Shown here: piece after piece, positions 1 through 64,000 of the stretch
How positions within the stretch are numbered: the first letter of the stretch is position 1
How the letters are laid out: each line of letters begins with the position of its first letter
NCBI RefSeq assembly: GCF_017084525.1
Contig: NZ_CP070950.1
Span: 992,001-1,056,000, forward strand
Reading direction: 5' to 3'
Length of the DNA: 64,000 nt
Origin: Conexibacter sp. SYSU D00693
Lineage (GTDB): Bacteria > Actinomycetota > Thermoleophilia > Solirubrobacterales > Solirubrobacteraceae
Position numbers and translations under genes: made by a program
The notes under the pieces: generated by a model
What the model was told of the DNA's origin: nothing
Seen by the model: only the letters and a program-made list of their open reading frames with translations
The model's database searches: none

Positions 1-511
1 GCGTCCGGGCGAGGTCGCGCAGCGTCGGGTCGACGGCCTCGAACGCGGCGATCGCCTGGCGGACGTAGAACGGCGACGCGACGAACGCGACGGCGACGAC
101 GACCGCCCACTGCGAGAAGGGCAGCACGACCCCCGCGTCCTGCAGCTCGTCGCCGAGCAGACCGCCGGCGCCCAACGCGCTGAGCAGCGCCACGCCCGCG
201 ACGGCCGGCGGCAGGACGAGCGGGAGCTCGACGAGCGTCACCAGGAGGGCGCGGCCGCGGAAGCGCCTCGTCGCCAGCATCCATGCCGCGGGCGTCCCGA
301 GCGCGAGGACGAGGACGTTGGCCAGGCCGTTGGTGATCGCGGTCACGCGCAGCGCCTTGCGCACGTGCTCGTCGCCGAGCAGCGACGGCACGTCCCCCAG
401 CGGCGCCTCGACCAGCAGCGCGACGACGGGCAGCGCGAGGAGCGCGAGCAGCAGGCCGGTGGCCAGGGCGAGCCCGGCGGTCCCGGCCAGGCCGCGCCGG
501 TCCAGGGTCAT
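1..511 (-). CDS. modB: Molybdate ABC transporter permease ModB (partial, runs off the left edge)
   Basis: Inner-membrane permease of the molybdate importer. Reading leftwards from an ATG at 511-509 gives about 170 residues before the window ends. They show a first membrane helix, a periplasmic loop, then the typical ModB stretch with the motif ELPLVLPPAVAGVALL and further hydrophobic helices. The ATG overlaps the modA stop codon as ATGA, so the two genes are translationally coupled. The C-terminal part, and presumably modC, lie outside the window. Family membership rests on the conserved motif and on the modA neighbour. Confidence 0.88.
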   Translation of the reverse strand, partial: MTLDRRGLAGTAGLALATGLLLALLALPVVALLVEAPLGDVPSLLGDEHVRKALRVTAITNGLANVLVLALGTPAAWMLATRRFRGRALLVTLVELPLVLPPAVAGVALLSALGAGGLLGDELQDAGVVLPFSQWAVVVAVAFVASPFYVRQAIAAFEAVDPTLRDLART

Positions 512-1233
512 CGCGGCGGCAGGCCGAAGCCGAAGCGCTGGAGGACCGCCCGCCCGCGGGCGCCGAGCAGTGCGCGCACATAGGCCTTCGCGCCCTCGCC
601 GTCGCCGCCGCGACGCCGGACGATGCAGCCCTGGTAGCGGACGGTCGGCTGCGCCCGGCGCGGCAGCGCGATGGCGTCGGTCCGCCCCGCCGCGGCGCGG
701 GCGTCGGTCGCGTAGACGAAGCCCGCGTCCGCGCTGCGCAGCGCGACCTTCGCGACGACCCCGCTCACCGCCGCCTCCTGGGAGACGGTGTTGGTCCGCA
801 GGACCGAGCTGAGGCGCAGGCGCTGGAGCACCTGCCGCGTGTAGTCGCCGATCGGGACGCCGCGGCTGCCGACCGCCAGGCGACGCCGTCCGCTGCGCAG
901 CCCGAAGACCGACCGCACCTTCGCCGGGTCTCCCTGCGGCACGAGGAGCACGAGGCGGTTGGTCGCGAAGGTCAGCGGCCGGGTGCAGCGGCCCGCGCGG
1001 TAGAGGGCGAGCGGCTCCCTCGGGCTGGCGGCGAGGAGGACGTCGGCCGGCGCGCCCCGCTCGACCTGGCGCTGGAGCGTGTTGGAGCCGGCGAAGCTGT
1101 AGCGGGGACCGTCGTCGAACGCCGGCAGCGCCTCGCGCAGGGAGGCGGCGGCGTAGACGGTCAGCGCGTGCGCGGGCGCCGCGAGGCCGAGCGCGAGCAG
1201 GAGGGTCAGGAGCGCCGTGCGGCGGACGGGCAC
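508..1233 (-). CDS. modA: Molybdate ABC transporter substrate-binding protein ModA
   Basis: Periplasmic binding protein that delivers molybdate or tungstate to the ModB permease; 241 residues, close to the family norm. It starts with a signal peptide (hydrophobic core at residues 7-22, cut near AHA-LT). The mature start TVYAAASLREALPAF is the ModA hallmark, followed by the FAGSNTLQRQVERGAPADV ligand-loop region. The start is GTG at 1233. A TACGCT -10 box at 1246-1241 sits 7 nt upstream, so a leaderless transcript is possible in addition to read-through from the upstream regulator gene. No second cysteine-rich or lipoprotein motif is seen. Confidence 0.93.
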   Translation of the reverse strand: MPVRRTALLTLLLALGLAAPAHALTVYAAASLREALPAFDDGPRYSFAGSNTLQRQVERGAPADVLLAASPREPLALYRAGRCTRPLTFATNRLVLLVPQGDPAKVRSVFGLRSGRRRLAVGSRGVPIGDYTRQVLQRLRLSSVLRTNTVSQEAAVSGVVAKVALRSADAGFVYATDARAAAGRTDAIALPRRAQPTVRYQGCIVRRRGGDGEGAKAYVRALLGARGRAVLQRFGFGLPPR

Positions 1234-1258
1234 GTCGTGCAGCGTACCTCGGCAATGC

Positions 1259-1639
1259 CTAGGCGCGCTCGACGACGACGGTCGTCGCCTTGACGACCGC
1301 GGTCGCGACGGAGCCGGGCTCGAGGCCGAGGTCGTCCGCCGCCTCGCGCGACATGAGCGAGACCACGCGGTACGGCCCGCAGGCGAGGTCGACCTGCGCC
1401 ATGACGCCGTCGCGCTTGATGTCGACGACGACGCCCGTGAACCGGTTGCGCGCGCTGGACCGGCCGTCGGTCGGCGTCCGCTCGCGCAGCAGCCGCGCGA
1501 GCTCCTCGGGCGCCATCACCCGCTCGCCCCCGACGCGCTCGAAGGCCACCTTGCCGTCGCGCTCCCAGCGGCGCAGCGTGTCGACGCTGACGCCGAGGGC
1601 CTGCGCCACCGCGCCGATCCGGATGCCGTTCTCGCTCAC
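1259..1639 (-). CDS. MerR/excisionase-type HTH regulator with a Mop (TOBE) molybdate-binding domain
   Basis: Likely molybdate-responsive transcription factor of the adjacent mod genes. Residues 1-60 hold a MerR-like helix-turn-helix (IGAVAQALGVSVDTLRRWERDG). Residues 65-126 form one molbindin/TOBE domain (NRFTGVVVDIKRDGVMAQVD, ending in SVATAVVKATTVVVERA). A GTG start at 1639 (VSENGIR) is preferred over an in-frame start at 1720, because TAGCGT at 1655-1650 would put the transcription start between the two. The domain order resembles ModE in miniature, but with a MerR-type rather than a LysR-type HTH. The regulatory role is inferred from the domains and position. Confidence 0.85.
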   Translation of the reverse strand: MSENGIRIGAVAQALGVSVDTLRRWERDGKVAFERVGGERVMAPEELARLLRERTPTDGRSSARNRFTGVVVDIKRDGVMAQVDLACGPYRVVSLMSREAADDLGLEPGSVATAVVKATTVVVERA

Positions 1640-1694
1640 GGGCGAGGCCACGCTACTCGACGGACGCGCCGCCGCGCGGGAGGATGCGCGGGCG

Positions 1695-2294
1695 ATGACG
1701 CTGCCCAGGAGCGCGCACACGTCGCGGCCGTGGCTGATCCACGAGCTGGCGCCCGACTTCCGCCTGGAGGACGTCTGGGCGCTGCCCGCCCGCGGCGGTC
1801 CGGACGACTTCCCCCGCCTGGTCCGGGCGTTCGCGGCACTCGACCCGGCCCGTGGGTCGTCCCGGCTCTCGCGGCTGCTCTTCGCGATCCGCCTGCGGGC
1901 CGGCGAGCTCCTGGGCTGGGACGGCGAGGACGGCGGGCTCGGGCAGCGTGTGCCGAGCCTGCGCGACCGCCTGCCCGAGGTCCTGCGCCACGACCCGGCC
2001 CACCTCCCCGACGTGTCGCCCTTCTCGCCGGTCTACCTCCTGGACGACGAGCTCGCGGTCGAGCTCGCCAACCGCACGGTCCACGGGGTCCTCCACGTCG
2101 GCTGGGTGCCGGACGGCGAGGGCGGCTGGCGCGGGCAGATGGCGGTCCTCGTCAAGCGCAACGGGCTGCTCGGCCACGCCTACATGGCGGCGATCGCGCC
2201 GTTCCGCCACCTCGTGGTCTACCCGCCGCTGCTGCGCGACGTGGGGCGGGCGTGGGACGAGGAGGGCGAGGAGCGCCGTCCCGCGGTCGCGTAG
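1695..2294 (+). CDS. DUF2867 family protein
   Basis: A 199-residue protein of unknown function. It matches the DUF2867 pattern: an N-terminal HELAPDFRLEDVWALPA segment, a central region reading like FSPVYLLDDELAVELANRTVHGVLHVGWV, and a C-terminal KRNGLLGHAYMAAIAPFRH block before PPLLRDVGRAW. The ATG at 1695 follows a GGGAGGA Shine-Dalgarno; longer in-frame extensions would run antisense through the neighbouring regulator. No signal peptide or membrane helix is seen. It is divergent from the mod regulator and followed after 10 nt by an SRPBCC gene, probably co-transcribed. The function remains unknown. Confidence 0.78.
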   Translation: MTLPRSAHTSRPWLIHELAPDFRLEDVWALPARGGPDDFPRLVRAFAALDPARGSSRLSRLLFAIRLRAGELLGWDGEDGGLGQRVPSLRDRLPEVLRHDPAHLPDVSPFSPVYLLDDELAVELANRTVHGVLHVGWVPDGEGGWRGQMAVLVKRNGLLGHAYMAAIAPFRHLVVYPPLLRDVGRAWDEEGEERRPAVA

Positions 2295-2304
2295 GGTCGG
2301 CGGC

Positions 2305-2787
2305 GTGCCGGGGTCACAGGGCGAGTTCACCGTCGAGGCCGACGTGCGGGCGCCGGCGGAGGTCGTCTTCGACACGCTGGTCGACCTGCGCGGCCAGGAC
2401 GCGTGGCTCGGGCGCTCGAGCGCGTTCCGCGGGACGCGCGACGTCTCCGACCACCCGGTCGTCGTCGGGACGACCTACCGGGAGCCCTCGCCCCTCGGGA
2501 CGCGCGTCGGCCGGGTGGCCGAGCTCGACCGCCCGCGGCGCGTCGTCTTCGACCAGCCGATGCGGATGCGCTTCGGGCTCGGCACGCTCGGGATCCGCGT
2601 CGAGGTCGACCTCGCAGAGCGCGACGGGCAGACCCACGTGACCCGCCACGTCACGCTGAGCTTCCCGCGCGGGCTCGGGTTCACCAAGCCGGCGGCCGTC
2701 GGCCTGTCGCGGGCCGAGAGCCGGCGGGCGGTGCGCGCCCTCAAGGCCGCCTGCGACGACGGCGTCGCCCGACGCCGCGCCGCCTAG
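2305..2787 (+). CDS. SRPBCC (START/Bet v1-like) family protein
   Basis: A 160-residue small ligand-binding helix-grip protein. The opening pattern EFTVEADVRAPAEVVFDTL with a following D-x-x-W (QDAWLG), then GTTYREPSPLG and the strands RVVFDQPMRMRFG, is characteristic of polyketide-cyclase/SRPBCC proteins. The start is GTG at 2305, ten bases after the DUF2867 stop, which suggests a two-gene operon. The last 4 bases overlap the convergent Nudix gene. The ligand is unknown. Confidence 0.8.
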   Translation: MPGSQGEFTVEADVRAPAEVVFDTLVDLRGQDAWLGRSSAFRGTRDVSDHPVVVGTTYREPSPLGTRVGRVAELDRPRRVVFDQPMRMRFGLGTLGIRVEVDLAERDGQTHVTRHVTLSFPRGLGFTKPAAVGLSRAESRRAVRALKAACDDGVARRRAA

Positions 2788-3524
2788 CGCCAGGCGAAGA
2801 CCGGCTCCTCGTAGTGGTCGACGCGCTCGCCGGCGTGGCCGAGCAGGCCGACCTGGCGCAGCTGGAGGAGCATGGCGCCCGTCGGCGCGTGGATGAGGTC
2901 GTTGCCGACCGGCAGCTGCAGGACGGGCTTGTCGCTCTCGGGGATGTCGATGAGCCGCCGCTCGGCGCCCAGCAGGGCGTGGAGGCCGATCCGGTAGACC
3001 GCGAGGACCTCGTCGGGCGCCGGCTTGAGCTCGGGGTCGGCCCCGCCCCAGAGGACGACGGGCGAGATGCGGTAGCCGGAGCGGGTCGCGTAGTCGTCGA
3101 GCCACCCGACGACGCTCGGCGGGTCGAGCCGGACGCCGAGCTCCTCGTCGAGCTCGCGCAGCGCCGCGTCGAGCGCGGTCTCCCCCGCGTCGATGCGCCC
3201 GCCCGGCAGCGCCCACTGACCGGCGTGGCGGTTGAGCCGGGACGCGCGGCGGCAGAGGAGGAACGCGGCGCCGCCGGCCACGCCGACCATGCGGCCGTCG
3301 AGCCGGCGGCCGCGGTGGTCGACGACCGCGCCGGGGACCATCGTCATGTCGATGCGCTCGAGCGGCTCGACGTCGTGGTCCTGCGCGTGGCTGTCGACCA
3401 GGACGATCGCGACGGCCGCCGCGCGGCGGTCCTCGAGCGGGAGCTCCACGCGGGGGTGCGCCGCGAGGTTCGTGGCGAGTCGGTCGCGCAGCGCGTCGTC
3501 GTAGGGCACGAGGTCGGCGGCCAC
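2784..3524 (-). CDS. Nudix hydrolase
   Basis: Hydrolase of nucleoside-diphosphate-linked compounds; 246 residues. A full Nudix box (GGRIDAGETALDAALRELDE followed by ELGV) lies at residues 108-131, with the REL-EE metal-binding glutamates intact. An N-terminal extension of about 95 residues and a C-terminal segment with DKPVLQLPVGNDLIHAPTGA resemble CoA-diphosphatase-like Nudix proteins, but the substrate cannot be told. It starts with GTG at 3524, one base after the TetR stop codon, so it is the second gene of the TetR operon and should share its promoter. Confidence 0.88.
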   Translation of the reverse strand: MAADLVPYDDALRDRLATNLAAHPRVELPLEDRRAAAVAIVLVDSHAQDHDVEPLERIDMTMVPGAVVDHRGRRLDGRMVGVAGGAAFLLCRRASRLNRHAGQWALPGGRIDAGETALDAALRELDEELGVRLDPPSVVGWLDDYATRSGYRISPVVLWGGADPELKPAPDEVLAVYRIGLHALLGAERRLIDIPESDKPVLQLPVGNDLIHAPTGAMLLQLRQVGLLGHAGERVDHYEEPVFAWR

Positions 3525-3525
3525 G

Positions 3526-4143
3526 TCAGTCCTCCACGTCCTCGTGCGGTGCCGCCGGCTCCAGGTCGATCGACCGCAGCAGGCCCTCGACGCCGCGCTT
3601 GAACGTGCGCTTGGCGACGACGGGACCCTCGAGGTAGCCGGCCGTCATCGCGCCGTCGCGGAGCATGAGGAAGTGGCGTGCCGCGTTGCCGGGGAGCGCG
3701 TGGCCGGCCTGGGCGAAGCCGCTGCGCACGAGCTCGTAGTACCAGCGCCGGTGCTCGGCGACCACCTGGCGCACCGGGCTGTCGGCGTCCTCGAACTCCG
3801 AGGCGGCGTTGATGAAGGCACAGCCGCGGAACCCGGGCCGGGCCAGCTGGGCGGAGACGTCCCGTCCGATCGCCCGGACCAGCTCGGCGCCCGCCAGACC
3901 CTCGGTGGAGGCCGTCGCCTGCCCGACGACCGCGTCGTGCACGCCCCGCAGGTACGCGACGACGAGGTCCTGCTTGCTGGGGAAGTGCCGGTAGAAGGTC
4001 GCCAGGGTCACCTTGCTCGCGGCCACGATCCGGTCGACGCCGACGCTCGTGATCCCCTCGCCGTAGAAGAGCTCCGACGCGGTGGCGAGCAGCCGCTCGC
4101 GGGCCTCGGAGCGCCGCGGGCGGGGCTGAGCGGCGGCAGGCAT
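3526..4143 (-). CDS. TetR/AcrR family transcriptional regulator
   Basis: A 205-residue repressor. The N-terminal TetR helix-turn-helix (residues about 15-58) contains ITSVGVDRIVAASKVTLATF and the signature end YRHFPSKQDL. The C-terminal ligand-binding half has a TetR_C-type GFRGCAFINAASEF motif, as in the YcdC/AefR-like subgroup. ATG at 4143 is chosen because a good promoter (-35 TTGTCA, 17 bp, -10 TACAGT) ends 7 nt upstream, giving a leaderless mRNA. The spacer of that promoter contains a palindromic operator, which predicts autorepression. The Nudix gene follows after 1 nt; the divergent membrane-protein gene carries a second operator copy. Confidence 0.92.
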   Translation of the reverse strand: MPAAAQPRPRRSEARERLLATASELFYGEGITSVGVDRIVAASKVTLATFYRHFPSKQDLVVAYLRGVHDAVVGQATASTEGLAGAELVRAIGRDVSAQLARPGFRGCAFINAASEFEDADSPVRQVVAEHRRWYYELVRSGFAQAGHALPGNAARHFLMLRDGAMTAGYLEGPVVAKRTFKRGVEGLLRSIDLEPAAPHEDVED

Positions 4144-4150
4144 GGACCAG

Positions 4151-4179
4151 ACTGTAGAGAGAACGATGGTTCTTGACAA
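4151..4179 (-). promoter_or_regulatory. Promoter of the TetR-Nudix operon (leaderless)
   Basis: On the minus strand TTGTCA (4179-4174) and TACAGT (4156-4151) are separated by exactly 17 bp. The expected transcription start falls on or next to the ATG at 4143. The operator at 4160-4173 fills most of the spacer, so a bound repressor would block RNA polymerase. Confidence 0.65.
4160..4173. promoter_or_regulatory. TetR operator, copy 1
   Basis: AGAACGATGGTTCT has 5-bp inverted arms AGAAC/GTTCT. It is the exact reverse complement of the copy at 4219-4232. It lies between the -35 and -10 of the tetR promoter. Two identical palindromes in the divergent region next to a TetR gene make an operator the natural reading. 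Confidence 0.75.
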
Positions 4180-4218
4180 CGGACCGGGGTGCGTGCTTCT
4201 CTCCTGACACCGCAAGAG

Positions 4219-4232
4219 AGAACCATCGTTCT
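4219..4232. promoter_or_regulatory. TetR operator, copy 2
   Basis: AGAACCATCGTTCT is identical to the reverse complement of the copy at 4160-4173, with centres 59 bp apart. It lies 15 bases upstream of the membrane-protein start at 4248, within the likely core promoter or initial transcript, so that gene should be repressed by the same TetR. Both copies are preceded by GAGAG on the plus strand. Confidence 0.75.
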
Positions 4233-4247
4233 ACCGAGAGAGGAACC

Positions 4248-4802
4248 ATGTCCGCCACCGTCGCTCCCCACCGCCTCGCGGCCGAGGCCCCGTCCGCACG
4301 GCGCATCGCCGTCGTCCGCGCCGCCCTGGCCTTCGCCTGGGCCGCCGCGCTCGTCCTCGCCGTCGGCGACGCCGTCCCCACCACCGCCTCCGACCTGCCC
4401 ACCGCGGCCGCCACGCTCCTCTCGACCTATCCCCTCATCGACGCCGTCGCCTCCGCGCTGAGCCCGGGCCGCGTTGCGCACATCAACGCCGCGGTCAGCC
4501 TCGCCGCCGCGGTCGCCGTCGGTCTGGCCGCCTTCGGGTCTGACGCCGGCGCGACGCTCGCCGCCTTCGGCGCCTGGGCCGCCGTCAGCGGCGCCCTCCA
4601 GCTCACCGTCGCGCTGCACCGCCGTGCGCGGGGCCGCCAGCTGCCGCTCGTGGTCAGCGGCGCGCTGTCCACCGTCGCCGGCCTGAGCTTCGTGGCCGCC
4701 GCAGGGGAGGACGACGCCCACCTCGCCATGCTCGCCGGCTACATGACCTTCGGCGCCGTGCTGTTCCTGGTGTGGGCGGCGCGCGCCCGGACGGCGGGCT
4801 AG
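4248..4802 (+). CDS. TetR-regulated integral membrane protein
   Basis: A 184-residue, Ala-rich protein with about five predicted membrane helices: RAALAFAWAAALVLAVGDAV, the region around 85-110, two helices spanning 118-155, and MTFGAVLFLVWAA at the end. There is no recognisable catalytic motif; the layout recalls DUF308/HdeD-like or SPW-type small membrane proteins, without certainty. ATG at 4248 follows a GAGAGAGGA Shine-Dalgarno. It is divergent from the TetR gene and carries one of the two operators, so it is the probable target of that repressor. Its stop codon shares CTAG with the convergent Rrf2 gene. Confidence 0.75.
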   Translation: MSATVAPHRLAAEAPSARRIAVVRAALAFAWAAALVLAVGDAVPTTASDLPTAAATLLSTYPLIDAVASALSPGRVAHINAAVSLAAAVAVGLAAFGSDAGATLAAFGAWAAVSGALQLTVALHRRARGRQLPLVVSGALSTVAGLSFVAAAGEDDAHLAMLAGYMTFGAVLFLVWAARARTAG

Positions 4803-5191
4803 ATGTAGTACATCGCCGCGCCCGCGGCCTGGCGCTCGGCCTCGACGACGTCGGCGATCGTCTTGGACGCCAGGACGTTCGAGGCGGCCTGGGCCGCGTC
4901 GGCGAAGACGCCCTCGGCGCCGGTGCCCAGCGGGCCGTCGAGGAGCTCGACGACCTCGAGGACGGTGACCGAGGAGGGCTCGCGGGCGAAGGCGTAGCCG
5001 CCCTTGACGCCGCGCTGGGAGCGCAGGATGCCGGCGCGGCGCAGGACCGCGAAGAGGCCCTCGAGGACCTGGACCGGGATGTCGCGGCGCTTGGCGAGCT
5101 CGCCGATGGGCACGGGGCCGTCGCCGCCCGTCCGTGCGAGCTCGGCGAGGGCCTTGAGGGCGTAGGGCGACTTGGTCGTGATGGAGAGCAC
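4799..5191 (-). CDS. Rrf2 family transcriptional regulator lacking cluster cysteines
   Basis: A 130-residue winged-helix protein of the Rrf2 family: LSITTKSPYALKALAELART at the N terminus, a recognition region RRDIPVQVLEGLFAVLRRAG, and the wing RSQRGVKGGYAFAREPSSVT. IscR/NsrR-type members bind a [Fe-S] cluster through three cysteines; this protein has no cysteine at all, so it cannot sense through such a cluster (CymR-like members are also cluster-free). It starts with GTG at 5191; TAGAGT at 5207-5202 is a possible -10 about 10 nt upstream. It is convergent with the membrane protein, and its targets are unknown. Confidence 0.9.
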   Translation of the reverse strand: MLSITTKSPYALKALAELARTGGDGPVPIGELAKRRDIPVQVLEGLFAVLRRAGILRSQRGVKGGYAFAREPSSVTVLEVVELLDGPLGTGAEGVFADAAQAASNVLASKTIADVVEAERQAAGAAMYYI

Positions 5192-5323
5192 CGCGCGGTC
5201 GACTCTACGCGACGGCGCGGCGCGGACTGAGGTGGGACCGCTCAGACATCACCTGGGTGCTCGAACGGTCACACCTCGGCGGCGGCGCGCCCCGGGCGCC
5301 CGACCAGGCAGGATGCGCCGCTC

Positions 5324-5704
5324 GTGGTGGCCCTCGTCTCCCGCTTCGCCCCGCCCCTGGCGCTGATGGGGCTGATCTTCTACCTCAGCGACCAGCCCGA
5401 CCTCAGCAGCGGGCTGGGCGACTGGGACCTGCTGCTGCGCAAGGGCGCCCACATGACGGAGTACGCGCTGCTATGGCTGCTGTGGCTGCGGGCCCTGGGG
5501 TGGCGGGCGCCAGTGGCCGCGGCGGTGGTCGCCATCGCGTACGCGGCGACCGACGAGCTGCACCAGTCGACGGTCGAGGGCCGCCACGGGACGCCGGTCG
5601 ACGTCCTCATCGACGCGGTCGGTGTGGCGCTCGGGTGGCTGGCGTTCCGCCTCCGGCCGGCCGTCCTGCGGCGCCGGCGACCGCGGTCGACGTCCGCGGC
5701 CTAG
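5324..5704 (+). CDS. VanZ family membrane protein
   Basis: A 126-residue membrane protein with four helices. It carries the VanZ-like signature: a first helix ending in FYLSDQP, then LLRKGAHMTEYALLWLLWLR (conserved K-x-x-H-x-x-x-Y), and DELHQSTVEGRHGTPVDVLI between helices 3 and 4. The DELHQ and R-x-G-x-x-x-D residues are family hallmarks. The family is named after a teicoplanin-resistance accessory protein, but most members are of unknown function. The start is GTG at 5324, with another GTG immediately after. The last 4 bases overlap the convergent hydrolase gene. Confidence 0.88.
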   Translation: MVALVSRFAPPLALMGLIFYLSDQPDLSSGLGDWDLLLRKGAHMTEYALLWLLWLRALGWRAPVAAAVVAIAYAATDELHQSTVEGRHGTPVDVLIDAVGVALGWLAFRLRPAVLRRRRPRSTSAA

Positions 5705-6384
5705 GCGCCGCGGGCGATCGCGGCGTCCATCGCCGCGAGCGGGGACTCGACGACCTTGCCGTGGCCGGGCGCGAGCCGCGCGGGTTCCAACTCGCGCAGC
5801 CGGCGAGCGCTCTCCAGGGCGGTCGGGCGGTGCCAGGAGGCGAGCGCCGGGAGCGGGAAGCGCGGGTTGGCCTTGGCGCTCGTCGCGACACCGCCGAGCG
5901 TCGAGAAGGCGTCGCCGCAGTAGAGCGTCCCGTCGCGCGGGTCCAGCAGGGCGATGTGGCCGGGCGTGTGGCCCGGCGACGCGACGACCTGCAGCGAGCC
6001 GACCGTGTCACCGTCCTCGACGAGCGTCGTCGGCCGGGTCTTCGTGCCCGGGACGCTGCCGCCGACCTTCGTGCCCGGCTCCCCCGGCTCCAGCGCCTTC
6101 GAGCCCTCGAGGAGCTTCGCGTCCCGGCGCGAGACGACCACCTCGACGCCCGGCAGGGCCGCCGCCAGCTCGTCGAGCGCGCCGACGTGGTCGCCGTGGC
6201 CGTGGGTCAGGAGGATGCGCGCGACCGGACGGCCGATCTCCTCGACCGCCGCCATGATCCGCCGCCCGGAGCGCGGCAGCATCGTGTCGACGATCGTCAG
6301 CCCCTTGGGCTCGTCCACGAAGAAGCAGTTGACGATCCCGAAGCGCGTGACGCGCTCGACGGACGGGGCGGGCGTGGCGCTCAT
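5701..6384 (-). CDS. Metallo-beta-lactamase-fold (MBL) hydrolase
   Basis: A 227-residue, probably cytoplasmic hydrolase. It has the metal-binding motif THGHGDHVG (HxHxDH), then SPGHTPGHIALLD (third histidine), YCGDAFS (bridging aspartate) and APGHGKVV (last histidine), so all ligands for two metals are present. It resembles the small hydroxyacylglutathione-hydrolase or lactonase-like branch. ATG at 6384 (MSATPAP) is chosen because upstream sequence lacks family similarity. It lies 14 nt downstream of the secreted-protein gene in the same direction. The substrate is unknown. Confidence 0.87.
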   Translation of the reverse strand: MSATPAPSVERVTRFGIVNCFFVDEPKGLTIVDTMLPRSGRRIMAAVEEIGRPVARILLTHGHGDHVGALDELAAALPGVEVVVSRRDAKLLEGSKALEPGEPGTKVGGSVPGTKTRPTTLVEDGDTVGSLQVVASPGHTPGHIALLDPRDGTLYCGDAFSTLGGVATSAKANPRFPLPALASWHRPTALESARRLRELEPARLAPGHGKVVESPLAAMDAAIARGA

Positions 6385-6398
6385 GGCGCCACACCCTC

Positions 6399-7181
6399 TC
6401 ACCCCTGCGGCACGAACCGCACCCGCACGTCGCGGAGCTGGCGAGCGAGGACCTTGCCGTTCGCGTCGAGCAGGACGAGGCGGTAGCGGGCGATGGGCAC
6501 CTCGCCGAGCGACAGCACCTCTGGCGTCGCCTGGCCCCGGCGGACGCGCACGGTGCGACGCAGCAGCTGCTCGCCGCGGTCGGGCCCTTCGCGGGCCAGC
6601 AGCGCCACCCGCACACGACCCGTCGAGCACGCCCGCACGACGACGCCGAGGGGGTCGCCGCGGCCCACACGGGTGGGCGACGCGATGCCGGCGCGGCACC
6701 GGCCAGCCGGGTTCCTGGCGAGCAGCCGGCCGTCGACCGCCAGGAGGCTGATCGCCACGGCCCTCGTCACGCCGGACCCGTTGGTGAGCGTCAGCGTCCC
6801 GCGCAGCTCCAGCCGGCGCAGCGCGCGCAGGCGCGTGCGTCCCGCCGCGGTCAGCGGGACGGTGACGGTCGCGTTGCGCGCGCCGGCGGTCGTGCACGCG
6901 TACGCACCGGCGGGCGTGGCGGCCAGCACCGTGCCGTCCTCGCCGGCCAGCCGGAGGACGGCGCCCGCGGTCTGCGTCGCCGTCGCCATCGTGAGCCGGA
7001 CGCGGCGGCCGTCGACCGCCAGCGCGGGGACCGCGACGGTCGCGAACGGCGCCTCCGCCGCGCGGGTGGGCCCGTCCGGCCCGCAGCCGCTGCCGACGGC
7101 CGCCGCCGCGACGGACGGAGCCACCCCGAGCAGGGCGGCCGCGAGGAGGACGCTCAGCGACGCACGCACGCCATGGAGCAT
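6399..7181 (-). CDS. Secreted protein of unknown function
   Basis: A 260-residue protein with a signal peptide (ASLSVLLAAALLGVAPSVAAAA). The mature part is rich in beta-strand patterns and contains about four cysteines (near SGCGPDG, YACTTAG, AGRCRAG and RACSTGR) that may form disulfides. No known domain is recognised; the repeated pattern of arginine-rich turns and V/L strands suggests beta-sandwich modules. The ATG at 7181 touches the end of a terminator hairpin, so a GTG four codons downstream (VRASLS...) is an alternative start. Confidence 0.7.
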   Translation of the reverse strand: MLHGVRASLSVLLAAALLGVAPSVAAAAVGSGCGPDGPTRAAEAPFATVAVPALAVDGRRVRLTMATATQTAGAVLRLAGEDGTVLAATPAGAYACTTAGARNATVTVPLTAAGRTRLRALRRLELRGTLTLTNGSGVTRAVAISLLAVDGRLLARNPAGRCRAGIASPTRVGRGDPLGVVVRACSTGRVRVALLAREGPDRGEQLLRRTVRVRRGQATPEVLSLGEVPIARYRLVLLDANGKVLARQLRDVRVRFVPQG

Positions 7182-7210
7182 GACGGTCCCGCGTGGCGCG
7201 CGGGACCGTC
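7182..7210 (-). terminator. Hairpin terminator between the HDOD-LuxR gene and the secreted-protein gene
   Basis: A perfect 12-bp stem (GACGGTCCCGCG against CGCGGGACCGTC) with a 5-nt loop. It begins 7 nt after the HDOD-LuxR stop codon. It has no U-run, as is common in high-GC actinobacteria. It ends directly at the next start codon. Confidence 0.7.
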
Positions 7211-7216
7211 TTCGGC

Positions 7217-8308
7217 CTAGAGCCAGCCGCGCTCGGTGGCGATGAGGACGGCCTGGGCGCGGTCGACCGCGCCGAGCTTGCCGTAGATGTTGTGCAGGTG
7301 GGTGCGCACCGTGGAGGTGCTGAGCGACAGCTCGAGCGCGATCTGCTTGTAGACCTTGCCCTCGGCCAGGCGCTTGAGCACCTCGACCTCGCGGCCCGAC
7401 AGCGGGCACGGGTCGACCTGGCGGGTGCGACCGCCGGTCGGGTACGGCAGGTCGTACATGACCTTGCGCAGCTCGCTCGGCCCGAGGCCGATGACGCGGG
7501 CGACCTTCAGCAGCTCGGTCGGCGAGACCTGCTGGCCCTGGGCGTAGTGGGCGAGCATGTCGGCGAGGCGGACGAACGCGGCCTCCTCGGTCGCGTCGTC
7601 GGCGTGGTGGCGCTCGATGACCGACGCGACGGCCTTCGGGAGGCCCCAGCGGCGGGCGAGGACGCCGCCGACCAGCGCGTGGTCGACGCCGAGCTCCCGG
7701 CGCTCGCGGTGGATGCGCTCCTCGGGCGTGCGGGCGTCGCGGTGGACCTGGGCGGGGTAGCCCGGGTACGCGTGCATCAGCACGAGCTTGCCGATGTCGT
7801 GCAGGAGCGCGGTGACCATGAGGCGGTCGCGCTCGCCGTAGTCGACCTCCTGCGCGAGGCGCTCGGCCGCGCGCTGGGTGGCGACGCCGTGGAGGCGGAA
7901 GCGCTCGGGCGCGGCGTCCCAGACGGAGGAGCGCTCGAAGAAGTCGAAGGTCTTGGCGCGGGTCGCCAGGGCGCTGACGGCCTCCGGCGAGAGCAGCTCG
8001 ACGGCCTGGACGACGGACTCGACCTTGCCGCGGGTGCGCCCCTCGACCTGGTTGCCCAGGCGCAGGACGCTGATGACCAGGGCGACGTCGGACTCGACGG
8101 CCGCGACCACGTCGCTGGCCGAGATCCGCTCGGCCTGGACGACCTGCAGCAGGCGGTTGCGGGACTCGGCGAGGGCGGGGAACGCCTCGAGCGCCTCGAA
8201 CGCCGCGGTCAGACGACGGCCGTGGCCCTCGTTGTGACGGCGCTGGGCGTCCTCCTGGGTGGCGTCCGGGACGGCAGGCACGGCGGCAGTGGCGGCGAGA
8301 GGAGTCAT
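7217..8308 (-). CDS. HDOD domain protein fused to a LuxR-type DNA-binding domain
   Basis: A 363-residue fusion. Residues about 30-265 form an HDOD domain (FPALAESRNRLLQVVQ at the start; LLHDIGKL at 168-175; the ERHHADDA region near 233). HDOD domains are HD-related modules linked to signalling and usually without phosphohydrolase activity. Residues 300-358 form a LuxR/GerE helix-turn-helix: LSGREVEVLKRLAEGKVYKQ then STSTVRTHLHNIYGKLGA. The protein should therefore bind DNA under control of the HDOD part. The start is ATG at 8308, with no receiver domain. A strong hairpin ends the transcript at 7182-7210. The signal and targets are unknown. Confidence 0.88.
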   Translation of the reverse strand: MTPLAATAAVPAVPDATQEDAQRRHNEGHGRRLTAAFEALEAFPALAESRNRLLQVVQAERISASDVVAAVESDVALVISVLRLGNQVEGRTRGKVESVVQAVELLSPEAVSALATRAKTFDFFERSSVWDAAPERFRLHGVATQRAAERLAQEVDYGERDRLMVTALLHDIGKLVLMHAYPGYPAQVHRDARTPEERIHRERRELGVDHALVGGVLARRWGLPKAVASVIERHHADDATEEAAFVRLADMLAHYAQGQQVSPTELLKVARVIGLGPSELRKVMYDLPYPTGGRTRQVDPCPLSGREVEVLKRLAEGKVYKQIALELSLSTSTVRTHLHNIYGKLGAVDRAQAVLIATERGWL

Positions 8309-8439
8309 GGAGGGGGCAGACGTTCCTGTTCGGGTGGGGCGGGACCGGGGTGGTCAGGTCCCCGTCCACCAGGGTGATCGGCAGGAGTGGACGTCTGGTT
8401 GAGTGCGCCCCCGAACCACCGTGCTCCGTGTCGCACTTC

Positions 8440-8455
8440 GGCCCCCCACGGGGCC
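8440..8455 (-). terminator. Possible terminator after gltX
   Basis: GGCCCC and GGGGCC arms around a CCAC loop, 22 nt downstream of the gltX stop on the minus strand. It is short and lacks a U-tract. The remaining stretch 8309-8477 between gltX and the HDOD gene shows no other feature. Confidence 0.4.
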
Positions 8456-8477
8456 TCCGTCGGCCCGCGACGCCGGG

Positions 8478-9800
8478 CTAGCTGAGCGCGGCGTCGATGC
8501 GCCGCAGCGTCTCGTCGCGGCCCAGGACGGCCGCCGACTCGAAGATGCCCGGCGAGATCGTCGTCCCTGCCAGCGCCACGCGCACCGGCTGGAAGACGTC
8601 CTTGGGCTTGGCGCCGCGCGCCTCGACGACGCCTCGCAGCGCCCGCTCCACGTGCTCGACGTCGAACGGGTCCGCGCCCGACAGCGCCTCGCGGGCCGCT
8701 GCCAGCGCCTCCTTGCCCCCGTCGGCCAGCCACTTCTCGCGGGCCTTCGGGTCGTCGGACGGCCCGTCGAACAGGAAGCCGGCCAGCGGCCAGAAGTCCT
8801 CGAGCGTCTGGATCTTCTCGGCGGAGATCTCGACCGCGGCGCGCAGGCCGGTGCGCCCGGTGTGGGCCTCGAGGCGCTCCGTGAGCTCGTCGAGCGGCAG
8901 CGCGCGCACGTAGCGCCCGTTCATCCAGCGCAGCTTCTGCTCGTCGAAGCGCGCCGGGTTCTTCTGCACGCGCGTGATGTCGAAGCGCTCGACGAGCTCG
9001 TCGGTGCTGATGAGCGTCTCGTCGTCCGGGTCGCCCCAGCCGAGCAGCGCGAGGTAGTTGCGCACCGCCTCGGGCAGGAAGCCGGCGTCGCGCAGCTCCT
9101 GGACCGACGCGGCGCCGTGGCGCTTGGAGAGCTTCTTGCCGTCGGGGCCGTGGAGCAGCGGCAGGTGCGCGAAGACCGGCGGCTCGGCGCCCATCGCCTG
9201 GTAGACGACGAGTTGCTTGGGCGTGTTGGAGAGGTGGTCCTCCCCGCGCACGACGTGGGTGATCTGCGCGTCGTGGTCGTCGACGGCGACCGCGAAGTTG
9301 TAGAGCGCGGTGTCGTCGGCGCGGGCGATCACCGGGTCGTCGAGGTGGCGGCTGTGGAAGGTGGTGTCGCCGCGGATGACGTCGTGCACGACGAGCTCGG
9401 CGTCGTCGGGGACGCGCAGGCGCACGGCACCCTCGGCCTCCGCCTCCCCACGGAAGCCGCGGTCGGCTCCATGCTCGGCCTTGAACGCCTTGACGTCGGC
9501 GGCGGTCGCGCTCGAGCGGTAGGCCAGGCCCCGGTCGAGGAGGTCCTGCAGGACCTCCTGGTGGCGTGGCGCGCGCTCGACCTGCGAGATCGGGCCCTCG
9601 TCGAAGTCGAGCTCGAGCCAGCGCAGGGCGTCGAGGATCTGCTCGACGTTCGCGGGCGTGGAGCGCTCGCGGTCGGTGTCCTCGATGCGCAGCACGAACG
9701 TCCCGCCCTGGCCGCGGGCCATCAGCCAGTTGTAGAGGGCGGTGCGAGCGCCCCCGATGTGCAGGGCGCCGGTGGGCGACGGGGCGAAGCGGACGCGCAT
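8478..9800 (-). CDS. gltX: Glutamyl-tRNA synthetase
   Basis: Charges tRNA-Glu (and, in organisms using the amidotransferase route, tRNA-Gln) in the cytoplasm. It is 440 residues, a normal though short length. The class I HIGH signature appears as PSPTGALHIGGART at residues 8-21, and the KMSKS loop as KKLSKRHG. The ARTALYNWLMARGQGGTFVL and RIEDTDRERS blocks are typical of GlxRS enzymes. The start is ATG at 9800; a TAGAGT -10 box at 9814-9809 lies 8 nt upstream, predicting a leaderless mRNA. It is divergent from nfo with only 19 bases between the two start codons. Confidence 0.96.
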   Translation of the reverse strand: MRVRFAPSPTGALHIGGARTALYNWLMARGQGGTFVLRIEDTDRERSTPANVEQILDALRWLELDFDEGPISQVERAPRHQEVLQDLLDRGLAYRSSATAADVKAFKAEHGADRGFRGEAEAEGAVRLRVPDDAELVVHDVIRGDTTFHSRHLDDPVIARADDTALYNFAVAVDDHDAQITHVVRGEDHLSNTPKQLVVYQAMGAEPPVFAHLPLLHGPDGKKLSKRHGAASVQELRDAGFLPEAVRNYLALLGWGDPDDETLISTDELVERFDITRVQKNPARFDEQKLRWMNGRYVRALPLDELTERLEAHTGRTGLRAAVEISAEKIQTLEDFWPLAGFLFDGPSDDPKAREKWLADGGKEALAAAREALSGADPFDVEHVERALRGVVEARGAKPKDVFQPVRVALAGTTISPGIFESAAVLGRDETLRRIDAALS

Positions 9801-9819
9801 CGGCTAGGACTCTAGGCAC
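9801..9819. promoter_or_regulatory. Compact gltX/nfo divergent promoter region
   Basis: Only 19 bases separate the two start codons. The minus strand reads TAGAGT (9814-9809) 8 nt before the gltX ATG. The plus strand reads TAGGAC (9805-9810) 9 nt before the nfo ATG. Both transcripts would be leaderless or nearly so, with overlapping -10 boxes and each -35 inside the other gene. Confidence 0.5.
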
Positions 9820-10683
9820 ATGCTCATCGGCGCCCACGTCTCCCCTGCCGGCGGTCCCGCGAAGGCCGTCGAGCGCGGCGCCGAGCGCGGCGCGCAGGCC
9901 ATCCAGATCTTCAACCAGAACCCGCGGGCATGGAAGCCGACGGTCTACGACGACGCCAAGCTCGAGGCCTACCACCGGGCGATGGAGGACTCGCCGGTCA
10001 AGGCGCTGGTCATCCACGCGGTCTACCTCCTCAACGCCGCCTCCGAGGACGAGGAGATCCGCGCGAAGACCCTCACCTCGCTCATCGCCTCGCTCGAGGC
10101 CGGACAGGCGCTGGGCGCCCGCGGCGTCGTCCTGCACCCGGGCAGCGCACTCGGCGGCGAGGTCGGCCCGGCCATCGAGCGGGCGGGGAAGACCATCGAG
10201 GAGGCCCTCGACGCGACGGAGGGCTGCAAGCTCCTGCTCGAGGACACCGCCGGGGCCGGCGGCACGCTGGGTCGCTCGTTCGAGGAGCTGGCGGCGCTGC
10301 TCGAGGCGTCAGGCGGTGGCGAGCGCCTCGGCGTCTGCCTGGACTCCTGCCACCTGCTGGCCTCGGGCTACGACGTCCGCGACGACGAGCGCCTCACGGC
10401 GGTCCTCGACGACTTCGACCGCATCATCGGCATGGACCGCCTGGGCTGCCTGCACCTCAACGACTCGCAGACCCCGCTGGGCTCCAACCGCGACCGCCAC
10501 GCCAACGTCGGCGAGGGCGAGCTCGGCGAGCTGGGCTGCAGCGCCTTCCTGAGCGAGCCGCGCTTCCAGGACCTCCCCGTGCTGCTCGAGACGCAGGGGC
10601 CGGACAAGCAAGGCCCGAGCCCCGAGGAGCTGCAGCTCTGCCACCGCCTGCGCGAGGAGGGCATCAGGCGCCGCGGAGGGTGA
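9820..10683 (+). CDS. nfo: Deoxyribonuclease IV (AP endonuclease, Nfo family)
   Basis: Base-excision-repair enzyme that cuts at abasic sites. It is a 287-residue TIM barrel with the family pattern LIGAHVSPAGGPAKAVERGA (first metal histidine), QIFNQNPRAW, VIHAVYLLNAAS, VLHPGSALGG, LLLEDTAGAGGTLG, GVCLDSCHLLASGYD, LHLNDSQTPLGSNRDRHANV and LLETQGPDKQG, so the zinc-binding His, Asp and Glu residues are all present. ATG is at 9820. Its TGA stop is the first three bases of a palindromic repeat that also carries the stop of the convergent acetyltransferase. Confidence 0.95.
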   Translation: MLIGAHVSPAGGPAKAVERGAERGAQAIQIFNQNPRAWKPTVYDDAKLEAYHRAMEDSPVKALVIHAVYLLNAASEDEEIRAKTLTSLIASLEAGQALGARGVVLHPGSALGGEVGPAIERAGKTIEEALDATEGCKLLLEDTAGAGGTLGRSFEELAALLEASGGGERLGVCLDSCHLLASGYDVRDDERLTAVLDDFDRIIGMDRLGCLHLNDSQTPLGSNRDRHANVGEGELGELGCSAFLSEPRFQDLPVLLETQGPDKQGPSPEELQLCHRLREEGIRRRGG

Positions 10684-10736
10684 AAGGTGCCAGGCACCTT
10701 TCAGACGTGGAAGGTGCCTGGCACCTTTCAGACGTC
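10681..10736. repeat. Tandem palindromic repeat (GGTGCC-N-GGCACC type) between convergent genes
   Basis: Two copies of a 23-base unit (10686-10708 and 10713-10735) differ only at the central base. Each centres on GGTGCC-N-GGCACC. The first extends to an 11-bp perfect inverted repeat (TGAAAGGTGCC and its complement, 10681-10703); the second has 8-bp arms (10711-10727). The nfo stop TGA opens the first palindrome and the acetyltransferase stop lies at the end of the second, so the element probably works as a bidirectional terminator. Its dispersed-repeat nature is inferred. Confidence 0.75.
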
Positions 10737-11156
10737 GCGGACCCAGCGCCCGATGTCGTCGTCCAGGCGGTAGCCGGCGGCGGTCCAGAGGGCGGCGGCC
10801 TGGGGGTCGTCACGGCCGACCAGCGCCGAGACGTGCGGGGTGCCGAGCTGGCGCAGGCGCTCCTCGCCGGCACGGACGAGGGCGCTGCCCACGCCGGGGC
10901 GCCGGTGGGCGCCGACCACGGCGAGGCGGTGCAGCTGGCCGCGCCAGCCGTCCCAGCCGGCGATGACCACGCCGACGACGTCGCCGGCGTCCTCGGCCAC
11001 GATGAGCGCGCCGGGCGCGTCGCGCAGCAGGCGCACGACGACCTCCTCGGTGTCGGCCGTGCGCGCGTGCGGGCTGCGGCCCTCGCGCCACACGGCCAGG
11101 ACGGCGTCGACGTCGTCCGGCTCGGCCGGGCGGACGGTCAGCTCGGCGACCGCCAC
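10728..11156 (-). CDS. GNAT family N-acetyltransferase
   Basis: A 142-residue acetyl-CoA-dependent transferase. The N terminus is LTVRPAEPDDVDAVLAVWRE. Motif A reads LHRLAVVGAHRRPGVGSALV, giving the Q/RxxGxG/A acetyl-CoA loop as RRPGVGSA. The C terminus AALWTAAGYRLDDDIGRWVR is typical of ribosomal-protein- or aminoglycoside-type GNATs. The start is GTG at 11156, only 2 nt after the dnaE stop, so it is co-transcribed with dnaE. The acceptor substrate is unknown. Confidence 0.88.
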   Translation of the reverse strand: MAVAELTVRPAEPDDVDAVLAVWREGRSPHARTADTEEVVVRLLRDAPGALIVAEDAGDVVGVVIAGWDGWRGQLHRLAVVGAHRRPGVGSALVRAGEERLRQLGTPHVSALVGRDDPQAAALWTAAGYRLDDDIGRWVRDV

Positions 11157-11158
11157 GG

Positions 11159-14100
11159 CTAGGCGGCCGGCACCGCCGGCGGGGCGGCCAGCGCCGCCGG
11201 CCCGAGGATCCGCTGCAGCTCGGCGCGCAGCGACATCGTCGGCGCGACCCGGTACTCCGGGCCGAAGCGCAGCACGCGCGGCCCCGCGGACGTCGCGACG
11301 AGCAGCTCGACCTGCGCCTCGCCGGGGAAGTTGCCCAGGACGTGCTTGAGGTCGTCGATGATCGACGCCGGCAGCGCGGTCGCGTCGAGCGCCAGGCGCA
11401 GCGGCTCGGGCCCGAGCGCGGCCTTGGCCGCCTTCTCGCGGGCCTGCTCCACGTCCTCCACCGACGGCTCGAACCGCTCGACCGTCTTGACCTTCACGCA
11501 GGTCCCGCGGTCGCCGTGGTCGAGCTGCCCGCGCACGAGGACGATCGAGTCGACCGCGAGCTCGCGCTCGTACTCGAGGATCTGGTCCTCGAAGACCAGC
11601 AGGTCGACCTCCGCCTCGAGGTCGCCGAGCGTCGCGAACATCATGGTCTTGCCCGCGCGCGTCTTGAGCTTGCGCGCGGAGGTGATGATCCCGCCGACGG
11701 TGAGCCAGTCGCCGTCCTTGACCGACGACAGCTCCGAGAGCTTGCTGTCGACCGTCTCGAACAGCGCCTCGCGCACCTCCTTGAGCGGGTGCGTGGAGAG
11801 GAAGAGGCCGATCGCCTCCTTCTCGTTGGCCAGCAGCTCGTGCTGCTCGAACTCCTCCTCGGGGATCGGCGGGTGCGTCGGGCCGCCGAACGGGCTGGCG
11901 GTGCCAGCGCCTCCCGAGCCGGCGTCGTCGCCGCCGAAGAGGTCGAAGATCGAGCCCTGGCCGAGCTCCTTGTCCTGCTGGGCCTTCTGGCCCGCGGACT
12001 GGGCCTGCTCGAGCACCTGGAGCATGCCCTTGCGCGACGCGCCGGTGGAGCCGAAGGCCCCGCACTTGATGAGCGCCTCGATCGACTTGCGGTTGACCGC
12101 GCGGGGGTCGACGCGCTCGCAGAAGTCCCACAGCGAGGTGAAGGGGCCGCCCTCCTCGCGGGCGGCCTTGATCGCCTCGACCGCCGCGTAGCCCACGCCC
12201 TTGACCGCGTCGAGCCCGAAGCGGATGTTGCCGTCGACGACGACGAACTCGTGGTCGGAGAGGTTGACGTCCGGGGGCAGGATCTCGATGCCCATGTCCT
12301 CGCAGCGCGCGACGAAGAACGGCACCTTGTCCTTCGTCGACATCACCGACGAGATGAGCGCCGCCATGTACTCGGCGCAGTAGTTCGCCTTCAACCAGGC
12401 CGTGCGGTACGAGATCAGCGCGTAGCACGCGGCGTGGGACTTGTTGAACGAGTAGTCCGCGGACTTCTCGTTGGTCTCCCAGAGCCAGTCGATCACCGAC
12501 GACGCCACGCCGTTGGCCGCGCAGCCCTTGCGGAACTCAGGCTCGAGCTTGGCCATCTGGTCGCGCTTCTTCTTGCCGATGGCCTTGCGCAGGTCGTCGG
12601 CCTGCGCGCCGGAGAACCCGGCGAGGGCCTTCGAGATCTGCATGGCCTGCTCCTGGTACAGGATGACCCCGTACGTCGGTCCGATGATCGGCTCGAGGCG
12701 GTCGTCCGGGATGGAGACCGCGTCGGGGTTGCGCTTGCCCCGGGCGTACGTCGGGATCTGGTCCATGGCGCCCGGCCGGTAGAGCGCGACGAGCGCGACG
12801 AGGTCGTCGAACTCCGTCGGCTTGACCTTGCGCAGGGCCTCCTGCATGCCCTCGGACTCGAACTGGAACACGCCGACCGAGTCGCCCTCGGCCAGCATCG
12901 CGTAGGTGCGCTCGTCGTCGAGCGGCAGGCGCGCCATGTCGGGGCGCTCGCCCGTCGAGCGCTCGATGATGTCCAGCGCGTCCTCGATGACGTCGAGGTT
13001 GCGCAGGCCGAGGAAGTCCATCTTCAGCAGGCCGAGGTCCTCGACGGGCTTCATCGAGAACTGCGTGACCTGCTTGAAGATCGGGTTGCCGCTCTCGTCG
13101 ACCTCGTTGGCCTTCGCGAGCTGCAGCGGCACGACGTCGGTGAGCGGCATGCCCGCGATGACGACCGCCGCCGCGTGGATCGAGTTGTTGCGGACGATGC
13201 CCTCGAGGCCCTTGGCGACGTCGATGATCTGCTTGGCGACCGGGTCCTCGTCGTACTCCTTGCGCAGCGGCTCGCCCGGCTGCAGGCAGTCGTCGAAGCT
13301 CGGCGACCGACCCATGATCGGGTCCGGGATGAGCTTCGAGAGGCGGTCGCCGATGGCGTGCGGGTGGTCGAGCACGCGCGCCGCGTCCTTCGTCGCCGCG
13401 CGCGGGAACGCGCGGCCGAAGGTGATGATCTGCGCGACCGACTCGCGGCCGTACTTCTCGACGACGTACTTCATGACGCGCTCGCGGCCGCGGACCGAGA
13501 AGTCGATGTCGATGTCCGGCATGGACACGCGCTCGGGGTTGAGGAAGCGCTCGAAGAGCAGGTCGTAGCGCAGCGGGTCGACGTCCGTGATCCGCAGGCA
13601 GTAGGCGACGAGCGAGCCGGCCGCCGAGCCACGGCCCGGGCCCACGGCCACGCCGTTGTCCTTGGCCCACTTCACGAAGTCCCAGACGATGAGGAAGTAG
13701 GCGTTGAAGCCCATGCGGTCGATGACGCCGAGCTCGTACTCCATGCGCTCGATCGCCTCGGCCGGCGGCGGGTCGCCGTAGCGGTCGCGCAGGCCCTGCT
13801 CCACGCGCGCGCGCAGGTACGCGCGCTCGTCCTCGCCGTCGGGCAGGAAGCGCGGGATCAGCTGCTTGCCCAGCTCGATCTCGACGTCGCAGCGCTCGGC
13901 GATCTCCAGCGTCGAGGCCAGCGCCTCGGGCCACTGCGCGAACGCCTGGGCCATCTCCTCGTTCGAGCGCAGGAAGAACTCGTTGGTCTCGAACGTCATC
14001 TTCGGCGCCTGCAGCGTGCTCTTGGTCTGCACGCACAGCAGCGCCGTGTGGTGGTGGTAGTCCTCCTTGCGGAGGTAGTGCACGTCCCCCGTGCCCACGA

Positions 14101-14701
14101 GCGGCCGGCCCAGCTCACGGGCGATCCGGACGATCCCCTCGTTGGCCTTCTCCTGGTCGGCGAGGCCGTTCTTCTGGACCTCGAAGTAGACGTCGTCGGC
14201 GCCGAAGACCTGCAGCAGGTCGTCGGCGTGGGCGCGCGCCTCGTCGGGGCGGTCGTCGATGAGCCGCTGGCAGAACCGCGAGGCCAGGCAGCCCGTCAGG
14301 GCGATGATCCCCGACGAGTGGGCCGCCAGCTGGCCCATGTCGAGGCCCGGCTTGCCGCGGTGGTAGCCCTCGAGGTAGCCGGACGAGGACAGCTTGACCA
14401 GGTTGCGGTAGCCCTCGTCGGTGGCCGCCAGCAGCGTGAGGTGGTTGCGCTCCTGCTTGCCCTCGCGGACCGTGTGGTCGTCGACGAGGTAGACCTCGCA
14501 GCCCAGCAGCGGCTTGATGCCCTGGTCCTTGCAGGCGCTGTAGAGCTCGACCGCGCCGTTCATCACGCCGTGGTCGGTGAGGCCCAGCGCGGGCTGGCCG
14601 AACTCGGCGGCCCGCTTGGCCAGCGCCTTGATGTTGCACGCGCCGTCCAGCAGCGAGTACTCGGAGTGGACGTGCAGGTGGGCGCAGGGAGAGGCGGTCA
14701 C
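11159..14701 (-). CDS. dnaE: DNA polymerase III alpha subunit
   Basis: Replicative C-family DNA polymerase, about 1,180 residues. The N-terminal PHP domain begins HLHVHSEYSLLDGACNIKAL. The polymerase catalytic aspartates appear in MPDIDIDFSVRGRERV. The Y-GRE-VAQI-TFGR block, the VGPGRGSAAGSLVAY block and a C-terminal OB fold (DWLTVGGIITSARKLKTRAG) are all present. No intein is seen. GTG at 14701 is preferred over a GTG at 14728, because the likely -10 TATCCT at 14718-14713 lies between them and homologues start just before HLHVHSEYS. An acetyltransferase gene follows 2 nt after the stop. Confidence 0.96.
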   Translation of the reverse strand: MTASPCAHLHVHSEYSLLDGACNIKALAKRAAEFGQPALGLTDHGVMNGAVELYSACKDQGIKPLLGCEVYLVDDHTVREGKQERNHLTLLAATDEGYRNLVKLSSSGYLEGYHRGKPGLDMGQLAAHSSGIIALTGCLASRFCQRLIDDRPDEARAHADDLLQVFGADDVYFEVQKNGLADQEKANEGIVRIARELGRPLVGTGDVHYLRKEDYHHHTALLCVQTKSTLQAPKMTFETNEFFLRSNEEMAQAFAQWPEALASTLEIAERCDVEIELGKQLIPRFLPDGEDERAYLRARVEQGLRDRYGDPPPAEAIERMEYELGVIDRMGFNAYFLIVWDFVKWAKDNGVAVGPGRGSAAGSLVAYCLRITDVDPLRYDLLFERFLNPERVSMPDIDIDFSVRGRERVMKYVVEKYGRESVAQIITFGRAFPRAATKDAARVLDHPHAIGDRLSKLIPDPIMGRSPSFDDCLQPGEPLRKEYDEDPVAKQIIDVAKGLEGIVRNNSIHAAAVVIAGMPLTDVVPLQLAKANEVDESGNPIFKQVTQFSMKPVEDLGLLKMDFLGLRNLDVIEDALDIIERSTGERPDMARLPLDDERTYAMLAEGDSVGVFQFESEGMQEALRKVKPTEFDDLVALVALYRPGAMDQIPTYARGKRNPDAVSIPDDRLEPIIGPTYGVILYQEQAMQISKALAGFSGAQADDLRKAIGKKKRDQMAKLEPEFRKGCAANGVASSVIDWLWETNEKSADYSFNKSHAACYALISYRTAWLKANYCAEYMAALISSVMSTKDKVPFFVARCEDMGIEILPPDVNLSDHEFVVVDGNIRFGLDAVKGVGYAAVEAIKAAREEGGPFTSLWDFCERVDPRAVNRKSIEALIKCGAFGSTGASRKGMLQVLEQAQSAGQKAQQDKELGQGSIFDLFGGDDAGSGGAGTASPFGGPTHPPIPEEEFEQHELLANEKEAIGLFLSTHPLKEVREALFETVDSKLSELSSVKDGDWLTVGGIITSARKLKTRAGKTMMFATLGDLEAEVDLLVFEDQILEYERELAVDSIVLVRGQLDHGDRGTCVKVKTVERFEPSVEDVEQAREKAAKAALGPEPLRLALDATALPASIIDDLKHVLGNFPGEAQVELLVATSAGPRVLRFGPEYRVAPTMSLRAELQRILGPAALAAPPAVPAA

Positions 14702-14791
14702 GGCTCTGGGCGAGGATAGGCGGCGCACCGGACGGCGCAGGCCGCCCGCGCGGTCCGTCCCCGCACCTTGCGGGAACGGCGCCCGGCCAGG

Positions 14792-17710
14792 CTAGAGCTG
14801 CGTGCGGTCGACGAGCTCGAGCAGCGCCGTGACGGCGTCGGCGGAGCCCGACAGCGCCGCGTCGACGGCCCCCGCGAGCACCGACGGCAGGTCGCTGCGC
14901 GAGACGAGCAGGACCGCGTCGGCGGGCGTGCCGTCGTCCGGCCCGACCGCCACGGGCCGACCCGGGACGAGGTCGACGCGCCACAGCTCGTCGTCGGCGT
15001 CGACGACGACCGACGCGGCGGTGGTGACGGCGCTCGGCGGCGTCGCGTGCGCCAGCGCGCGCAGGAGCGCGCCGGGCTCGGGCGTGGCGCGGGCGGCCGC
15101 GAGCTCCGCGAGGCCGACGGGCCGGCGCAGGCCCTTGAGCAGCCGGCCGCGCAGGCGGCGCTTGCGGCCCGAGACCTCCGCCGTGCCCGGGAGGCTGCGC
15201 CGCCCGGCCATGCCGGCGACGAGCGCCACGAGGTCGTCGGCGCTGCCGGCGACGGCGACCTCCGCGACCCCGTCGGCCCCGTCGGGCCGGCGGACCCGCA
15301 CGGCGCCCGGCTCGGCCGTCACGCGGACGGGCTGGGCCCCGGTGACGGCGAGGTCGTAGACGAGCGTGCCCCGGGCGCGCAGCGCCTGGACGGGCAGGAG
15401 GTCGACGAGCAGGCGCCCGGCCGCGTCGGGGTCCTCCTCGGCGAGGCCGGCCAGGCCCTCGGCCAGCCAGGCCCGGCCGGCCTGGACGTCGGCGCCCCGG
15501 GCGGGCAGGACGACGAGCTCCAGCTCCGGCGCCCCGTCAAGCGGCCCCTCGGCCGGCTCCGCGGCCGGCTCCTCCACCGCGGCGACGGGCTCCTCCACCA
15601 CGGCGACGGGCTCCTCCACCTCGGCGGCGGGGTCCTCCTCGACGGCGCCCGCGCGCGCCCGCAGCCGCTCAGCCGCGGCCGCCAGGTCCTGGCTGATCGC
15701 CGGCGCCGGCGGCGACGCCGGCTCCGGGGCGCGGCTGAGGCCCTCCAGACGCTCGCGCAGCGCGGCCACCTTGTCGGGGTCCGCCCCGCTGAGCGCCGGC
15801 GCCGCCTCACCGGTGCGGCGGGCGAGGTCGGCGACCGCCTCCTCCGCGGCGCGCCGCGCCTCGCGCTCCTGCTCGAGCTGGGCGGCGAGGCCCGTCCGCA
15901 GCTCCGCCATCCGCCGCTCCGCCGCCTCGAGCTGCGCCGCGAGGCCCTCGCGACCGCGGCGCACCTCCCCGAGCAGCTCGTGCTCGACGGTCTTCAGGTC
16001 GCCCTCGAGGCCCTCGCGCAGCTCGCGCGCCATCGCCCCGATCTCGCGGACCAGCCGCGCGGCCGCCGGGTCGGGCCCGGCCGCCACGGCGTGTCCCTCG
16101 ACGTCGGCCTCGGGCGTCGCCGCGATCTCGCGCAGCGCGTCGAGCTGCGCGCGCAGGTCGCCCAGGGCGCTGCCGACGGCCACCTGGGACCCCGTCCGCT
16201 GCGCGAGCTGCGCCGCGAGCCGGTCGCGCTCGGCGAGCACCTCGGCCAGCGCCGCCTCCGCCCGCGCACGCGCCGCGCGCTCGGTGCGCAGCCGCTCGAG
16301 CAGCCCGTCGGCCGCGGCGCGCAGCCGCTCGCGCAGGTCGTCGACCGCCTGGGACAGCGCACCGGCGCGCGCCAGCCCGTCGCCCGCCGCGTCGAGCTGG
16401 GCCTGCAGCGCGTCGCGCTCGGTCGCGAGCTCCTCGACCCGGGCGGCCACCAGGTCGCGCTCGGCCGCCACGGCCGCCAGCGCGTCGTCGTGGGCCGCCT
16501 GCTCGGCCACGAGGCCGTCACGCTCCGTGGCGAGGGCGTCGCGCTCGGCCGCCAGCGCGGCGAGCCCGGCCCGGGCGCCGTCGCGGTCGGCCAGCGCCTC
16601 GGCCAGGCGCCGGTCGGCCGCCGCGCGCCCCTGCTCGGCCACCCGCGCCGCATCGGCGAGGCGCTCGCGCTCCTGCGCCGCCGCCCGCAGTCCCTCGCGG
16701 ACGCCCTCGAGCTCGGCGAGCACGAGCGCGCGCTCGGCCCGCGCCGCGCCGTCGCGCCCGGTGACCTCGTCGCCCAGCCGCCGCCGCTCCGCCTCCAGGA
16801 CCTCCGCCAGCCGGGTGCGCTCGAGCTCGGCCGCTGTCGCGAGCCGTTGGACCTCGTCGCGCAGGCGCTCGCGCTCTGCGGCGACCGCCGCGCTGCGCGC
16901 CACCGCCGCCGCGACCGCCCGCTCGCGCTCGCCCAGCTGCTCGCGCAGGCGCGTCGCCTCCGCCCGGGCGCCGTCGCGCTCGGCCTCCACCGCGCGCACC
17001 TGCACCCGCACGCCGCGCAGCACCGCCTCGACGTCGGCGAGCACCGCCGCGCGGCGCGCCGGGTCGCCGCCCGTGGCGCCGCGCAGGCGCTCGAGCTCGG
17101 CGCGGACCTCGACGACCTCCGCCTCGGCCGCACGCACCCGCGCTGCCGCCTCGGCCTCCGCCGAGCCGGGTCCCACGCCTTCACGCGCGCCCGCGCGCGC
17201 GACCGCCCGCCCCTCCCGCTCGTCGCCGCTGCGGGCGCGCGCGGCGATCACCAGCGCCTCGGCCTCCGCCACCGCCCGCTGTGAGCGGTCCAGCTCGATC
17301 TCGAGGTCGGCGACACGCTGCTGGGCGTCGGCCAGCGCGAGGCGCAGCCCGGCCGCCTCGCCCTCGGCGGCGCGCCGTGCCGCCGCGGCCTCGTCCTGCA
17401 GCTCGACCCGGACGCGCCGCTCGGACTCCTCGCGCTGGCGCACCTCGCGCAGCTCGCGCTCGGCCCGGCGCAGTCCCTGCTCGAGCACGTCGCGCTCGCG
17501 CGCCACCTGGTCGAGCTCGGCCTCGACCTCGCCGAGGCGCGTCTCGAGCGCCTGCGTCGCGCGCTCGGCGGCCTGCACCCGGCGCGTCAGGGACGCCTCG
17601 TGCAACTCGGCCCGGCGGGCCCGGCGCTCGGCCATGACCTCGGGGTCGACCACGGTGCCGTGGGGGTCGTCGTCGGGCTCGACGTCGTCGCGCGGAGGAA
17701 GCGGGACCAT
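14792..17710 (-). CDS. Long coiled-coil protein with a C-terminal region resembling two SCP2 domains
   Basis: A 972-residue protein. Residues about 25-620 are an almost unbroken Ala/Glu/Arg-rich heptad coiled coil (for example RRVQAAERATQALETRLGEV), without Walker motifs, so it is not an SMC ATPase. A Pro/Glu/Ala-rich linker with repeated VEEPVAAVEEPAA-type units spans about 640-720. The C-terminal 247 residues look like two consecutive SCP2-like modules: about 775-865, ending LPGTAEVSGRKRRLRGRLLK, and about 890-972, with ADAVLLVSRSDLPSVLAGAV. ATG at 17708-17710. No signal peptide is present. A scaffold or cytoskeletal role is possible but unproven. Confidence 0.8.
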   Translation of the reverse strand: MVPLPPRDDVEPDDDPHGTVVDPEVMAERRARRAELHEASLTRRVQAAERATQALETRLGEVEAELDQVARERDVLEQGLRRAERELREVRQREESERRVRVELQDEAAAARRAAEGEAAGLRLALADAQQRVADLEIELDRSQRAVAEAEALVIAARARSGDEREGRAVARAGAREGVGPGSAEAEAAARVRAAEAEVVEVRAELERLRGATGGDPARRAAVLADVEAVLRGVRVQVRAVEAERDGARAEATRLREQLGERERAVAAAVARSAAVAAERERLRDEVQRLATAAELERTRLAEVLEAERRRLGDEVTGRDGAARAERALVLAELEGVREGLRAAAQERERLADAARVAEQGRAAADRRLAEALADRDGARAGLAALAAERDALATERDGLVAEQAAHDDALAAVAAERDLVAARVEELATERDALQAQLDAAGDGLARAGALSQAVDDLRERLRAAADGLLERLRTERAARARAEAALAEVLAERDRLAAQLAQRTGSQVAVGSALGDLRAQLDALREIAATPEADVEGHAVAAGPDPAAARLVREIGAMARELREGLEGDLKTVEHELLGEVRRGREGLAAQLEAAERRMAELRTGLAAQLEQEREARRAAEEAVADLARRTGEAAPALSGADPDKVAALRERLEGLSRAPEPASPPAPAISQDLAAAAERLRARAGAVEEDPAAEVEEPVAVVEEPVAAVEEPAAEPAEGPLDGAPELELVVLPARGADVQAGRAWLAEGLAGLAEEDPDAAGRLLVDLLPVQALRARGTLVYDLAVTGAQPVRVTAEPGAVRVRRPDGADGVAEVAVAGSADDLVALVAGMAGRRSLPGTAEVSGRKRRLRGRLLKGLRRPVGLAELAAARATPEPGALLRALAHATPPSAVTTAASVVVDADDELWRVDLVPGRPVAVGPDDGTPADAVLLVSRSDLPSVLAGAVDAALSGSADAVTALLELVDRTQL

Positions 17711-17768
17711 GGTCAGCCCGGGAATCTACGGCCCCGAACGACCCGTGTTGCACGTCGAGGGCCGAGCT

Positions 17769-17800
17769 CCTGCCGCTGCAACGGAACCTGCAGCGGCAGG
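17769..17800 (-). terminator. Hairpin between the small ORF and the coiled-coil gene
   Basis: A perfect 12-bp stem (CCTGCCGCTGCA with its complement) and an 8-nt loop, 13 nt downstream of the small ORF's stop and 59 nt upstream of the coiled-coil start. It probably ends the argG-side transcript. Confidence 0.65.
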
Positions 17801-17812
17801 ACGACGTCTGGA

Positions 17813-17986
17813 TCAGCTGCTGCGGCGCGCGCCCTCGACGGCGAGCGCCGTCACGAGCGCGGCACCCGCCAGGCCCAGCGCGACGCCACGCCGGCCGCCC
17901 ACCGCGGAGCGGACCCGGCGGCGCGCGTACCACTTGGCGCCGTGCCAGACGGCGAAGCCCAGGATCTCGTAGCCCGTGCGCGTCAT
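17813..17986 (-). CDS. Small predicted membrane-associated protein (57 residues)
   Basis: A short reading frame from ATG at 17986 to TGA at 17815-17813. The N-terminal half MTRTGYEILGFAVWHGAKWY is aromatic. A basic stretch (ARRRVRSAVGGRRG) follows, then one hydrophobic helix (VALGLAGAALVTALAV) and a charged tail. Codon third positions are strongly G/C like its neighbours. It lies 30 nt downstream of argG on the same strand and ends before a strong hairpin, as expected for a real last gene of a transcript. The function is unknown. Confidence 0.6.
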   Translation of the reverse strand: MTRTGYEILGFAVWHGAKWYARRRVRSAVGGRRGVALGLAGAALVTALAVEGARRSS

Positions 17987-18016
17987 GGCGCTCGGGCTAC
18001 CCCTGCTCGGGGACCG

Positions 18017-19294
18017 CTACTCGGCGCCGGGACCCGGCGCGTTGTGCAGCCGCCAGGCCAGGCGCGACTGCAGCGTCCACAGCTCGATGAAGCCCGGCGA
18101 GGCCTGCTGCGAGAACAGGCCGCCCGACTCGGAGAACGTGGCGAGCTGCGCGTCGTAGACCGCATGGGGCGACTCGCGCGTGACGACGCGCGCGGAGCCC
18201 TTGAAGAGCTTGACGCCGATCGTGCCCGTGACCCGGCGGTTGACGGACTCCATGAACGCGTCGAGGTCCTCGCGCAGCGGCTCCCACCACAGGCCGGCGT
18301 AGACCAGGTACGCCCACTGCTCCTCGAGCGAGCGCTTGAAGCGGTTCTGGTGGATCGTGCCGACCAGGCGCTCGAGCTCGGCGTGCGCGGTGAGCAGGAT
18401 CGACGCGGCCGGGACCTCGTAGATGTCGCGGACCTTGAGGCCGACGATCCGGTCCTCGATGTGGTCGACGATCCCGACGCCGTGGCGGATGCCCGCCTCG
18501 GCGGCACGCTCGAGCAGCTCGACGATGCCCAGCCGCTCGCCGTTGAACGCGACCGGGACGCCCTCCTCGAAGCCGATCGTCACGACCTCGGCCTCGTCGG
18601 GCGCCTCCTCCGGGCGCGTCACGAGCTGGAAGACGTCGTCCTCCGGCGCGTGGCCGAGCTCCTCGATCCACTTGCCCTCGCTCGAGCGGCCCCAGAGGTT
18701 GTCGTCGATGGAGTAGGGCGCCGCCTCCGTGCCGCCCTTGACCGGGATGCCGTGCTCGCGCGCGTAGGCGATCTCCTCGTCGCGACCCATCTTCCAGTCG
18801 CGCACCGGGGCGATGACCTTGAGCTCCGGCGCGAGCGTCGCGACGGTGCCGTCGATGCGGACCTGGTCGTTGCCCTTGCCGGTGCAGCCGTGGGCGATCG
18901 TGTCGCACCCGGTCTCGCGCGCGACGTCCACCGCGATCTTCGCGATGAGGGGCCGGCCGAGGGCCGTGAAGAGCGGGTAGCCCAGGCCGTACACCGCGTT
19001 GGCCTTGATCGCCGGGACGACGAAGTCGCGGCAGAACTCCTCGCGCGCGTCGACCACCCGCGCGTCGACCGCGCCGAGCTGCAGCGCCTTGCCGCGGACG
19101 ACGTCGTAGTCCTCGCCCGGCTGGCCCAGGTCGATCGTCAGCGCGACGACCTCGGCGTCGTACTGGTCCTGGATCCACTTGAGCATGACGCTGGTGTCCA
19201 GGCCGCCCGAGTACAGCAGGCAGACCCGGCGAACCTCGTCGGGCCGTGCCAGGTACGAGGCGGCGGGCTCATGCGGCTGGAGCATCTCGGTCAT
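18017..19294 (-). CDS. argG: Argininosuccinate synthase
   Basis: Joins citrulline and aspartate with ATP in the seventh step of arginine synthesis. It is 425 residues. The ATP-binding P-loop appears as CLLYSGGLDTSVMLKWIQ, followed by the YPLFTALGRPLIAK, HGCTGKGNDQVR and APVRDW motifs and GGTEAAPYSIDDNLWGRSSE. The N terminus carries about 20 extra residues before the usual start. ATG at 19294; TAGTCT lies 11 nt upstream as a possible -10. The argCJBD genes are about 2.5 kb away on the same strand, separated by the divergent collagen-like and macrodomain genes. Confidence 0.96.
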   Translation of the reverse strand: MTEMLQPHEPAASYLARPDEVRRVCLLYSGGLDTSVMLKWIQDQYDAEVVALTIDLGQPGEDYDVVRGKALQLGAVDARVVDAREEFCRDFVVPAIKANAVYGLGYPLFTALGRPLIAKIAVDVARETGCDTIAHGCTGKGNDQVRIDGTVATLAPELKVIAPVRDWKMGRDEEIAYAREHGIPVKGGTEAAPYSIDDNLWGRSSEGKWIEELGHAPEDDVFQLVTRPEEAPDEAEVVTIGFEEGVPVAFNGERLGIVELLERAAEAGIRHGVGIVDHIEDRIVGLKVRDIYEVPAASILLTAHAELERLVGTIHQNRFKRSLEEQWAYLVYAGLWWEPLREDLDAFMESVNRRVTGTIGVKLFKGSARVVTRESPHAVYDAQLATFSESGGLFSQQASPGFIELWTLQSRLAWRLHNAPGPGAE

Positions 19295-19333
19295 CTCGCG
19301 GCGGGAGACTACGTGCGCGAGGCCCCTTCCAGC

Positions 19334-19362
19334 TTTGCGGCGCCTGCCCGGATCGGTAGGCT
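19334..19362 (+). promoter_or_regulatory. Possible promoter of the collagen-like protein gene
   Basis: TTTGCG at 19334-19339 and TAGGCT at 19357-19362 are separated by 17 bp, giving a leader of about 60 nt. The same TAGGCT -10 is used by the P450 gene at 52 kb. The leader holds CCGCAGGGG and an AGGCAGGGAC stretch that recur in front of the paralogue at 41.5 kb. Confidence 0.4.
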
Positions 19363-19429
19363 CTCCTCCACGAACCGGTCCGTCACAGGACCGCAGGGGC
19401 TACATCTTCGAGAGGCAGGGACGGACCTG

Positions 19430-21208
19430 ATGAGGACCAGGCTTGGTCGCACCGCGCGGATCGCCGGTGCCGTGGCGCTGCTGTGCGGGGTGCTCGCCGC
19501 GCCGGCGAGCGCCGACACCACGTACCCGAACGGCGGCGCGAACTTCACCAACGGCGCCGAGGGCTGGATCGACCAGGGCGGCTCGTGCACCCTGCTCGGG
19601 CTCCTGCCGATCCCCGTCCCGCTCGTCTGCGCGGCGACGAACGCCCACGCCGCCGGCGAGGGCAACACCCCCGGCTCGATCTCCTCGAGCTACCAGGCGC
19701 TGGCCAACGCGCTCGGCGTCCTGTCGGGCAAGTCGCAGTGGCGCTCGCCGAGCTTCGTCGTCGACAAGAACCCGACGGGCGGCTTCTTCACCGTCGACCG
19801 CCGCGCCGCCATCCAGGCGCTGCTCCAGGTCGGCGGCCAGGCCAAGTCGACCGTCACGCTCGTCGACGAGACCGCGCCGGCGCGCTCGCGGGTGCTGCTC
19901 AGCGAGACGCTGACCCGCGACACGCCCTTCGGCCAGCCCCGCGTCGTGGAGGTCCCCGAGGGCGGCACGAACGGCCTGCGCAACGGCGACAAGTACCACA
20001 TCCAGATCGTCACGGAGTTCACCTCCACGGGCATCCAGGCCGCCCAGGGCACGATCACCGTCTTCTACGACAACATCGGCCTCCGGGTCTTCGACGACAC
20101 CGACACCGGTGACGTCCCGCCGGTCGTCGCCACGCTCATCGCGACCGACGTCGCCGGCGAGACCGCGACGCTCAACGCGTCGGTGAACCCGAAGGGCCTG
20201 CAGACCTCCACGTCGTTCGACGTGCGCGAGGAGGGCTCCCAGTCCGCGACGAACTACCCCGCGGCGGACGCCGGCTCGGGGACGGTCGCCACGCGGGTCA
20301 GCCTCCCGGTCACCGGCCTGAAGAAGTGCACGACCTACGTGTACGCCGCGATCGGCACGAACGCGAAGGGCACGACGCGCGGCAACGACTCGGCGTTCAC
20401 CACGGAGTGCGCTCCGGGGGCGACGACCCTGCCGGCCGCGCCCGTCTCGGCCAACGCCGCCGGCCTGAACGCGTCGGTCGCCCCCAACGGGCCGGAGACG
20501 ACGTTCCAGTACGAGATCTCGACGAACCCGGACCTCGCGGGCGCGAACTTCACGGACGTCCGCGTGGCGGGCTCGGGCCGTGACGTCAAGCAGCCGCTCA
20601 CCGAGTCGCTGACGCTGCCGTCGAACACGACGTTCTACTACCGCGTGATCGCCCGCAACGCCAACGGCGAGACGAAGGGCAACATCGTGTCCTTCAAGAC
20701 CGGCGTGCCGAGCGGCCCCGGTGCCCCGGGTGCCCCCGGCGCTCGCGGCCCGCAGGGCAACAGCGGCGTCGGCAGCTCCGGCGACCTGACGCTGCGCAAC
20801 GGCGACACCCGGGCGCTGCTGCAGATCCGCAACTCCCTGGTCCAGGTGGGCCTCAAGGGCAAGCGCGCGGGCCAGCTGCGGTTCAAGATCTTCTGCCGCA
20901 AGCAGACCGGCCGCACCTGCGCCGGCACGGTCAAGATCCGCACGATCGGCAAGATCAACCCGTCGATCCGCGGCAAGAAGAAGGCCCGCCGCGTCACGTT
21001 CTCGACGTTCGAGTACCAGCTCGCCCAGGGCAAGTCCGGCGTGGCCATCACCACGCTCCAGCCGGAGAAGGTCGAGCTGCTGCGCAAGCGCCGCGGCATC
21101 GGCAAGTCCATCGGCGTGACGATCTCGGTCCAGGTGACCGACTCCGGCGGCAACCGCCAGACGATCGTCCGCGAGGGCAAGCTCCGGCTCGTCAACTCGC
21201 CCAGGTAG
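19430..21208 (+). CDS. Secreted multidomain protein with a short collagen-like segment (paralogue of 41561-43594)
   Basis: A 592-residue exported protein. It has a signal peptide ([20 protein letters not shown]), then an N-terminal beta-rich domain with [19 protein letters not shown] and a pair of cysteines. Two fibronectin-III-like modules follow ([40 protein letters not shown]). Next come five Gly-X-Y triplets ([12 protein letters not shown]) and a C-terminal basic domain ending [20 protein letters not shown] with two cysteines ([18 protein letters not shown]). The same N-to-C architecture is found in the 677-residue protein at 41.5 kb. ATG at 19430 follows AGGCAGGG. A 13-bp hairpin terminates it. 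A cell-surface or matrix role is inferred. Confidence 0.85.
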
Positions 21209-21220
21209 TCCTGGCAGGCC

Positions 21221-21250
21221 GGCCGCGGGCGCCCTCGGGCGCCCGCGGCC
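21221..21250 (+). terminator. Terminator of the collagen-like protein gene
   Basis: A perfect 13-bp GC stem (GGCCGCGGGCGCC with its complement) around a CTCG loop, 12 nt after the stop codon. Confidence 0.75.
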
Positions 21251-21281
21251 GCCGCTGCCCGCCCCGGGTACCGTCGGCTCC

Positions 21282-21794
21282 ATGGAGCTGACCGTCCTGC
21301 GCGGCGACATCACCACCGACGACGCGGCCGACGCGATCGTCAACGCGGCCAACTCGAGCCTCCTCGGCGGGGGCGGCGTGGACGGCGCGATCCACCGCGC
21401 CGCGGGACCCCAGCTGCTCGAGGAGTGCCGGACGCTGGGCGGCTGTCCCACCGGCGACGCGAAGGTCACGCGCGGCTACCGGCTGCCGGCCGCCTGGGTG
21501 ATCCACACCGTCGGCCCCGTGTGGCACGGCGGCGCCGACGGCGAGGACGAGGCGCTCGCGTCGTGCTACCGGCGCTGCATCGAGCTCGCGGCCGAGCACG
21601 GCTGCCGGACTGTCGCCTTCCCGGCGATCTCGACCGGCGTGTACGGCTTCCCCGCCGACCGGGCCGCGGCCATCGCGGTGCGCACGCTGCGCGAGGCGGC
21701 CGCCGAGCACGGCGTCGTCGAGGCCGTGCACCTCTGGGCCTTCGACGCGCGCGCCGAGGGCGTGCTACGCGACGCGCTCGCGGCGGCCGGCTAG
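21282..21794 (+). CDS. Macrodomain protein (O-acetyl-ADP-ribose deacetylase-like)
   Basis: A 170-residue single macrodomain that binds ADP-ribose and its derivatives. It carries [20 protein letters not shown], the substrate loop [16 protein letters not shown], the [17 protein letters not shown] block, VIHTVGPVW, and the second loop [12 protein letters not shown]. These are the MacroD/YmdB-type motifs, including the catalytic-loop [10 protein letters not shown]. The start is ATG at 21282. It is convergent with argD with a 4-base overlap; that neighbour does not suggest a role. Confidence 0.93.
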
Positions 21795-22930
21795 GCCAGC
21801 AGCGCGCGCAGGCGCCCGACCGCGTCGTCGACCTGCTCCTCGCTCACCACGAGCGGCGGCAGCAGGCGGACGGTGTCGGGACCCGTCGCGTTGAGCAGCA
21901 GGCGCTGCTCGACCACGGCGCGCCGCACGAGCTCCGGGGCGCCCCCGGCCTCGAGGTCGAACGCGTTCATGAGGCCCAGGCCGCGGACGTCCTTGGCGCC
22001 GGGCAGCTCGCGCAGCGCAGCGCGCAGCCGCTCGCCCAGGGCACGGACGCGGGCGTGCAGCGCCTCGTCCTCCAGGACGTCGAGCGCGGCGTGGGCCGCG
22101 GCGCAGACCAGCGGGCCGCCGGCGAAGGTCGAGCCGTGGTCGCCCGGCTCGAAGACGTCGGCGAGACCGGGACCGGTGATGAGCGCCCCGATCGGCAGGC
22201 CGCCGGCCAGCGCCTTGGCGGTCAGCAGGAGGTCGGGCTCGACGCCCACCTGCTGCCAGCACCACAGCGAGCCGCAGCGCCCGAGCCCGGCCTGGATCTC
22301 GTCGAAGACGAGCGCGGCGCCGGTGACGTCGCAGGCCTCGCGCGCCGCGCGCAGGACCTCGACGGGGATCGGGCGCACGCCCGTCTCCCCCTGCACCGGC
22401 TCGATGACCACCGCCGCCGTGTCGTCGGTCACCGCGTGGCGGATGGCCTCGACGGTCGGCGGGATCGCGCGGAAGCCCGGGACCAGCGGCGCGAACGGCG
22501 CCTGCTTGCTCTCCTGCGGGGTCGCGCTCAGCGCGCCGTAGGTGCGCCCGTGGAAGGCGCCGTGGAACGAGATGACCTCGCCCCCGCGCCGGTTCTTGCG
22601 CGCGAGCTTCAGCGCCGCCTCGACCGCCTCCGCGCCCGAGTTGGTGAAGAAGACCTTGCCGCCCAGCGAGCCCTTGGCCAGCCGCTCGGCCAGCCGGACC
22701 ATCGGGTCGGTGTAGAAGAGGTTGCCGACGTGCAGCAGCCGCTGGGACTGCTCTTGGATCGCGGCGACGACCTGCGGGTGGCAGTGGCCGACGTTGGAGA
22801 CCGAGATGCCGCTGAGGAAGTCGAGGTACTCCGCGTCGGCGGCGTCCCACAGCCGCGCGCCCTCGCCACGGACGAGCTCGACCGGGTGGCGCGCGTAGTT
22901 GGCGGTGAGGAAGTCGTCGTTGATGGCCAT
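21791..22930 (-). CDS. argD: Acetylornithine aminotransferase
   Basis: PLP enzyme that converts N-acetylglutamate semialdehyde to N-acetylornithine. It is 379 residues. Landmarks are [66 protein letters not shown] and [18 protein letters not shown], and the PLP lysine lies in [16 protein letters not shown]. It is the last gene of the argC-J-B-D run; argB ends 2 nt upstream. ATG at 22930. Confidence 0.95.
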
Positions 22931-22932
22931 CG

Positions 22933-23781
22933 CTACGACGCGGCCCGGATCTTCGTGCCGATGCCGGCGTCGGTGAACAGCTCGAGCAGCAGGGAGTGCT
23001 CGACGCGGCCGTCGACGATGTGCGCGTAGGTCACGCCGCCGTGGATGGCGTCGACGCAGGCCTGGAGCTTGGGGCGCATGCCGCCGGAGATCGACGGCAG
23101 CGCGTCCTCGACCTCGTCGGCGCGCGCCTCGCTCACGACGCTCTCGAGGTCCGACGGGTCGCGCAGCCAGCCCGCGACGTCGGTGAGGAAGACCACCTTG
23201 TAGGCGCGCAGCGCGCGGGCGACGGCGCCCGCCGCCTCGTCGGCGTTGACGTTGTGCGAGCGCCCCTCCCGGTCGGCGCCGACCGACGCGATGACCGGGA
23301 TGTAGTCCTGGGAGATGTGGTGCAGGAGCTTGACGTCGACGCGGGTGATGCGCCCGACGAGGCCGACGTCCTGCCCGCCCGGCGCCGTCGTCGTCTCGAC
23401 CTGGAAGAGCCGGCCGTCGTCGCCGCAGATCCCGACGGCCGCCTGGCCGTGGCGGTTGATGCGCAGGACGATGTCCTTGTTGACCTTGCCGACGAGGACC
23501 ATCTTGGCGACCTCGACCGTCGGCTCGTCGCTGACCCGCAGGCCACCGACGAACTGCACCGGCATGTCGAGGCGCTCCATGTACTGCGTGATGTCGGGCC
23601 CGCCGCCGTGGACGACGACCGGGTTGAGCCCGACGTACTTCAGGAGCACGACGTCGCGGGCGAACTCCTCGCGCAGGCGCGGGTCGTCCATCGCCGCGCC
23701 GCCGTACTTGATGACGACGGTGCGGCCGTGGAACTCCCGGATGTAGGGCAGGGCCTCGAGGAGCGTTCCGACGTCGCGCAT
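22933..23781 (-). CDS. argB: Acetylglutamate kinase
   Basis: Phosphorylates N-acetylglutamate with ATP in the second step of arginine synthesis, often the feedback-inhibited one. It is 282 residues with VVIKYGGAAMDDP, NPVVVHGGGPDITQYMERL, GLVGRITRVD, NVNADEAAGAVARALRAYKV and the C-terminal SISGGMRPKLQACVDAI, all amino-acid-kinase motifs. The N-terminal helix (LEALPYIREFHGRTV) is present, as in arginine-inhibited hexameric NAGKs. It starts 14 nt after argJ and precedes argD by 2 nt. Confidence 0.96.
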   Translation of the reverse strand: MRDVGTLLEALPYIREFHGRTVVIKYGGAAMDDPRLREEFARDVVLLKYVGLNPVVVHGGGPDITQYMERLDMPVQFVGGLRVSDEPTVEVAKMVLVGKVNKDIVLRINRHGQAAVGICGDDGRLFQVETTTAPGGQDVGLVGRITRVDVKLLHHISQDYIPVIASVGADREGRSHNVNADEAAGAVARALRAYKVVFLTDVAGWLRDPSDLESVVSEARADEVEDALPSISGGMRPKLQACVDAIHGGVTYAHIVDGRVEHSLLLELFTDAGIGTKIRAAS

Positions 23782-23795
23782 TGGCAGTGGTGGTC

Positions 23796-25034
23796 CTAGG
23801 TCGTGTAGTCGGCGTTGATCGTCACGTACTCGTGCCCGAGGTCGCTGAAGATGACCTCGGCCTCGAAGCCGTCACCCGGCAGGCCGATGACGTACTCGAC
23901 CTCGTCGCGGGCCACGGCCTCCGCCAGCCCCGCTTCGTCGTGGCCGACCGCGTTCCCTGCAACGCACACCTGCACGCCCTCGATCGTGACGTCGACCGGC
24001 AGCGGCGCGGTGTCGGTCAGCGCCATGCCGACGGCCTGCACGATGCGCCCCCAGTTCGGGTCGCCGCCGTGCAGCGCGGTCTTGACCAGCGGTGAGTTGC
24101 CCACCGCGCGGGCGGTGCGCTCGACGTGGGCGTCGTGGCCGCCGCGCACGACGACGCGGCCGATGCGCTTGGAGCCCTCGCCGTCGCGGACGAGGTCGAC
24201 CGCCAGCTGGCGCAGCAGGGCGTCCAGCGCCTGGCCGAAGCGCACCTCGTCCTCGCTCTCGCGCTCGACGGCGACACCGCCGGCGCCCGACGCGATGAGC
24301 AGCGTCGTGTCGTTCGTCGAGAGCTGGCCGTCCACCGTGATGCGGTCGAAGGAGCGCCCGACGCAGACGCCGAGCAGCAGGTCGGCGGTCTCGGCGTGCA
24401 GCTGGGCGTCGGTCTCGACGAAGCACAGCATGGTGGCGTGCGAGGGCTGGAGCATCCCGGCGCCCTTGGCCTGGGCGGCGAGCCGGACCGTCCCGCCCGA
24501 CAGGTCGACCTCGAGCGTGGCGCGCTTCTCGAACGCGTCGGTGGTCATGATCGCCCGGGCGAAGGCGCCGTCGCCGTCGGGCGCCAGCGCGCGCGAGCAG
24601 TCCAGCAGCCCCCTGAGCACCGCCTGCGACGGCAGCGGCACGCCGATGACGCCGGTCGAGCAGACCGCGACCTGGTCCTCCTTGACGCCCGCGACCATGG
24701 CGCCGGCGCCCTGCATCCGCGCGGCGTCGTCCAGGCCGCGCCCGCCGGTCGCGGCGTTCGCGTTGCCGGAGTTCACGGCGACGGCCCGCAGCGCGTCGAG
24801 CCGCGCGCGCTCCTTCGTGACCAGCACGGGCGGCGCGGCGGTGCCGCTGCGGGTGAAGCGCGCGGCGCTCGTCGCCGCGGGCGCGTCGCAGACCAGCAGG
24901 CCGACATCCGGGTCGCCGCTGGCCTTGATGCCTGCGGCCACGCCGGCGGCGCGGAAGCCCTGGGGCAGGCCGCCGCCCTCGACGACGCGCACGCCCTCGG
25001 GCACCTCGACCCAGCGCGAGCGGAAGAAGCTCAT
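23796..25034 (-). CDS. argJ: Bifunctional glutamate N-acetyltransferase / amino-acid acetyltransferase
   Basis: Transfers the acetyl group from acetylornithine to glutamate, closing the cyclic arginine pathway. It is 412 residues and is processed autocatalytically at a conserved Thr: the expected cleavage motif appears as KGAGMLQPSHATMLCFVETD. Other landmarks are AVAVNSGNANAATGGRG, AVCSTGVIGVPLP and LHGGDPNWGRIVQAVG. ATG at 25034 overlaps the argC stop (ATGA). The presence of ArgJ fits a genome that recycles acetyl groups. Confidence 0.95.
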   Translation of the reverse strand: MSFFRSRWVEVPEGVRVVEGGGLPQGFRAAGVAAGIKASGDPDVGLLVCDAPAATSAARFTRSGTAAPPVLVTKERARLDALRAVAVNSGNANAATGGRGLDDAARMQGAGAMVAGVKEDQVAVCSTGVIGVPLPSQAVLRGLLDCSRALAPDGDGAFARAIMTTDAFEKRATLEVDLSGGTVRLAAQAKGAGMLQPSHATMLCFVETDAQLHAETADLLLGVCVGRSFDRITVDGQLSTNDTTLLIASGAGGVAVERESEDEVRFGQALDALLRQLAVDLVRDGEGSKRIGRVVVRGGHDAHVERTARAVGNSPLVKTALHGGDPNWGRIVQAVGMALTDTAPLPVDVTIEGVQVCVAGNAVGHDEAGLAEAVARDEVEYVIGLPGDGFEAEVIFSDLGHEYVTINADYTT

Positions 25035-26026
25035 CCGAGCAGCCCCTCGTCCTCGGGCCGGCCGAACATGAGGTTCAGGCACTGCAGCGCCTGCGACGCC
25101 GTGCCCTTCCAGAGGTTGTCGATGGCCGCGAAGACCATCGCCTTGCCGGTGCGCGGGTCGGCGTGGACCTGGATCGCGCAGAAGTTCGTCTCGCGGACCT
25201 GGCGCACCCCGGGTGGACGGTCGACGAGCTCGACGAAGCGCTCGCCGCCGTAGCGGGCCTCGTACAGCCCGCGCAGCTCGTCCTGGGACAGCGCCTCGTC
25301 GGTGATCGCGTAGCAGGAGACCAGCTCGCCCTGGTCCAGCGGGACGAGGTGCGGCGTGAAGGTCACCGGCCGCTGCGCGTCGACCTCCTGGTCGATCTCC
25401 GGCATGTGGCGGTGGTGGCCGACGCCGTAGGGCGTGACGTTCTCGTCGACGCTCACGAAGTGCGTGCGCGCCGTGGCGGCGCGGCCGGCGCCGCTGATGC
25501 CCGTCTTCGCGTCGATGACCACGTCCTCGATGCGTCCGCTGAGCGGCGCGAGGGCGAGGATCGCGGCGGTCGGGAAGCAGCCGGGGCAGGCGACGAGCGA
25601 CGCGCCCCGCAGCTCCTCGCGATGCAGCTCGGGCAGGCCGTAGACCGCCTCGGGCAGCAGCTCGGGCGCGGGGTGCTCGACGTACCACTGCTCGTAGACC
25701 GCCTGGTCCTTGAGGCGGAAGTCGGCGCTCAGGTCGACGACCTTCACGCCGCGCTCGCGCAGCTCGCGGACCACGGGCGCGGAGGCGCCGTGCGGGTAGG
25801 CGACGATCGCCGCGCCGACGTCCGCGGCGTGGCGGTCGAGGTCGAGCTCCTCGAGCTCGCGGGTCACGCGGTGATGCGGGTACAGGGCGTCCAGGCGCGT
25901 GCCGACGTCGCTGCGCGACGTCACGGGCCCGAGGGCGAACCACGGGTGGCGGTCGACGAGCCGTGCGGCGAGCGCGCCGGCGAAGCCCGAGGCGCCGGCG
26001 ACGAGGACCTTCGGGCCGTCAGCCAC
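25031..26026 (-). CDS. argC: N-acetyl-gamma-glutamyl-phosphate reductase
   Basis: NADPH-dependent reductase of the third arginine step, about 331 residues. It has an N-terminal Rossmann pattern KVLVAGASGFAGALAARL, the catalytic-cysteine segment VACPGCFPTAAILALAP, AKTGISGAGRAAT and HRHMPEIDQEV. GTG at 26026 (VADGPKV) is chosen because GGGGAG lies 6 nt upstream and homologues begin here; a GTG at 26041 would add five residues. The start overlaps the pheT stop by a few bases, so the arg genes may be read from the pheST transcript. Confidence 0.94.
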   Translation of the reverse strand: MADGPKVLVAGASGFAGALAARLVDRHPWFALGPVTSRSDVGTRLDALYPHHRVTRELEELDLDRHAADVGAAIVAYPHGASAPVVRELRERGVKVVDLSADFRLKDQAVYEQWYVEHPAPELLPEAVYGLPELHREELRGASLVACPGCFPTAAILALAPLSGRIEDVVIDAKTGISGAGRAATARTHFVSVDENVTPYGVGHHRHMPEIDQEVDAQRPVTFTPHLVPLDQGELVSCYAITDEALSQDELRGLYEARYGGERFVELVDRPPGVRQVRETNFCAIQVHADPRTGKAMVFAAIDNLWKGTASQALQCLNLMFGRPEDEGLLG

Positions 26027-28502
26027 CCCGCAGCTCCCCACCCAGGTCGGCGGCGACCGCGGCGACGATGCGCTCGCGCACCGGCGCGACGTCGTCGTCG
26101 GTGAGGGTGCGGTCCCGCGCGCGGAAGGCGAGCGCCAGCGTCAGGGAGCGCTTGCCCTCCGGGATGCCCTGGCCGGCGTACCAGTCGTAGACGTCGGCGC
26201 CGGCCAGCAGGTCGCCGCCGGCGCGGCGCACCGCCCGCTCGACCTCGCGCGCCGGGGTGTCGGCGTCCAGGAGGAACGACAGGTCCTGACGGACCTCCGG
26301 GAACGTCGTGAGGTCGGCGAACTGCGGCGCCGCGGCGGCGTGGGCGAGCACCGCGTCGAGGTCGACCTCGAAGGCGCCGACCTGCGCGAGGTCCCACCGC
26401 GCGGCCACGGTCGGGTGGACCTCGCCCAGCCACCCGACGGGCGTCAGGAGGGTCTCGGCGTCGGGGCCCTCGCGCAACGGACCGGCCAGCACGCGCGCGG
26501 CGCGGCCGGGATGGAGGAACGGCTCGTCGGAGGACTGCTCGACCTCGATGCGCACGCGCACCGCACGCCCGACGGCCTCGAGCAGCGCCTTGGCGGCGAA
26601 GACGTCGCCCTGGACGAGCGCGCCGAGCGCGTGGACCTCGAAGACGGGGCCGGCCCCTCCGCCCTCGGTGAGACCAGGGGTTTCGTCCTCCGGCCCTCCC
26701 ACGTTCGGGCCTCCGGCCGACGTCTCGCGCGGGAAGTACACCGCGCCCTCTTCGAACAGCGCCCGCGGGGAGAGCCCGCGCGCGCCGTTGTGCTGGGCGA
26801 CGTCGAGCAGCGAGCCCAGGAGCGTCGTGCGCAGGACGGCCTGCTCCTCGCTCATCGGGTTCTCGAGGCGCACCACGGACCGGCGGTGGTCGTGCTCGGG
26901 CAGCCCGAGGCGGTCGCCCACGTCGGGCGAGGTGAACGACCACCCGACCACCTCGTGCGCGCCGCGGCCGACGAGCGCGTCGGCGGCCCGGCGGCGCAGG
27001 CGCTGGGCGTGCGTGAGCGTGGCGGCCAGGCCGGTGCGGTTGGCCGGCAACGTGGCCGGCAGGTCCTCCAGCGCCGCCAGGCGCCCGACCTCCTCGACCA
27101 GGTCGGCCTCGCGCGTGACGTCGTTGCGCCGGTGGGGCGGGATCGTGACGTCGAGGCCGTCGTCGGCCTGCGCGACGCCGAAGCCGAGCGTCTCGAGCAC
27201 CGCGGTCGCCCGCTCGCGCGGGACCGCGACGCCGAGCAGCGACGTCGTGCGCGCGTCGCGCAGCCGCAGGACCGGCGCCTCGGGCAGCGCGCCGGGGGCC
27301 TGGACGTCGATGGTGCCCCCGACCACGCGGGCGCCGCAGAGCTCGACCAGCAGCGTCGTCGCCACCGCCTGGGCCCACATCGTCGCCTCGGTGGGCAGCG
27401 ACTTCTCGAAGCGCGCACCCGCCTCGGAGCGCAGCTGCAGCCGGGCCATCGTGCGGTTGATCGCCGGGCCGTCCCAGGCGGCGACCTCGAGCAGGACGCG
27501 CGTGGTGTCGTCCTGCACCTCGGAGCGCTGGCCGCCCATGATCCCGGCGATGGAGGTGGGCCCGTCGCCGTCGGCGATGAGCGTCATGTCGCTGTCCAGC
27601 GTGCGCTGCACGTCGTCGAGCGTCGTCATCGCCTCGCCGTCGCCGGCGCGGCGCACGACGAGCACGCCGCCGGCGATGCGGTCGGCGTCGAAGGCGTGCA
27701 GCGGCTGGCCCGTCAGCAGCATCACGTAGTTCGTGATGTCGACGACGTCGTTGATCGGCCGCATGCCCGCCGCCGACAGCCGCGCCTTGAGCCACGCGGG
27801 CGACTCGCCGACCGTCACGTCCTCGAAGAGCCGCGCGGTGAAGCGCGGGCAGCGCTCGGGCACCTCGACGCGGACCTCGAAGCCCTCGATCTCGCCCGGG
27901 GGCGGGCCGTGCGGGTCCTCGAGCCAGGGCTCGGGTCCGAGGGGGGCGTCGCTGACCGCCGCCACCTCGCGGGCGATGCCGTAGACGGCCAGGCAGTCGG
28001 GCCGGTTGGGCGTGATCTCGAACTCGAGGACGTCGGTCGAGATCGGCAGGACGTCGGCCAGCGGCGTGCCGGCCGCGAGCGCGTCGTCGAGGACCATGAT
28101 CCCCTGGTGCGAGGAGCCGATCGCGAGCTCGTCCTCGGAGCAGATCATCCCGTTGGACTCGACGCCGCGGAGCTTGGCGACCCCGAGCTGCATGCCGTTG
28201 GGCATGACCGCGCCGGGCCGCGCCACGGGGACGGTCTGGCCCGCGGCGACGTTCGGGGCGCCGCAGACGATGGTCTGCGGCTCGGCCTCGCCGACGTCGA
28301 CCTGGCAGACGCGCAGGCGGTCGGCGTCCGGGTGCTGCTCGGCGCTGAGCACCTTGCCGACCACGAAGTGCTCCTCGGCGCGCACGCCGTGGTGCTCGAT
28401 CGCGTCGACGGCGGTGCCCGTGAGGTCGAGGCGGCGGACCAGCTCGCGCAGCTCGAGCTGCGGGTCGACGTGGTCGCGGAGCCACTGCATCGGGACCTTC
28501 AT
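26019..28502 (-). CDS. pheT: Phenylalanyl-tRNA synthetase beta subunit
   Basis: Beta chain of the (alpha-beta)2 class II PheRS; 827 residues, normal length. The N terminus is KVPMQWLRDHVDPQL. A tRNA-binding EMAP-like domain follows (FVVGKVLSAEQHPDADRLRV ... GVESNGMICSEDELAIG). The B3/4 editing region is LEFEITPNRPDCLAVYGIAR, and the C-terminal FDX-ACB domain spans the segment TTFPEVRQDLSFLLDADTPA. ATG at 28502 lies 4 nt downstream of the pheS stop. Confidence 0.96.
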   Translation of the reverse strand: MKVPMQWLRDHVDPQLELRELVRRLDLTGTAVDAIEHHGVRAEEHFVVGKVLSAEQHPDADRLRVCQVDVGEAEPQTIVCGAPNVAAGQTVPVARPGAVMPNGMQLGVAKLRGVESNGMICSEDELAIGSSHQGIMVLDDALAAGTPLADVLPISTDVLEFEITPNRPDCLAVYGIAREVAAVSDAPLGPEPWLEDPHGPPPGEIEGFEVRVEVPERCPRFTARLFEDVTVGESPAWLKARLSAAGMRPINDVVDITNYVMLLTGQPLHAFDADRIAGGVLVVRRAGDGEAMTTLDDVQRTLDSDMTLIADGDGPTSIAGIMGGQRSEVQDDTTRVLLEVAAWDGPAINRTMARLQLRSEAGARFEKSLPTEATMWAQAVATTLLVELCGARVVGGTIDVQAPGALPEAPVLRLRDARTTSLLGVAVPRERATAVLETLGFGVAQADDGLDVTIPPHRRNDVTREADLVEEVGRLAALEDLPATLPANRTGLAATLTHAQRLRRRAADALVGRGAHEVVGWSFTSPDVGDRLGLPEHDHRRSVVRLENPMSEEQAVLRTTLLGSLLDVAQHNGARGLSPRALFEEGAVYFPRETSAGGPNVGGPEDETPGLTEGGGAGPVFEVHALGALVQGDVFAAKALLEAVGRAVRVRIEVEQSSDEPFLHPGRAARVLAGPLREGPDAETLLTPVGWLGEVHPTVAARWDLAQVGAFEVDLDAVLAHAAAAPQFADLTTFPEVRQDLSFLLDADTPAREVERAVRRAGGDLLAGADVYDWYAGQGIPEGKRSLTLALAFRARDRTLTDDDVAPVRERIVAAVAADLGGELRGG

Positions 28503-28506
28503 CGCG

Positions 28507-29550
28507 TCACCCGAACTGGCGCAGGAAGCGCAGGTCGTTGTCGTAGTACAGGCGCAGGTCCGGGATGCCGTGCTTGAGCATCGCGATGCGCTCGATGCCC
28601 ATGCCGAAGGCGAACCCCTGCACCTGCTCGGGGTCGTAGGCGCCGCCCGGCACGCCGGCCAGGACGTTGGGGTCGACCATGCCCGCCCCGAGGATCTCCA
28701 GCCAGCCGGTGCCCTTGCACACCCGGCACGGCGAGCCGTCGCGCGCGCAGTTGAAGCAGGAGACGTCGACCTCGACCGACGGCTCGGTGAACGGGAAGAA
28801 GTGCCCGCGCAGGCGCACCTCGCGCTCCGTGCCGAAGATCGCGCGGCAGAAGGCCAGCAGGACGCCCTTGAGGTCGGCCAGGGTGATGCCCTCGTCGACC
28901 CACAGGCCCTCGACCTGGTGGAACTGCGGCGTGTGCGTGGCGTCGCTGTCGCGCCGGTAGACGCGGCCCGGGACGATGATCGCGATCGGCGGCGGCTGGG
29001 CCTCCATCGCGCGCACCTGCATCGGCGAGGTGTGGGTGCGCAGGACGACGTCGTCGCGCACGTAGAACGTGTCCGTGCGCGCCCGCGCGGGGTGGGCGGG
29101 GTCGTGGTTGAGCGCGTCGAAGTTGTAGTGGACGGTGTCCACCTCGGGGCCCTCCATCACCGTGAAGCCCAGGCCCAGGAAGACGTCCTCGATCTCGCGG
29201 CGCACCGCGGTCAGCAGATGCAGCGTCCCCGTCGGCTCGACCGGGCGGCCGGGAAGCGTCACGTCGACGCGGTCGGCCGCCAGGCGTGCGTCGAGCTCGG
29301 CCTGCGCGAGGCGCTCGGTCGCCGCCTGCAGGCGCTCCTCGACGGTCTTGCGCGCGACGTTGGCCGCCTTGCCGACGGCGCCGCGCTCCTGCGGGGGCAG
29401 CTCGGCGACGCCGCGCAGGAGGTTGGGCAGCTCCGCCTTGCGGCCCAGGAAGCGCACGCGCAGCTCTTCGAGCGCGGCGGTGTCGGCGGCCTGGTCGATG
29501 GCGGCCAGGGCCTCGCCCTGAAGCTCTTCGATGCGGTCGAGGACGGTCAC
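28507..29550 (-). CDS. pheS: Phenylalanyl-tRNA synthetase alpha subunit
   Basis: Catalytic chain of PheRS, 347 residues. It has an N-terminal coiled coil, then class II motif 2 (RVYRRDSDATHTPQFHQVEG) and motif 3 (GFAFGMGIERIAMLKHGIPD). An insert with two CxxC pairs (SCFNCARDGSPCRVCKGTGW) follows the motif-2 domain, as in many bacterial PheS, and probably binds zinc. The start is GTG at 29550, overlapping the stop of the upstream methyltransferase as GTGA. Confidence 0.96.
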   Translation of the reverse strand: MTVLDRIEELQGEALAAIDQAADTAALEELRVRFLGRKAELPNLLRGVAELPPQERGAVGKAANVARKTVEERLQAATERLAQAELDARLAADRVDVTLPGRPVEPTGTLHLLTAVRREIEDVFLGLGFTVMEGPEVDTVHYNFDALNHDPAHPARARTDTFYVRDDVVLRTHTSPMQVRAMEAQPPPIAIIVPGRVYRRDSDATHTPQFHQVEGLWVDEGITLADLKGVLLAFCRAIFGTEREVRLRGHFFPFTEPSVEVDVSCFNCARDGSPCRVCKGTGWLEILGAGMVDPNVLAGVPGGAYDPEQVQGFAFGMGIERIAMLKHGIPDLRLYYDNDLRFLRQFG

Positions 29551-30224
29551 TGGGCGTGGAACCTAGCTGTCAGCTCGTAGAGGGCGACGGTGGCGGCCAT
29601 GGCGGCGTTGAGCGACTCCGACTGGATGGGGATGTGGGCGGCGCGGTCGCACGCGGCGAGGACGTCGGCGGGCAGCCCGTCGCGCTCGGCGCCGACCACC
29701 ACCGAGACGTCGCCGGCGGCCGGGCCGCGCAGGACGTCGCCCCGGCGCGCGGCGAGCGCGACGGTCTCGCCCGGAAGCGCACCGACATCCGCGACGCGGG
29801 CCAGCGGCAGGCCGAAGACGGCGCCCATGGAGGCGCGCACGGCCTTGGGCGCGTAGGGGTCGGCGGTCTGCGGGCCGATCGCCACCGACGAGGCGCCGAA
29901 GGCCAGCGCCGCGCGCAGGACCGTCCCGACGTTGCCCGGGTCCTTCAGGCCCCACAGGCACACGCACAGCGGACCGGCGGGCGCGGGCGCCCAGCGCTCC
30001 TCGTAGACCGCCAGCGCGCGGGTCCCGCTGCCCAGGGTCGAGACCTTCGCCAGCGCGTCGGCCTCGACGTCGACGCCCGCGGTGAGCCGGTGCACCGGCG
30101 TCCACCCCGCCGCGTCGGCCGCCGCGAGCAGGTCCTCGCCCTCGGCCAGGAAGCGGCCTTCGCCGCGGCGCGCGCCGAGCCGGCGGATCTCCTTGAGCAG
30201 CGGGTTGTGGTGGCTGGTGATCAC
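29547..30224 (-). CDS. TrmH/SpoU family RNA 2'-O-methyltransferase
   Basis: A 225-residue SPOUT methyltransferase that modifies rRNA or tRNA riboses. The N-terminal substrate-binding part begins ITSHHNPLLKEIRRLGARRG. The knotted catalytic domain shows LWGLKDPGNVGTVLRAALAF (motif 1), RASMGAVFGLPLAR, VVVGAERDGLPADVL (motif 2) and IPIQSESLNAAMAATVALYE (motif 3). Its position between rplT and pheS is a conserved location for this family. The exact target nucleotide cannot be told. Confidence 0.92.
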   Translation of the reverse strand: MITSHHNPLLKEIRRLGARRGEGRFLAEGEDLLAAADAAGWTPVHRLTAGVDVEADALAKVSTLGSGTRALAVYEERWAPAPAGPLCVCLWGLKDPGNVGTVLRAALAFGASSVAIGPQTADPYAPKAVRASMGAVFGLPLARVADVGALPGETVALAARRGDVLRGPAAGDVSVVVGAERDGLPADVLAACDRAAHIPIQSESLNAAMAATVALYELTARFHAQ

Positions 30225-30251
30225 GGGGGTGGACCTGGGTCCTGGAACGAG

Positions 30252-30284
30252 AACGGGCGCCGTCCGAGAGGAGCGGCGCCCGTT
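30252..30284 (-). terminator. Terminator or attenuator between rplT and the methyltransferase
   Basis: A perfect 11-bp stem (AACGGGCGCCG with its complement), 11-nt loop, 23 nt after the rplT stop on the minus strand and followed by CTCGTTCC. It separates the ribosomal-protein genes from the methyltransferase-pheST genes. Confidence 0.7.
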
Positions 30285-30307
30285 GGAGGCTCTGGTGTCG
30301 ACTGGGC

Positions 30308-30673
30308 CTACGCGGCGGCAGCCGACGCCTCACGGGCGGCGTCGGCGAATCGGCGGAAGGTCTCGGGGTCGCGCACGGCGATGTCGGCCAGCACCTTGCG
30401 GTCGAGCTCGATGCCGGCGAGCTTCAGGCCGTGCATGAACTGGCCGTAGGACAGGCCGTTCAGGCGGGCGGCGGCGTTGATGCGCGTGATCCACAGGCGA
30501 CGGAAGTCGCGCTTGCGGTTGCGGCGGTCGCGGTAGGCGTAGGACTCGGCCTTCATGACCGCCTCCTTCGCCCGCTTGTAGTTGGAGTTCGCCTCGCCGC
30601 GGAAGCCCTTCGCGCGATCGAGGGTCTTCCGGCGCTTCTTCTTCGCGTTGACGGCGCGCTTGACGCGGGTCAC
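30308..30673 (-). CDS. rplT: 50S ribosomal protein L20
   Basis: 23S rRNA-binding protein needed early in 50S assembly; 121 residues. The sequence [40 protein letters not shown] and [20 protein letters not shown] is diagnostic. GTG at 30673 overlaps the rpmI stop (GTGA). L20 commonly represses its own operon; the hairpin between infC and rpmI is a candidate site. Confidence 0.97.
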
Positions 30674-30873
30674 TTCTTCTTGGCTCCCAGGAGGTCCTTG
30701 ACGCGCGGCGCGTCGTGGTCCGACAGGATGGCGGCCTTGCCGAGCTGGCGCTTGCGCTTGGGCGACTTCTTCTCGAGGATGTGGCTCGTGAAGGCGTGAC
30801 GCCCGCGGACCTTGCCCTTGGCGGTCAGCTTGAAGCGCTTCTTCGCGCCCGAGTGGGTCTTCATCTTCGGCAT
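30670..30873 (-). CDS. rpmI: 50S ribosomal protein L35
   Basis: A 67-residue basic ribosomal protein with [20 protein letters not shown] and [23 protein letters not shown] at 30873. It overlaps rplT by 4 bases, as expected for the coupled infC-rpmI-rplT operon. Confidence 0.97.
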
Positions 30874-30904
30874 GGCGAGCAGCGCAGTATGGCACGTCCC
30901 TGCC

Positions 30905-30927
30905 CCCGGCCCCTGTCCGGGGCCGGG
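30905..30927 (-). terminator. Hairpin between infC and rpmI
   Basis: CCCGGCCCC and GGGGCCGGG arms (9 bp) around TGTCC, 18 nt after the infC stop and 32 nt before the rpmI start. It could be an attenuator or an L20 autoregulatory structure; the sequence alone does not decide. Confidence 0.5.
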
Positions 30928-30944
30928 CACGAGGGCGTGAGCCG

Positions 30945-31688
30945 CTAGTCCTTGGCGTCGGCGGTCGCCTCGGCCGGCTGGGCCTCGGCGGGCGCCGTCT
31001 CGGCGGCGGGGGCGCCGTCGGTGGCCTGCGTCCCGTCGGTGGCCTGCGTGCCGTCGGTGGCCTGCGTGCCGTCGGCGCCGTCGGCCTGCACGGCCTCGGT
31101 CTCGCCGGTCTTCTGCTCCTGGTCGATCGTGCCGGCCAGGACGGCCTTGGACGGACCGAGCAGCATCGTCATGTTGCGCCCGTCGAGGTTGGGCCGCTGG
31201 TCGACGACCGCGAGCTCCTTGAGGTCCTCGGCGAGGCGGTCCAGGATCATGCGGCCGCGCTCGGGGTGGGTCACCTCACGGCCACGGAACATGATCGTGA
31301 TCTTGACCTTGTCCTTGTGGCGCAGGAACCGCTCGACGTGGCCCTTCTTCGTCGAGTAGTCGTGCTCCGCGATCTTCGGGCGGAACTTGATCTCGCGGAC
31401 GTTGATCTGCGTCTGGTGCTTGCGCGCGGCCTTCTGCTTCTGGGCCTGCTCGTACTTGTACTTCGAGTAGTCGAGCACGCGGCAGACGGGCGGGCGCGCC
31501 TCCGGGGCGACCTCGACGAGGTCGAGGTCGCGCTCCTGGGCGAAGCGCAGCGCAGCGTCGGTCTTCATGACACCGACCTGCTGGCCGTCGGGATCGATCA
31601 CGCGCACCTCAGGAACGCGGATCCGCTCGTTGACCCGGGTGGTGTCCCGCTCGGGCGGGCGCCGGTCGAACCTGCGAGGGACCGGCAC
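30945..31688 (-). CDS. infC: Translation initiation factor IF-3 with a long C-terminal tail
   Basis: Prevents 30S-50S joining and proofreads the start codon. Residues about 18-180 form a normal IF-3: [20 protein letters not shown], the linker [20 protein letters not shown] and the C-domain [20 protein letters not shown]. About 65 extra residues follow, low in complexity and rich in Ala, Thr, Asp and Glu, with three copies of DGTQAT encoded by an 18-bp tandem repeat. A GTG start at 31688 is used; the first 17 residues are also extra. The operon order is thrS-infC-rpmI-rplT. Confidence 0.95.
31021..31074. repeat. 18-bp tandem repeat (3 copies) inside infC
   Basis: Unit GTGGCCTGCGTGCCGTCG occurs three times head to tail, the first copy with one base change. 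On the coding strand it specifies DGTQAT. In-frame units of this kind vary in number by slippage. Confidence 0.85.
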
Positions 31689-31761
31689 TAGGCGGTGGAG
31701 CGCGGCGTCAAGCGCGCGTCAGAGACAGACGGATGGGCAACGCAGGCCACTGTAGCAAGGG

Positions 31762-33684
31762 CTAGCCCCGCGACGCGACCTCTTCCGTCAGGCGTGCGAC
31801 GAGGTCCGGGAGGGCCACGGAGCCCTCGTCGCCCTCGCCGTGGCGGCGCACCGAGACGGTGCCCTCCTGCGCCTCGCGGTCGCCCACGACGAGCATGTAC
31901 GGGACCTTGCGCAGCTCGGCGTCGCGGATCTTGCGCCCGACGGACTCCGCCCGGTCGTCGTGCTCGCCGCGCAGGCCGGCTGCCTTGAGCGCGTCGACCA
32001 CCGCGCGGCAGGCGTCGTCGTGGCGGTCGGCGACCGGCAGGACGACGGCCTGCGTCGGCGCCAGCCACAGCGGCAGCTCGCCCCCGGTGTCCTCGAGCAG
32101 GATCCCGATGAAGCGCTCGAAGGACCCGAAGAGCGCGCGGTGGAGCATCACGACGCGGTGCTCGGCGTTGTCGGCGCCCGTGTAGGTGAGGTCGAAGCGC
32201 TCGGGGAAGTTGAAGTCCACCTGGACGGTGCCCAGCTGCCAGGAGCGCCCGAGCGAGTCCTCGAAGTGCAGGTCGATCTTCGGGCCGTAGAAGGCGCCGT
32301 CGCCGGCGTTGACCACGAACTCGAGGCCGTTGTCGTCCAGGGCGCGCTCGAGGATGCCCTCGGCCTCGTCCCACATCTCCTCGGTGCCGATGCGCTCCTC
32401 GGGACGCGTCGAGAGCTCGAGCTTGGGCGTGATGCCGAAGACCTCGTAGGTCTCGAAGGCCATGTCGAGGCAGCCCTTGACCTCGTCGACGACCTGCTCG
32501 GGCGTGCAGAAGATGTGGGCGTCGTCCTGCACGAAGTGGCGCACGCGCAGCAGGCCGTGCAGCGCGCCGCTCAGCTCGTTGCGGTGCAGGAGCCCGGGCT
32601 CGGCGAAGCGCGCCGGCAGGTCGCGGTGCGACCACTTCTGCAGCTTGAAGAGCTGGCAGTGGCCCGGGCAGTTCATCGGCTTGAGCGCGAGGTCGCGGTC
32701 CTCGGCCGACGTGACGAACATGTTGTCGCGGTACTTGAACCAGTGGCCGGAGGTCTTCCACAGCTCGGCGTCGTAGAGCTGCGGCGTCTTGACCTCGGTG
32801 TAGCCGTGGCTGTCGCACATCTCGCGGCTGAGCTGCACGAGGCCGTTGAAGACCCGCGTGCCGGCCGGGAACCAGAAGGCGGCGCCCTGCGCGGTGTCGG
32901 AGAAGGTGAAGAGGCCGAGCTCGCGCCCGAGCTTGCGGTGGTCGCGGGCCCGGGCCTGCTCGAGGCGCTCGAGGTGCTCGGTGAGGTCCTTCTTCTTGAA
33001 GAACGCCGTGCCGTAGACGCGCGTCAGCATCTGGCGCTTGGCGTCGCCGCGCCAGTAGGCGCCGGCGACCGACTGGAGCTTGAACGCGCCGATGCGCCCC
33101 GTCGAGGGCATGTGCGGCCCGCGGCAGAGGTCGGTGAACGGCCCGTTCGTGTAGAGCGAGACCGTCTCGACGCCCTGGGAGGCGACGAGGTCCTCGATGA
33201 GCTCAACCTTGTAGGGCTGGTCCTCAGCCTTGAACCGCTCGAGCGCCTCGGCGACGGGGACGTCGACGCGCTCGAACGGCTCGTCGGCCTTGACGTGCTC
33301 GGCCATCCTGGCCTCGATCGCGGCGAAGTCGTCCTCGGAGAGCCGGACGCCCTCGGGGAAGTCGAAGTCGTAGTAGAAGCCGTGCTCGACCGGCGGCCCG
33401 ATCGAGATCTTGACCCCGGGGTAGAGCTCCAGCATCGCCGCCGCCAGCACGTGGGCGGCGTCGTGGCGGACGAGGTCGAGCGCGTCCTGGCCCGAGCGCT
33501 CCGTGACGATCTCGATCGTCGCCCCGTCGGTCAGTGGCCGCGCGAGGTCCTGCACGGTGCCGTCCTGCTTGATCGCGAGCGCGGCGCGCGCCAGGCCGGG
33601 GCCGATGGCCGCAGCGGCATCGGCGCCCGTGGCGCCGTCGGCGAGCTCGAGCTCCTTGCCGTCGGGGAGGGTGACCTTCGTCAT
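31762..33684 (-). CDS. thrS: Threonyl-tRNA synthetase
   Basis: Class II synthetase, 640 residues. Domains in order: TGS (MTKVTLPDGKELELADGATG), the editing domain with HDAAHVLAAAML and the PHMPSTGRIGAFKLQS region, the catalytic core with HWFKYRDNMF, KPMNCPGHCQLFK and LLRVRHFVQDDAHIFC, and the C-terminal anticodon-binding domain from LWLAPTQAVVLPV. ATG at 33684 (MTKVTL) fits the family; a possible -10 TACTGT lies about 12 nt upstream. No T-box structure is seen. infC follows after 73 nt. Confidence 0.97.
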   Translation of the reverse strand: MTKVTLPDGKELELADGATGADAAAAIGPGLARAALAIKQDGTVQDLARPLTDGATIEIVTERSGQDALDLVRHDAAHVLAAAMLELYPGVKISIGPPVEHGFYYDFDFPEGVRLSEDDFAAIEARMAEHVKADEPFERVDVPVAEALERFKAEDQPYKVELIEDLVASQGVETVSLYTNGPFTDLCRGPHMPSTGRIGAFKLQSVAGAYWRGDAKRQMLTRVYGTAFFKKKDLTEHLERLEQARARDHRKLGRELGLFTFSDTAQGAAFWFPAGTRVFNGLVQLSREMCDSHGYTEVKTPQLYDAELWKTSGHWFKYRDNMFVTSAEDRDLALKPMNCPGHCQLFKLQKWSHRDLPARFAEPGLLHRNELSGALHGLLRVRHFVQDDAHIFCTPEQVVDEVKGCLDMAFETYEVFGITPKLELSTRPEERIGTEEMWDEAEGILERALDDNGLEFVVNAGDGAFYGPKIDLHFEDSLGRSWQLGTVQVDFNFPERFDLTYTGADNAEHRVVMLHRALFGSFERFIGILLEDTGGELPLWLAPTQAVVLPVADRHDDACRAVVDALKAAGLRGEHDDRAESVGRKIRDAELRKVPYMLVVGDREAQEGTVSVRRHGEGDEGSVALPDLVARLTEEVASRG

Positions 33685-33716
33685 GGGGCGGCCCCAACAG
33701 TAGTCGTCGCCCCGCG

Positions 33717-33734
33717 CTGCACGACCTCGTGCAG
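33717..33734. promoter_or_regulatory. Inverted repeat in the thrS / Rpf-like intergenic region
   Basis: CTGCACG and CGTGCAG arms around ACCT, 33 bp upstream of thrS. It could be an operator or an RNA hairpin. The rest of this 233-base divergent region (33685-33917) holds a possible plus-strand -10 TACCTT at 33773 and a strong AGGAGGT Shine-Dalgarno at 33903, and no recognisable riboswitch. Confidence 0.35.
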
Positions 33735-33917
33735 TGTGCGCGACGTCACAGGTTCGAGTCAGGGGCGGTGGGTACCTTGCGCCGCCGCAGGGTCGCATCG
33801 CTGCCGGCGCCGCTGTCGCATCGCCCGGCTCCCGCGACCTGATGCTCGTCCACGAGGTGGCCGCCCCGCGCGCGTCTGCGCCCGGGCCGTCCGTGCCGCC
33901 GCAGGAGGTCGTACCCC

Positions 33918-34550
33918 ATGCGACGCCGTACCCCGACGTTCCTGGCCGCGACGACGGCCTTCGGCCTGATGGCCGCCACCCCGCCCGTGCTCCTCGCCCA
34001 GGCCTCGGCCCAGGAGGACGCTCCCGCCGCGCCGGCCGGCCCCAGCGCCTTCGACGTCCACAGCCCGGCGAGCTTCACCTCCGTCGCCGCCGAGGCGACC
34101 GACGTGGTGCGCGACACCTACCAGCGGCGGACGATGCGCGTGGCGCGCAAGCTCGCCGCCGTCCAGGGCCGCGACCTGCGCGACGGCTACGACGACGCCC
34201 TGCGCACGTTCTCCACCGAGGACCTCGTCGACCAGCACCGCGAGGTGCGCCACGACCTGCGCTCGTTCCGGCGCAAGCTGCGCCGTGCCGCGCGCGAGGG
34301 CGCGGGTGCCGGTGGCGGGTCGATCCCGGGTCACCTGCAGGCGATCGCCCAGTGCGAGTCGGGCGGCGACCCCGCCGCGGTCGGTGGCGGCGGGACGTAC
34401 CGCGGCCTGTTCCAGTTCGACCAGGGCACCTGGCAGTCCGTCGGCGGCACCGGCGACCCGGCCGCGGCGTCGGTCGCCGAGCAGGTCAAGCGCGCCCAGA
34501 TGCTCTACGCGCGCGCGGGCGCCTCGCCCTGGCCCGTGTGCGGCTCCTGA
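33918..34550 (+). CDS. Secreted Rpf-like transglycosylase
   Basis: A 210-residue exported cell-wall enzyme. It has a signal peptide (RTPTFLAATTAFGLMAATPP ... ASAQ), then an Ala/Pro linker and an alpha-helical segment (residues 45-130). A C-terminal resuscitation-promoting-factor/transglycosylase-like domain follows: HLQAIAQCESGGDPAAVGGG (catalytic Glu in CESGG), YRGLFQFDQGTWQSVGG and the terminal YARAGASPWPVCG. Rpf domains cleave peptidoglycan and promote growth from dormancy. ATG at 33918 with AGGAGGT 8 nt upstream. It is divergent from thrS. Confidence 0.9.
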   Translation: MRRRTPTFLAATTAFGLMAATPPVLLAQASAQEDAPAAPAGPSAFDVHSPASFTSVAAEATDVVRDTYQRRTMRVARKLAAVQGRDLRDGYDDALRTFSTEDLVDQHREVRHDLRSFRRKLRRAAREGAGAGGGSIPGHLQAIAQCESGGDPAAVGGGGTYRGLFQFDQGTWQSVGGTGDPAAASVAEQVKRAQMLYARAGASPWPVCGS

Positions 34551-34584
34551 GGCCACGGCGGTCGCGGGGGTAGCGTGGGGCGGC

Positions 34585-35676
34585 ATGGACGCCGCCCGCC
34601 TCCGTGCCGCCTTCCCCGTCCTGCGCGAGACGGCGTACCTCAACGCCGGCTCGTGCGGACCGCTGGCCGAAGCCGCGGCGCGCGCCGGGGAGGCCGCCGC
34701 GAAGCTCGCCCTCGAGGAGGGCCGGGCGATGCCGTACTTCGAGGGGATGCTCGAGGTGCGCGGGCGGCTGCGCGCCGCCTACGCCGGGGTGCTCGGCGCC
34801 CGGGTCGAGGACGTCGCGCTCACGACGTCGACCAGCGAGGGGCTCGTGACGGTCCTGCTCGGGCTCGGCCTGCAGCCCGGCGACGAGGTCCTCACCGCGC
34901 CCGACGAGCACCCGGGGCTGCTGGGCCCGCTGGCCGCGGCACGCGACCGCCTGGGCATCGAGCTCCGCACCGCCCCCTTCGCGCAGCTTGCCGAAGCGGT
35001 CACGCCCGCCACGAAGCTCGTCGCCTGCTCGCACGTCTCGTGGATCACGGGCGCGCGGGCTCCCGCCGCCCTCGGCGAGCTCGACGTCCCGGTCCTGCTC
35101 GACGGCGCCCAGGGCGTCGGCGCGGTCCCGGTCGACGTCGACGCGCTGGGCTGCGCGTTCTACAGCGGCGCGGGCCAGAAGTGGCTCTGCGGGCCGGTCG
35201 GGCTGGGGATGCTGTGGGTCGCGCCGGCGTGGCGCGAGCGGCTGGCGGCGACGGGCCCGACGTACGTCGCGCTCGCCGACCCGGCCGCCGGCATCGACGC
35301 GCGCGTGCGCGAGGACGCCGGGCGCTTCGACACGCCGACCCACGCGCTCGAGCTGCTGGCCGCGGGCCTTGCGGCGCACGACGTCCTGGCCGAGGCCGGC
35401 TGGGAGGCCGTGCACGAGCGCTCGGCGTCGCTGGCCCAGGAGCTGGTCGCGCGGCTCGAGGCGTCGGGCCGCCGCGTCGCGCCGCGGTCCGACACCACGC
35501 TCATCGCCTGGGAGGTCGAGGGCGACACCGTCGCGCACGCCGCGGCACTGGCCCAGCAGGGCATCGTCGTGCGCTCGCTGCCCGGCTTCCCGTACCTGCG
35601 CGCGTCCGTCGGCGCGTGGAACGACGAGGACGACCTCGAGCGCCTCCTCGCGGCGCTCGACGGCCTCAGCGCCTGA
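34585..35676 (+). CDS. Class V aminotransferase / cysteine desulfurase-like PLP protein
   Basis: A 363-residue PLP enzyme. The segments LRETAYLNAGSCGPLAEAAA, VALTTSTSEGLVTVLLGLGL, CSHVSWITGARAP, VPVLLDGAQGVGAVPVDVDA and the PLP-lysine region CAFYSGAGQKWLCGPVGLGM are characteristic. It lacks the catalytic-cysteine loop of IscS/SufS in a recognisable form. It is closer to isopenicillin-N-epimerase-like or kynureninase-like members, so the substrate is open. ATG at 34585. Its 3' end overlaps the convergent membrane-protein gene by 11 bases. Confidence 0.88.
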   Translation: MDAARLRAAFPVLRETAYLNAGSCGPLAEAAARAGEAAAKLALEEGRAMPYFEGMLEVRGRLRAAYAGVLGARVEDVALTTSTSEGLVTVLLGLGLQPGDEVLTAPDEHPGLLGPLAAARDRLGIELRTAPFAQLAEAVTPATKLVACSHVSWITGARAPAALGELDVPVLLDGAQGVGAVPVDVDALGCAFYSGAGQKWLCGPVGLGMLWVAPAWRERLAATGPTYVALADPAAGIDARVREDAGRFDTPTHALELLAAGLAAHDVLAEAGWEAVHERSASLAQELVARLEASGRRVAPRSDTTLIAWEVEGDTVAHAAALAQQGIVVRSLPGFPYLRASVGAWNDEDDLERLLAALDGLSA

Positions 35677-36010
35677 GCGTCCAGCGCAGCGCCTTGCGCA
35701 GCGCGACGCCGCAGGCGAGCGTCAGCGCCATGGCGGGCAGCTCGACGAGCAGGACGAGCCCGACGACGTCCCGGTCGCACGCGCGGGGCTCGGCGCTACC
35801 GCCCGTGCACGCGGCGGCGACGTCGAAGGCCACCGCGACGAGCGCGTAGCCGGGCGCGAGCAGGACGGCGCGCCAGCGGTCGTACAGCGCACCCGCCCCG
35901 AGTCCGAGCCCCGCCCACGTCGCGAGCGCCGCGCCGTCGGTCGCCGGTGGGCCGGCCGCGAAGGCGGCGACCCAGCCGCCCAGGAACGCGATGGCCACGA
36001 GGAGCCGCAC
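35666..36010 (-). CDS. Small membrane protein of unknown function
   Basis: A 114-residue protein with about three to four hydrophobic segments (LLVAIAFLGGWVAAFAAG, ALATWAGLGLGAGAL, VLLAPGYALVAVAFDVAA, VVGLVLLVELPAMALTLACG). A loop between helices 3 and 4 contains two cysteines. It starts with GTG at 36010 and overlaps the aminotransferase 3' end. No family is recognised. Confidence 0.65.
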   Translation of the reverse strand: MRLLVAIAFLGGWVAAFAAGPPATDGAALATWAGLGLGAGALYDRWRAVLLAPGYALVAVAFDVAAACTGGSAEPRACDRDVVGLVLLVELPAMALTLACGVALRKALRWTLRR

Positions 36011-36084
36011 CGCTGCGGGACGCTACGCGGCGGCGCGGCGCTGGCGCGTGTCCGCTCAGCTGCGGTGCTGGGTAGGCCTCGCCC

Positions 36085-36270
36085 ATGGCGAACCCTGTCC
36101 CCGCCGGCAGCGACGTCTCGGCCGGCACCTACAAGTGCACGAACTGCGGCTACGACCTCCAGGTGGGGTCGACCGACAACCTCCCGCCCTGCCCGAGCTG
36201 CGGCAACGGCTCGTACGACACGATCACGGGCGGCGACGCCGCCGCCGACCCGTACCCCGACCGCTCCTAG
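36085..36270 (+). CDS. Small zinc-ribbon protein
   Basis: A 61-residue protein with two CxxC knuckles, YKCTNCGYDLQVG and PPCPSCGNGSYDTI, which should bind one zinc, and an acidic tail DAAADPYPDRS. Short proteins of this layout are common in actinobacteria; their role is unknown. ATG at 36085; TAGGCC shortly upstream could be a -10 of a leaderless mRNA. Confidence 0.85.
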   Translation: MANPVPAGSDVSAGTYKCTNCGYDLQVGSTDNLPPCPSCGNGSYDTITGGDAAADPYPDRS

Positions 36271-36328
36271 GCGCGCGGCACCAGCTCGGGCACTGGCGCG
36301 CGGCGCGGCGCGCACGACGCTGCGCGCC

Positions 36329-36508
36329 ATGGCCTCCATCGCGCTGCCCCAACCTGACGCCCCGGAGCTCGGGCCGGACGAGCTCCGGTTCGAGGTCGTG
36401 CGCAGCGCGGAGGGCGACGTCCTGTGCGCCGGCGCGATGGCGGTCGGGCACGTCGGCGCGGCGGCTGCCGCAGCGGCCGCGCGCGTCGAGCGCTCAGCCT
36501 CGACCTGA
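36329..36508 (+). CDS. Possible small protein (59 residues)
   Basis: Reading frame from ATG at 36329 to TGA at 36508, with an acidic N-terminal half (PDAPELGPDELRFEVVRSAE) and an Ala-rich C-terminal helix. Third codon positions are strongly G/C, which favours coding, but no family is recognised and no clear Shine-Dalgarno precedes it. It ends 40 nt before the old tRNA-Val terminator. Confidence 0.4.
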   Translation: MASIALPQPDAPELGPDELRFEVVRSAEGDVLCAGAMAVGHVGAAAAAAAARVERSAST

Positions 36509-36547
36509 GGTCCAGATCACAGCCGTCGAGCCGTCCCTGAACGACGA

Positions 36548-36569
36548 AGGCCCCGCTGTGGCGGGGCCT
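36548..36569 (-). terminator. Original tRNA-Val terminator, now displaced
   Basis: AGGCCCCGC and GCGGGGCCT arms (9 bp) around TGTG, 7 bases beyond the left copy of the tRNA 3' end. It closely matches the hairpin that directly follows tRNA-Gly (45800-45825). Before integration it would have ended the tRNA-Val transcript. Confidence 0.75.
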
Positions 36570-36575
36570 CCTTCA

Positions 36576-36601
36576 TGGGCGATACTGGGCTCGAACCAGT
36601 G
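36576..36601. repeat. attL (copy of the tRNA-Val 3' end)
   Basis: 26 bases identical to 41061-41086, including GCTCGAACC of the T loop. No tRNA 5' half is present here, so this is the duplicated attachment core left by site-specific integration. The integrase gene starts 140 bp inside. Confidence 0.9.
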
Positions 36602-36740
36602 GATGCGCCCCGTTTGAGAACCGTGGCGCCCAGTGCCAGGCGGTGCCGGTTCGCTCAGTCGCGGGAAGTCGTCCGGTCAGCGACGGAAATGCCCCGATTG
36701 TTCGGGCGTGCGGCTCGAACGACACCAAGGACATCCCGCA

Positions 36741-37826
36741 ATGGCGGGCTCGCTTGCAGAGCTGCACGCGCTGGCCGAGGCGCCGCGCATGAACGTCCCG
36801 GACCGGCAGCTCATCGCCGAGGCGATTGCCATCAACCACGCCGACGCCGGCAAGAAGACGCTCGCGAAGTACGCCAAGCACCTCGACCACTGGGCCGGCT
36901 ACATGGCGAGCCACGGGCTGACGTTCGTGACCCTTCAGCGCCGACACGTCCGGTTGTTCATGGCCCACCTGGCAGAGCACGGCGGGCCCAGCCCCCACGA
37001 ACTTCGCCTGCAGTGCAAGTGGTGCGCGCACCGTGGATGGCCGGACGGTGACCACGGTCCGGGTTGGTCGGCCTCGACACGCAAGAGCTACCTGTCGGCC
37101 GCGCGGTTCATGTACACGCACTTCGCGAACGAGCGTGACCTTCCCGACATCGACCCGACGACCCACGTCAAGTCGCCGCGCCTCGTCATCAAGCGGCAGT
37201 TCACGCCGACGCCCGAGCAGGTCCGGGCCATCTTCGATGCACCCGGCGAGCCGAAGGACCGCCTGCTCGCCGTGTGGTCGTACTACGCCCCCTCACGCCG
37301 GCAGACGTTCTCAGACGCTCGCTGGCGGGACATCGACCTTGAACGGGGCACATGGGACGTCGTGGGCAAGGGCGACCGACAGGACCGCTTCGACCTGCAC
37401 CCGGCGCTCGTCCGGGAGTTCAGGCTCTACTTGGCGTGGCAGCTCGACCAGGCCAGGCGCAACCCGCGCATGCGTGACGCGCTCGCGAACCCCGACACCG
37501 CCTGGGTCATCATGACTCGCACCGGTCGCAAGACCCAGGGGCAGACCATCACGAAGATGCTGAAGTGGCGCGCGGTCCGTGCCGGAGTGGCGGTTGTTCC
37601 CGCCACATCGAAGTGGGACAGCGTCGGCGGCAAGACGTCGCTGGTCTCTGCTCACGCCATGCGGCGGGCGTGGGCATCGGCGGCACTCAACGACCCGGAC
37701 AACGCGCAGCCCATCGACGTGGTCTCGGAGGTGCTTCGCCACGCCGACATCGCCACCACGAGGCGCCACTACGCGCCGACAAAGGGCGAACGCGCCCGCT
37801 CGGCGCTGCTGACCATGCAGGTCTGA
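36741..37826 (+). CDS. Tyrosine-recombinase integrase
   Basis: A 361-residue site-specific recombinase that should integrate and excise the element. An N-terminal SAM-like core-binding domain (about 22-145) includes a CxxC pair (CKWCAHRG). The catalytic domain (about 155-355) has Arg in YYAPSRRQTFSDARW (R186/R187), Lys 210 (VVGKGD), HAMRR (H305, R308), H334 in LRHAD and the nucleophile Tyr 344 in RRHYAP, so it looks active. ATG at 36741 with AAGGA 9 nt upstream. It lies next to attL. Codon third positions are slightly less G/C-rich than in the surrounding chromosome. Confidence 0.95.
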   Translation: MAGSLAELHALAEAPRMNVPDRQLIAEAIAINHADAGKKTLAKYAKHLDHWAGYMASHGLTFVTLQRRHVRLFMAHLAEHGGPSPHELRLQCKWCAHRGWPDGDHGPGWSASTRKSYLSAARFMYTHFANERDLPDIDPTTHVKSPRLVIKRQFTPTPEQVRAIFDAPGEPKDRLLAVWSYYAPSRRQTFSDARWRDIDLERGTWDVVGKGDRQDRFDLHPALVREFRLYLAWQLDQARRNPRMRDALANPDTAWVIMTRTGRKTQGQTITKMLKWRAVRAGVAVVPATSKWDSVGGKTSLVSAHAMRRAWASAALNDPDNAQPIDVVSEVLRHADIATTRRHYAPTKGERARSALLTMQV

Positions 37827-37856
37827 GCCGCCGTCACGCTGGCGACGTGCGTGAAC

Positions 37857-37885
37857 CGCCGCCCAGCGACTTACGCTGGGCGGCG
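37857..37885. terminator. Hairpin between integrase and the Abi-like gene
   Basis: A perfect 12-bp stem (CGCCGCCCAGCG with its complement) around ACTTA. It follows the integrase stop by 30 nt and its last base is the G of the GTG start at 37885. The right arm also contains TACGCT, a possible -10 for a leaderless transcript of the next gene. It may be a terminator, an operator or both. Confidence 0.6.
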
Positions 37886-38751
37886 TGCAGCTCTCACGCC
37901 GCTCGCAGCAGAAGTTCGCCGACATGGCGGCCTCCCTCGGGACCGTTCGCAGCATCGAGGACGTGTACGAGGCGCACGGGTTCGTGCTGCCCGCGGGCTT
38001 CGAGGCGACCGAGGGCCGTGCGCGACGCTCGGTCTGCGAGGCCGCCGAGGCGGGCATCGACCTCTCGGACTCGACCGTCTCCGACCGGCTGCTTCGCGTG
38101 TACCTCGATGCCATCGACGACTGGGGGCGTCGCGGCGCACCCTTGTTCGGTCCTGCGGACCCCAACGAAGACCCGCTCCTGCCCGACGCGCGAACGCTGC
38201 TGCGCTCGCTCCAGCGTGACGGCGCGCCGGTGGATGACGAGGGCAACTTGGTGCTGGGTGCCGCGGCGCCGACGCTGGCGGTCGAGAAGTTCGACCGCCT
38301 GAGCGAGCCGCGGGTGCTGCTGGAGCACCTGGCCCGCATCGAGGCCGGCATCGCCGCTGACCCTGCGGCAGCCATCGGGTCGGCGAAGGAACTGGTCGAG
38401 AGCGCCTTCAAGTTCGTGCTCGACGACTACGGCGTTGAGCACGCGCGCAACGCGAGCCTGACCGACCTCTACAAGCTCGTCTCCAAGGAGCTGCGGCTGA
38501 GTCGCGAGTCTGTCCCTGCCAGCGCGAAGGGCTCTGCGGCCGCGCACCGCGTGCTGCAGAACCTCGCCACCTCCGTCCAGGGTCTAGCCGAGCTGCGCAA
38601 CGAGCTCGGCCTGGGACACGGGCGTACGGCACCATCGCCGGCACTCGCGCGCCATGCCCGCCTCGCGGCGAACTCCGCGCGCGCCGTGGTCGAGTTCGTG
38701 CTGGAGACCTGGCACGAGCGCCAGCGCGAAGCGGGCGACGCGGCGGCGTAG
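37885..38751 (+). CDS. Abortive-infection family protein (Abi_C / HEPN-like)
   Basis: A 288-residue protein, probably anti-phage cargo of the element. The C-terminal half (about 145-278) matches Abi_C: IGSAKELVESAFKFVLDDYG, LYKLVSKELRLS, ELRNELGLGHGRTAPSPALA and RHARLAANSARAVVEFVLET. The RNELGLGH segment (R238 to H245) fits the R-X(4-6)-H motif of HEPN ribonucleases; this functional reading is inference. The N-terminal half is helical and unrecognised, with PLLPDARTLLRSLQRDGAPV before the Abi_C part. GTG at 37885 abuts a hairpin; ATG at 37924 is an alternative. It has no partner gene, so it would act alone. Confidence 0.8.
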   Translation: MQLSRRSQQKFADMAASLGTVRSIEDVYEAHGFVLPAGFEATEGRARRSVCEAAEAGIDLSDSTVSDRLLRVYLDAIDDWGRRGAPLFGPADPNEDPLLPDARTLLRSLQRDGAPVDDEGNLVLGAAAPTLAVEKFDRLSEPRVLLEHLARIEAGIAADPAAAIGSAKELVESAFKFVLDDYGVEHARNASLTDLYKLVSKELRLSRESVPASAKGSAAAHRVLQNLATSVQGLAELRNELGLGHGRTAPSPALARHARLAANSARAVVEFVLETWHERQREAGDAAA

Positions 38752-38790
38752 CAAGCGAAAACCGCGCCGGCCGCACGGCGCCGGATGCAT

Positions 38791-38823
38791 CTTCGGAGGA
38801 CCCCCACCGAAAGGACTCCGAAG
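38791..38823. repeat. Inverted repeat upstream of the small-gene/Rep cassette
   Basis: CTTCGGAG and CTCCGAAG arms (8 bp) are separated by 17 bp. An alternative inner stem TTCGG/CCGAA places a C-rich loop (AGGACCCCCA) between 38797 and 38806. The right arm ends on the GTG of the 94-residue gene. It is a candidate double-strand origin for the HUH Rep, or a translational control hairpin. Confidence 0.4.
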
Positions 38824-39107
38824 TGCTCCTCGCCCGCATGAACTTCATCAAGGCCGACGTGCTCGAAGGCCGCAACGGCTTCCCACCGTCGTGCCTCGTC
38901 TCGCTGCTCGACCAGGAGAGCGGCGACACCCTCAACCTCGTCGGACCCGAGTCGCTCGCCGCCGACCTCACGAGCGTCGAGCCGTTCGAGGAGCTCGTCG
39001 TCGAGCTGAAGTGGCGACGCGTCGACCTCGCTGCCCTGGGAGGCTCGGGGCGCGGCAAGGCGTACCGCCTGTCCGTCGTCCGCGTCGCCGACGGAGGTGC
39101 GGTGTGA
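38823..39107 (+). CDS. Small element-encoded protein (94 residues)
   Basis: Unrecognised. It is mostly beta-strand-like with alternating hydrophobic residues (NFIKADVLEGRNGFPPSCLV, EELVVELKWRRVDLAALG, AYRLSVVRVADGG). The length and strand pattern would suit a small OB-fold, single-stranded-DNA-binding protein as found beside Rep in filamentous phages, but this is only an analogy. It starts at GTG 38823 or ATG 38838, and its stop overlaps the next start as GTGA. Confidence 0.65.
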   Translation: MLLARMNFIKADVLEGRNGFPPSCLVSLLDQESGDTLNLVGPESLAADLTSVEPFEELVVELKWRRVDLAALGGSGRGKAYRLSVVRVADGGAV

Positions 39108-39583
39108 CGCGCTGGGGGATGGCTCGGCCGGAGCTGGAGGCGCCAGAGGTCGCCGACGCGTGGGTGCGCGCGCACGGCATCTGGAAGGCGCTCACGGGAA
39201 GCCGCCGCGAGGTTGCCATGCCGTCCGTCATCGACTTCCTCGACGCCGTGCGCGAAGCAGCGCTCCGTCAGCGCCTGTCGCTCGGGCCAGCGGAGTGGTC
39301 CTCCCTTACCCGTGACCTTCGTGCCGCGGCAGAGCCGCTCTGCACGCTTCTCGAAGACCTTGCTGACGCCCTGGCCGAACTCGTCGAACTCGCCGACGAG
39401 GTCGCGCGCGACACGAGCGCGCCGGAGCGGTGGCCGGCCGACGCAGGCGAGGGAGGAGCGCGCGGAACGCGTGGCGACGACCAAGCCGAGGAGGCGGCGC
39501 CGTCCGCGGAGACGCGCTCGTGTCGCACCGCTCCGGCGGAGGCTGCCACCGAGCGGCGTGCGCGCCGCAAGGTCACGTCATGA
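39104..39583 (+). CDS. Element-encoded protein of unknown function (159 residues)
   Basis: Residues 1-105 are helical (PSVIDFLDAVREAALRQRLS; LLEDLADALAELVELADEVA). Residues 106-159 are a low-complexity, highly charged tail rich in Ala, Arg, Glu and Gly. GTG at 39104 with GGAGGT 5 nt upstream overlaps the preceding stop; the stop overlaps the Rep start (ATGA). The tight coupling on both sides suggests a replication-associated partner. No family is recognised. Confidence 0.65.
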   Translation: MTRWGMARPELEAPEVADAWVRAHGIWKALTGSRREVAMPSVIDFLDAVREAALRQRLSLGPAEWSSLTRDLRAAAEPLCTLLEDLADALAELVELADEVARDTSAPERWPADAGEGGARGTRGDDQAEEAAPSAETRSCRTAPAEAATERRARRKVTS

Positions 39584-40341
39584 CCGTTTCCTTGAAGGGC
39601 GCGACCGCAGGGAGCGCCCTATCGAACAACTGCAGAAAGAAGACGCCGTGGGCCTGCTCGAACCCGATGCGCCTCGCGTGCATGCACCACGGCGAGGACA
39701 TCGCGGTCCGCTGCGGCCGCTGGCGCACCTGTCCGGGGTGCTCCGTCTGGAAGCAGTGGACGCTCAAGCAGCGCTTCATCGCCGGCATCGAGCGGGTGCC
39801 CGCTGGGCGCCTCGCGATGTTCTACACGCTGACGTTCCCCGAGTCAGAAGCACCCGACGAGGACGCAGCTCACGGCGCGTGGCGCTCCCTCGTCGGCAGG
39901 CTCAGGTACCGCGACCAGCTCGGAGCGTTCGGGTGGGTGCTCCAGCGCCAACGGAACGGCACGCTGCACTACCACGGCATCGCGCACATGCCGTGGCTCG
40001 ACGACGACCTCGTCGAGTGGCGACGACTCATAGTCAAGAGCGGTTTCGGCATCCAGAACCGCCTCGTCGTCGCCCGCAGCGACCACGCCGGCTACTGCGC
40101 CCGGTACATCTCGACTCGCATGGCCGCCCTCGCACCTCTGCGGCGCGCGTACGCCTTCTCGCGTGACTTTCCAAGGACGCAACCGGACGCGCTGGCGGGC
40201 GTGCTGAACATCCGTGCGTCGCACGCGACGGCGGAGGACGCCGGGCCTACACGCGAGCAGCTCGTCACTCTTCAGGACGACTTCGGCATCGAGCTGGAGG
40301 ACGCCTGTGCCTACGTGCCCGCTCACGAGGTCTGGCGCTAG
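39580..40341 (+). CDS. HUH-type rolling-circle replication initiator (Rep)
   Basis: A 253-residue endonuclease expected to nick and rejoin one DNA strand. An N-terminal cysteine-rich region (C18, C26, C34, C45, C51, C54 with CPGC) may bind zinc. Motif 1 is FYTLTFPE (81-88). Motif 2 is the metal-binding H-Y-H in GTLHYHGIAHM (H130, H132). Motif 3 is GYCARYIST with Tyr 172 and Tyr 176 as candidate nucleophiles. This order fits the inovirus/plasmid REP_ORF2-G2P-like group. ATG at 39580 overlaps the upstream stop (ATGA). Confidence 0.85.
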   Translation: MTVSLKGATAGSALSNNCRKKTPWACSNPMRLACMHHGEDIAVRCGRWRTCPGCSVWKQWTLKQRFIAGIERVPAGRLAMFYTLTFPESEAPDEDAAHGAWRSLVGRLRYRDQLGAFGWVLQRQRNGTLHYHGIAHMPWLDDDLVEWRRLIVKSGFGIQNRLVVARSDHAGYCARYISTRMAALAPLRRAYAFSRDFPRTQPDALAGVLNIRASHATAEDAGPTREQLVTLQDDFGIELEDACAYVPAHEVWR

Positions 40342-40367
40342 CCGGACCAACGGCGGGGCGGACGAGC

Positions 40368-40961
40368 CTACGTCGACGGCGGCACGGCTAGCAGGCGTTC
40401 GGCGGGAGGGAACGGGCTGATGCGGTCGCCGTAGTCGTACACCTCCAGCAGTGAGAGGTAGCCGTCGTCAGTCAAGAACACGAGGATGCCTCCGATGGGC
40501 TCACCGTCCTCGTCCACTACGGTCGCCTCGCTGGGGATGGGACTGCCCGTCTCCGTCGCCGCGGGTGGCCCGTCGGCAACGGCCAGCTGCACCGAAGCGC
40601 AGCCGCACCCGCAGTACCCCACGACGCTCGCCGCGTCGGCCTGAGCCAGAAGCGCGTCGCGTCCGGGGAACTCGGCCTGCTGCAGCACCGTCAGCAAGGT
40701 CCGACGCTCGTCCGGCAAGAGCGGTCTGGGAAGGTCCGGCCGAGCGTTGAGCACCGCCGCGACCTCTTCCGGGGTCGCGCCCTCCCGCTGCGCAGCATCC
40801 TGCAACTCGGCCCGACGGACCGTCAGCTCGGCCGCCGGCGTGTCGCGAAGCGCGCGGAGGGCGCCGTCACGTCCACCCTCGGTCATGTCCACACGACTCG
40901 GCTTGCCGTCATCCCCGCACATGATGAAGCCCGTCGGGGACTCCGGGTACGGTTCCGCCAT
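40368..40961 (-). CDS. Element-encoded protein of unknown function
   Basis: A 197-residue protein read against the rest of the element and ending 26 nt from the Rep stop. A helical middle (RDTPAAELTVRRAELQDAAQ; GATPEEVAAVLNARPDL) is followed by a short cysteine cluster VGYCGCGCASVQLAV and a C-terminal strand region GEPIGGILVFLTDDGYLSLL then EVYDYGD. The C-terminal half resembles unnamed actinobacterial proteins with a CGCGC-S-V motif. ATG at 40961; the downstream ATG codons of MCGDDGKPSR or MTEGGRDG are alternatives. The function is unknown; it could be cargo or a toxin/defence protein. Confidence 0.6.
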   Translation of the reverse strand: MAEPYPESPTGFIMCGDDGKPSRVDMTEGGRDGALRALRDTPAAELTVRRAELQDAAQREGATPEEVAAVLNARPDLPRPLLPDERRTLLTVLQQAEFPGRDALLAQADAASVVGYCGCGCASVQLAVADGPPAATETGSPIPSEATVVDEDGEPIGGILVFLTDDGYLSLLEVYDYGDRISPFPPAERLLAVPPST

Positions 40962-41032
40962 GGAGAGCACACACGAGACCGGGCACGGGCTGTCCGTGGG
41001 CGCCGAAGTCGCTGGTCTCGAACCACAAACAC

Positions 41033-41058
41033 GAAAGGCCCGCAAATGCGGACCTTTC
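41033..41058 (-). terminator. Element-supplied terminator for tRNA-Val
   Basis: Minus-strand RNA folds as GAAAGGUCCGC / AUUU / GCGGGCCUUUC, an 11-bp stem in which the only non-Watson-Crick pair is a U-G wobble. It begins two bases after the tRNA discriminator base. The wobble pairs only in the minus-strand sense, which supports a role in ending the tRNA transcript. Confidence 0.7.
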
Positions 41059-41060
41059 AG

Positions 41061-41086
41061 TGGGCGATACTGGGCTCGAACCAGTG
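41061..41086. repeat. attR (within the tRNA-Val gene)
   Basis: 26 bases identical to 36576-36601. They form the T arm, 3' acceptor strand and discriminator base of the intact tRNA-Val. Confidence 0.9.
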
Positions 41087-41133
41087 ACCTCCTGCTTGTC
41101 GAGCAGGCGCTCTCCCAGCTGAGCTAATCGCCC
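41061..41133 (-). tRNA. tRNA-Val (anticodon GAC)
   Basis: A 73-nt cloverleaf on the minus strand: acceptor GGGCGAT/ATCGCCC, D arm GCTCAGCTGGGAGAGC, anticodon stem CCTGC/GCAGG with loop TCGACAA (GAC at 34-36), variable loop AGGTC, T arm with TTCGAGC, discriminator A. CCA is not encoded. A TACGCT -10 lies at 41152-41147, 13 nt upstream. It is the integration target of the adjacent element and remains complete. Confidence 0.96.
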
Positions 41134-41177
41134 CTGGGGTCGCAAGAGCGTAGCAACCGCTCGCGCGCGATGGAGCG

Positions 41178-41399
41178 CTACGTCGCCGCGCCCCGTCCGG
41201 TGCGCTCCTGGAGCTCGTCGATCATGCGCGAGGCGTCGGCCTTCGTGGTCGCCGGGTCGAACTCGACGCCGGCCTCGCGACAGAGGGTCTCGAGGTACGA
41301 GGCCTGCGGCCCCGTCATCGGCTCGTCGCCCGTGACCCAGTCGTCGGGGTCCTTCTCCGGGCTGCCCTGCGGCTGCTGGGGCTGGTCCTGTGCGCTCAT
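41178..41399 (-). CDS. DUF3072 domain protein
   Basis: A 73-residue protein of unknown function with the DUF3072 pattern KDPDDWVTGDEPMTGPQASY then LETLCREAGVEFDPATTKAD and ASRMIDELQERTGRG. A Gln/Pro-rich N terminus precedes it. ATG at 41399 (MSAQDQP) is preferred over an upstream in-frame start at 41459. It lies just outside the integrated element. Confidence 0.88.
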   Translation of the reverse strand: MSAQDQPQQPQGSPEKDPDDWVTGDEPMTGPQASYLETLCREAGVEFDPATTKADASRMIDELQERTGRGAAT

Positions 41400-41474
41400 G
41401 CACGGGAGGTCCCCGCTCTGCACGAAGGCAAACACACGTTCGTGCACGAACTCGCCCAACCACCCCTAGGAGAG

Positions 41475-41503
41475 GTGACAAACGCGCCCGGTTCGGGTAT
41501 GTA
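41475..41503 (+). promoter_or_regulatory. Possible promoter of the second collagen-like gene
   Basis: GTGACA (41475-41480) and TATGTA (41498-41503) are spaced by 17 bp, giving a leader of about 50 nt. The leader holds CCGCAGGGG and an AGGCAGGGGAC stretch similar to that before the paralogue at 19.4 kb. Confidence 0.45.
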
Positions 41504-41560
41504 GCAGGGACGCCCGCAGGGGAGTGCGGCGCGCATCACACAACTTCAAGGCAGGGGACA

Positions 41561-43594
41561 ATGCCTCGACAGGAACGCCTTCGCGGCGTCTGGGCGCTCG
41601 GAATCGCGCTCATCGCCGCACTGGTGGTCGCCACTCCGGCGTCCGCCAACCACCGGACGACGTACCCGCTGGGTGCCAACACGTTCTACGACGGCGCGCA
41701 GGGCTGGGCCGACGTGGACCACGAGTGCACGCTGATCGTCCTTCCGGACACGCTGTGCTCCGTGGAGAACGTGCACACCTTCACGGAGGGCTTCGGGTCG
41801 CCGCCCGGCGCGCTGCAGAACCAGTTCCGCCTGGGGGCTGGCCTGTTGACGCTCGTGAGCGGCACGGGGACGTTCCGATCGCCGTCCTTCACCGTCAGCG
41901 ACACGCTGATCGAGGACGACGGCAACGACCATCCGCTGCACGCTCCGACCTTCCGCATGGACCGCAAGGTCGAGGCACGTGGCGCGCTGATCGCCGCCGG
42001 CACGTCCGCCCGGACCGACGTCACGCTGGTGAACGAGACTGCCGGCAACGTGCCGGTCCAGACGCGCACCTTCAACGGGGGCGTCCAGGACTTCACCAAC
42101 TTCTCGACCAACTTCGACGCCGGCCTGATCAACCTCGGGGACAGCTACCACCTCGACGTCAGGACGACGTCGGCGCCGCTGCTCAACCTGGCGCTGAGCG
42201 GTGAGATCTTCACGTCGTACGACAACGTCACCCTCGTCTTCGACTCGAACTCGCCGCCGATCGTCGTCGCCGACCAGCCGTCGGACGTCACGACGACCTC
42301 GGCGACGCTGCGCGGCCGCGTCGACCCGGAGGGCGCCCCGACGACCTACCGGTGGCGCGTCCTGAAGAAGACGGACGGGTCGCTGCTCACCGAGACGCCG
42401 GAGGAGCGCATCAACGGCAACTTCGGGTCGGTCCGCGAGGACACGACGCCGATCACCGGCCTGACCGCCTGCACGTCGTACCTCGCCACGCTCTACGCGT
42501 ACAACGAGGACAACGCGCCGACGAACAACCCGCCCGGCGTGCCGAGCATCAGCAACACCGTCGAGTTCTCGACGGACTGCTCCCCGGTCCCGGTCACGGG
42601 TGACGTCGCCCCGTTCAGCTCGACCAGCGCCCAGTTCAACGGCACGGTCGACCCGCGCGGCGCAGACACGGTCTACTCGTTCCAGTACGGCGTCGACAGC
42701 GCCACGCTGATCGCGGACTGCGACGCCGACCTCGCGGCCGGCTCGGACGTCGCGAACACGTGCTCGTCGACGTCGTCGCTCGGGCTGGACGGTGACGCCG
42801 GCAACACGGTCGTCAGTGCCCCCGTTGGGAACCTGACGCCGAAGACCACGTACCGCGTGCGCCTCGTCGCGACGAACGGGATCCCGGTCCCGGCCCCCGG
42901 CACCGACGCGTTCGCCCGCGGCAACCAGGTCACGTTCACCACCGAGGACGTCAACGGCCCGGGCCCGCAGGGTCCCCAGGGCCCGGCTGGTCCGCAGGGC
43001 CCGCAGGGTCCGGCCGGCCAGAACGGCCAGAACGGCGCTGACGGCGCGCCCGGTGCCCAGGGGCCGCAGGGCGCCCAGGGTCCGGCCGGTGCTCAGGGTC
43101 CTGCCGGCCCGACGGGCGCGCCCGGTCCGGCTGGCCCGCAGGGTCCGGCCGGGACGAGCGGCGTGGGTGCCGCCGGCACCAGCACGACGGTCCTGAACGG
43201 GTCCGAGCGGGCGCTGATGAACATCCGCACCGGCCAGATCAACCTCGCGACGAGCGGCCGGCGCCGGGGCATCATCCGCCTCCGCGTCTTCTGCTCGGAG
43301 AAGGTCGGCCGCGTCTGCGCCGGCACGGTGAAGATCCGGACCAAGAACAAGATCCAGCCCGCGACGCGGCCGCCCAAGCGGGCCCTGCGCCGCGTGACCC
43401 TCGCCACGGAGGAGTACCAGCTCCGCCAGGGCCGGGTCGGCTACGCGATCCTCGAGATGTCGCCCGAGAAGCTCGACCTCATGAAGCGGGTCAAGTCGAT
43501 CGCCGTGACCATCGAGCTCCAGGTCACCGACGCGGACGGCAACCGCCAGACCGTCATCCGCAACGCGCGGATGAAGCTCTCCAAGCAGGGCTAG
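41561..43594 (+). CDS. Secreted collagen-like multidomain protein (paralogue of 19430-21208)
   Basis: A 677-residue exported protein. It has a signal peptide ([20 protein letters not shown]), then an N-terminal beta-rich domain [20 protein letters not shown] with paired cysteines. Two fibronectin-III-like modules follow ([36 protein letters not shown]). A collagen-like stretch at about 466-533 has 22 uninterrupted Gly-X-Y triplets rich in GPQ and GPA. A C-terminal basic domain ([51 protein letters not shown]) is clearly homologous to the same domain of the 19.4-kb protein. ATG at 41561 follows AGGCAGGGG. It should form trimers at the cell surface if the repeat folds; this is inferred. Confidence 0.87.
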
Positions 43595-43611
43595 TCGGCA
43601 GCAGTCTCCGG

Positions 43612-43641
43612 GGGCCCCGTCGGCGCGCGCCGGCGGGGCCC
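43612..43641 (+). terminator. Terminator of the collagen-like gene
   Basis: A 14-bp stem (GGGCCCCGTCGGCG against CGCCGGCGGGGCCC) with a single G-U wobble and a 2-base apex, 17 nt after the stop. Confidence 0.75.
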
Positions 43642-43676
43642 TCGTGCGTTCGACCCTCTACGATGGAGCGCCTCTG

Positions 43677-43747
43677 GGCGACGTGGCGGAGTGGCTACGC
43701 AGCGGCCTGCAAAGCCGTGTACACCGGTTCGATTCCGGTCGTCGCCT
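43677..43747 (+). tRNA. tRNA-Cys (anticodon GCA)
   Basis: A 71-nt cloverleaf: acceptor GGCGACG/CGTCGCC, anticodon stem CGGC/GCCG with loop CTGCAAA (GCA at 34-36), T loop TTCGATT, discriminator U as expected for tRNA-Cys. CCA is not encoded. TACGAT at 43659-43664 is the likely -10. Confidence 0.95.
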
Positions 43748-43753
43748 TCCTCG

Positions 43754-43777
43754 GAGGCCCCTCCACCGCGGGGCCTC
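43754..43777 (+). terminator. Terminator after tRNA-Cys
   Basis: GAGGCCCC/GGGGCCTC stem (8 bp) with an 8-nt loop, 6 nt after the tRNA. Confidence 0.75.
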
Positions 43778-43792
43778 TCGCGTTCGTCGGGT

Positions 43793-45658
43793 ATGACGTG
43801 CCGTGTGCGCCGCGCCCGTCTCGCGACCCTGCTCGCCGCCCTGGTCACCGTCCTCGCGGCCTGCGGCGACGACGCCGACGGCCAGCGCCGCGCCGCCAGT
43901 CCCTGGAGCACGGCGGACGTCGGGCCGCACGAGGTGCTCGAGGCGCCGCGGGGTGTGGCGCCGCGCGGCGTCGTCCTGGTCGTCCACGAGGGCGGCTGGC
44001 TGGCGACCGGTCCCGAGGCGGTCGCGGGTGTGCGATCCGAAGCGGTGCGCCTCGCGGGATACGGGTGGCGGGCCGTGAACATCGACCATCGCCCGGGTGG
44101 CGCGTCGGTGGGCGACGTCGTCGCCTGGTACGACCGCGTGCACCGGCGCTGGCCCCGCCTGCCGGTGTGCGTCTTCGGACGCTCGGCCGGCGCGCACCTC
44201 GCGCTCATGGTCGCGTCGCGGCGCCCGGTGCGCTGTGTGATCGGTCAGGGCGCGCCGACGGACCTGCGCCTCCCGCCCACCGCGACCGACGAGGAGCGAC
44301 GGCTGCACGCCGAGCTCGTCGTCCCGAGCTTCGGCGACCGCCTGGCGGAGAACAGCCCGGTGACGCTGGCCTCGCGGATCCGCGCGCGCACCCTGCTGGC
44401 GACAAGCGCGGCCGACGCCACGACGCCGTGCCGCCACCTCACGGCGTTCAGGCGTGTGCGCCCGGCGACGACGACCGTCTGCCTGCCCGCCGGGCCGGCG
44501 ACCTACATCCACGCCGGCGTCTCCCCCGCGGCGCTGCGCGCCGAGCATCGCCGCGAGCGCGCGCTCCTCGACGCCGCGGCGCGGCCCGCCCGGGCACCGG
44601 AGGCAAGGGTGGCCGCCGCCCCGGCCCGGACCGCTGCGGCGCCCGTGCGCAGCCGGGGCAGCGAGCCGCGCGTCGAGGTCCTCACCCGCGGCCTGACGGT
44701 GCCGTGGGACATCGCGTTCCTGCCCGACGGCCGGGCGCTCGTGACCGAGCGCCCCGGCCGGATCCGCCTGCTCAGCGCCCGCGGCCGCCAGATCCGGGTG
44801 GCGGGACGCGTCGCGGTCAGCGCCCAGGGCGAGGGCGGCCTGCTCGGCATCGCCGTCGACCCGGACTTCGCCCGCGGCAAGCGCTTCGTCTACGTCTACG
44901 CCACGACAGCCAGCGGCATGCAGGTCCAGCGCCTGCGGCTGCAGGGCAGCACCCTGCGACGCAGCGGCGTCGTGCTCGGCGGGATCCGCGCGGGGTCGAT
45001 CCACGACTCCGGCCGCCTCGCGTTCGGGCCTGACAAGCGCCTCTACGTCCTGACGGGCGACGCCGGTCAAGGCGAGCTCGCTCAGCGCGATGGGTCGCTC
45101 AACGGCCGCGTGCTGCGCCTCTCCCCTGCACAGTTCCGCTCGCGCACCAGCCGCCCGACCGTGGTCTCCAAGGGCCATCGCAACCCGCAGGGGCTCGACT
45201 GGCAGCCCGGCTCCGGGCGCCTGTTCACCACCGAGCACGGCCCGAGCGGCTTCGACGGTCCCAGCTCCGACGACGAGGTCAACGTCATCCGCCGCGGCGC
45301 GAACTACGGCTGGCCGCGCGTCCGCGGCGCCGATCACGGCCGCTTCGCGGCGCCCGCGTGGGTGTGGTCGGCCACGGTCGCCCCCTCCGGCGCGAACTTC
45401 GTCTCCCGCGGCGGCTCGGCCTGGACCGGCGACCTCCTCGTCGCCACGCTGCGCGGCCAGCGCCTCATCCGCCTCGACGTCGACGGCAACGAGGTCACGG
45501 CCGAGCACCCGCTCCTCGCCGGCACCTACGGCCGCCTGCGCGCCGTCGTCGAGGCGCCCGACGGCACCTTCTGGATCACCACGAGCAACCGGGACGGGCG
45601 CGGTTCCCCGGCCGGCGACGACGACCGGATCCTGCGCCTCGTCCCGCCCGCCGGCTGA
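43793..45658 (+). CDS. Lipoprotein fusing an alpha/beta-hydrolase to a PQQ-type sugar dehydrogenase
   Basis: A 621-residue predicted lipoprotein. The signal ends in the lipobox VLAAC (Cys 24). Residues about 45-255 form an alpha/beta-hydrolase with an oxyanion-type VVHEGGW, the nucleophile elbow FGRSAGAH (Ser 131), Asp 209 and a His near 240, as in acetyl-esterase/BD-FAE-like enzymes. An Ala/Arg/Pro linker follows. Residues about 292-621 are a six-bladed glucose/sorbosone dehydrogenase propeller: LTVPWDIAFLPDGRALVTER, GLLGIAVDPDFARGKRFVYV, KGHRNPQGLDWQPGSG, TEHGPSGFDGPSSDDEVNVI. PQQ as cofactor is inferred from the family. ATG at 43793. It stands alone between two tRNA genes. Confidence 0.85.
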   Translation: MTCRVRRARLATLLAALVTVLAACGDDADGQRRAASPWSTADVGPHEVLEAPRGVAPRGVVLVVHEGGWLATGPEAVAGVRSEAVRLAGYGWRAVNIDHRPGGASVGDVVAWYDRVHRRWPRLPVCVFGRSAGAHLALMVASRRPVRCVIGQGAPTDLRLPPTATDEERRLHAELVVPSFGDRLAENSPVTLASRIRARTLLATSAADATTPCRHLTAFRRVRPATTTVCLPAGPATYIHAGVSPAALRAEHRRERALLDAAARPARAPEARVAAAPARTAAAPVRSRGSEPRVEVLTRGLTVPWDIAFLPDGRALVTERPGRIRLLSARGRQIRVAGRVAVSAQGEGGLLGIAVDPDFARGKRFVYVYATTASGMQVQRLRLQGSTLRRSGVVLGGIRAGSIHDSGRLAFGPDKRLYVLTGDAGQGELAQRDGSLNGRVLRLSPAQFRSRTSRPTVVSKGHRNPQGLDWQPGSGRLFTTEHGPSGFDGPSSDDEVNVIRRGANYGWPRVRGADHGRFAAPAWVWSATVAPSGANFVSRGGSAWTGDLLVATLRGQRLIRLDVDGNEVTAEHPLLAGTYGRLRAVVEAPDGTFWITTSNRDGRGSPAGDDDRILRLVPPAG

Positions 45659-45719
45659 CGCCCGGCGGCTCACCGCGCGCACCCTCCCCCCGCCGTTGCT
45701 ATCCTCGCTCACCGCGCGT

Positions 45720-45793
45720 GCGGCTGTAGCTCAGTTGGCTAGAGCGTCTGCTTGCCATGCAGAAGGTCGAGGGTTCGAGTCCCTTCAGCCGCT
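45720..45793 (+). tRNA. tRNA-Gly (anticodon GCC)
   Basis: A 74-nt cloverleaf: acceptor GCGGCTG/CAGCCGC, D arm GCTCAGTTGGCTAGAGC, anticodon stem TCTGC/GCAGA with loop TTGCCAT (GCC at 34-36), T loop TTCGAGT, discriminator U as usual for bacterial tRNA-Gly. CCA is not encoded. TATCCT at 45700-45705 is the likely -10. Confidence 0.94.
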
Positions 45794-45799
45794 CCTCTC

Positions 45800-45825
45800 G
45801 AAGGCCCCGCTCCGGCGGGGCCTTC
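45800..45825 (+). terminator. Terminator after tRNA-Gly
   Basis: GAAGGCCCCGC with its complement (11 bp) around TCCG, followed by GTCGTTGT, 6 nt after the tRNA. Confidence 0.85.
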
Positions 45826-45911
45826 GTCGTTGTGGAGCGCCCGCGTCTGCACCGAACCTGCACACGGGCCGCACCCGCCCGCCACAGCCCGCGGCTTAAC
45901 GTGCCGGCTGC

Positions 45912-46592
45912 ATGACGCGGCGGACCATCGTGGTGGTGGAGGACGAGGCGACGATCGCCGACGCGGTCGCCGCCCGGCTGCGCGCCGAGGGCTTCCGCGT
46001 CGAGGTCGCGAGCACCGGGCCGGACGGCGTCGAGCTCGTACGGGCGCTCGGGCCCGACCTGGTGGTCCTCGACTGGATGCTCCCGGGCTTCGACGGCGTC
46101 GAGGCGTGCCGTCGCATCCAGGCCGACCGTCCGGTGCCGGTCGTCTTCCTCACCGCCCGCGACGCGGAGGCCGACGTGCTCGTGGGCCTCGGGGTCGGCG
46201 CCGACGACTACGTCACCAAGCCGTTCAGCCCGCGGGAGCTCGTCGCGCGGGTCCAGGCGGTGCTGCGCCGCACCGACCGGGCGGCGCCCGACGCGGCGCC
46301 GGCGCGCCTGGCGCTCGGCGAGCTGGTCCTGGACCTCGAGGGGCGCCGGGTGCTGCGGGCCGGCACCGAGGTGGCGCTCACGCCGACGGAGCTCGACCTC
46401 CTCGCTGCCCTCGCCGGGCGCCCGGGCAAGGCGTGGTCGCGGGAGGAGCTGCTGGCGGCGGTGTGGGACTGGCGGGCGGGCGGTTCCACCCGGACCGTCG
46501 ACTCGCACGTGGCGTCGCTGCGCCGCAAGCTCGGCGCCGGCGCGGTGCGCACGGTGAAGGGCCACGGCTACGCGCTGGGGGACCTCGCGTGA
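45912..46592 (+). CDS. OmpR/PhoB-family response regulator
   Basis: A 226-residue two-component regulator. The receiver domain (4-120) has the acidic pair VVEDEAT, phospho-acceptor Asp in LVVLDWMLPGFDGVEA, the switch Thr in VVFLTARD and Lys in DDYVTKPFSPREL. A C-terminal winged helix (about 135-225) ends TVDSHVASLRRKLGAGAVRT and VKGHGYAL. The overlap GTGA couples it to the histidine kinase. TAACGT 9 nt before the ATG is a possible -10. Confidence 0.95.
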   Translation: MTRRTIVVVEDEATIADAVAARLRAEGFRVEVASTGPDGVELVRALGPDLVVLDWMLPGFDGVEACRRIQADRPVPVVFLTARDAEADVLVGLGVGADDYVTKPFSPRELVARVQAVLRRTDRAAPDAAPARLALGELVLDLEGRRVLRAGTEVALTPTELDLLAALAGRPGKAWSREELLAAVWDWRAGGSTRTVDSHVASLRRKLGAGAVRTVKGHGYALGDLA

Positions 46593-47536
46593 GGCCGCTG
46601 GACCGCCTGCCCTCGCTGAAGCTGCGGCTCGGGCTGCTGATCGTCCTGTCGATCGTGACGACGCTCGTCACGCTCCTCATCGCCGCGAAGCTCGGGCTGC
46701 GACTGCGCTGGGGCGCCCTGGTCGCGCTCGGCGTCTCGCTGCTCTTCGTGCAGGTCGTGGGGCGCGGCCTGACGCGCCCGCTGCGCGAGATGGCTGCGGC
46801 CGCCGACGCCATGGCCGACGGGGACCACGGCGTGCGCGTCACCGCGACGTCGCGCGACGAGGTCGGCCGGCTCGCCACCTCGTTCAACCGCATGGCCCAC
46901 GAGCTCGCCGAGCTCGACCGGCTCCGGGTGACGCTCGTGGCCGACGCCGCGCACGAGCTGCGCACGCCGATCGCGGCGCTGCGCGCGTCGCTGGAGAACG
47001 CCGTCGACGGCGTGCGCGATGCCGACCCCGCGGCGCTGCTGGCACAGGTCGACCGCCTCCAGCGCCTGGCCGACCAGCTCCTCGACCTGTCGCGCCTCGA
47101 GTCCGGCGCCGCGGTCCTCGAGCAGCGCCGGGTCGAGGTCGCCTCCCTCTTCCGCCACCACGAGGACGTGCTCGTCGACGTCCCTGACGGCCTCGCGATC
47201 CGCGGCGACCCGCTGCGGCTGGGCCAGGTCGTCGACAACCTCGTCCTCAACGCCCACCGCCACGCCGCGGGCGCCACGGTCATCGGCCGGGCGCGTCCCG
47301 GCGCAGCCGGCCGCGTCCGGATGGAGATCGAGGACGACGGCCCCGGGCTCGCGGACACCGACCTCGTCCGCGTGTTCGACCGCTTCACCCGCACCGACGC
47401 GTCGCGCTCCGTCGAGGGCTCCGGCCTCGGCCTGGCGATCGTCCGCTCGATCGTCGAGCTGCACGGCGGCGCGGTGCACGCCGAGCGCGTGCGGCCCTAC
47501 GGCCTGCGCCTCGTCCTCGACCTGCCCGCCGGCTAG
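46589..47536 (+). CDS. Sensor histidine kinase
   Basis: A 315-residue partner of the preceding regulator. Two adjacent membrane helices (LRLGLLIVLSIVTTLVTLLI; WGALVALGVSLLFVQVV) leave almost no extracellular loop, so sensing is probably within the membrane. A HAMP-like segment follows (RGLTRPLREMAAAADAMADG). The H-box is LVADAAHELRTPIAALRASL, and the ATPase has N-box DNLVLNAHRHA, G1 EDDGPGL and G2 GSGLGLAIV. The start is GTG at 46589. No ligand can be assigned. Confidence 0.94.
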   Translation: MRPLDRLPSLKLRLGLLIVLSIVTTLVTLLIAAKLGLRLRWGALVALGVSLLFVQVVGRGLTRPLREMAAAADAMADGDHGVRVTATSRDEVGRLATSFNRMAHELAELDRLRVTLVADAAHELRTPIAALRASLENAVDGVRDADPAALLAQVDRLQRLADQLLDLSRLESGAAVLEQRRVEVASLFRHHEDVLVDVPDGLAIRGDPLRLGQVVDNLVLNAHRHAAGATVIGRARPGAAGRVRMEIEDDGPGLADTDLVRVFDRFTRTDASRSVEGSGLGLAIVRSIVELHGGAVHAERVRPYGLRLVLDLPAG

Positions 47537-47590
47537 CGGCGCAGGCCACGCCCCCTCCGACATGACCCGCTCCGACCGGGAGGTCCACCC

Positions 47591-48883
47591 GTGCCCGCTT
47601 CACCCGCCGCACCCATCGCCGCCGCGAGCGTGCTCGCCGCGGCCCTCGTCGCCCACCAGCGCGTCGGTCTGGCCCTCACCTTCGTCCTGCTGCTCCTGCT
47701 GGCCGCTGCCGTGAAGTCCGTCGAGCGGACTTCGTGGCCGCTGGTCGGCCTCGGCGTCCTGCTCGCCTGCGGACCGACCGTCCGGGACGCCGGCTGGGTG
47801 GTGGCGCTCGATGTCGCCGGCGTCGTGATGTGCGCGGGGGCGGTCGTCGTCGCGCCCGCGTCGTGGCCGGCGGTCCTGGGCGCGGTCTTCGCGCCCTTGC
47901 GCCTCGTCGCCGCCGCGCGCCTCGCGGGCCGGGAGCTGGTGCCCGAGCGAGCAAGCCGGCCGCTCGGGCCCCTGCTGCGCGGCGGTGCGCTCGCGGCCGG
48001 TCTGCTCGTCGTCTTCGGCGGCCTCCTGCTCAGCGCCGACGCGGCGTTCGCCGACATGGCGCGAGACGCGCTGGCGCTCGACGTCGACGCGGGCCCCGTC
48101 GCCGCGCGGATCGCCCTCGGCGTCGTGGTCGCCGCCGTGGGGGCCGCGCTCGTCGCGACGGCGCGCCGGTCCGCCACGCCGGTGCGTCTGCCACCCACCC
48201 CGGGCGTGCTGGAGCTGCGCATCGCCGTCGGCGCCCTCGTGACGCTCTTCGCCGTGTTCGTGGCGGTGCAGCTTCAGGTGCTGTTCGGCGGCGCCGGCTA
48301 CGTCCGTGACCACACCGGTCTCGGCCTCGGGGAGTACGCGCGGCAGGGCTTCGTCGCGCTGCTTGCGGCAGTGACCCTCACGCTGTCGGTCGTCGGGGTG
48401 GCCGCCCGCCATCGGGACCCGGTGGTGCGCGGGCTGCTGGGCGCGCTCTGCCTCCTCTGCCTCGTGATGCTCGCGAGCGCGCACGTGCGCCTCGACGCGG
48501 TCGTCGACGCCTACGGGCTTACGCGCGTGCGCGTCGCCGGCGGGGCGGTGGTCGTCTGGCTCGCCGTCGTCCTGCTCCTCGTCCTCGCGGCGGGCGCGTC
48601 GAAGGCGGTCGCCCGCTGGGCGCCGGCCTTGGCGGTCGGGTGGACGCTCACCGCGGTCGCGGGGCTCTCGCTCTTGAACCCGGACGCGCGGATCGTCGAC
48701 CGGGCGCTCGAGACGGGAGACATCGACGCGACGTACCTCGCGACCCTGTCGGCCGACGCCGTCCCGGCCGCCCGCCGCCTGCCGGGCCCGGCAGGGCCTG
48801 CGGTGGTCGCCACGCTCAAGCAGCGGCTCGACCGCGGCGACGGGCTCGCCGGCTTCAACGTCAGCCGGAGGCGCGCCCGATGA
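47591..48883 (+). CDS. DUF4153/DUF4173-type membrane protein
   Basis: A 430-residue protein with about 11 predicted membrane helices and a short charged C-terminal tail. The segment GLGLGEYARQGFVALLAAVT, followed by a hydrophobic LTLSVVGVAA helix, is typical of the DUF4173 family, and ARIVDRALETGDIDATYLAT resembles its C-terminal end. GTG at 47591 has GGGAGGT 6 nt upstream. It lies 54 nt downstream of the histidine kinase and may be part of the same transcript. The next gene overlaps by 4 bases (ATGA). Confidence 0.78.
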   Translation: MPASPAAPIAAASVLAAALVAHQRVGLALTFVLLLLLAAAVKSVERTSWPLVGLGVLLACGPTVRDAGWVVALDVAGVVMCAGAVVVAPASWPAVLGAVFAPLRLVAAARLAGRELVPERASRPLGPLLRGGALAAGLLVVFGGLLLSADAAFADMARDALALDVDAGPVAARIALGVVVAAVGAALVATARRSATPVRLPPTPGVLELRIAVGALVTLFAVFVAVQLQVLFGGAGYVRDHTGLGLGEYARQGFVALLAAVTLTLSVVGVAARHRDPVVRGLLGALCLLCLVMLASAHVRLDAVVDAYGLTRVRVAGGAVVVWLAVVLLLVLAAGASKAVARWAPALAVGWTLTAVAGLSLLNPDARIVDRALETGDIDATYLATLSADAVPAARRLPGPAGPAVVATLKQRLDRGDGLAGFNVSRRRAR

Positions 48884-49431
48884 GCGACCGCCTGCTCGTG
48901 GCGGCCGCCCTCGCGCTGGGCGTGCTCAGCCGGGTCGAGGAGCGCGCCGCCGGCGTCTCGCTGGGCCTCAGCAGCGACGCGGCCTGGGTGACTGCGGCGT
49001 TCGCCGCCGGCGCGGTCGCGGGCCGGGGTGGCGCCGCGCTTCGCGGCGCCGTCGCCCTCACCGTGGCCAACGCCGCCTACTACCTCACGATCCTGCTCAC
49101 CGAGAGCATCCCGCCCCACGTCGCGGCCGGGTCGCCGGCGCGGTGGTTCGTGCTCGGCGTGGCGGGCGGCGCCGTCTTCGGGGTCGCCGGCGCGGCCTGG
49201 GCTCGTGGGGCGCCGACCGTCCGGGCGGCGGGCGCCGTCGCCTGCGGCGGCGTGCTGATCGCCGACGGCGCCAGCGCGATCACGCGAGGCGTCGCCACGC
49301 ACGCCCTATCCCTCGTGGTTGGCGCGGTGCTGGTGGCGACGAGCGCCCCGCGCCGGGTCCTCGGCGCGGCGACCGCCGCGGCCATGGTCCTGCTCGCGTC
49401 GACCGGGGTCTTCGAGCCTCTCTTGCCCTAG
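48880..49431 (+). CDS. Small membrane protein, possibly DUF6518
   Basis: A 183-residue protein with about six predicted membrane helices (LLVAAALALGVLSR, DAAWVTAAFAAGAVAG, ALTVANAAYYLTILL, WFVLGVAGGAVFGVAGAAW, and two more). The WVTAAFAAGAVAGRGGAALR and ANAAYYLTILLTESIPPHV patterns recall DUF6518, without certainty. It is coupled to the preceding membrane protein and may belong to the two-component operon. The function is unknown. Confidence 0.7.
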   Translation: MSDRLLVAAALALGVLSRVEERAAGVSLGLSSDAAWVTAAFAAGAVAGRGGAALRGAVALTVANAAYYLTILLTESIPPHVAAGSPARWFVLGVAGGAVFGVAGAAWARGAPTVRAAGAVACGGVLIADGASAITRGVATHALSLVVGAVLVATSAPRRVLGAATAAAMVLLASTGVFEPLLP

Positions 49432-49438
49432 GCGCGCG

Positions 49439-50920
49439 TCAGTCGACCGGCGCCCGCCGCTGGGCCCACGGCGCCGCCTCCTCGAGCTGCGCCGCCAGGC
49501 GCAGGAGCAGCGCCTCGGAGCGCAGGCGGCCGACGAGCTGGACGCCGAGCGGCAGGCCCTCGGGCGTCCAGTGCAGCGGGAGGCTGATGGCCGGGCGGCC
49601 GGTGACGTTCGCGAGCTGGGTGTACGGCACCCAGCCGAGGTTGCGCTGGACGATCTGGTCGACGACGCCGGTGAGCTGCATGAGCTTCGTCGTCCGGGTG
49701 CGCAGGAGGACCTCCGACACGGTGCGCAGCGGCGCGGGGAGGTCGAGGGAGCCGACGGGGATCGGCGGCTCGCCGAGAGTCGGAGTCAGCAGGAGGTCGT
49801 AGTCCTCGTGGAACCGGGCGAGCGCGGCGATGTGCTCCTTGCGGCGCTCGTCGGCGGCCTGCAGCTCGACGCCGCTGGTCAGGCGGCCCAGGGCGGCCAT
49901 GACGCGGGTGTCGGCCTCGAAGCCCTCGTCGCCGGCGCCGGTGAGGCGCTTGACGTGCTCGACCTCGATCGCCTGGTGCACGAACCAGATCGTCAGGAAG
50001 TCCTTGGCCAGCTGCTCGTCGTCGTGCGGGGCGGCGACGGGCTCGACGTGGTGGCCGAGGCCCTCCAGGAGCTCGGCGGCGTGCTCGACGGCGCGGACCG
50101 CCTCGGGGTGCGGCGTGGCGCGCACCGCGGAGTCGACGGTCCAGCCGATGCGCAGCGTGCCGGGATCGCGGCCGAGCTCGTCGAGCAGCGGGCCGTCGGG
50201 CAGGCCGGGCGCGTACGGGCTGATCGCCTCCGGGCCGATGAGGACGTCGAGCATCGCGGCGGTGTCGCGGACGGTGCGCGACACGACGCCCGCGGTGGCC
50301 AGCCCGTTGAGGGGCTCGCTCTCGGTCGGCCCGTGCGGGACCAGGCCGCGGCCCGCCTTCAGGCCGACCAGGCCGCAGCACGCGGCCGGGATGCGGATCG
50401 ACCCCCCACCGTCGCTGGCGGCCGCCACCGGGACGATGCCCGCGGCGACCGCCGCGGCCGCCCCGCCCGACGAGCCGCCGGGCGTACGGGCCAGGTCCCA
50501 CGGGTTGCGCGTCGGCCCGAACAGCGCCGGCTCGGTGATGCCCTTGGAGCCGAACTCCGGCGTCGAGGTCTTGCCGAACACGACCACGCCGGCGTCCAGC
50601 CAGCGCTGCACGACGGTCGCCGTCTCGGTGGCGGGCCGGCCGGCGAGCGCCCGGCAGCCCGACGACGTCGGCACCCCCGCCAGGTCCTGGTGGAGGTCCT
50701 TGAGCAGGAAGGGCACGCCGGCGAACGGCCCCTCGAGCTCCTCCGCGGCCCGGGCCTCCGCGCGGTCGTCGAGGCGCAGGCAGATCGCGTTGAGCTTCGG
50801 GTCCAGCCGGTCGGCGCGCGCCCGTGCGGCGTCGAGCGCCTCGCGGGCCGTGGTCCTCCCTTCCCGGATCGCCTCGGCGAGCCCGAGGCCGTCGAGCTCC
50901 ACGTACTCGCGCTCGTCCAC
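49439..50920 (-). CDS. Amidase (amidase signature family)
   Basis: A 493-residue hydrolase. The Ser-cisSer-Lys triad is visible: Lys in GVPFLLKDLH, the Gly/Ser-rich signature GGSSGGAAAAVAAGIVPVAA, and the nucleophile in ASDGGGSIRIPAACCGLVGL. The C-terminal YTQLANVTGRPAISLPLHWT and GLPLGVQLVGR complete the fold. GTG at 50920 (VDEREYVELD) is chosen; a GTG three codons upstream is an alternative. It lies 35 nt downstream of the P450 gene on the same strand, possibly co-transcribed. The substrate is unknown. Confidence 0.93.
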   Translation of the reverse strand: MDEREYVELDGLGLAEAIREGRTTAREALDAARARADRLDPKLNAICLRLDDRAEARAAEELEGPFAGVPFLLKDLHQDLAGVPTSSGCRALAGRPATETATVVQRWLDAGVVVFGKTSTPEFGSKGITEPALFGPTRNPWDLARTPGGSSGGAAAAVAAGIVPVAAASDGGGSIRIPAACCGLVGLKAGRGLVPHGPTESEPLNGLATAGVVSRTVRDTAAMLDVLIGPEAISPYAPGLPDGPLLDELGRDPGTLRIGWTVDSAVRATPHPEAVRAVEHAAELLEGLGHHVEPVAAPHDDEQLAKDFLTIWFVHQAIEVEHVKRLTGAGDEGFEADTRVMAALGRLTSGVELQAADERRKEHIAALARFHEDYDLLLTPTLGEPPIPVGSLDLPAPLRTVSEVLLRTRTTKLMQLTGVVDQIVQRNLGWVPYTQLANVTGRPAISLPLHWTPEGLPLGVQLVGRLRSEALLLRLAAQLEEAAPWAQRRAPVD

Positions 50921-50955
50921 GCGGCGCACCGTATCCGGGAGCGCCGCGCCTGGCG

Positions 50956-52185
50956 TCAGCCCACGCGCACCGGGATCGACACGTGCTGGTTGAGGAACAG
51001 CGCCTGGATGCGCTCGGGCTGACCGTCGAGGACGAGGTCCGGGAACCGGTCGAGCGTCTCCTCGATCCAGATGCGCAGCTCGAGGCGCGCGAGGGCGGCG
51101 CCGAGGCAGAAGTGCCGCCCGCCGGCGCCGAAGGCCTGGTGGCGGTCGAGGCCCTCGCGGGTCACGTCGAAGCGCTCGGGGTCGTCGAACAGCTCGGGGT
51201 CGCGGTTGCTGGCGATGTACCAGAGCAGGACGCGGTCGCCCTCCCGGATCGTCTGGCCGTGGAGCTCGACGTCGCGGGTCGCGGCGCGGCCCATGAAGCC
51301 GAAGGCCGGGAAGCAGCGCAGCCCCTCCTCGACCGCGTTGGGGATGAGCGAGCGGTCGTCGATGAGCAGCTGGCGCTGCTCGGGGTCCTTGATGAGCGCG
51401 AGCATCGTCGCGCAGTAGGTCGCGCGGGTGCTGTCGTTGCCCGCGGCGAGCAGCAGGACGAAGAACGTCGCGATCTCGAGGTCGTCGAGCTTGTCGCCGC
51501 CGACCTCGGCGTTGATGAGCGCCGTCAGGAGGTCGTTGCCGGGGTCCTCGACGCGCTGCTCGCGCACGGCGTTGATGTACGTGACGACGTCGTGGATCTC
51601 GCCCATCGTGTCGTCCCACTGCGTGCGGATCTGCGGGTCCTCGAACGCCGTGGCGACGTTGGTCCAGTGCAGGAGCTTGTGGTCGTCGGACTCGGGGGTG
51701 CCGAGCAGCGAGCCGATGACGCGCGCGGGCACCTGGCGGCCGAGGTCCTTGACGAGGTCGAAGCGGTCGCGGCCGGCGAGGCGGTCGAGCATCGTGCGGA
51801 CGATCTCGCGCGTGTGGTCCTCGTGGGCGGCGATGCGCTTGGGCGTGAACGCGCGGCCGACGAGCTGCTTGAGGCGGTCGTGGCGCGGCGGGTCCATCGA
51901 GATCATCTGCAGGCGCTGGACGTCGAGCGGGGCGCCGAAGTCGTCGACGAGGAAGATGCCGCGCCTCTCGGAGCTGAACGTCTGGAAGTCGCGCGTCGCG
52001 GCGTGGACGTCGGCCGCGCGCGTCAGCGACCAGAAGCCGCCCTCGTCGGGGTAGCGGCGGTTCGGGCTGAAGTGCACCGGCGCCTCGCGGCGCAGCTGGG
52101 CGAAGAGCTCGTACGGCGGGTCCTCGGTCCAGAGGGCGTGGTCGCCGAGGTCGATGGTGCTGGGGTCGAGCGCCGTGGTTGACAT
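50956..52185 (-). CDS. Cytochrome P450
   Basis: A 409-residue soluble monooxygenase. The I-helix is LLLAAGNDSTRATYCATML, the ExxR is in VEEGLRCF, and the haem-binding loop is FGAGGRHFCLGAALARLEL with the axial Cys in place. It resembles CYP families of actinobacteria acting on steroids, terpenes or fatty acids; the substrate is not predictable. No ferredoxin or reductase gene is nearby. ATG at 52185 lies 7 nt from a TAGGCT -10, so the mRNA is leaderless; two TetR operators cover this promoter. Confidence 0.95.
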   Translation of the reverse strand: MSTTALDPSTIDLGDHALWTEDPPYELFAQLRREAPVHFSPNRRYPDEGGFWSLTRAADVHAATRDFQTFSSERRGIFLVDDFGAPLDVQRLQMISMDPPRHDRLKQLVGRAFTPKRIAAHEDHTREIVRTMLDRLAGRDRFDLVKDLGRQVPARVIGSLLGTPESDDHKLLHWTNVATAFEDPQIRTQWDDTMGEIHDVVTYINAVREQRVEDPGNDLLTALINAEVGGDKLDDLEIATFFVLLLAAGNDSTRATYCATMLALIKDPEQRQLLIDDRSLIPNAVEEGLRCFPAFGFMGRAATRDVELHGQTIREGDRVLLWYIASNRDPELFDDPERFDVTREGLDRHQAFGAGGRHFCLGAALARLELRIWIEETLDRFPDLVLDGQPERIQALFLNQHVSIPVRVG

Positions 52186-52193
52186 GGTGTCAA
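52179..52193. promoter_or_regulatory. TetR operator 1 at the P450 start
   Basis: TTGACATGGTGTCAA, perfect 6-bp arms around TGG. It overlaps the P450 ATG and predicted transcription start. It shares TGACA-N3-TGTCA with the second site. Confidence 0.72.
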
Positions 52194-52221
52194 GCCTACG
52201 GATGACAGGGTGTCATTGCAA
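52193..52221 (-). promoter_or_regulatory. P450 promoter (leaderless)
   Basis: Minus strand TTGCAA (52221-52216), 17-bp spacer, TAGGCT (52198-52193), then 7 nt to the ATG. The spacer is almost entirely operator 2. On the plus strand GTGTCA-17-TATGCT (52210-52238) could drive the tetR gene. Confidence 0.6.
52202..52216. promoter_or_regulatory. TetR operator 2 between P450 and tetR
   Basis: ATGACAGGGTGTCAT, perfect 6-bp arms around GGG, centred 23 bp from operator 1. It covers the P450 promoter spacer and the -35 region of the tetR promoter, so one repressor could control both genes. Confidence 0.72.
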
Positions 52222-52247
52222 GCCGTCTCTCGTATGCTGTCGGTGAG

Positions 52248-52844
52248 ATGGGCGTCCTGGACCGCCAGCCTCGCCGCAATGACCCCCGTCGCGACCGCAC
52301 GGAGGAGGCGTTCCTCACCGCCGCCCAGGAGCTCCTGGACGAAGGGGTCCCCTTCGCCGAGCTCAACGTCTCGGCGCTCGCTCGCCGGGCCGACCGGACC
52401 CGCACCGCCTTCTACGCGCACTTCGAGGACCGCCGGGCGCTGCTCATGCGCCTGGTCACCGAGGTCGAGCAGGACATCCGCGCCGCGGTCGGCCCGTTCT
52501 TCGACGCCTCCGACGACGACGTCCACGGCGCGCTCGCCGGCCTGCTCGCCACGCTGCGCGAGCACCCGCGCACGCTCGGCGCGATCCTCGAGGCCGCGGG
52601 CTACGACGCCGAGGTCGCGGCGTTCTGGCACGGCGTCGTCGGCGTCTTCGTCGCCGCCGCGCAGCAGCGCCTCGTCGCCGCCGGCTACGCGTCCAAGGCC
52701 GCCCGCGCCCGTGCGGTCGCGCTCGTCTGGATGACCGAGCGCGCGTGCTCCCAGCAGGTCCTGCACGGCCACGCGGGCGTCGACGACGACGCGCTGCTCG
52801 ACGCGCTGGCCGACAGCTGGCGCCTGGCGCTGGCCGCGGCCTAG
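52248..52844 (+). CDS. TetR family regulator of the P450 gene
   Basis: A 198-residue protein divergent from the P450. The helix-turn-helix spans about 20-65 (EEAFLTAAQELLDEGVPFAE; LARRADRTRTAFYAHFEDRR). The C-terminal ligand domain has VFVAAAQQRLVAAGYASKAA. It resembles EthR-like regulators in layout, which often control monooxygenases. ATG at 52248 lies 9 nt from TATGCT. Two perfect TGACA-N3-TGTCA palindromes in the 62-bp divergent region predict that it represses itself and the P450. Confidence 0.92.
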   Translation: MGVLDRQPRRNDPRRDRTEEAFLTAAQELLDEGVPFAELNVSALARRADRTRTAFYAHFEDRRALLMRLVTEVEQDIRAAVGPFFDASDDDVHGALAGLLATLREHPRTLGAILEAAGYDAEVAAFWHGVVGVFVAAAQQRLVAAGYASKAARARAVALVWMTERACSQQVLHGHAGVDDDALLDALADSWRLALAAA

Positions 52845-53779
52845 ACGTCGTCGCGGTGGTCCTTGCGCGGCGCCTGCACGCCGGCACGGACGGCCTCGAG
52901 CTGCGCGGCGAACGCCAGGCCGAGGAACAGGGCCACGGCGCTCAGGAACGTCCAAAGCAGCAGGCCGATCGTGCCGGCCAGCGGCCCGTAGGTGGCGCCG
53001 AAGCTCCCGACCGCCTCGAGGTAGACCAGCAACCCACCCATGAAGACCAGCCACAGGACGGTCGAGACCGCGGCGCCGAAGGCCAGCCACGAGGGCTCCG
53101 GCTGGCGCCGTCGCGGAGCACGCTCGAACAGCAGCGCGATGGCGGCGACGGCGAGGACGACGCCCAGCGGCCAGCGCACCACCGCCCAGACGCCCTGCAC
53201 CGCATCGCCCCACCCCACGCTCTCGCGGATCGCCGCGCCGCCGACGAGCACGACGACCGACAGGAGCGCGAACACCCCCGCGGTCGCGGCCAGCAGCGCC
53301 GCGTTGGCGTACTTGCGCAGGAACGGGCGGTCCTGCTCGGTGCCGTAGATCCGGTTCGCGCCACGCTCGACCTGCGCCATCGCCGTCGTCCCGGCGATCG
53401 CCGCCGCCACGGCACCGCCGGCGAGCGCCGTCTCGCCCGAGTCCTCCCGCGCGGCGCTCGTGCCCTGGCGCAGCGCGTCGGTCAGCAGGTCGCCCACCGC
53501 GTCGGGCGTGAGCTGGCGGACCGTGTCGTCCACCACGCGGCTGACCGCCTCCACGTCGAGCGCCGCGGCGAACCCGACGACGGCGATGAGCGACGGCAGG
53601 AGCGTCAGCGTCCCCTGGAACGCCAGCGCCCGCGAGTGGCTGAAGCCGTCCGCGGCCCGAAAGCGCGTGAGCGCGTCGAGCGCCAGCTGGCGGCGCCCGG
53701 CACGCAGCAGGCTCTCGAGCGCCTCGTCGCCCTCGAGCTCGTCGTCACGGGTGACCGGGACCGCCGACGCGGTCGTCAC
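52841..53779 (-). CDS. YihY/BrkB family membrane protein
   Basis: A 312-residue protein with six membrane helices. It shows the family pattern: RFRAADGFSHSRALAFQGTL at the first amphipathic helix, LTLLPSLIAVVGFAAAL, GANRIYGTEQDRPFLRKYAN, the long central helices, and the ending GATYGPLAGTIGLLLWTFLS. Members were once called ribonuclease BN; the real function is unclear. It starts 7 nt after the AAA ATPase gene and its stop shares CTAG with the convergent TetR gene. Confidence 0.9.
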   Translation of the reverse strand: MTTASAVPVTRDDELEGDEALESLLRAGRRQLALDALTRFRAADGFSHSRALAFQGTLTLLPSLIAVVGFAAALDVEAVSRVVDDTVRQLTPDAVGDLLTDALRQGTSAAREDSGETALAGGAVAAAIAGTTAMAQVERGANRIYGTEQDRPFLRKYANAALLAATAGVFALLSVVVLVGGAAIRESVGWGDAVQGVWAVVRWPLGVVLAVAAIALLFERAPRRRQPEPSWLAFGAAVSTVLWLVFMGGLLVYLEAVGSFGATYGPLAGTIGLLLWTFLSAVALFLGLAFAAQLEAVRAGVQAPRKDHRDDV

Positions 53780-53786
53780 GAGGGGC

Positions 53787-55781
53787 TCACCGCAGCGCTG
53801 GCGTCCGCGACTTCGAGCCCACGCGCGCGAGCGCCGCCTCGAAGTCCTCCATCGTCACCTGCGCCTCGGCGCCGCGGCTCATGGCGGCGAGCGCCGCCTC
53901 CTGGCACAGCGCCTTGAGGTCCGCGGGGGCGTAGCCCTCCGTGCGCGCGGCCAGGACGTCGAGGTCGACGCCCACCGTGGGCATGCGCGCGGTGTGCAGG
54001 CGCAGGATGGCGAGCCGTCCCAGCTCGTCGGGGAGCCCGAGGACGATGGTGCGCGAGAGGCGCCCGCCGCGCAGCAAGGCCGGGTCGAGCTGGTCGGGGC
54101 GGTTGGTCGCCCCGATGACGAAGACCCCGCGCTGGCCCGCGATGCCGTCGATCTCGCTGAGCAGCTGGTTGACCTGCGTGTCGTGGACCTGGAACTCGCC
54201 GCGCCGCCCGGCGATCGCGTCGATCTCGTCGATGAAGACGACCGAGGGCCGGTTGGCCCGGGCGCGCTCGAAGAGCCGGCGGATGTTGCCCTCGGACTCC
54301 CCCACCCACTTGCTCATGACGTCGGCCCCCGAGACGGGGTAGAACGAGCAGCGTGCCTGCGCGGCGATGACCTTCGCCACGGTGGTCTTGCCGGTGCCCG
54401 GAGGTCCCGCGAGCAGCAGGCCGCTGGGCGGCTCGACGCCGAACCGCCGTGCCGACTCCGGGTCCTCGATGATGGCCTGGAGCTGGCGCAGCTGGCCCTT
54501 GGTCTCCTCGGGCAGGACGAGCGACTCCCACGTCCAGTGCTCGAGCACCGGACGGTCCTCACCGCCCAGCTGCTCGACCGCCGCGAGCAGATGGGCCTCG
54601 TCGAGCTGCAGCTGACGGCCGGTCTGGGCGGCCTCGCGGAAGACGTCGAGCGCTGCGGCGTTCACGACCTTCTCGATCGAGGCGGGGGTCATGCCCTCGG
54701 TGCGCCGCACGAGGTCCTCGAGGTCGAGGTCGTCGGCGACCGGGCGGTTGTCCAGCTCGGTCTCGAGGATCGCGCGGCGGGCCGTGGCGTCCGGGAGGTC
54801 GACGCGGATGTGGCGGTCGAACCGGCCGGGACGGACGACCGCCGGGTCCAGGCCCTCGACGTCGTTCGTCGCCGCCATGACCAGCAGGCCGTCCTCGTGG
54901 CGATGGGCCTCCAGCGAGGTCAGGAGCTGGTTGACGGTGCGCCGGGACTCCTGGTCGGGCGTCTCGCTGCGGCGCCGGGCGACCGAGTCGAACTCGTCGA
55001 AGAACAGGACGCACGGCAGGTGGTCCAGCGCCGTCTGGAAGGCCTTGTCGATGTTCTTGGCCGACTGGCCCTGGACCCCCGCCACGAGGTCGCCGGTGGA
55101 CACGTGGATGAAGCTCATGCGGTACTCGCCCGCGATCGCCTGGGCGAAGAACGTCTTGCCGACGCCCGGCGCCCCGTGGAGCAGGATCCCGTTCCACTCG
55201 ATGCCGTACTGGTCGGCCTGCTCCGGGTGCTCCAGCAGGAGGCCGACGGAGGTGCGCACCTCGTCCTTGAGCGCCTCCATCCCGCCGACGTCGGCGAAGG
55301 TGATGAGCTCGTCGGGCGGCTGGACCTCGAACTCGCCGTTGGCACCGCCCAGCGCGCCGCCGAGCAGGCTCTGCAGCGGGTTGGCGGGCGCGCTGCGCCG
55401 CGCCGGGCGGCGACGTGCGCCGAGGCGCTCCTCGCGTCCGGCGGGGGGACGGTCGGCCTGCGGCTCGGCCCGCGCGTCCCCGGCCTCCTCCTCGACCGGC
55501 TCCTCGCCCAGCGCGTCGTTCGGGTCGACCTCGACCCACTGGCCCGTGCGCTCGTCGTACTCGAGCGTCCGCGTCCACCCGCCGCCGAGCATCGCGTCGA
55601 ACAGCCCGCCGAACGGCATGCCGGCAAAGGGCGAGCCCCCACCGCCGCCGAGCTGCTCGCGCTCGTAGGCCGCGCGCCGTGCCTCCTCGAGCTCACGGCG
55701 GCGCCGACCGATCCGGGAGATCGCCCGGACCATGGACATGAGCATGAGCAGGAAGAAGAGCAGGACGAGCAGGGACAGCAC
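53787..55781 (-). CDS. Membrane-anchored tandem AAA ATPase (VCP/Cdc48-like)
   Basis: A 664-residue protein. Residues 2-20 form one membrane helix (LSLLVLLFFLLMLMSMV), followed by a basic and charged linker to about 150. AAA domain 1: Walker A GAPGVGKT (203-210), Walker B VLFFDEFD, sensor ATNDVEGLDPAVVRPGRFDR. AAA domain 2: Walker A GPPGTGKT, pore-loop region KWVGESEGNIRRLF, Walker B VVFIDEID, ATNRPDQLDPALLRGGRL. No HExxH protease motif is present, so it is not FtsH. The tandem design resembles Cdc48/VAT and suggests unfolding or extraction of membrane proteins. A possible adaptor gene lies 48 nt upstream. Confidence 0.9.
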   Translation of the reverse strand: MLSLLVLLFFLLMLMSMVRAISRIGRRRRELEEARRAAYEREQLGGGGGSPFAGMPFGGLFDAMLGGGWTRTLEYDERTGQWVEVDPNDALGEEPVEEEAGDARAEPQADRPPAGREERLGARRRPARRSAPANPLQSLLGGALGGANGEFEVQPPDELITFADVGGMEALKDEVRTSVGLLLEHPEQADQYGIEWNGILLHGAPGVGKTFFAQAIAGEYRMSFIHVSTGDLVAGVQGQSAKNIDKAFQTALDHLPCVLFFDEFDSVARRRSETPDQESRRTVNQLLTSLEAHRHEDGLLVMAATNDVEGLDPAVVRPGRFDRHIRVDLPDATARRAILETELDNRPVADDLDLEDLVRRTEGMTPASIEKVVNAAALDVFREAAQTGRQLQLDEAHLLAAVEQLGGEDRPVLEHWTWESLVLPEETKGQLRQLQAIIEDPESARRFGVEPPSGLLLAGPPGTGKTTVAKVIAAQARCSFYPVSGADVMSKWVGESEGNIRRLFERARANRPSVVFIDEIDAIAGRRGEFQVHDTQVNQLLSEIDGIAGQRGVFVIGATNRPDQLDPALLRGGRLSRTIVLGLPDELGRLAILRLHTARMPTVGVDLDVLAARTEGYAPADLKALCQEAALAAMSRGAEAQVTMEDFEAALARVGSKSRTPALR

Positions 55782-55829
55782 GCCCGGGGCGCTACCCGGC
55801 GCGCGGGCGCGCCAAGACCTGCGCTCCCG

Positions 55830-56402
55830 CTAGCCGCCGGCGAACAGCGCGACGGCGCGCTGCGCGGCCGCGTGCACCAGCTGGGTGTCGACCGCCGCGC
55901 GCGTGAGGGCGATGCCCTCCGACGGCCACGCGCACACGAGCTCGAAGCGACCGGGTGGTGGCAACGGCCAGAGCCAGAGGCGCAGCCGCCACGTCCCGCC
56001 CCCGCCGTCGCCCCCGCCCGGGCTGAGCACGGGGCCGGTGGGCGGGTCGTCGTCCCACATGCGCGACCGGTCGACGGTGGTCGCGCGCGAGCCGTCGGCG
56101 AGCTCGACGCCGAAGCGCAGGACCTCCGGCTCCAGGTCGCGACGACCCCAGAACGGTCCTTCGTCGGGGAGCTCCACCCCCGGGGCCGTCTGGACCTCGA
56201 CCGGGATCGTGCAGCCGTTCGGGAAGACGCGCAGGTGCGACACGACGACCGCGACCCGCGAGGTCCGGGCCAGGACGAGGTCCAGCGGGACGACACTGCC
56301 CAGCACGCCGCGGGCGGCGCCGGCCCACGGCGGCGCCTCGCACGCCACCTCCGCCGGTGGCGGTGGCGGAGGCGGCGCGAAGAAGTCATCCTCCTCGCTC
56401 AC
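55830..56402 (-). CDS. Unknown protein encoded next to the tandem-AAA ATPase
   Basis: A 190-residue protein. The acidic and polyproline start SEEDDFFAPPPPPPPAEVAC is followed by a beta-rich region (SVVPLDLVLARTSRVAVVVS; TWRLRLWLWPLPPPGRFELV) with many Trp and Pro, ending in a helix (AAVDTQLVHAAAQRAVALFA). No family is recognised. GTG at 56402 overlaps the VOC stop as GTGA, and the ATPase starts 48 nt downstream. The context allows a role as ATPase partner or substrate, but this is speculative. Confidence 0.7.
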   Translation of the reverse strand: MSEEDDFFAPPPPPPPAEVACEAPPWAGAARGVLGSVVPLDLVLARTSRVAVVVSHLRVFPNGCTIPVEVQTAPGVELPDEGPFWGRRDLEPEVLRFGVELADGSRATTVDRSRMWDDDPPTGPVLSPGGGDGGGGTWRLRLWLWPLPPPGRFELVCAWPSEGIALTRAAVDTQLVHAAAQRAVALFAGG

Positions 56403-56983
56403 CGGTAGGCCTGCTTCGGCCCGCGGTCGTCGGAGAGCGAGCCGCGGGAGCGCAGGATGAGCTGCTCGATCGCGTCGGCGAGGTGGACCCGGTCGATGTT
56501 GTAGTCGCCGCGGTCCACGCGGATGCGGTGGGCCTCGAGCAGGACGTCGGCGTGGGTGAAGCCGAACGGGGGCTCGAAGCGGTAGGAGGCGAGCTCGATG
56601 AGCAGGCCGAGCGGGTCGGTGAAGTAGATCGAGTCCATGAACCCGCGGTCCTTGGGGCCGCTGTGGCGGATGCCGCGCTCGTCCAGGCGCTCGACGAGCT
56701 GGGCGAAGGTCGCCTGCGAGACGGCGAAGGCGAGGTGGTGGACGCAGCCGGGGTCGGTCGGGGTCCGCGAGGGGTCCGGGGTGCGCTCCTCGCTGGTGAA
56801 GATCGTGATGAGCCGGCCGTCGCCCGGGTCGAAGTACAGGTGGCTCTCGGCCTCGTTGTCGAGGTTGGGCTGCTCGAAGACGAACGGCATCCCCAGGACG
56901 CCCTCCCAGAAGTCGATCGACGTCTGGCGGTCGGCGCCCACGATCGTGATGTGGTGCACGCCCTGGCTCTGGAGCTTGCGCAT
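56399..56983 (-). CDS. VOC (glyoxalase/ring-cleaving dioxygenase-like) family protein
   Basis: A 194-residue protein of the vicinal-oxygen-chelate superfamily. Two beta-alpha-beta-beta-beta modules are visible: QGVHHITIVGADRQTSIDFW with the metal His in HHI, then CVHHLAFAVSQATFAQLVER with a second His and FTDPLGLLIELAS with the C-terminal Glu. It resembles the dioxygenase branch (catechol/linear-hydroquinone type) more than glyoxalase I. ATG at 56983. It is the first gene of the run VOC-unknown-AAA-YihY. Confidence 0.88.
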   Translation of the reverse strand: MRKLQSQGVHHITIVGADRQTSIDFWEGVLGMPFVFEQPNLDNEAESHLYFDPGDGRLITIFTSEERTPDPSRTPTDPGCVHHLAFAVSQATFAQLVERLDERGIRHSGPKDRGFMDSIYFTDPLGLLIELASYRFEPPFGFTHADVLLEAHRIRVDRGDYNIDRVHLADAIEQLILRSRGSLSDDRGPKQAYR

Positions 56984-57017
56984 GGCGCAGAGCCTCCCAC
57001 GCTGGCAGGATCGCGAC

Positions 57018-58313
57018 GTGCCACTCCGTGTCGCTGTCGCGCTCGCCGCGCTCGTGTGCGCCGTCGCCGCCGGGCTGCCCGCCGCCGCGCTCGCCGTCGG
57101 GCCCGTCCCCGCCGGGGGCTGCGCGAGCACCGCGGGCGACCGGGGGTGCACGGCCCTGCGCCCCGCGATGGGCAGCGACGAGGGCTACAGCGAGGCGCTC
57201 GCGCTCTCCCCCGACGGCCGCAACGCCTACCTCGCCGTGGGCGGCGACTACGCGTCGGGCCGGCTCGGCCACCGCTCCGTGGTCTATGTCCTCGCCCTGG
57301 ACCCGGCGACGGGTCGCCTGCGCCAGCTGCCCGGGACACAAGGCTGCCTGAGCGCCCTGAAGCGCCGCGAGTGCGTCCACGCCCGCGGCATCGACCAGGC
57401 GTGGGACGTCGCCGTGTCGCCCGACGGGCGCTTCGTGCACGTCAGCGCCTACCGCTCCAACGGCGTCGCGACGTTCCGCCGCAACGCGCAGACCGGCCGG
57501 CTCACCCAGCTGCCGGGACGCGACGGCTGCCTGCGGGGCAAGCCGCGGCGCCGGGCGACGGAGCGCTGCCGCTTCCTCAAGCGCCGCCTCCCGCACGCCG
57601 ACAGCCTGCGCCTGACGCCCAGCGGCAAGCGCGCCTACATCGGTGGCGTCGCGTTCTCGCGCTCGCCGAGGACGGGCCTGCTCACCCCGGCGACCGCCGC
57701 GCTGCAGCCCGCCGATGGGCGCAGGCAGGGCAACGTCCTGACGCTCGCCGGCCACGGCGCCTACCAGTTCACGCCCGACGGCCGGTTCGCCTTCCGCGGG
57801 GACGGGGCCCGCGTCGAGCGCTTCAGCGTCGACGGCCGCACGGGCGCGCTGACCCTCCTGGGCTGCCTGGGCTGCGGCGCGGGGTCGACCGACCGCGGCA
57901 CCTTCCTGCTCACGGGCCCGACCTCCGCCGTCGTCGCGACGCGCTCGTCGCTCCAGCCGCTCGCGCTCGACCCGACCACGGGCGTGCTGACCCCCACCGG
58001 GCCGGCGGTGGACGCCTGCGCGCTGCCCGACGGCGCGCGCATCGCCGACTGCGAGGACGTCGAGGAGCTCGCGGTCTCGCCCGACGGCCGGGCGCTGCAC
58101 GTCCTCACCACCCTCGTGGCGCGGACGCTCGAGCGCGATCCCGCGACCGGTGCGCTCGGCCTGCCCGCCACGACGACGTGCATCGGTCCCAAGGCCCCGT
58201 GCGCGCGCGACCTGCGCACGGGCGAGCCCTACCGCGCGCTCACGACCCCCGACGGCCGCTGGCTCGTCCTCGACGCCGACGGCCGCGTCGTCGTCCTCTC
58301 CGCCGCCGGCTGA
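57018..58313 (+). CDS. Secreted beta-propeller protein (lactonase/YVTN-like)
   Basis: A 431-residue protein with a signal peptide (VAVALAALVCAVAAGLPAAA). Repeated blades carry the S/TPDGR motif: ALSPDGRNAYLAVGG, AVSPDGRFVHVSAYRSNGVA, QFTPDGRFAFRGDG, AVSPDGRALHVLTT and TTPDGRWLVLDADGR. Alternating turns read LDPATGRLRQLPG or DPTTGVLTPTG. Conserved GC-containing turns (GCLSALKRREC; LGCLGCGAG) may form disulfides. It resembles 6-phosphogluconolactonase-fold proteins of unknown ligand. GTG at 57018 is divergent from the VOC gene with 34 bp between. Confidence 0.83.
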   Translation: MPLRVAVALAALVCAVAAGLPAAALAVGPVPAGGCASTAGDRGCTALRPAMGSDEGYSEALALSPDGRNAYLAVGGDYASGRLGHRSVVYVLALDPATGRLRQLPGTQGCLSALKRRECVHARGIDQAWDVAVSPDGRFVHVSAYRSNGVATFRRNAQTGRLTQLPGRDGCLRGKPRRRATERCRFLKRRLPHADSLRLTPSGKRAYIGGVAFSRSPRTGLLTPATAALQPADGRRQGNVLTLAGHGAYQFTPDGRFAFRGDGARVERFSVDGRTGALTLLGCLGCGAGSTDRGTFLLTGPTSAVVATRSSLQPLALDPTTGVLTPTGPAVDACALPDGARIADCEDVEELAVSPDGRALHVLTTLVARTLERDPATGALGLPATTTCIGPKAPCARDLRTGEPYRALTTPDGRWLVLDADGRVVVLSAAG

Positions 58314-58316
58314 GGC

Positions 58317-59552
58317 TCAGGGCCGCCCGCGCGCCTTCGCCGCGGCCAGGACGCGCTCGAGCGCGAGGTCGAACGCGGCGTCGCGTAGCGAGCCGCCGTC
58401 GCGCTGCGCGCGGTCGCTGACGGCGGCGGCCGCCGCGTCCATGACGTCGCTCAGGCGCTGCTCGACCGTCTCCGCGCTCCACGTGCGCCCCTCGCGCGCC
58501 TGCTGCCACTCGAAGGTCGAGACCACCACGCCGCCGATGTTCGCCAGGACGTCGGGGACGACCAGGACGCCCGCATCGTGCAGCACGTCGTCGGCCTCGG
58601 GGACGACCGCCCCGTTGGCGCCCTCCAGGACCATCTTCGTGCCGCGCAGCCCGCGTGCGGCGTCGGCGTCGACCGCGTCCTCGGTCGCGGCCGGGACCAG
58701 GACCTCCGCCTCCACCTGCAGGACGGCGCCGGCCTCGGCGCCCTCGCCACCGTCGAACTCCGCCAGCGCCCGGCCGCCGTCGAGGTGCTCCGCGAGCGCC
58801 TCGACGTCGAGCCCGTCCTCGTTGGTCACCGCCTGGTCGGACTTGCCGATGGCGACGACCTTGCAGCCCTCGGCCGCCAGGAGCCGGGCCGCCCACAGCC
58901 CGACGTTGCCCGCGCCCTGGACCGACACGGTCGGCGCCTCGCCGAGCTCGGCCCGGTCGCGGAAGGCCCGGAAGGCGAGCAGGAGCCCGCGGCCGGTGGC
59001 CTCGTCGCGCCCGGCCGAGCCGCCCAGCTCGAGCGGCTTGCCGGTGACGACGTCGCCCTGCAGCGGCCCGAGCCCCGCGAGCTCGTCGGCCATCCACCCC
59101 ATCGCCTCGGCGTCGACGCCGCTGTCGGGCGCCATGACGTCGCGGTCGGGGCCGACGATCGGCGCCAGCCCGGCGGCGAACGCCCGGACGACGCGCTCGC
59201 GCTCGGCCTCCGACAGCTCCTTCACCGCGACGGCGACGCCGCCCTTGGCCCCGCCGAACGGCACGTCGGCGACCGCGGTCTTCACCGTCATGAGCTGCGC
59301 GAGCGCCCGGACCTCACCCGCCTCGACCGACGGCGCGAGCCGGACGCCGCCCTTCCCCGGACCGCGGACCGTCGAGTGCTGGCAGCGCCATCCGGCGACG
59401 ACCTCCAGGCGCCCGTCGTCGCGGCGCAGCGGCACCTTGACGCGCAGCTCGCGCTCGGGCTCCAGCAGCCAGTCGCGCGTCCCGTCGTCGAGCTCGAGGC
59501 GCTCGGCGGCGGCGCGCAGATGGCGCTCGGCGGTCTCCTGCAGACCCGGCAT
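58317..59552 (-). CDS. Glu/Leu/Phe/Val dehydrogenase (glutamate dehydrogenase-like)
   Basis: A 411-residue NAD(P)-dependent amino-acid dehydrogenase. Substrate-domain motifs are RCQHSTVRGPGKGGVRLAPS (Lys) and MTVKTAVADVPFGGAKGGVA with the catalytic-lysine region; MAPDSGVDAEAMGWM follows. The Rossmann part has SVQGAGNVGLWAARLLAAEG. KPLELGGSAGRDEATGRGLL is the usual GDH signature. ATG at 59552 (MPGLQETAERHL) is chosen over an upstream in-frame start. It is probably a catabolic hexameric GDH; cofactor preference is undetermined. It is divergent from the sigma-factor gene. Confidence 0.92.
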   Translation of the reverse strand: MPGLQETAERHLRAAAERLELDDGTRDWLLEPERELRVKVPLRRDDGRLEVVAGWRCQHSTVRGPGKGGVRLAPSVEAGEVRALAQLMTVKTAVADVPFGGAKGGVAVAVKELSEAERERVVRAFAAGLAPIVGPDRDVMAPDSGVDAEAMGWMADELAGLGPLQGDVVTGKPLELGGSAGRDEATGRGLLLAFRAFRDRAELGEAPTVSVQGAGNVGLWAARLLAAEGCKVVAIGKSDQAVTNEDGLDVEALAEHLDGGRALAEFDGGEGAEAGAVLQVEAEVLVPAATEDAVDADAARGLRGTKMVLEGANGAVVPEADDVLHDAGVLVVPDVLANIGGVVVSTFEWQQAREGRTWSAETVEQRLSDVMDAAAAAVSDRAQRDGGSLRDAAFDLALERVLAAAKARGRP

Positions 59553-59659
59553 CGGGCTGCGCCCTACCCGCCGCGACCGCGGTTCCACGCGCTGCGGCGT
59601 CCACCCGCCGGACCAGGCGCTCAGGCGCGCGCCCCGAACTGCCGATCTGCGCGGGTGGG

Positions 59660-61114
59660 ATGGTCTCCGACGCGCTGCGCTGCAAGCTCGCCTCCGACGA
59701 CCGGCTCGCCGAGCTGGCCGCCTCCGGCTGCCCGGGCGCGGCCGCGGCCGTCTGCGAGCGCTTCCGCGAGCCGCTGGCCCGCTACTGCGGCGCCCTGACC
59801 GGCCATCCCGAGGACGCCCGGGACGCCACCCAGGCGGCGCTGGAGCGCGCGCTGCGCGCCCTGGCGGCCGGCGAGGCCCCCCGCGCCCTGCGCCCGTGGC
59901 TCTACCGCATCGCCCACAACGCGGCGATGGACGTCATCCGCCGCCGCCGGCCCGACCAGCCGCTGGACGGCATCGAGCACCTGGTGGCCGACGGTCCGGG
60001 CGAGCCCGCCGCCCGCGAGCGCCTCACCGAGGTCCTGGGGGACCTGCGCGCCCTGCCCGAGCGCCAGCGCGGCGCCCTGCTGCTGCGCGAGCTCGCCGGC
60101 CTGGACTACGACGAGCTCGCTGGCGCCCTTGGCACGTCCTCCCAGGCCGCCCGCCAGTCCGTCTTCGAGGCCCGCGCCGGCCTCCTCGCCGCTCAGGACG
60201 GCCGGGCGACCGGCTGCGACAGCGTCCGGCGCACGCTGTCCGACGGCGACCGCCGGCGCCTGCGCCGCCGCGAGATCCGCGCGCACCTCCAGGGCTGCGG
60301 CGGCTGCCGGGACTTCGCGCGGGGCATCCGCGCCCGCCGCCGCGCGCTCGCCCTGCTGCCGGTGCCGTGGGCAGCCACCGCCGCGGCCGGCGCGCTGAGC
60401 ACCGGCGGCGTCGTCGCCGCACCGCTGGGCTGGACGACGGCCAAGGGCATCGCCGCCGTGGCCGCCGCGGTGACCGCCACGGGCTCGGTCGCGACCGTCG
60501 AGCGCCTCCAGCACGACCCCGCACCCCGCGCGCCGAAGGCCGCCGCCGCGCCGGCCCCTGACCGCGCCGACGCTGCGCTGGCCAAGGCGACCGCTCCGTC
60601 GGCCGCCGTCGTCCGCGCCGCCCGCAGCGCGACCGCCGCGCCGACGTCGGCCAAGGCCGTCCGGGCCGTGCGCCGCCGTTCGGGCGCCGTGGTCGTCGAG
60701 TCCGCCGCCGGGGCGGCCGCCAGCGTCAGGACCGAGCGCCGCCGGGTCGTCGCGCGCGAGCAGGAGGTCGCCCGCCGCAAGGCCGAGCTCGAGACCCCGG
60801 CCGCGACGACGACCACCACCGTCGCGGCGCCGTCCGCGCCGGCGCGTCCGGCCACCGGCTCCCCGGGCCGCGAGGCCGTCCGCCAGGCCATGCGCGAGGC
60901 CACGCGCGTCGCCGTGCAGGACGCCCAGCAGCGCACCCAGCAGGCCGCCGACGCGGCCCGCACCGCGCACCAGCAGGCCCTCTCCCAGCTTCCCGAGCGC
61001 CTCCAGCAGGCGATCACGCAGACCCAGGAGTCCGTGCGCCAGTCGGTCGACCAGACCGTCACCGGCATCACGCAGGCCCTCGACGGCATCCTCGCGCCGA
61101 CGGACCCGCGGTGA
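59660..61114 (+). CDS. ECF sigma factor fused to a zinc anti-sigma domain and a membrane-spanning tail
   Basis: A 484-residue protein. Sigma region 2 is at about 28-97 (PEDARDATQAALERALRALA; RPWLYRIAHNAAMDVIRRRR) and region 4 at about 122-175 (LPERQRGALLLRELAGLDYD; TSSQAARQSVFEARAGL). A zf-HC2/ZAS-type segment follows at 186-225 with C186 and the motif H209-x3-C213-x2-C216. Hydrophobic stretches at about 234-280 should form one or two membrane helices. The remaining about 200 residues are Ala/Arg/Gln-rich helices that would lie outside. One polypeptide thus has sigma, anti-sigma and sensor parts. ATG at 59660. A hairpin and a c-di-GMP riboswitch follow. Confidence 0.85.
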   Translation: MVSDALRCKLASDDRLAELAASGCPGAAAAVCERFREPLARYCGALTGHPEDARDATQAALERALRALAAGEAPRALRPWLYRIAHNAAMDVIRRRRPDQPLDGIEHLVADGPGEPAARERLTEVLGDLRALPERQRGALLLRELAGLDYDELAGALGTSSQAARQSVFEARAGLLAAQDGRATGCDSVRRTLSDGDRRRLRRREIRAHLQGCGGCRDFARGIRARRRALALLPVPWAATAAAGALSTGGVVAAPLGWTTAKGIAAVAAAVTATGSVATVERLQHDPAPRAPKAAAAPAPDRADAALAKATAPSAAVVRAARSATAAPTSAKAVRAVRRRSGAVVVESAAGAAASVRTERRRVVAREQEVARRKAELETPAATTTTTVAAPSAPARPATGSPGREAVRQAMREATRVAVQDAQQRTQQAADAARTAHQQALSQLPERLQQAITQTQESVRQSVDQTVTGITQALDGILAPTDPR

Positions 61115-61151
61115 GCGCCAACGCGCCAACACGCAACAACTCCCTGACCCA

Positions 61152-61166
61152 GGGGCACCGTGCCCC
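61152..61166 (+). terminator. Short hairpin after the sigma-factor gene
   Basis: GGGGCA/TGCCCC stem around CCG, 37 nt after the stop and 35 nt before the riboswitch core. It may terminate the sigma transcript. Confidence 0.45.
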
Positions 61167-61200
61167 GTCCTACCCCCAGAGGCACCACGACCTCGGACCA

Positions 61201-61276
61201 AGGCAAACCCGCCGCGAGGCGGGGGCGCAAAACCAGGGACCTCAGCGCACCGTGCGCCGAGGCCGCCCAGTTGCCC
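61201..61276 (+). ncRNA. Cyclic di-GMP-I (GEMM-I) riboswitch
   Basis: All conserved blocks of the GEMM-I aptamer are present in order: GGCAAACC (61202-61209), a P1b hairpin CCGCC-GCGA-GGCGG with a GNRA tetraloop, CGCAAAACC, GGGACCT, a variable hairpin CGCAC-CGTG-CGCCG region, then AGGCCGCC and the closing TTGCC (61271-61275) that pairs with GGCAA. The Shine-Dalgarno TAGGAGG starts immediately after P1 (61277-61283), 9 nt from the ATG at 61293. c-di-GMP binding therefore probably controls translation of the secreted protein. TCCTA at 61168-61172 could pair with the Shine-Dalgarno in the unbound state. Confidence 0.88.
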
Positions 61277-61292
61277 TAGGAGGCCCAACCGC

Positions 61293-62387
61293 ATGACCCG
61301 TGCCCTGCGCGCGGCGGCGCTCACGCTCGCCGTCGCCGCCCTCAGCCCCGCCGCCGCCCAGGCGGCGACGCCCCCGTCCACCGGGGTCGCCAAGACCGTC
61401 AAGCAGGCCGAGAGGCTCTCGGACCGCGCCGTCGCGCTCGCCGAGCAGAACAAGGACGTCCGCGCCGCCAAGACGCTGAAGGACGCCCGCAAGGCCGCCA
61501 CGAAGGCCTCGCGCGACGCCCGCCGCCTCGCCCTGCGCGCCACCACCGACGCCAAGCGCCTGGACGCCTCGGGCGCCCTGTCGCTCGTCGCCGCCCGCTT
61601 CGGCGAGGACGTCCAGCAGTGGGCGACCGTCCTCGACGAGCTCTCCGGCGCCGCCCAGGCCTCCTTCGCCCAGGCGCTGCCCTCCGCGATCGCCTCCCAC
61701 GACGCAGTCATGACCGCCCTGCAGGGCGTCGTCGCCAAGCTCCCGGTCGAGCAGCGCGCCGCCGTCGAGCAGGTCGTCGCCGGGCTCGTCGCCCAGTGGC
61801 CGGCCCAGCTCGAGGCGCTGACCACCGCCATCGGTGAGGTCCCGACGAAGATCGCGACCATCGTCAAGTCGGCCCTGAACTCGGCCACGACGACGCTGAC
61901 CGAGGTCATCGGCTCGATCGACACGATCACCGCGACCCTCCCCGCCCCCGCGCAGGAGCTCATCGGCGGCGTCCTCGGCGCCGTCACCCCGCTGCTCGCC
62001 TCGGTCACCGAGCTGGTCGACGAGGTCAGCGGCGTGGTCTCGACGCAGCTCACGAAGGTCCTCGCCATGGTCAAGGACCTCGTCGGCGGCCTGATCCCGT
62101 CCTTCGGGAACATCGCCGGCGGCGGCGCGGGCTCGGACGACGAGGGCGACACCGCCTCCACCGTCCCGGGTCTGGGCTCGATCCTCGACCTGGTCGGCGG
62201 CCTGATCCCGGGCGTCGGCTCGGGCAGCGGGTCGGGCGCGACCCTCCCGTCGCTGGGCTCGCTGCCGGGCGTCGGCGCCATCACCGGCGTCATCAAGGAC
62301 GTCGTCGGCGGCCTGCCGATCGTCGGCGACCTCTTCGACGGCCTCCTCGGCAACCTCTTCGGCGGCTCGAAGGCCACGAAGTCCTAG
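61293..62387 (+). CDS. Secreted helical protein under c-di-GMP riboswitch control
   Basis: A 364-residue exported protein. The signal peptide is ALRAAALTLAVAALSPAAAQ then AAT. The mature part begins with Lys/Ala-rich helices (QAERLSDRAVALAEQNKDVR; ARKAATKASRDARRLALRAT), continues with long amphipathic helices (LPVEQRAAVEQVVAGLVAQW; TTTLTEVIGSIDTITATLPA), and ends in Gly/Leu-rich repeats (DLVGGLIPSFGNIAG, DLVGGLIPGVGSGSG, DVVGGLPIVGDLFDGLLGNL). No cysteine and no catalytic motif are present. A surface or matrix role linked to the c-di-GMP lifestyle switch is inferred from the riboswitch. Confidence 0.85.
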   Translation: MTRALRAAALTLAVAALSPAAAQAATPPSTGVAKTVKQAERLSDRAVALAEQNKDVRAAKTLKDARKAATKASRDARRLALRATTDAKRLDASGALSLVAARFGEDVQQWATVLDELSGAAQASFAQALPSAIASHDAVMTALQGVVAKLPVEQRAAVEQVVAGLVAQWPAQLEALTTAIGEVPTKIATIVKSALNSATTTLTEVIGSIDTITATLPAPAQELIGGVLGAVTPLLASVTELVDEVSGVVSTQLTKVLAMVKDLVGGLIPSFGNIAGGGAGSDDEGDTASTVPGLGSILDLVGGLIPGVGSGSGSGATLPSLGSLPGVGAITGVIKDVVGGLPIVGDLFDGLLGNLFGGSKATKS

Positions 62388-62404
62388 CCGACACCAGCTG
62401 TCGG
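62388..62404 (+). terminator. Terminator of the riboswitch-controlled gene
   Basis: CCGACA/TGTCGG stem around CCAGC, starting directly after the stop codon. It is short; a further GC-rich stretch follows to 62449. Confidence 0.5.
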
Positions 62405-62449
62405 ACCGCGCGGCGTCGCGTCCCCCCGGGGCGCGGCGCCGTTGGCGTC

Positions 62450-62851
62450 CTAGCGCTGCCCGTCCAGCGCCTCGTTGACCAGGCGGTCCGCGTGGGCGTT
62501 GTCGGCGCGCGGCACGCTGCGCACCGACCACCGCGCGAAGGCCCCGAGCGCGTCGAGCGCCGCGGCGTGCAGCGGCTTCATCGCCGGGTGCTTGACGCGG
62601 TACTCCCCCGCCACCTGCTTGGCCACGAGCTCCGCGTCGTTGACGACCTCGACCTCGGTGGCGCCCAGCGCCCGCGCGCGGGCCAGACCGAGCAGGAGGC
62701 CGCGGTACTCCGCGACGTTGTTCGTCACCTCGCCGAGCAGCTCGGTGGCCTCGTCGAGGACCTCGCCCTCGGGGGTCGACACGACGGCCGCAGCGGCGGC
62801 GGGCCCGGGGTTGCCGCGCGCGCCCCCGTCCACGTGGACGACGAGCCGCAC
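62450..62851 (-). CDS. rnhA: Ribonuclease HI-like protein
   Basis: Degrades the RNA strand of RNA-DNA hybrids. It is 133 residues. Catalytic carboxylates are visible in VVHVDGGARGNPGPAAAAAV (Asp), NNVAEYRGLLLGLARARALG (Glu) and VEVVNDAELVAKQVAGEYRV (Asp), and RADNAHADRLVNEALDG (last Asp). The short form without the basic handle resembles bacterial/archaeal RNase HI variants that also act as acid-phosphatase fusions elsewhere; here there is no fusion. The start is GTG at 62851. Confidence 0.92.
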   Translation of the reverse strand: MRLVVHVDGGARGNPGPAAAAAVVSTPEGEVLDEATELLGEVTNNVAEYRGLLLGLARARALGATEVEVVNDAELVAKQVAGEYRVKHPAMKPLHAAALDALGAFARWSVRSVPRADNAHADRLVNEALDGQR

Positions 62852-62862
62852 GGCGCGGTGCG

Positions 62863-63087
62863 CTAGCCCTCGACCGGGTCGATCCGCGGGAAGTCGCCCG
62901 GCACGGAGCGCCGGCGGCGGTCGCGCAGCTCGCGCGCCTGGCCGCCCTCCGCCGTCCCGCCGGCCTTGCGGCGCTCGGACTTGCGGCGGTCGACGATGAC
63001 CTTCACGCCGGGGTCGTCGGCGTAGTACTCGACGAGCTTGTCGTAGAGCTCGGGGGCGAGCTCCTCCGGGACCACCGCGTAGATCAT
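62863..63087 (-). CDS. Small conserved basic protein (74 residues)
   Basis: MIYAVVPEELAPELYDKLVE is followed by YYADDPGVKVIVDRRKSERR and an Arg-rich tail (ARELRDRRRRSVPGDFPRID). The DRRKSERR core recurs in unnamed small actinobacterial proteins. No domain function is known. It lies between the rnhA and zinc-binding-protein genes, 11-13 nt from each, all on the same strand, so the three form a likely operon. Confidence 0.78.
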   Translation of the reverse strand: MIYAVVPEELAPELYDKLVEYYADDPGVKVIVDRRKSERRKAGGTAEGGQARELRDRRRRSVPGDFPRIDPVEG

Positions 63088-63100
63088 GCGGGCGGGGAGC

Positions 63101-63883
63101 CTAGGCGAGCGATGCCGCGGGGTGCAACTGACCCGCGTCGTCGGCCGCCGCGTTGGGCGTGTGGTCGGCCGGGTCGAGCTCCGCGAGCTCCGTGCCCTGG
63201 GCGACGACGCGCACGCCGGCCTCCTCGTTGCCGAGGTCGACCTCGAAGCGGTACCAGGACAGCTCCCAGGCGACGACGATCGTCACGACGCTGCCCTCGG
63301 TGGCCGACGGCCGGGCCGAGACGATCGGCGCCCCCAGCGACCGGGCGACGCCCGCGACGGTGCGCGGGTGGGCCGAGCCGTTGAACAGCTCGAGCGCCCG
63401 CTGGACCTTCAGCTCGGCGTTCGTCGGGACGCTGCGCACGGAGCGCTGCTCGTAGAGCGCGGGCTCGGCGGGCTGCGGGGCCGGCGGGGCGGCCTCGTGG
63501 TGGACCGAGGGCGCCTGCTCCACGGGCAGGGGCGGCGGCTCGGCGGGCACGACCTCGACGTAGGACGGCTCGGCGACCGGCGCGCTGTCGGGCGCATCGG
63601 GCGCGATCGCCAGCTCGTCGCCGCGGCGCTCGTCGCGGCGGCTGCGCAGCCGCCCGAGCAGCGAGCGCGAGCGGCCACGGTGGTCGCGGGAGCGGGCCTC
63701 GACGTCGTCGAGCCCCTCGCGGATCCAGCCCTCGTGGACCGCGCGCGCGGTGCACAGCTCGCAGACCATCCGCCGGGACCCTCCGTGGAGGAAGACGTCG
63801 GCGTTCTCGCCGCGCAGGAGGGTGCGGCCGCAGACGTCGCAGGCGACGACGGCGGCGTTCGTGGAGATGGACTTGCGGGTCAC
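63101..63883 (-). CDS. Protein with an N-terminal zinc-binding module, unknown function
   Basis: A 260-residue protein. Two CxxC pairs (VACDVCGRTLLRGE and MVCELCTARAVHEGW) form a zinc finger at about residues 14-52. A basic and then Pro/Ala/Glu-rich linker spans about 65-155. A C-terminal alpha/beta region (VQRALELFNGSAHPRTVAGV; VVTIVVAWELSWYRFEVDLG) ends the protein. GTG at 63883 (VTRKSISTN) is preferred over a start at 63970, because TACGCT at 63901-63896 is a good -10 between them. It heads the run with the 74-residue and rnhA genes. Confidence 0.75.
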   Translation of the reverse strand: MTRKSISTNAAVVACDVCGRTLLRGENADVFLHGGSRRMVCELCTARAVHEGWIREGLDDVEARSRDHRGRSRSLLGRLRSRRDERRGDELAIAPDAPDSAPVAEPSYVEVVPAEPPPLPVEQAPSVHHEAAPPAPQPAEPALYEQRSVRSVPTNAELKVQRALELFNGSAHPRTVAGVARSLGAPIVSARPSATEGSVVTIVVAWELSWYRFEVDLGNEEAGVRVVAQGTELAELDPADHTPNAAADDAGQLHPAASLA

Positions 63884-63945
63884 GGCGGGCGACCGAGCGT
63901 AGCAACGCAGGGCCGTCCCACCGCCCTCGGTGGACGCCTTGCAGC

Positions 63946-63963
63946 GGCCCCGCCGACGGGGCC
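63946..63963 (-). terminator. Terminator of the gene entering from the right edge
   Basis: GGCCCCG/CGGGGCC stem (7 bp) around CCGA, 17 nt beyond the stop codon of a minus-strand frame that enters from the window edge. Confidence 0.5.
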
Positions 63964-63979
63964 GGGACACCCGCCCGCG

Positions 63980-64000
63980 CTACGCCGCGGCCGCCTCCGC
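63980..64000 (-). CDS. C-terminal end of a gene beyond the right edge (tentative)
   Basis: The last 21 bases read on the minus strand as AEAAAA followed by TAG. A GC hairpin follows, as expected after a gene end. Too little is visible to name a product, and the frame could be fortuitous. Confidence 0.3.
   Translation of the reverse strand, partial: AEAAAA

What the first reader, a model, noticed from the sequence alone, without database searches (positions are those of the whole stretch)
52179..52221. Two TGACA-N3-TGTCA operators controlling a leaderless P450 promoter
One palindrome fills the -35/-10 spacer and the other overlaps the start codon of the P450. The divergent EthR-like TetR gene uses the same region. 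The operator motif is clear enough to search for other targets.
Basis: partly seen in the sequence, partly recalled or inferred. Interest (0 to 1): 0.5.

Follow-up and report, generated by a model that had tools for sequence, protein, structure and literature searches.

The report
EthR-like repressor sites at P450 promoter
Two matching DNA palindromes between a cytochrome P450 gene and its neighbouring EthR-like repressor gene are very probably that repressor's binding sites, one inside the promoter and one across the P450 start codon, and related bacteria use the same DNA word at several oxygen-using enzymes.

Summary
Confirmed: TGACA-N3-TGTCA occurs exactly twice in the window, 23 bp apart, in the 62 bp between a P450 and a divergent TetR gene. 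Site 52203-52215 fills most of the P450 -35/-10 spacer; site 52180-52192 contains the P450 ATG. The TetR is EthR-like by domain, sequence and predicted fold. The palindrome precedes EthR-like TetR genes at 32-50% identity and P450 relatives, and its TTGACA-N3-TGTCAA form occurs in 46 of 232 genomes of the order (73 sites; reversed control none). In 55 of 70 loci around those sites a P450, R2lox-like or desaturase-like gene starts within 260 bp. Leaderless transcription is supported: 11 of 31 operator-bearing P450 promoters have TANNNT at -12/-13, none of them with a Shine-Dalgarno, against 15 of the other 20. TTGACACCATGTCAA embeds the start codon in four of four genes. The outer base follows the recognition helix (RT with T, RA with A, RS with G; RP mixed). 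No binding or RNA data exist. The divergon is a new member of a known kind; the family-wide operator pattern is the more interesting part.

The parts
52180..52192 (.). Operator A, TGACATGGTGTCA (TTGACACCATGTCAA on the P450 strand with flanks); contains the P450 ATG (52185-52183)
   Evidence: same 15-mer with embedded ATG at L136, L139, L105
52203..52215 (.). Operator B, TGACAGGGTGTCA; in the P450 -35/-10 spacer and over the likely TetR -35
   Evidence: aligned counterpart AGACACAGTGTCATTGCAAGC in L012
52216..52221 (-). P450 -35-like hexamer TTGCAA
   Evidence: conserved in L060
52193..52198 (-). P450 -10-like hexamer TAGGCT, 7 nt before the ATG
   Evidence: TANNNT at -12/-13 in 11 of 31 operator-bearing P450 promoters
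50956..52185 (-). Cytochrome P450, 409 aa; nearest solved structures CYP125 ancestor and CYP124
   Evidence: PF00067 E 1.9e-27; PDB CYP125MRCA E 1.6e-100, CYP124 1e-78
52248..52844 (+). EthR-like TetR repressor, 198 aa, recognition helix R52-T-A-F-Y-A-H58
   Evidence: PF21313 and TetR_N, EthR in PDB, model pLDDT 92.5, EthR top fold
52233..52238 (+). TetR -10-like hexamer TATGCT, 9 nt before the ATG; operator B covers position -35 (GTGTCA 52210-52215)
   Evidence: read; inference
49439..50923 (-). Amidase frame directly downstream of the P450, probably co-transcribed (start codon not determined)
   Evidence: PF01425 E 1.2e-92

Best explanation
The divergent EthR-like TetR protein (RTAFY recognition helix) binds both TGACA-N3-TGTCA palindromes as dimers. 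At site B it blocks the P450 -35/-10 region and its own -35; at site A it covers the P450 transcription start, which coincides with or lies next to the ATG. It thus represses a leaderless P450(-amidase) transcript and itself until an unknown, probably lipophilic, ligand releases it. Shown: the palindromes, the gene layout, the fixed ATG, the EthR-like fold (predicted model), and the recurrence of the operator with this TetR type and with P450 relatives. Inferred: binding, repression rather than activation, cooperativity between the two sites, the leaderless start, the ligand.
For: Exact pair in a 62-bp divergent gap. GACA-N3-TGTC upstream of 37 of 154 EthR-like TetR genes (43 sites), 0 in equal stretches of their coding sequence, 0 for the reversed core, 0-1 at each other spacer of 0-8. 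TGACA-N3-TGTCA exact: 18 of 43 RT-helix TetRs, 2 of 111 others. Outer base tracks the helix: RT T 47 of 52 half-sites, RA A 10 of 10, RS G 7 of 8; label shuffles 0 of 20000 reach the score. 73 TTGACA-N3-TGTCAA sites in 46 of 232 genomes, control 0 in every row. Leaderless: -10 at -12/-13 in 11 of 31, Shine-Dalgarno 0 of 11 against 15 of 20, p 7e-5. Ser2 is TCA, 4 of 401 Ser codons in 25 called window genes and the P450's only TCA.
Against: 12 of 35 RTA-helix TetRs have no such core (exact or one mismatch) in 280 bp upstream, though two of these (L014, L015) carry it downstream. Sequences are related, so shuffle and Fisher values overstate. Site A is absent in the G034 divergon. Promoter hexamers are weak. 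Pair spacing varies: 23 here, 22 at four R2lox-like loci, 28 at L139. G000 has another RTA-helix TetR (C1:1706512) that might read the same sites. RP-helix TetRs do not follow one outer base.
Confidence: 0.82

Rival explanations
1. The palindromes are not operators but back-to-back -35 boxes (TTGACA on both strands) of divergent promoters.
For: TTGACA-N3-TGTCAA contains the sigma-70 -35 consensus on each strand; in L061-L063 and L065 its left arm can serve as -35.
Against: Site B is ATGACA/TGTCAT. In the g13 clade the palindrome lies downstream of the -10 (TANNNT at -49/-50, palindrome at -36/-37). AGACA, GGACA and CGACA versions occur with other TetR helices. A fixed 3-bp spacer is not needed for -35 boxes.
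Confidence: 0.06
2. The sites are bound mainly by another RT-helix EthR-like TetR of the genome (C1:1706512, beside the R2lox-like gene), with the adjacent TetR acting elsewhere or jointly.
For: G000 has a second RTA-helix TetR and further TGACA sites away from any TetR. In the order-wide set, P450 loci with the operator lack an adjacent TetR match in 24 of 25.
Against: Divergent layout with operators in the shared gap; the closest relatives (N. vinacea, G034) keep TetR and palindrome together.
Confidence: 0.2
3. Only site B is functional; site A is a coincidence of ATG-TCA codons.
For: Site A is missing in G034 while site B is kept. Several P450 N-termini begin MST.
Against: The exact 15-mer with embedded ATG recurs at two other P450s and a flavin monooxygenase, each with the rare TCA at codon 2 and a TANNNT hexamer 6-7 nt upstream (sequences).
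Confidence: 0.15

Closest known systems
EthR-ethA divergon (Mycobacterium)
   Same: TetR with EthR_C domain, divergent from an oxygen-using enzyme gene, short shared promoter; EthR reported to bind cooperatively as an octamer and repress both genes (passages of PMC5403819). TetRs with the EthR-type RPTFYFYF helix found here carry CGACA/CAACA-N3-TGTCG-type pairs 20-21 bp apart at five loci.
   Different: Enzyme is a P450, not EthA; outer base T not C; exact palindromes instead of the 55-bp imperfect direct repeats described for EthR (passage of PMC5660060).
LoaR (Rv0078, EthR2) - Rv0077c
   Same: Start codons 61 bp apart, operator over the +1 of both divergent genes, two dimers on the operator (passages of PMC6016246).
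   Different: One 21-bp operator with dimers staggered by 7 bp, against two 13-bp palindromes 23 bp apart; lower-ranked fold match.
MSMEG_3765 / Rv1685c TetR motif
   Same: 36-bp palindromic motif extends into the coding sequence and overlaps a putative TATA box 10 bp before the start (passages of PMC5660060).
   Different: Different TetR and motif; controls an efflux operon.

Membership tests
EthR-like TetR (Pfam EthR_C) | EthR_C domain over the curated cut-off | tested here: met
   35.9 bits against 27
EthR-like TetR (Pfam EthR_C) | TetR_N DNA-binding domain | tested here: inconclusive
   23.9 bits, just under 24; model shows helices at 41-47 and 52-58 where the helix-turn-helix is expected
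EthR-like TetR (Pfam EthR_C) | EthR as nearest fold | tested here: met
   ranks 1-25 are EthR, TM by query 0.73-0.80
EthR orthologue | divergent from an EthA-type monooxygenase | tested here: not met
   partner is a P450; filed as EthR-like, not EthR
TetR-repressed divergon | palindromic operators in the shared promoter | tested here: met
TetR-repressed divergon | binding and ligand-reversed repression | not testable with these tools
   no binding or expression data
Leaderless promoter | -10 hexamer 6-7 nt before the ATG and no Shine-Dalgarno | tested here: met
Leaderless promoter | mRNA 5' end at the start codon | not testable with these tools
   needs 5'-end mapping

The most novel reading that the evidence does not exclude
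EthR-family repressors share one operator frame, xGACA-N3-TGTCx', in which the outer base is read by the residue after the conserved Arg of the recognition helix (Thr T, Ala A, Ser G). In this order of actinobacteria the T version marks a regulon of oxygen-activating lipid-type enzymes (P450s, R2lox-like diiron proteins, desaturase/AlkB-like proteins, a flavin monooxygenase), and at leaderless genes the operator has repeatedly been built around the start codon.
Probability: 0.45. Interest if true: 0.65.

Novelty: new member of a known kind. Interest (0 to 1): 0.45.

Why it matters
It gives a testable operator for a large group of uncharacterised EthR-like repressors and suggests what EthR itself recognises. 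It also places R2lox-like proteins, whose role is to my knowledge still unclear, under the same control word as lipid-type P450s and desaturase-like proteins, which hints at a shared inducer. The start-codon operator is a compact design for leaderless genes.

Tried and rejected
Strict sigma-70 scan: no promoter, so the promoter call rests on comparison, not consensus. Plasmid tblastn of the TetR: no match. Paper searches for the motif written in several ways: 0 papers; for TGACA/TGTCA with TetR, palindrome and P450: nothing relevant in the listing; R2lox with TetR or operon, and Solirubrobacter with TetR and P450: nothing on this in the listings. The library holds open-licence papers only. A simple four-residue to four-base code was considered: it holds for T, A and S but RP helices are mixed (C 4, T 7, A 4, G 1 half-sites), so P to C was dropped as a general rule. 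A fixed pair spacing was considered: 22, 23 and 28 bp occur, so not fixed. I considered whether the other four exact sites of the genome are true targets: the context fits for one (desaturase-like gene and two P450s, L043) and perhaps for a ferredoxin-reductase-like gene (L041); two are uncertain (L042, L044).

Rows dropped or chosen: alignment A1 was chosen for RTAFY helices, so its invariance there means nothing. One search dropped profile hits starting after model position 40 and duplicates by first 80 residues. 25 of its 154 rows gave no match to the helix expression and count as 'other'; one locus (L239) gave two rows, the second without usable upstream. One search used 73 loci (L059-L070, L098-L158), kept only genes with an operator in -110 to +12, and dropped duplicate upstream stretches; thus its 31 P450s are selected for having an operator. 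In one search the enzyme queries came partly from operator-bearing loci, so L093, L098, L099, L155-L158 are partly circular, and many loci belong to one genus.

Full report
What is there. Between the ATG of a P450 (50956-52185, minus) and the ATG of a TetR gene (52248-52844, plus) lie 62 bp. Two exact TGACA-N3-TGTCA palindromes, 52180-52192 and 52203-52215, stand 23 bp apart there, the first running into the P450 start codon. Nothing else in 64 kb matches within two mismatches. The window's composition predicts 0.017 exact matches per 64 kb and about 1.2 per genome (few simulated hits, so rough); the genome has 6, and 0 for the reversed pattern.

The proteins. The P450 carries PF00067 and is closest among solved structures to a CYP125 ancestor (E 1.6e-100) and CYP124 (1e-78); the entries' names point to steroid and methyl-branched lipid oxidation, but the substrate here is unknown. 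The TetR has EthR_C (35.9 bits, cut-off 27) and a TetR_N match just under its cut-off. EthR is the best PDB sequence match (E 1.1e-6) and the top 25 fold matches of a confident model (pLDDT 92.5) are all EthR. The recognition helix is residues 52-58, RTAFYAH. An amidase frame follows the P450 (PF01425).

Promoters. On the P450 strand TTGCAA and TAGGCT are 17 bp apart with site B in the spacer, and TAGGCT ends 7 nt before the ATG. An in-frame TGA 30 nt upstream leaves no earlier start. The hexamers are weak and a strict scan reports none. The comparative evidence is better. In G034 (P450 75% identical) the same order recurs: TTGCAA, palindrome TGACACTGTGTCT in a 17-bp spacer, TACGCT, 6 nt, ATG. 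Among 31 operator-bearing P450 genes (selected for the operator, duplicates removed), TANNNT stands at -12 or -13 in 11 and at -49 or -50 in 10. Shine-Dalgarno-like tetramers are present in 0 of the 11 and 15 of the other 20. So two promoter plans exist, leaderless and with leader, and the window has the leaderless one. For the TetR gene, TATGCT (52233-52238) lies 9 nt before its ATG and site B covers its -35 position; this is read from the sequence only.

The start-codon operator. TTGACACCATGTCAA occurs at four of the 73 sites in the order: the window, two further P450s (L136, L139) and a flavin monooxygenase-like gene (L105; FMO-like and Pyr_redox matches). In four of four the ATG of the 15-mer is the gene's start, with TAGGCT, TACGCT, TACCTT or TAGCTT 6-7 nt upstream. 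All four use TCA for Ser2. TCA is 4 of 401 serine codons in 25 called window genes, and is the only TCA of the P450, of L139 and of L105, but not of L136, which has four. The arrangement is absent from G034, so it is recurrent rather than conserved.

The operator belongs to the TetR type. I collected 154 EthR-like TetR rows (loci; extraction). In 280 bp upstream, GACA-N3-TGTC occurs 43 times at 37 genes. Controls: 0 in equal stretches of coding sequence, 0 reversed, and 0 or 1 at each other spacer from 0 to 8. Exact TGACA-N3-TGTCA stands before 18 of 43 TetRs with an RT helix and 2 of 111 others. The outer base varies with the helix: RT with T in 47 of 52 half-sites, RA with A in 10 of 10, RS with G in 7 of 8, RP mixed. 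TetRs with the helix RPTFYFYF carry C[GA]ACA-N3-TGTCG-type pairs 20-21 bp apart at five loci. Shuffling labels never reached the observed agreement in 20000 trials, but the proteins are related and the test ignores this. Misses: 12 of 35 RTA TetRs have no such core upstream, two of which have it downstream, before a desaturase/AlkB-like gene.

Other targets. TTGACA-N3-TGTCAA is found in 46 of 232 genomes of the order, 73 sites, with 0 reversed matches in every row. I fetched stretches around all of them, 70 loci. In 55 of 70 one of three enzyme classes begins within 260 bp of the site: P450 (25), R2lox-like (21), desaturase/AlkB-like (11), two loci having two classes; 14 of the 55 also have the TetR there. 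The R2lox-like protein scores below NCBIfam's cut-offs for R2lox (137 bits against 194) but its best PDB matches are R2lox (E 3e-26). 15 of 70 have none of the three, among them the flavin monooxygenase-like L105 and one contig end, L100. In this genome the remaining exact sites lie before a ferredoxin-reductase-like gene, between a GntR-like gene and an indolepyruvate-oxidoreductase-like gene, between a desaturase-like gene and two P450s, and before a small unknown protein.

Comparison. The layout matches known mycobacterial divergons. EthR is described as an octamer on the shared ethA-ethR promoter (PMC5403819, passages) with a 55-bp operator of imperfect direct repeats (PMC5660060, passages). 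LoaR/Rv0078 acts in a 61-bp gap over both +1 sites with two dimers (PMC6016246, passages). A TetR motif running into the coding sequence over a TATA box is reported for Rv1687c and relatives (PMC5660060, passages). A survey of mycobacterial TetRs gives motif logos for 30 regulators, not readable as text here, and calls EthR's motif non-classical (PMC4482099, passages); I therefore cannot say that the palindromes are absent from print. Text searches for the motif gave no paper.

Organism. A family member's contig (G028:C147, 4293 bases) appears to be the same as a record titled Solirubrobacterales bacterium (L003), so the order is probably Solirubrobacterales; this is inference.

Noticed in passing
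L094-L097, L103, L106, L108, L109, L133, L134, L148, L155, L156: R2lox-like diiron genes share a divergent operator region with EthR-like TetR genes across several genera, at some with two operators 22 bp apart.
   Followed up: partly
L105:1735-3239: A flavin monooxygenase-like gene whose ATG is embedded in TTGACACCATGTCAA, with no TetR match on its short contig; EthR's own partner EthA is also a monooxygenase.
   Followed up: partly
L066-L070: P450 relatives (55-58% identical) carry AGACA-N3-TGTCT palindromes upstream; four of the five loci hold a TetR with an RATFY helix (the fifth, L069, overlaps L040, which has one). Three of the five genes have a leader.
   Followed up: partly
L076, L079: More distant P450 relatives have another palindrome-like element (around CTGGCTG/CAGCCAG or a variant) at the promoter, suggesting a different regulator.
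   Followed up: no
window 49439-50923; L043:2977-4560; L001:5683-7185: Amidase genes (PF01425) lie near operator-linked P450 or TetR genes in three places, hinting at an amide substrate.
   Followed up: partly
L046, L047, L177, L179: TetRs with RSTFY helices have GGACA-N3-TGTCC or hybrid palindromes upstream.
   Followed up: partly

Follow-up and report, generated by a model that had tools for sequence, protein, structure and literature searches.

A canonical c-di-GMP-I riboswitch with probable control over the translation of a secreted alpha-helical protein in Conexibacter sp. SYSU D00693

GEMM-Ib pockets carry A20, and an A at position 20 is a known change of the cGAMP-selective GEMM-Ib riboswitches. 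The name of the c-di-GMP-I-GGC model (RF03167) is said to originate with Weinberg 2017, and this name, together with the model consensus CGCGAA, would imply a G at position 47. In the Vc2 aptamer, c-di-GMP is contacted by G20, A47, and C92 (PMC4744006), A47 being stacked between both guanines of the ligand (PMC9049102). Among regulatory proteins, the sigma factors of ECF48, ECF52, and ECF53 join their ECF domains to a fused zinc finger and a membrane extension (PMC8999054).

Here, we compare with these systems a locus of Conexibacter sp. SYSU D00693 that lies in a window of 64,000 nucleotides (the whole stretch of DNA analyzed, whose positions are used as coordinates). Computation shows an aptamer with a canonical pocket, an overlap between its P1 helix and the Shine-Dalgarno sequence, a conserved linkage to the following gene, and domains for the synthesis and breakdown of c-di-GMP. 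Our main reading, to which we give a probability of about 0.86, is that a canonical c-di-GMP-I riboswitch controls the translation of a secreted alpha-helical protein. The riboswitch is a further copy of the known, ordinary GEMM-I class, so the kind of RNA is not new. The novelty lies in the target family, in how strongly it is linked to the aptamer, and in the sigma factor neighbor; a limited open-literature search found no paper that describes such a pairing. The locus comprises the following features.

59660 to 61114, plus strand: ECF sigma factor gene, 484 aa, the next gene upstream of the aptamer-target unit
61144 to 61173, plus strand: candidate promoter CTGAC-N17-CGTCCTAC, resembling, without an exact match, a motif of sister loci
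61179 to 61194, plus strand: possible competing hairpin, GAGG (61179-61182) with CCUC (61191-61194)
61193 to 61279, plus strand: c-di-GMP-I (GEMM-I) riboswitch aptamer, from covariance matches, covariation, and invariant pocket columns in a 37-sequence alignment
61202 to 61209, plus strand: block GGCAAACC, followed by hairpin P2
61226 to 61232, plus strand: block GCGCAAA, with the A47 equivalent at 61229, followed by P3
61270 to 61276, plus strand: block GUUGCCC, with the C92 equivalent at 61274
61278 to 61283, plus strand: Shine-Dalgarno sequence AGGAGG, into which the 3' edge of P1 extends
61293 to 62387, plus strand: target gene, directly 3' of the aptamer, for a predicted secreted protein of 364 aa
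Target residues about 1 to 25: signal peptide
Target residues 30 to 267: helical-repeat core (AlphaFold2)
Target residues 268 to 364: disordered Gly/Leu/Ser tail (AlphaFold2)

The cmscan search of the window placed a GEMM-I aptamer at 61193-61279 on the plus strand, where two models of one clan (CL00126) compete for the same site. RF03167 scored 59.3 bits against a gathering score of 59 (E 1.9e-11 in the 64-kb window), and RF01051 scored 53.9 bits against 35 (E 1.5e-9, with the whole 4.43-Mb genome as the search space). Across 37 aligned aptamers from the class, standard pairs filled 93.0% of the cells of 22 named pairs, and 13 of these pairs changed on both sides (4/6 in P2 and 8/12 in P3). 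The covariation score reached 0.442 versus 0.186 in shuffles, and the signal was lost when the partner was shifted by 1 to 3 columns. P1 was the least paired helix (67.6%), as expected for a switching helix. The aptamer at 61193-61279 is confirmed as real, beyond chance. The first-pass annotation had described the GEMM-I consensus blocks and proposed an RF01051 search, with a strong match expected, and a covariation check among relatives; all of the blocks, with P2 and P3 between them, were located, and both checks came out in favor of its call. The span it had given, 61201-61292, overlaps the aptamer but omits the first 8 nt and extends through the spacer to the start codon at 61293. P1, which it had described as abutting the Shine-Dalgarno, strictly overlaps it, the last model position (61279) falling inside 61278-61283.

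This overlap of the aptamer end with the Shine-Dalgarno sequence points to translational control. The aptamer ends 13 nt before the start codon, a gap too short for a terminator. About a third of the aptamers of the class likewise end within some 28 nt of a start codon, leaving room only for translational control. Thus, control of the target by the aptamer at the level of translation is likely.

The direction of this control was explored by in silico folding. With nearest-neighbor folding, which ignores ligand and tertiary contacts, the mean unpaired fraction of the window Shine-Dalgarno was 0.68 when the RNA folded freely and 0.24 when the aptamer was imposed, and in the latter fold CCU 61191-61193 was paired with AGG 61278-61280. 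Since this CCU would occupy part of the Shine-Dalgarno once the aptamer is bound, an OFF direction, in which c-di-GMP lowers translation, is tentatively predicted for the window, not across the family. An OFF switch conserved in the family is unsupported, as constrained folding gave lower Shine-Dalgarno accessibility upon aptamer formation in only 11 of the 18 leaders of the family (p 0.77 by the Wilcoxon test). Compared with shuffles, base pairing between the 5' flank and the Shine-Dalgarno showed a family mean z of -0.91, a modest excess, and a z of +0.14 for the window. The opposite sign, with c-di-GMP binding freeing the Shine-Dalgarno, would fit a protein of adhesion or biofilm formation, and we hold it to be possible but less likely than not. 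It agrees with the 7 of 18 leaders in which the Shine-Dalgarno is predicted to be more open once the aptamer forms (e.g., G081a, G278, and G224a) and with Vc1, an ON element that precedes gbpA of V. cholerae, whose product is a secreted adhesin (PMC4744006), but it runs against the loss of accessibility predicted for the window itself.

The bases of CCUC 61191-61194 can alternatively pair with Shine-Dalgarno bases or, in the possible hairpin listed above, with GAGG. A comparable GAGGC/GCCUC hairpin (P0) occurs in roughly every second leader of the family, and it was rejected as a general competing element on account of this partial distribution.

The reading of a translational switch on the target gene draws further support from relatives. 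A query with the single protein retrieved 24 target-family loci, spread over 12 of the 299 class genomes. An aptamer stands directly upstream in 18 of them, several of which are paralogous aptamer-gene cassettes within one genome. A family-profile search extended the relatives to 38 of the 232 genomes of the order and, in the phylum, to 8 of 198 genomes, where most matches were weak. In held-out loci, which had not been used to define the link, the aptamer stood directly upstream in 11 of 17, bringing all examined loci to 29 of 41; a detectable aptamer in this place was absent from 6/24 and 6/17 family loci, respectively. This linkage supports the c-di-GMP control of the target that had been claimed from the single sequence. 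A fossil or unrelated leader element, with the target either expressed constitutively or governed by the sigma factor alone, would account for the leaders with a decayed or missing aptamer (G212a, G210b, G175c, and G224d), in two of which (G212a and G210b) the sigma gene is still next door. However, the pocket and helices of the window copy are intact, and conservation over 29 loci at about 21 to 35% protein identity implies selection, which makes such a fossil very improbable.

Several leaders deserve a separate description. Those of G224d (L086), G175c (L083), and G210b (L082) contain decayed-looking aptamers in which the pocket is lost and a GCCCAGUUGCC-like tail and the Shine-Dalgarno are kept. 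In L114, near-identical aptamers at 997-1090 and 2171-2265 are separated by 1.2 kb, and both lie a short way ahead of a start codon, an arrangement that suggests a recent cassette duplication. A cobalamin riboswitch (L276, 733-923, minus strand) lies on the same strand as one family member and downstream of it.

Regarding the ligand, the window pocket has G61202, A61229, and C61274 at the positions of G20, A47, and C92, three columns that are invariant in the 37-sequence alignment. With this canonical pocket, c-di-GMP is the ligand to be expected. That the element is a genuine c-di-GMP-I-GGC variant binding some different ligand is very improbable, and this reading was rejected: RF03167 is ahead of RF01051 by E-value, barely at its gathering score, but the window reads CGCAAA, and cmscan flags the A47 position as a mismatch to RF03167. 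The base that is G in the model is A in the window, in 140 of 140 aptamers parsed in the class (excluding 18 regex matches without A47 that lay away from covariance matches, in unrelated sequence), and in 28 of 28 parsed among the best RF03167 matches of the phylum; stacking between the c-di-GMP guanines is the very role described for A47 (PMC9049102). RF03167 matched 119 of the 299 class genomes, 94 of them above the cut-off, and A47, the canonical base, was present in every copy read. Among the RF03167 aptamers read in the class and phylum (L231 to L259 and the class loci), none had G47, and a scan of genome contigs found no exact G47 aptamer.

Because the diagnostic base is A and not G, the GEMM-I assignment is better than the top label of Rfam, and the class named by the first-pass annotation was right. 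Judged from the bases read, the label c-di-GMP-I-GGC misleads for this aptamer, and RF03167 appears to catch ordinary actinobacterial GEMM-I aptamers through lineage features. Pipelines that keep only the top-scoring model, as in PMC9943018, would mislabel aptamers of this phylum as GGC variants with an altered ligand. Also very improbable is a cGAMP (GEMM-Ib) riboswitch, which has the same architecture and which few changes suffice to produce (PMC7266159), but whose reading was rejected because position 20 of the window is G61202, not A. Elsewhere in the class, the aptamers of L125 (about 997-1080, minus strand) and L139 (about 998-1080, minus strand) read AAAGCAAACC, that is, A20, which would make their downstream genes candidates for regulation by cGAMP.

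The target protein, which starts with MTRALRAAALTLAVAALSPAAAQAA, had been described as a signal-peptide protein with amphipathic helices and Gly/Leu repeats, of unknown function. This description is supported. AlphaFold2 gave an all-helical model for residues 30-267 (pLDDT above 80 from residue 30 to about 230) and a disordered tail for 268-364, and no Pfam or NCBIfam family matched above the cut-off; DUF7217, Baculo_PEP_C, and a collagen-preface domain were considered and rejected, all being sub-threshold. Foldseek with the model reached a best E of 6.7e-3, and VIA-align matches were mainly designed helical repeats, plus retromer and STAT helical bundles. Such matches to a predicted structure would indicate a helical repeat only and are no evidence of function, so a functional assignment from structure was rejected. 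The relatives share 21 to 35% identity with the target, and a scan of genome contigs found no close ones.

Export of the product to the cell envelope or the extracellular matrix is most likely, and nearly all other genes behind aptamers of the class encode exported products. By labels that, except for the target family, come from sequence inspection and not from a family search, the genes downstream of class aptamers comprise 28 type IV prepilins, 21 secreted glycosidase-like proteins, 17 members of the target family, 15 subtilase-like proteins, and smaller secreted groups. Export thus appears to be their common theme, and the target may be a matrix or surface factor. The window genome contains 16 GGDEF, 6 EAL, and 3 PilZ matches. 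Its only other aptamer, at C1:426774-426861, was outside the first-pass account and has now been found before two type IV prepilin genes, both of which carry GFTLIELLVV motifs; the prepilin identity was checked for the window genome.

The upstream gene, which the earlier account had not seen as part of a conserved unit, proved to be a conserved neighbor. It encodes an ECF sigma factor (Pfam Sigma70_r2, 3.5e-11, and Sigma70_r4_2, 3.9e-9) with a zinc-finger anti-sigma-like motif, HLQGCGGC, and a long, variable C-terminal extension, in which zf-HC2 remained below the cut-off (E 0.024). A weakly hydrophobic stretch lies at about aa 232-280, with a best 21-aa hydropathy of 1.47. In 12 other large loci, an orthologue with 45 to 55% identity directly precedes the target-family gene; the two loci with a decayed or absent aptamer (G212a and G210b) are among them.

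The promoter-like motif [CGT]T[GT]AC-N16-[CGA]GTT precedes 9 of the 18 units of aptamer and target and 7 of the 13 sigma genes (shuffle mean, 0.03 each), in a test that is partly circular since the motif was drawn by eye from the same sequences. It stands before both genes within the same genome in G121, G081, G230, G175, and G103, and the exact 16-nt spacing with recurrence before both genes would be hard to obtain by chance. The shared motif was seen in a sister lineage; the exact form was not found at the window's own promoters or in the window's lineage, and a shared sigma promoter was rejected there. Leaders of the window's lineage (G210a, G071, G278, G175a, G230a, and G011) have, like the window at about 61117-61130, a conserved ACGCGCCAA-like motif some 80 to 86 nt before GGC, which may be an activator site or belong to a sigma promoter that has diverged. 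A CGTTGCCGATA box ends about 5 to 15 nt before the sigma start codon (e.g., in L217, L121, L220, and L219), which suggests that the sigma mRNAs are leaderless or near-leaderless. An open frame of 918 codons runs antisense through the sigma and target genes (59621-62377, minus strand) and is probably only a compositional effect at this G+C.

In the proposed mechanism, transcription would start a short distance 5' of the aptamer, at a predicted site of about 61176 to 61182, perhaps under the neighboring ECF sigma factor, and c-di-GMP would then stabilize P1. In the window, the bound fold would pair CCU 61191-61193 with the Shine-Dalgarno and lower translation, and the product, when made, would be exported to the envelope or extracellular matrix. 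A broader reading, tentative and somewhat short of even odds, is a two-key envelope module, in which a surface-sensing, membrane-tethered ECF sigma factor transcribes itself and its neighbor and the riboswitch separately gates the neighbor's translation. If true, the neighbor would be an undescribed exported helical-repeat family with Gly- or Pro-rich tails, cassette-expanded in one actinobacterial order. The RNA apparently marks an undescribed c-di-GMP-controlled surface-protein module. An unnamed family of secreted proteins, present in 38 of the order's 232 genomes, would be connected with c-di-GMP as well as with an ECF sigma factor of the fused type, a concrete entry point into a poorly studied actinobacterial lineage.

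Compared with known systems, the window aptamer shares with RF01051 the fold, the covarying helices, the G20/A47/C92 pocket, and the placement in a 5' leader, but it scores below RF03167 owing to lineage features, and its P1 overlaps the Shine-Dalgarno. It shares with RF03167 the best covariance score and the overall sequence blocks, without the G that the model consensus has at the A47 position. The neighboring sigma factor can be likened, by description, to ECF48, ECF52, and ECF53, with ECF domains followed by a candidate zinc-finger-like motif, a weakly hydrophobic stretch, and a long C-terminal extension, whereas no carbohydrate-binding domain was found in it and its neighbor is a putatively riboswitch-controlled secreted protein. 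Vc1 upstream of gbpA is likewise a class-I aptamer controlling one secreted protein; however, it lies more than 100 nt from the start codon, acts as an ON element, and serves an unrelated chitin-binding protein. The type IV prepilin genes behind c-di-GMP-I aptamers of the class, one case being in the window genome, have in common with the target gene the aptamer family and an exported product, but their leaders mostly leave 60 to 120 nt between aptamer and start codon, which indicates another expression platform.
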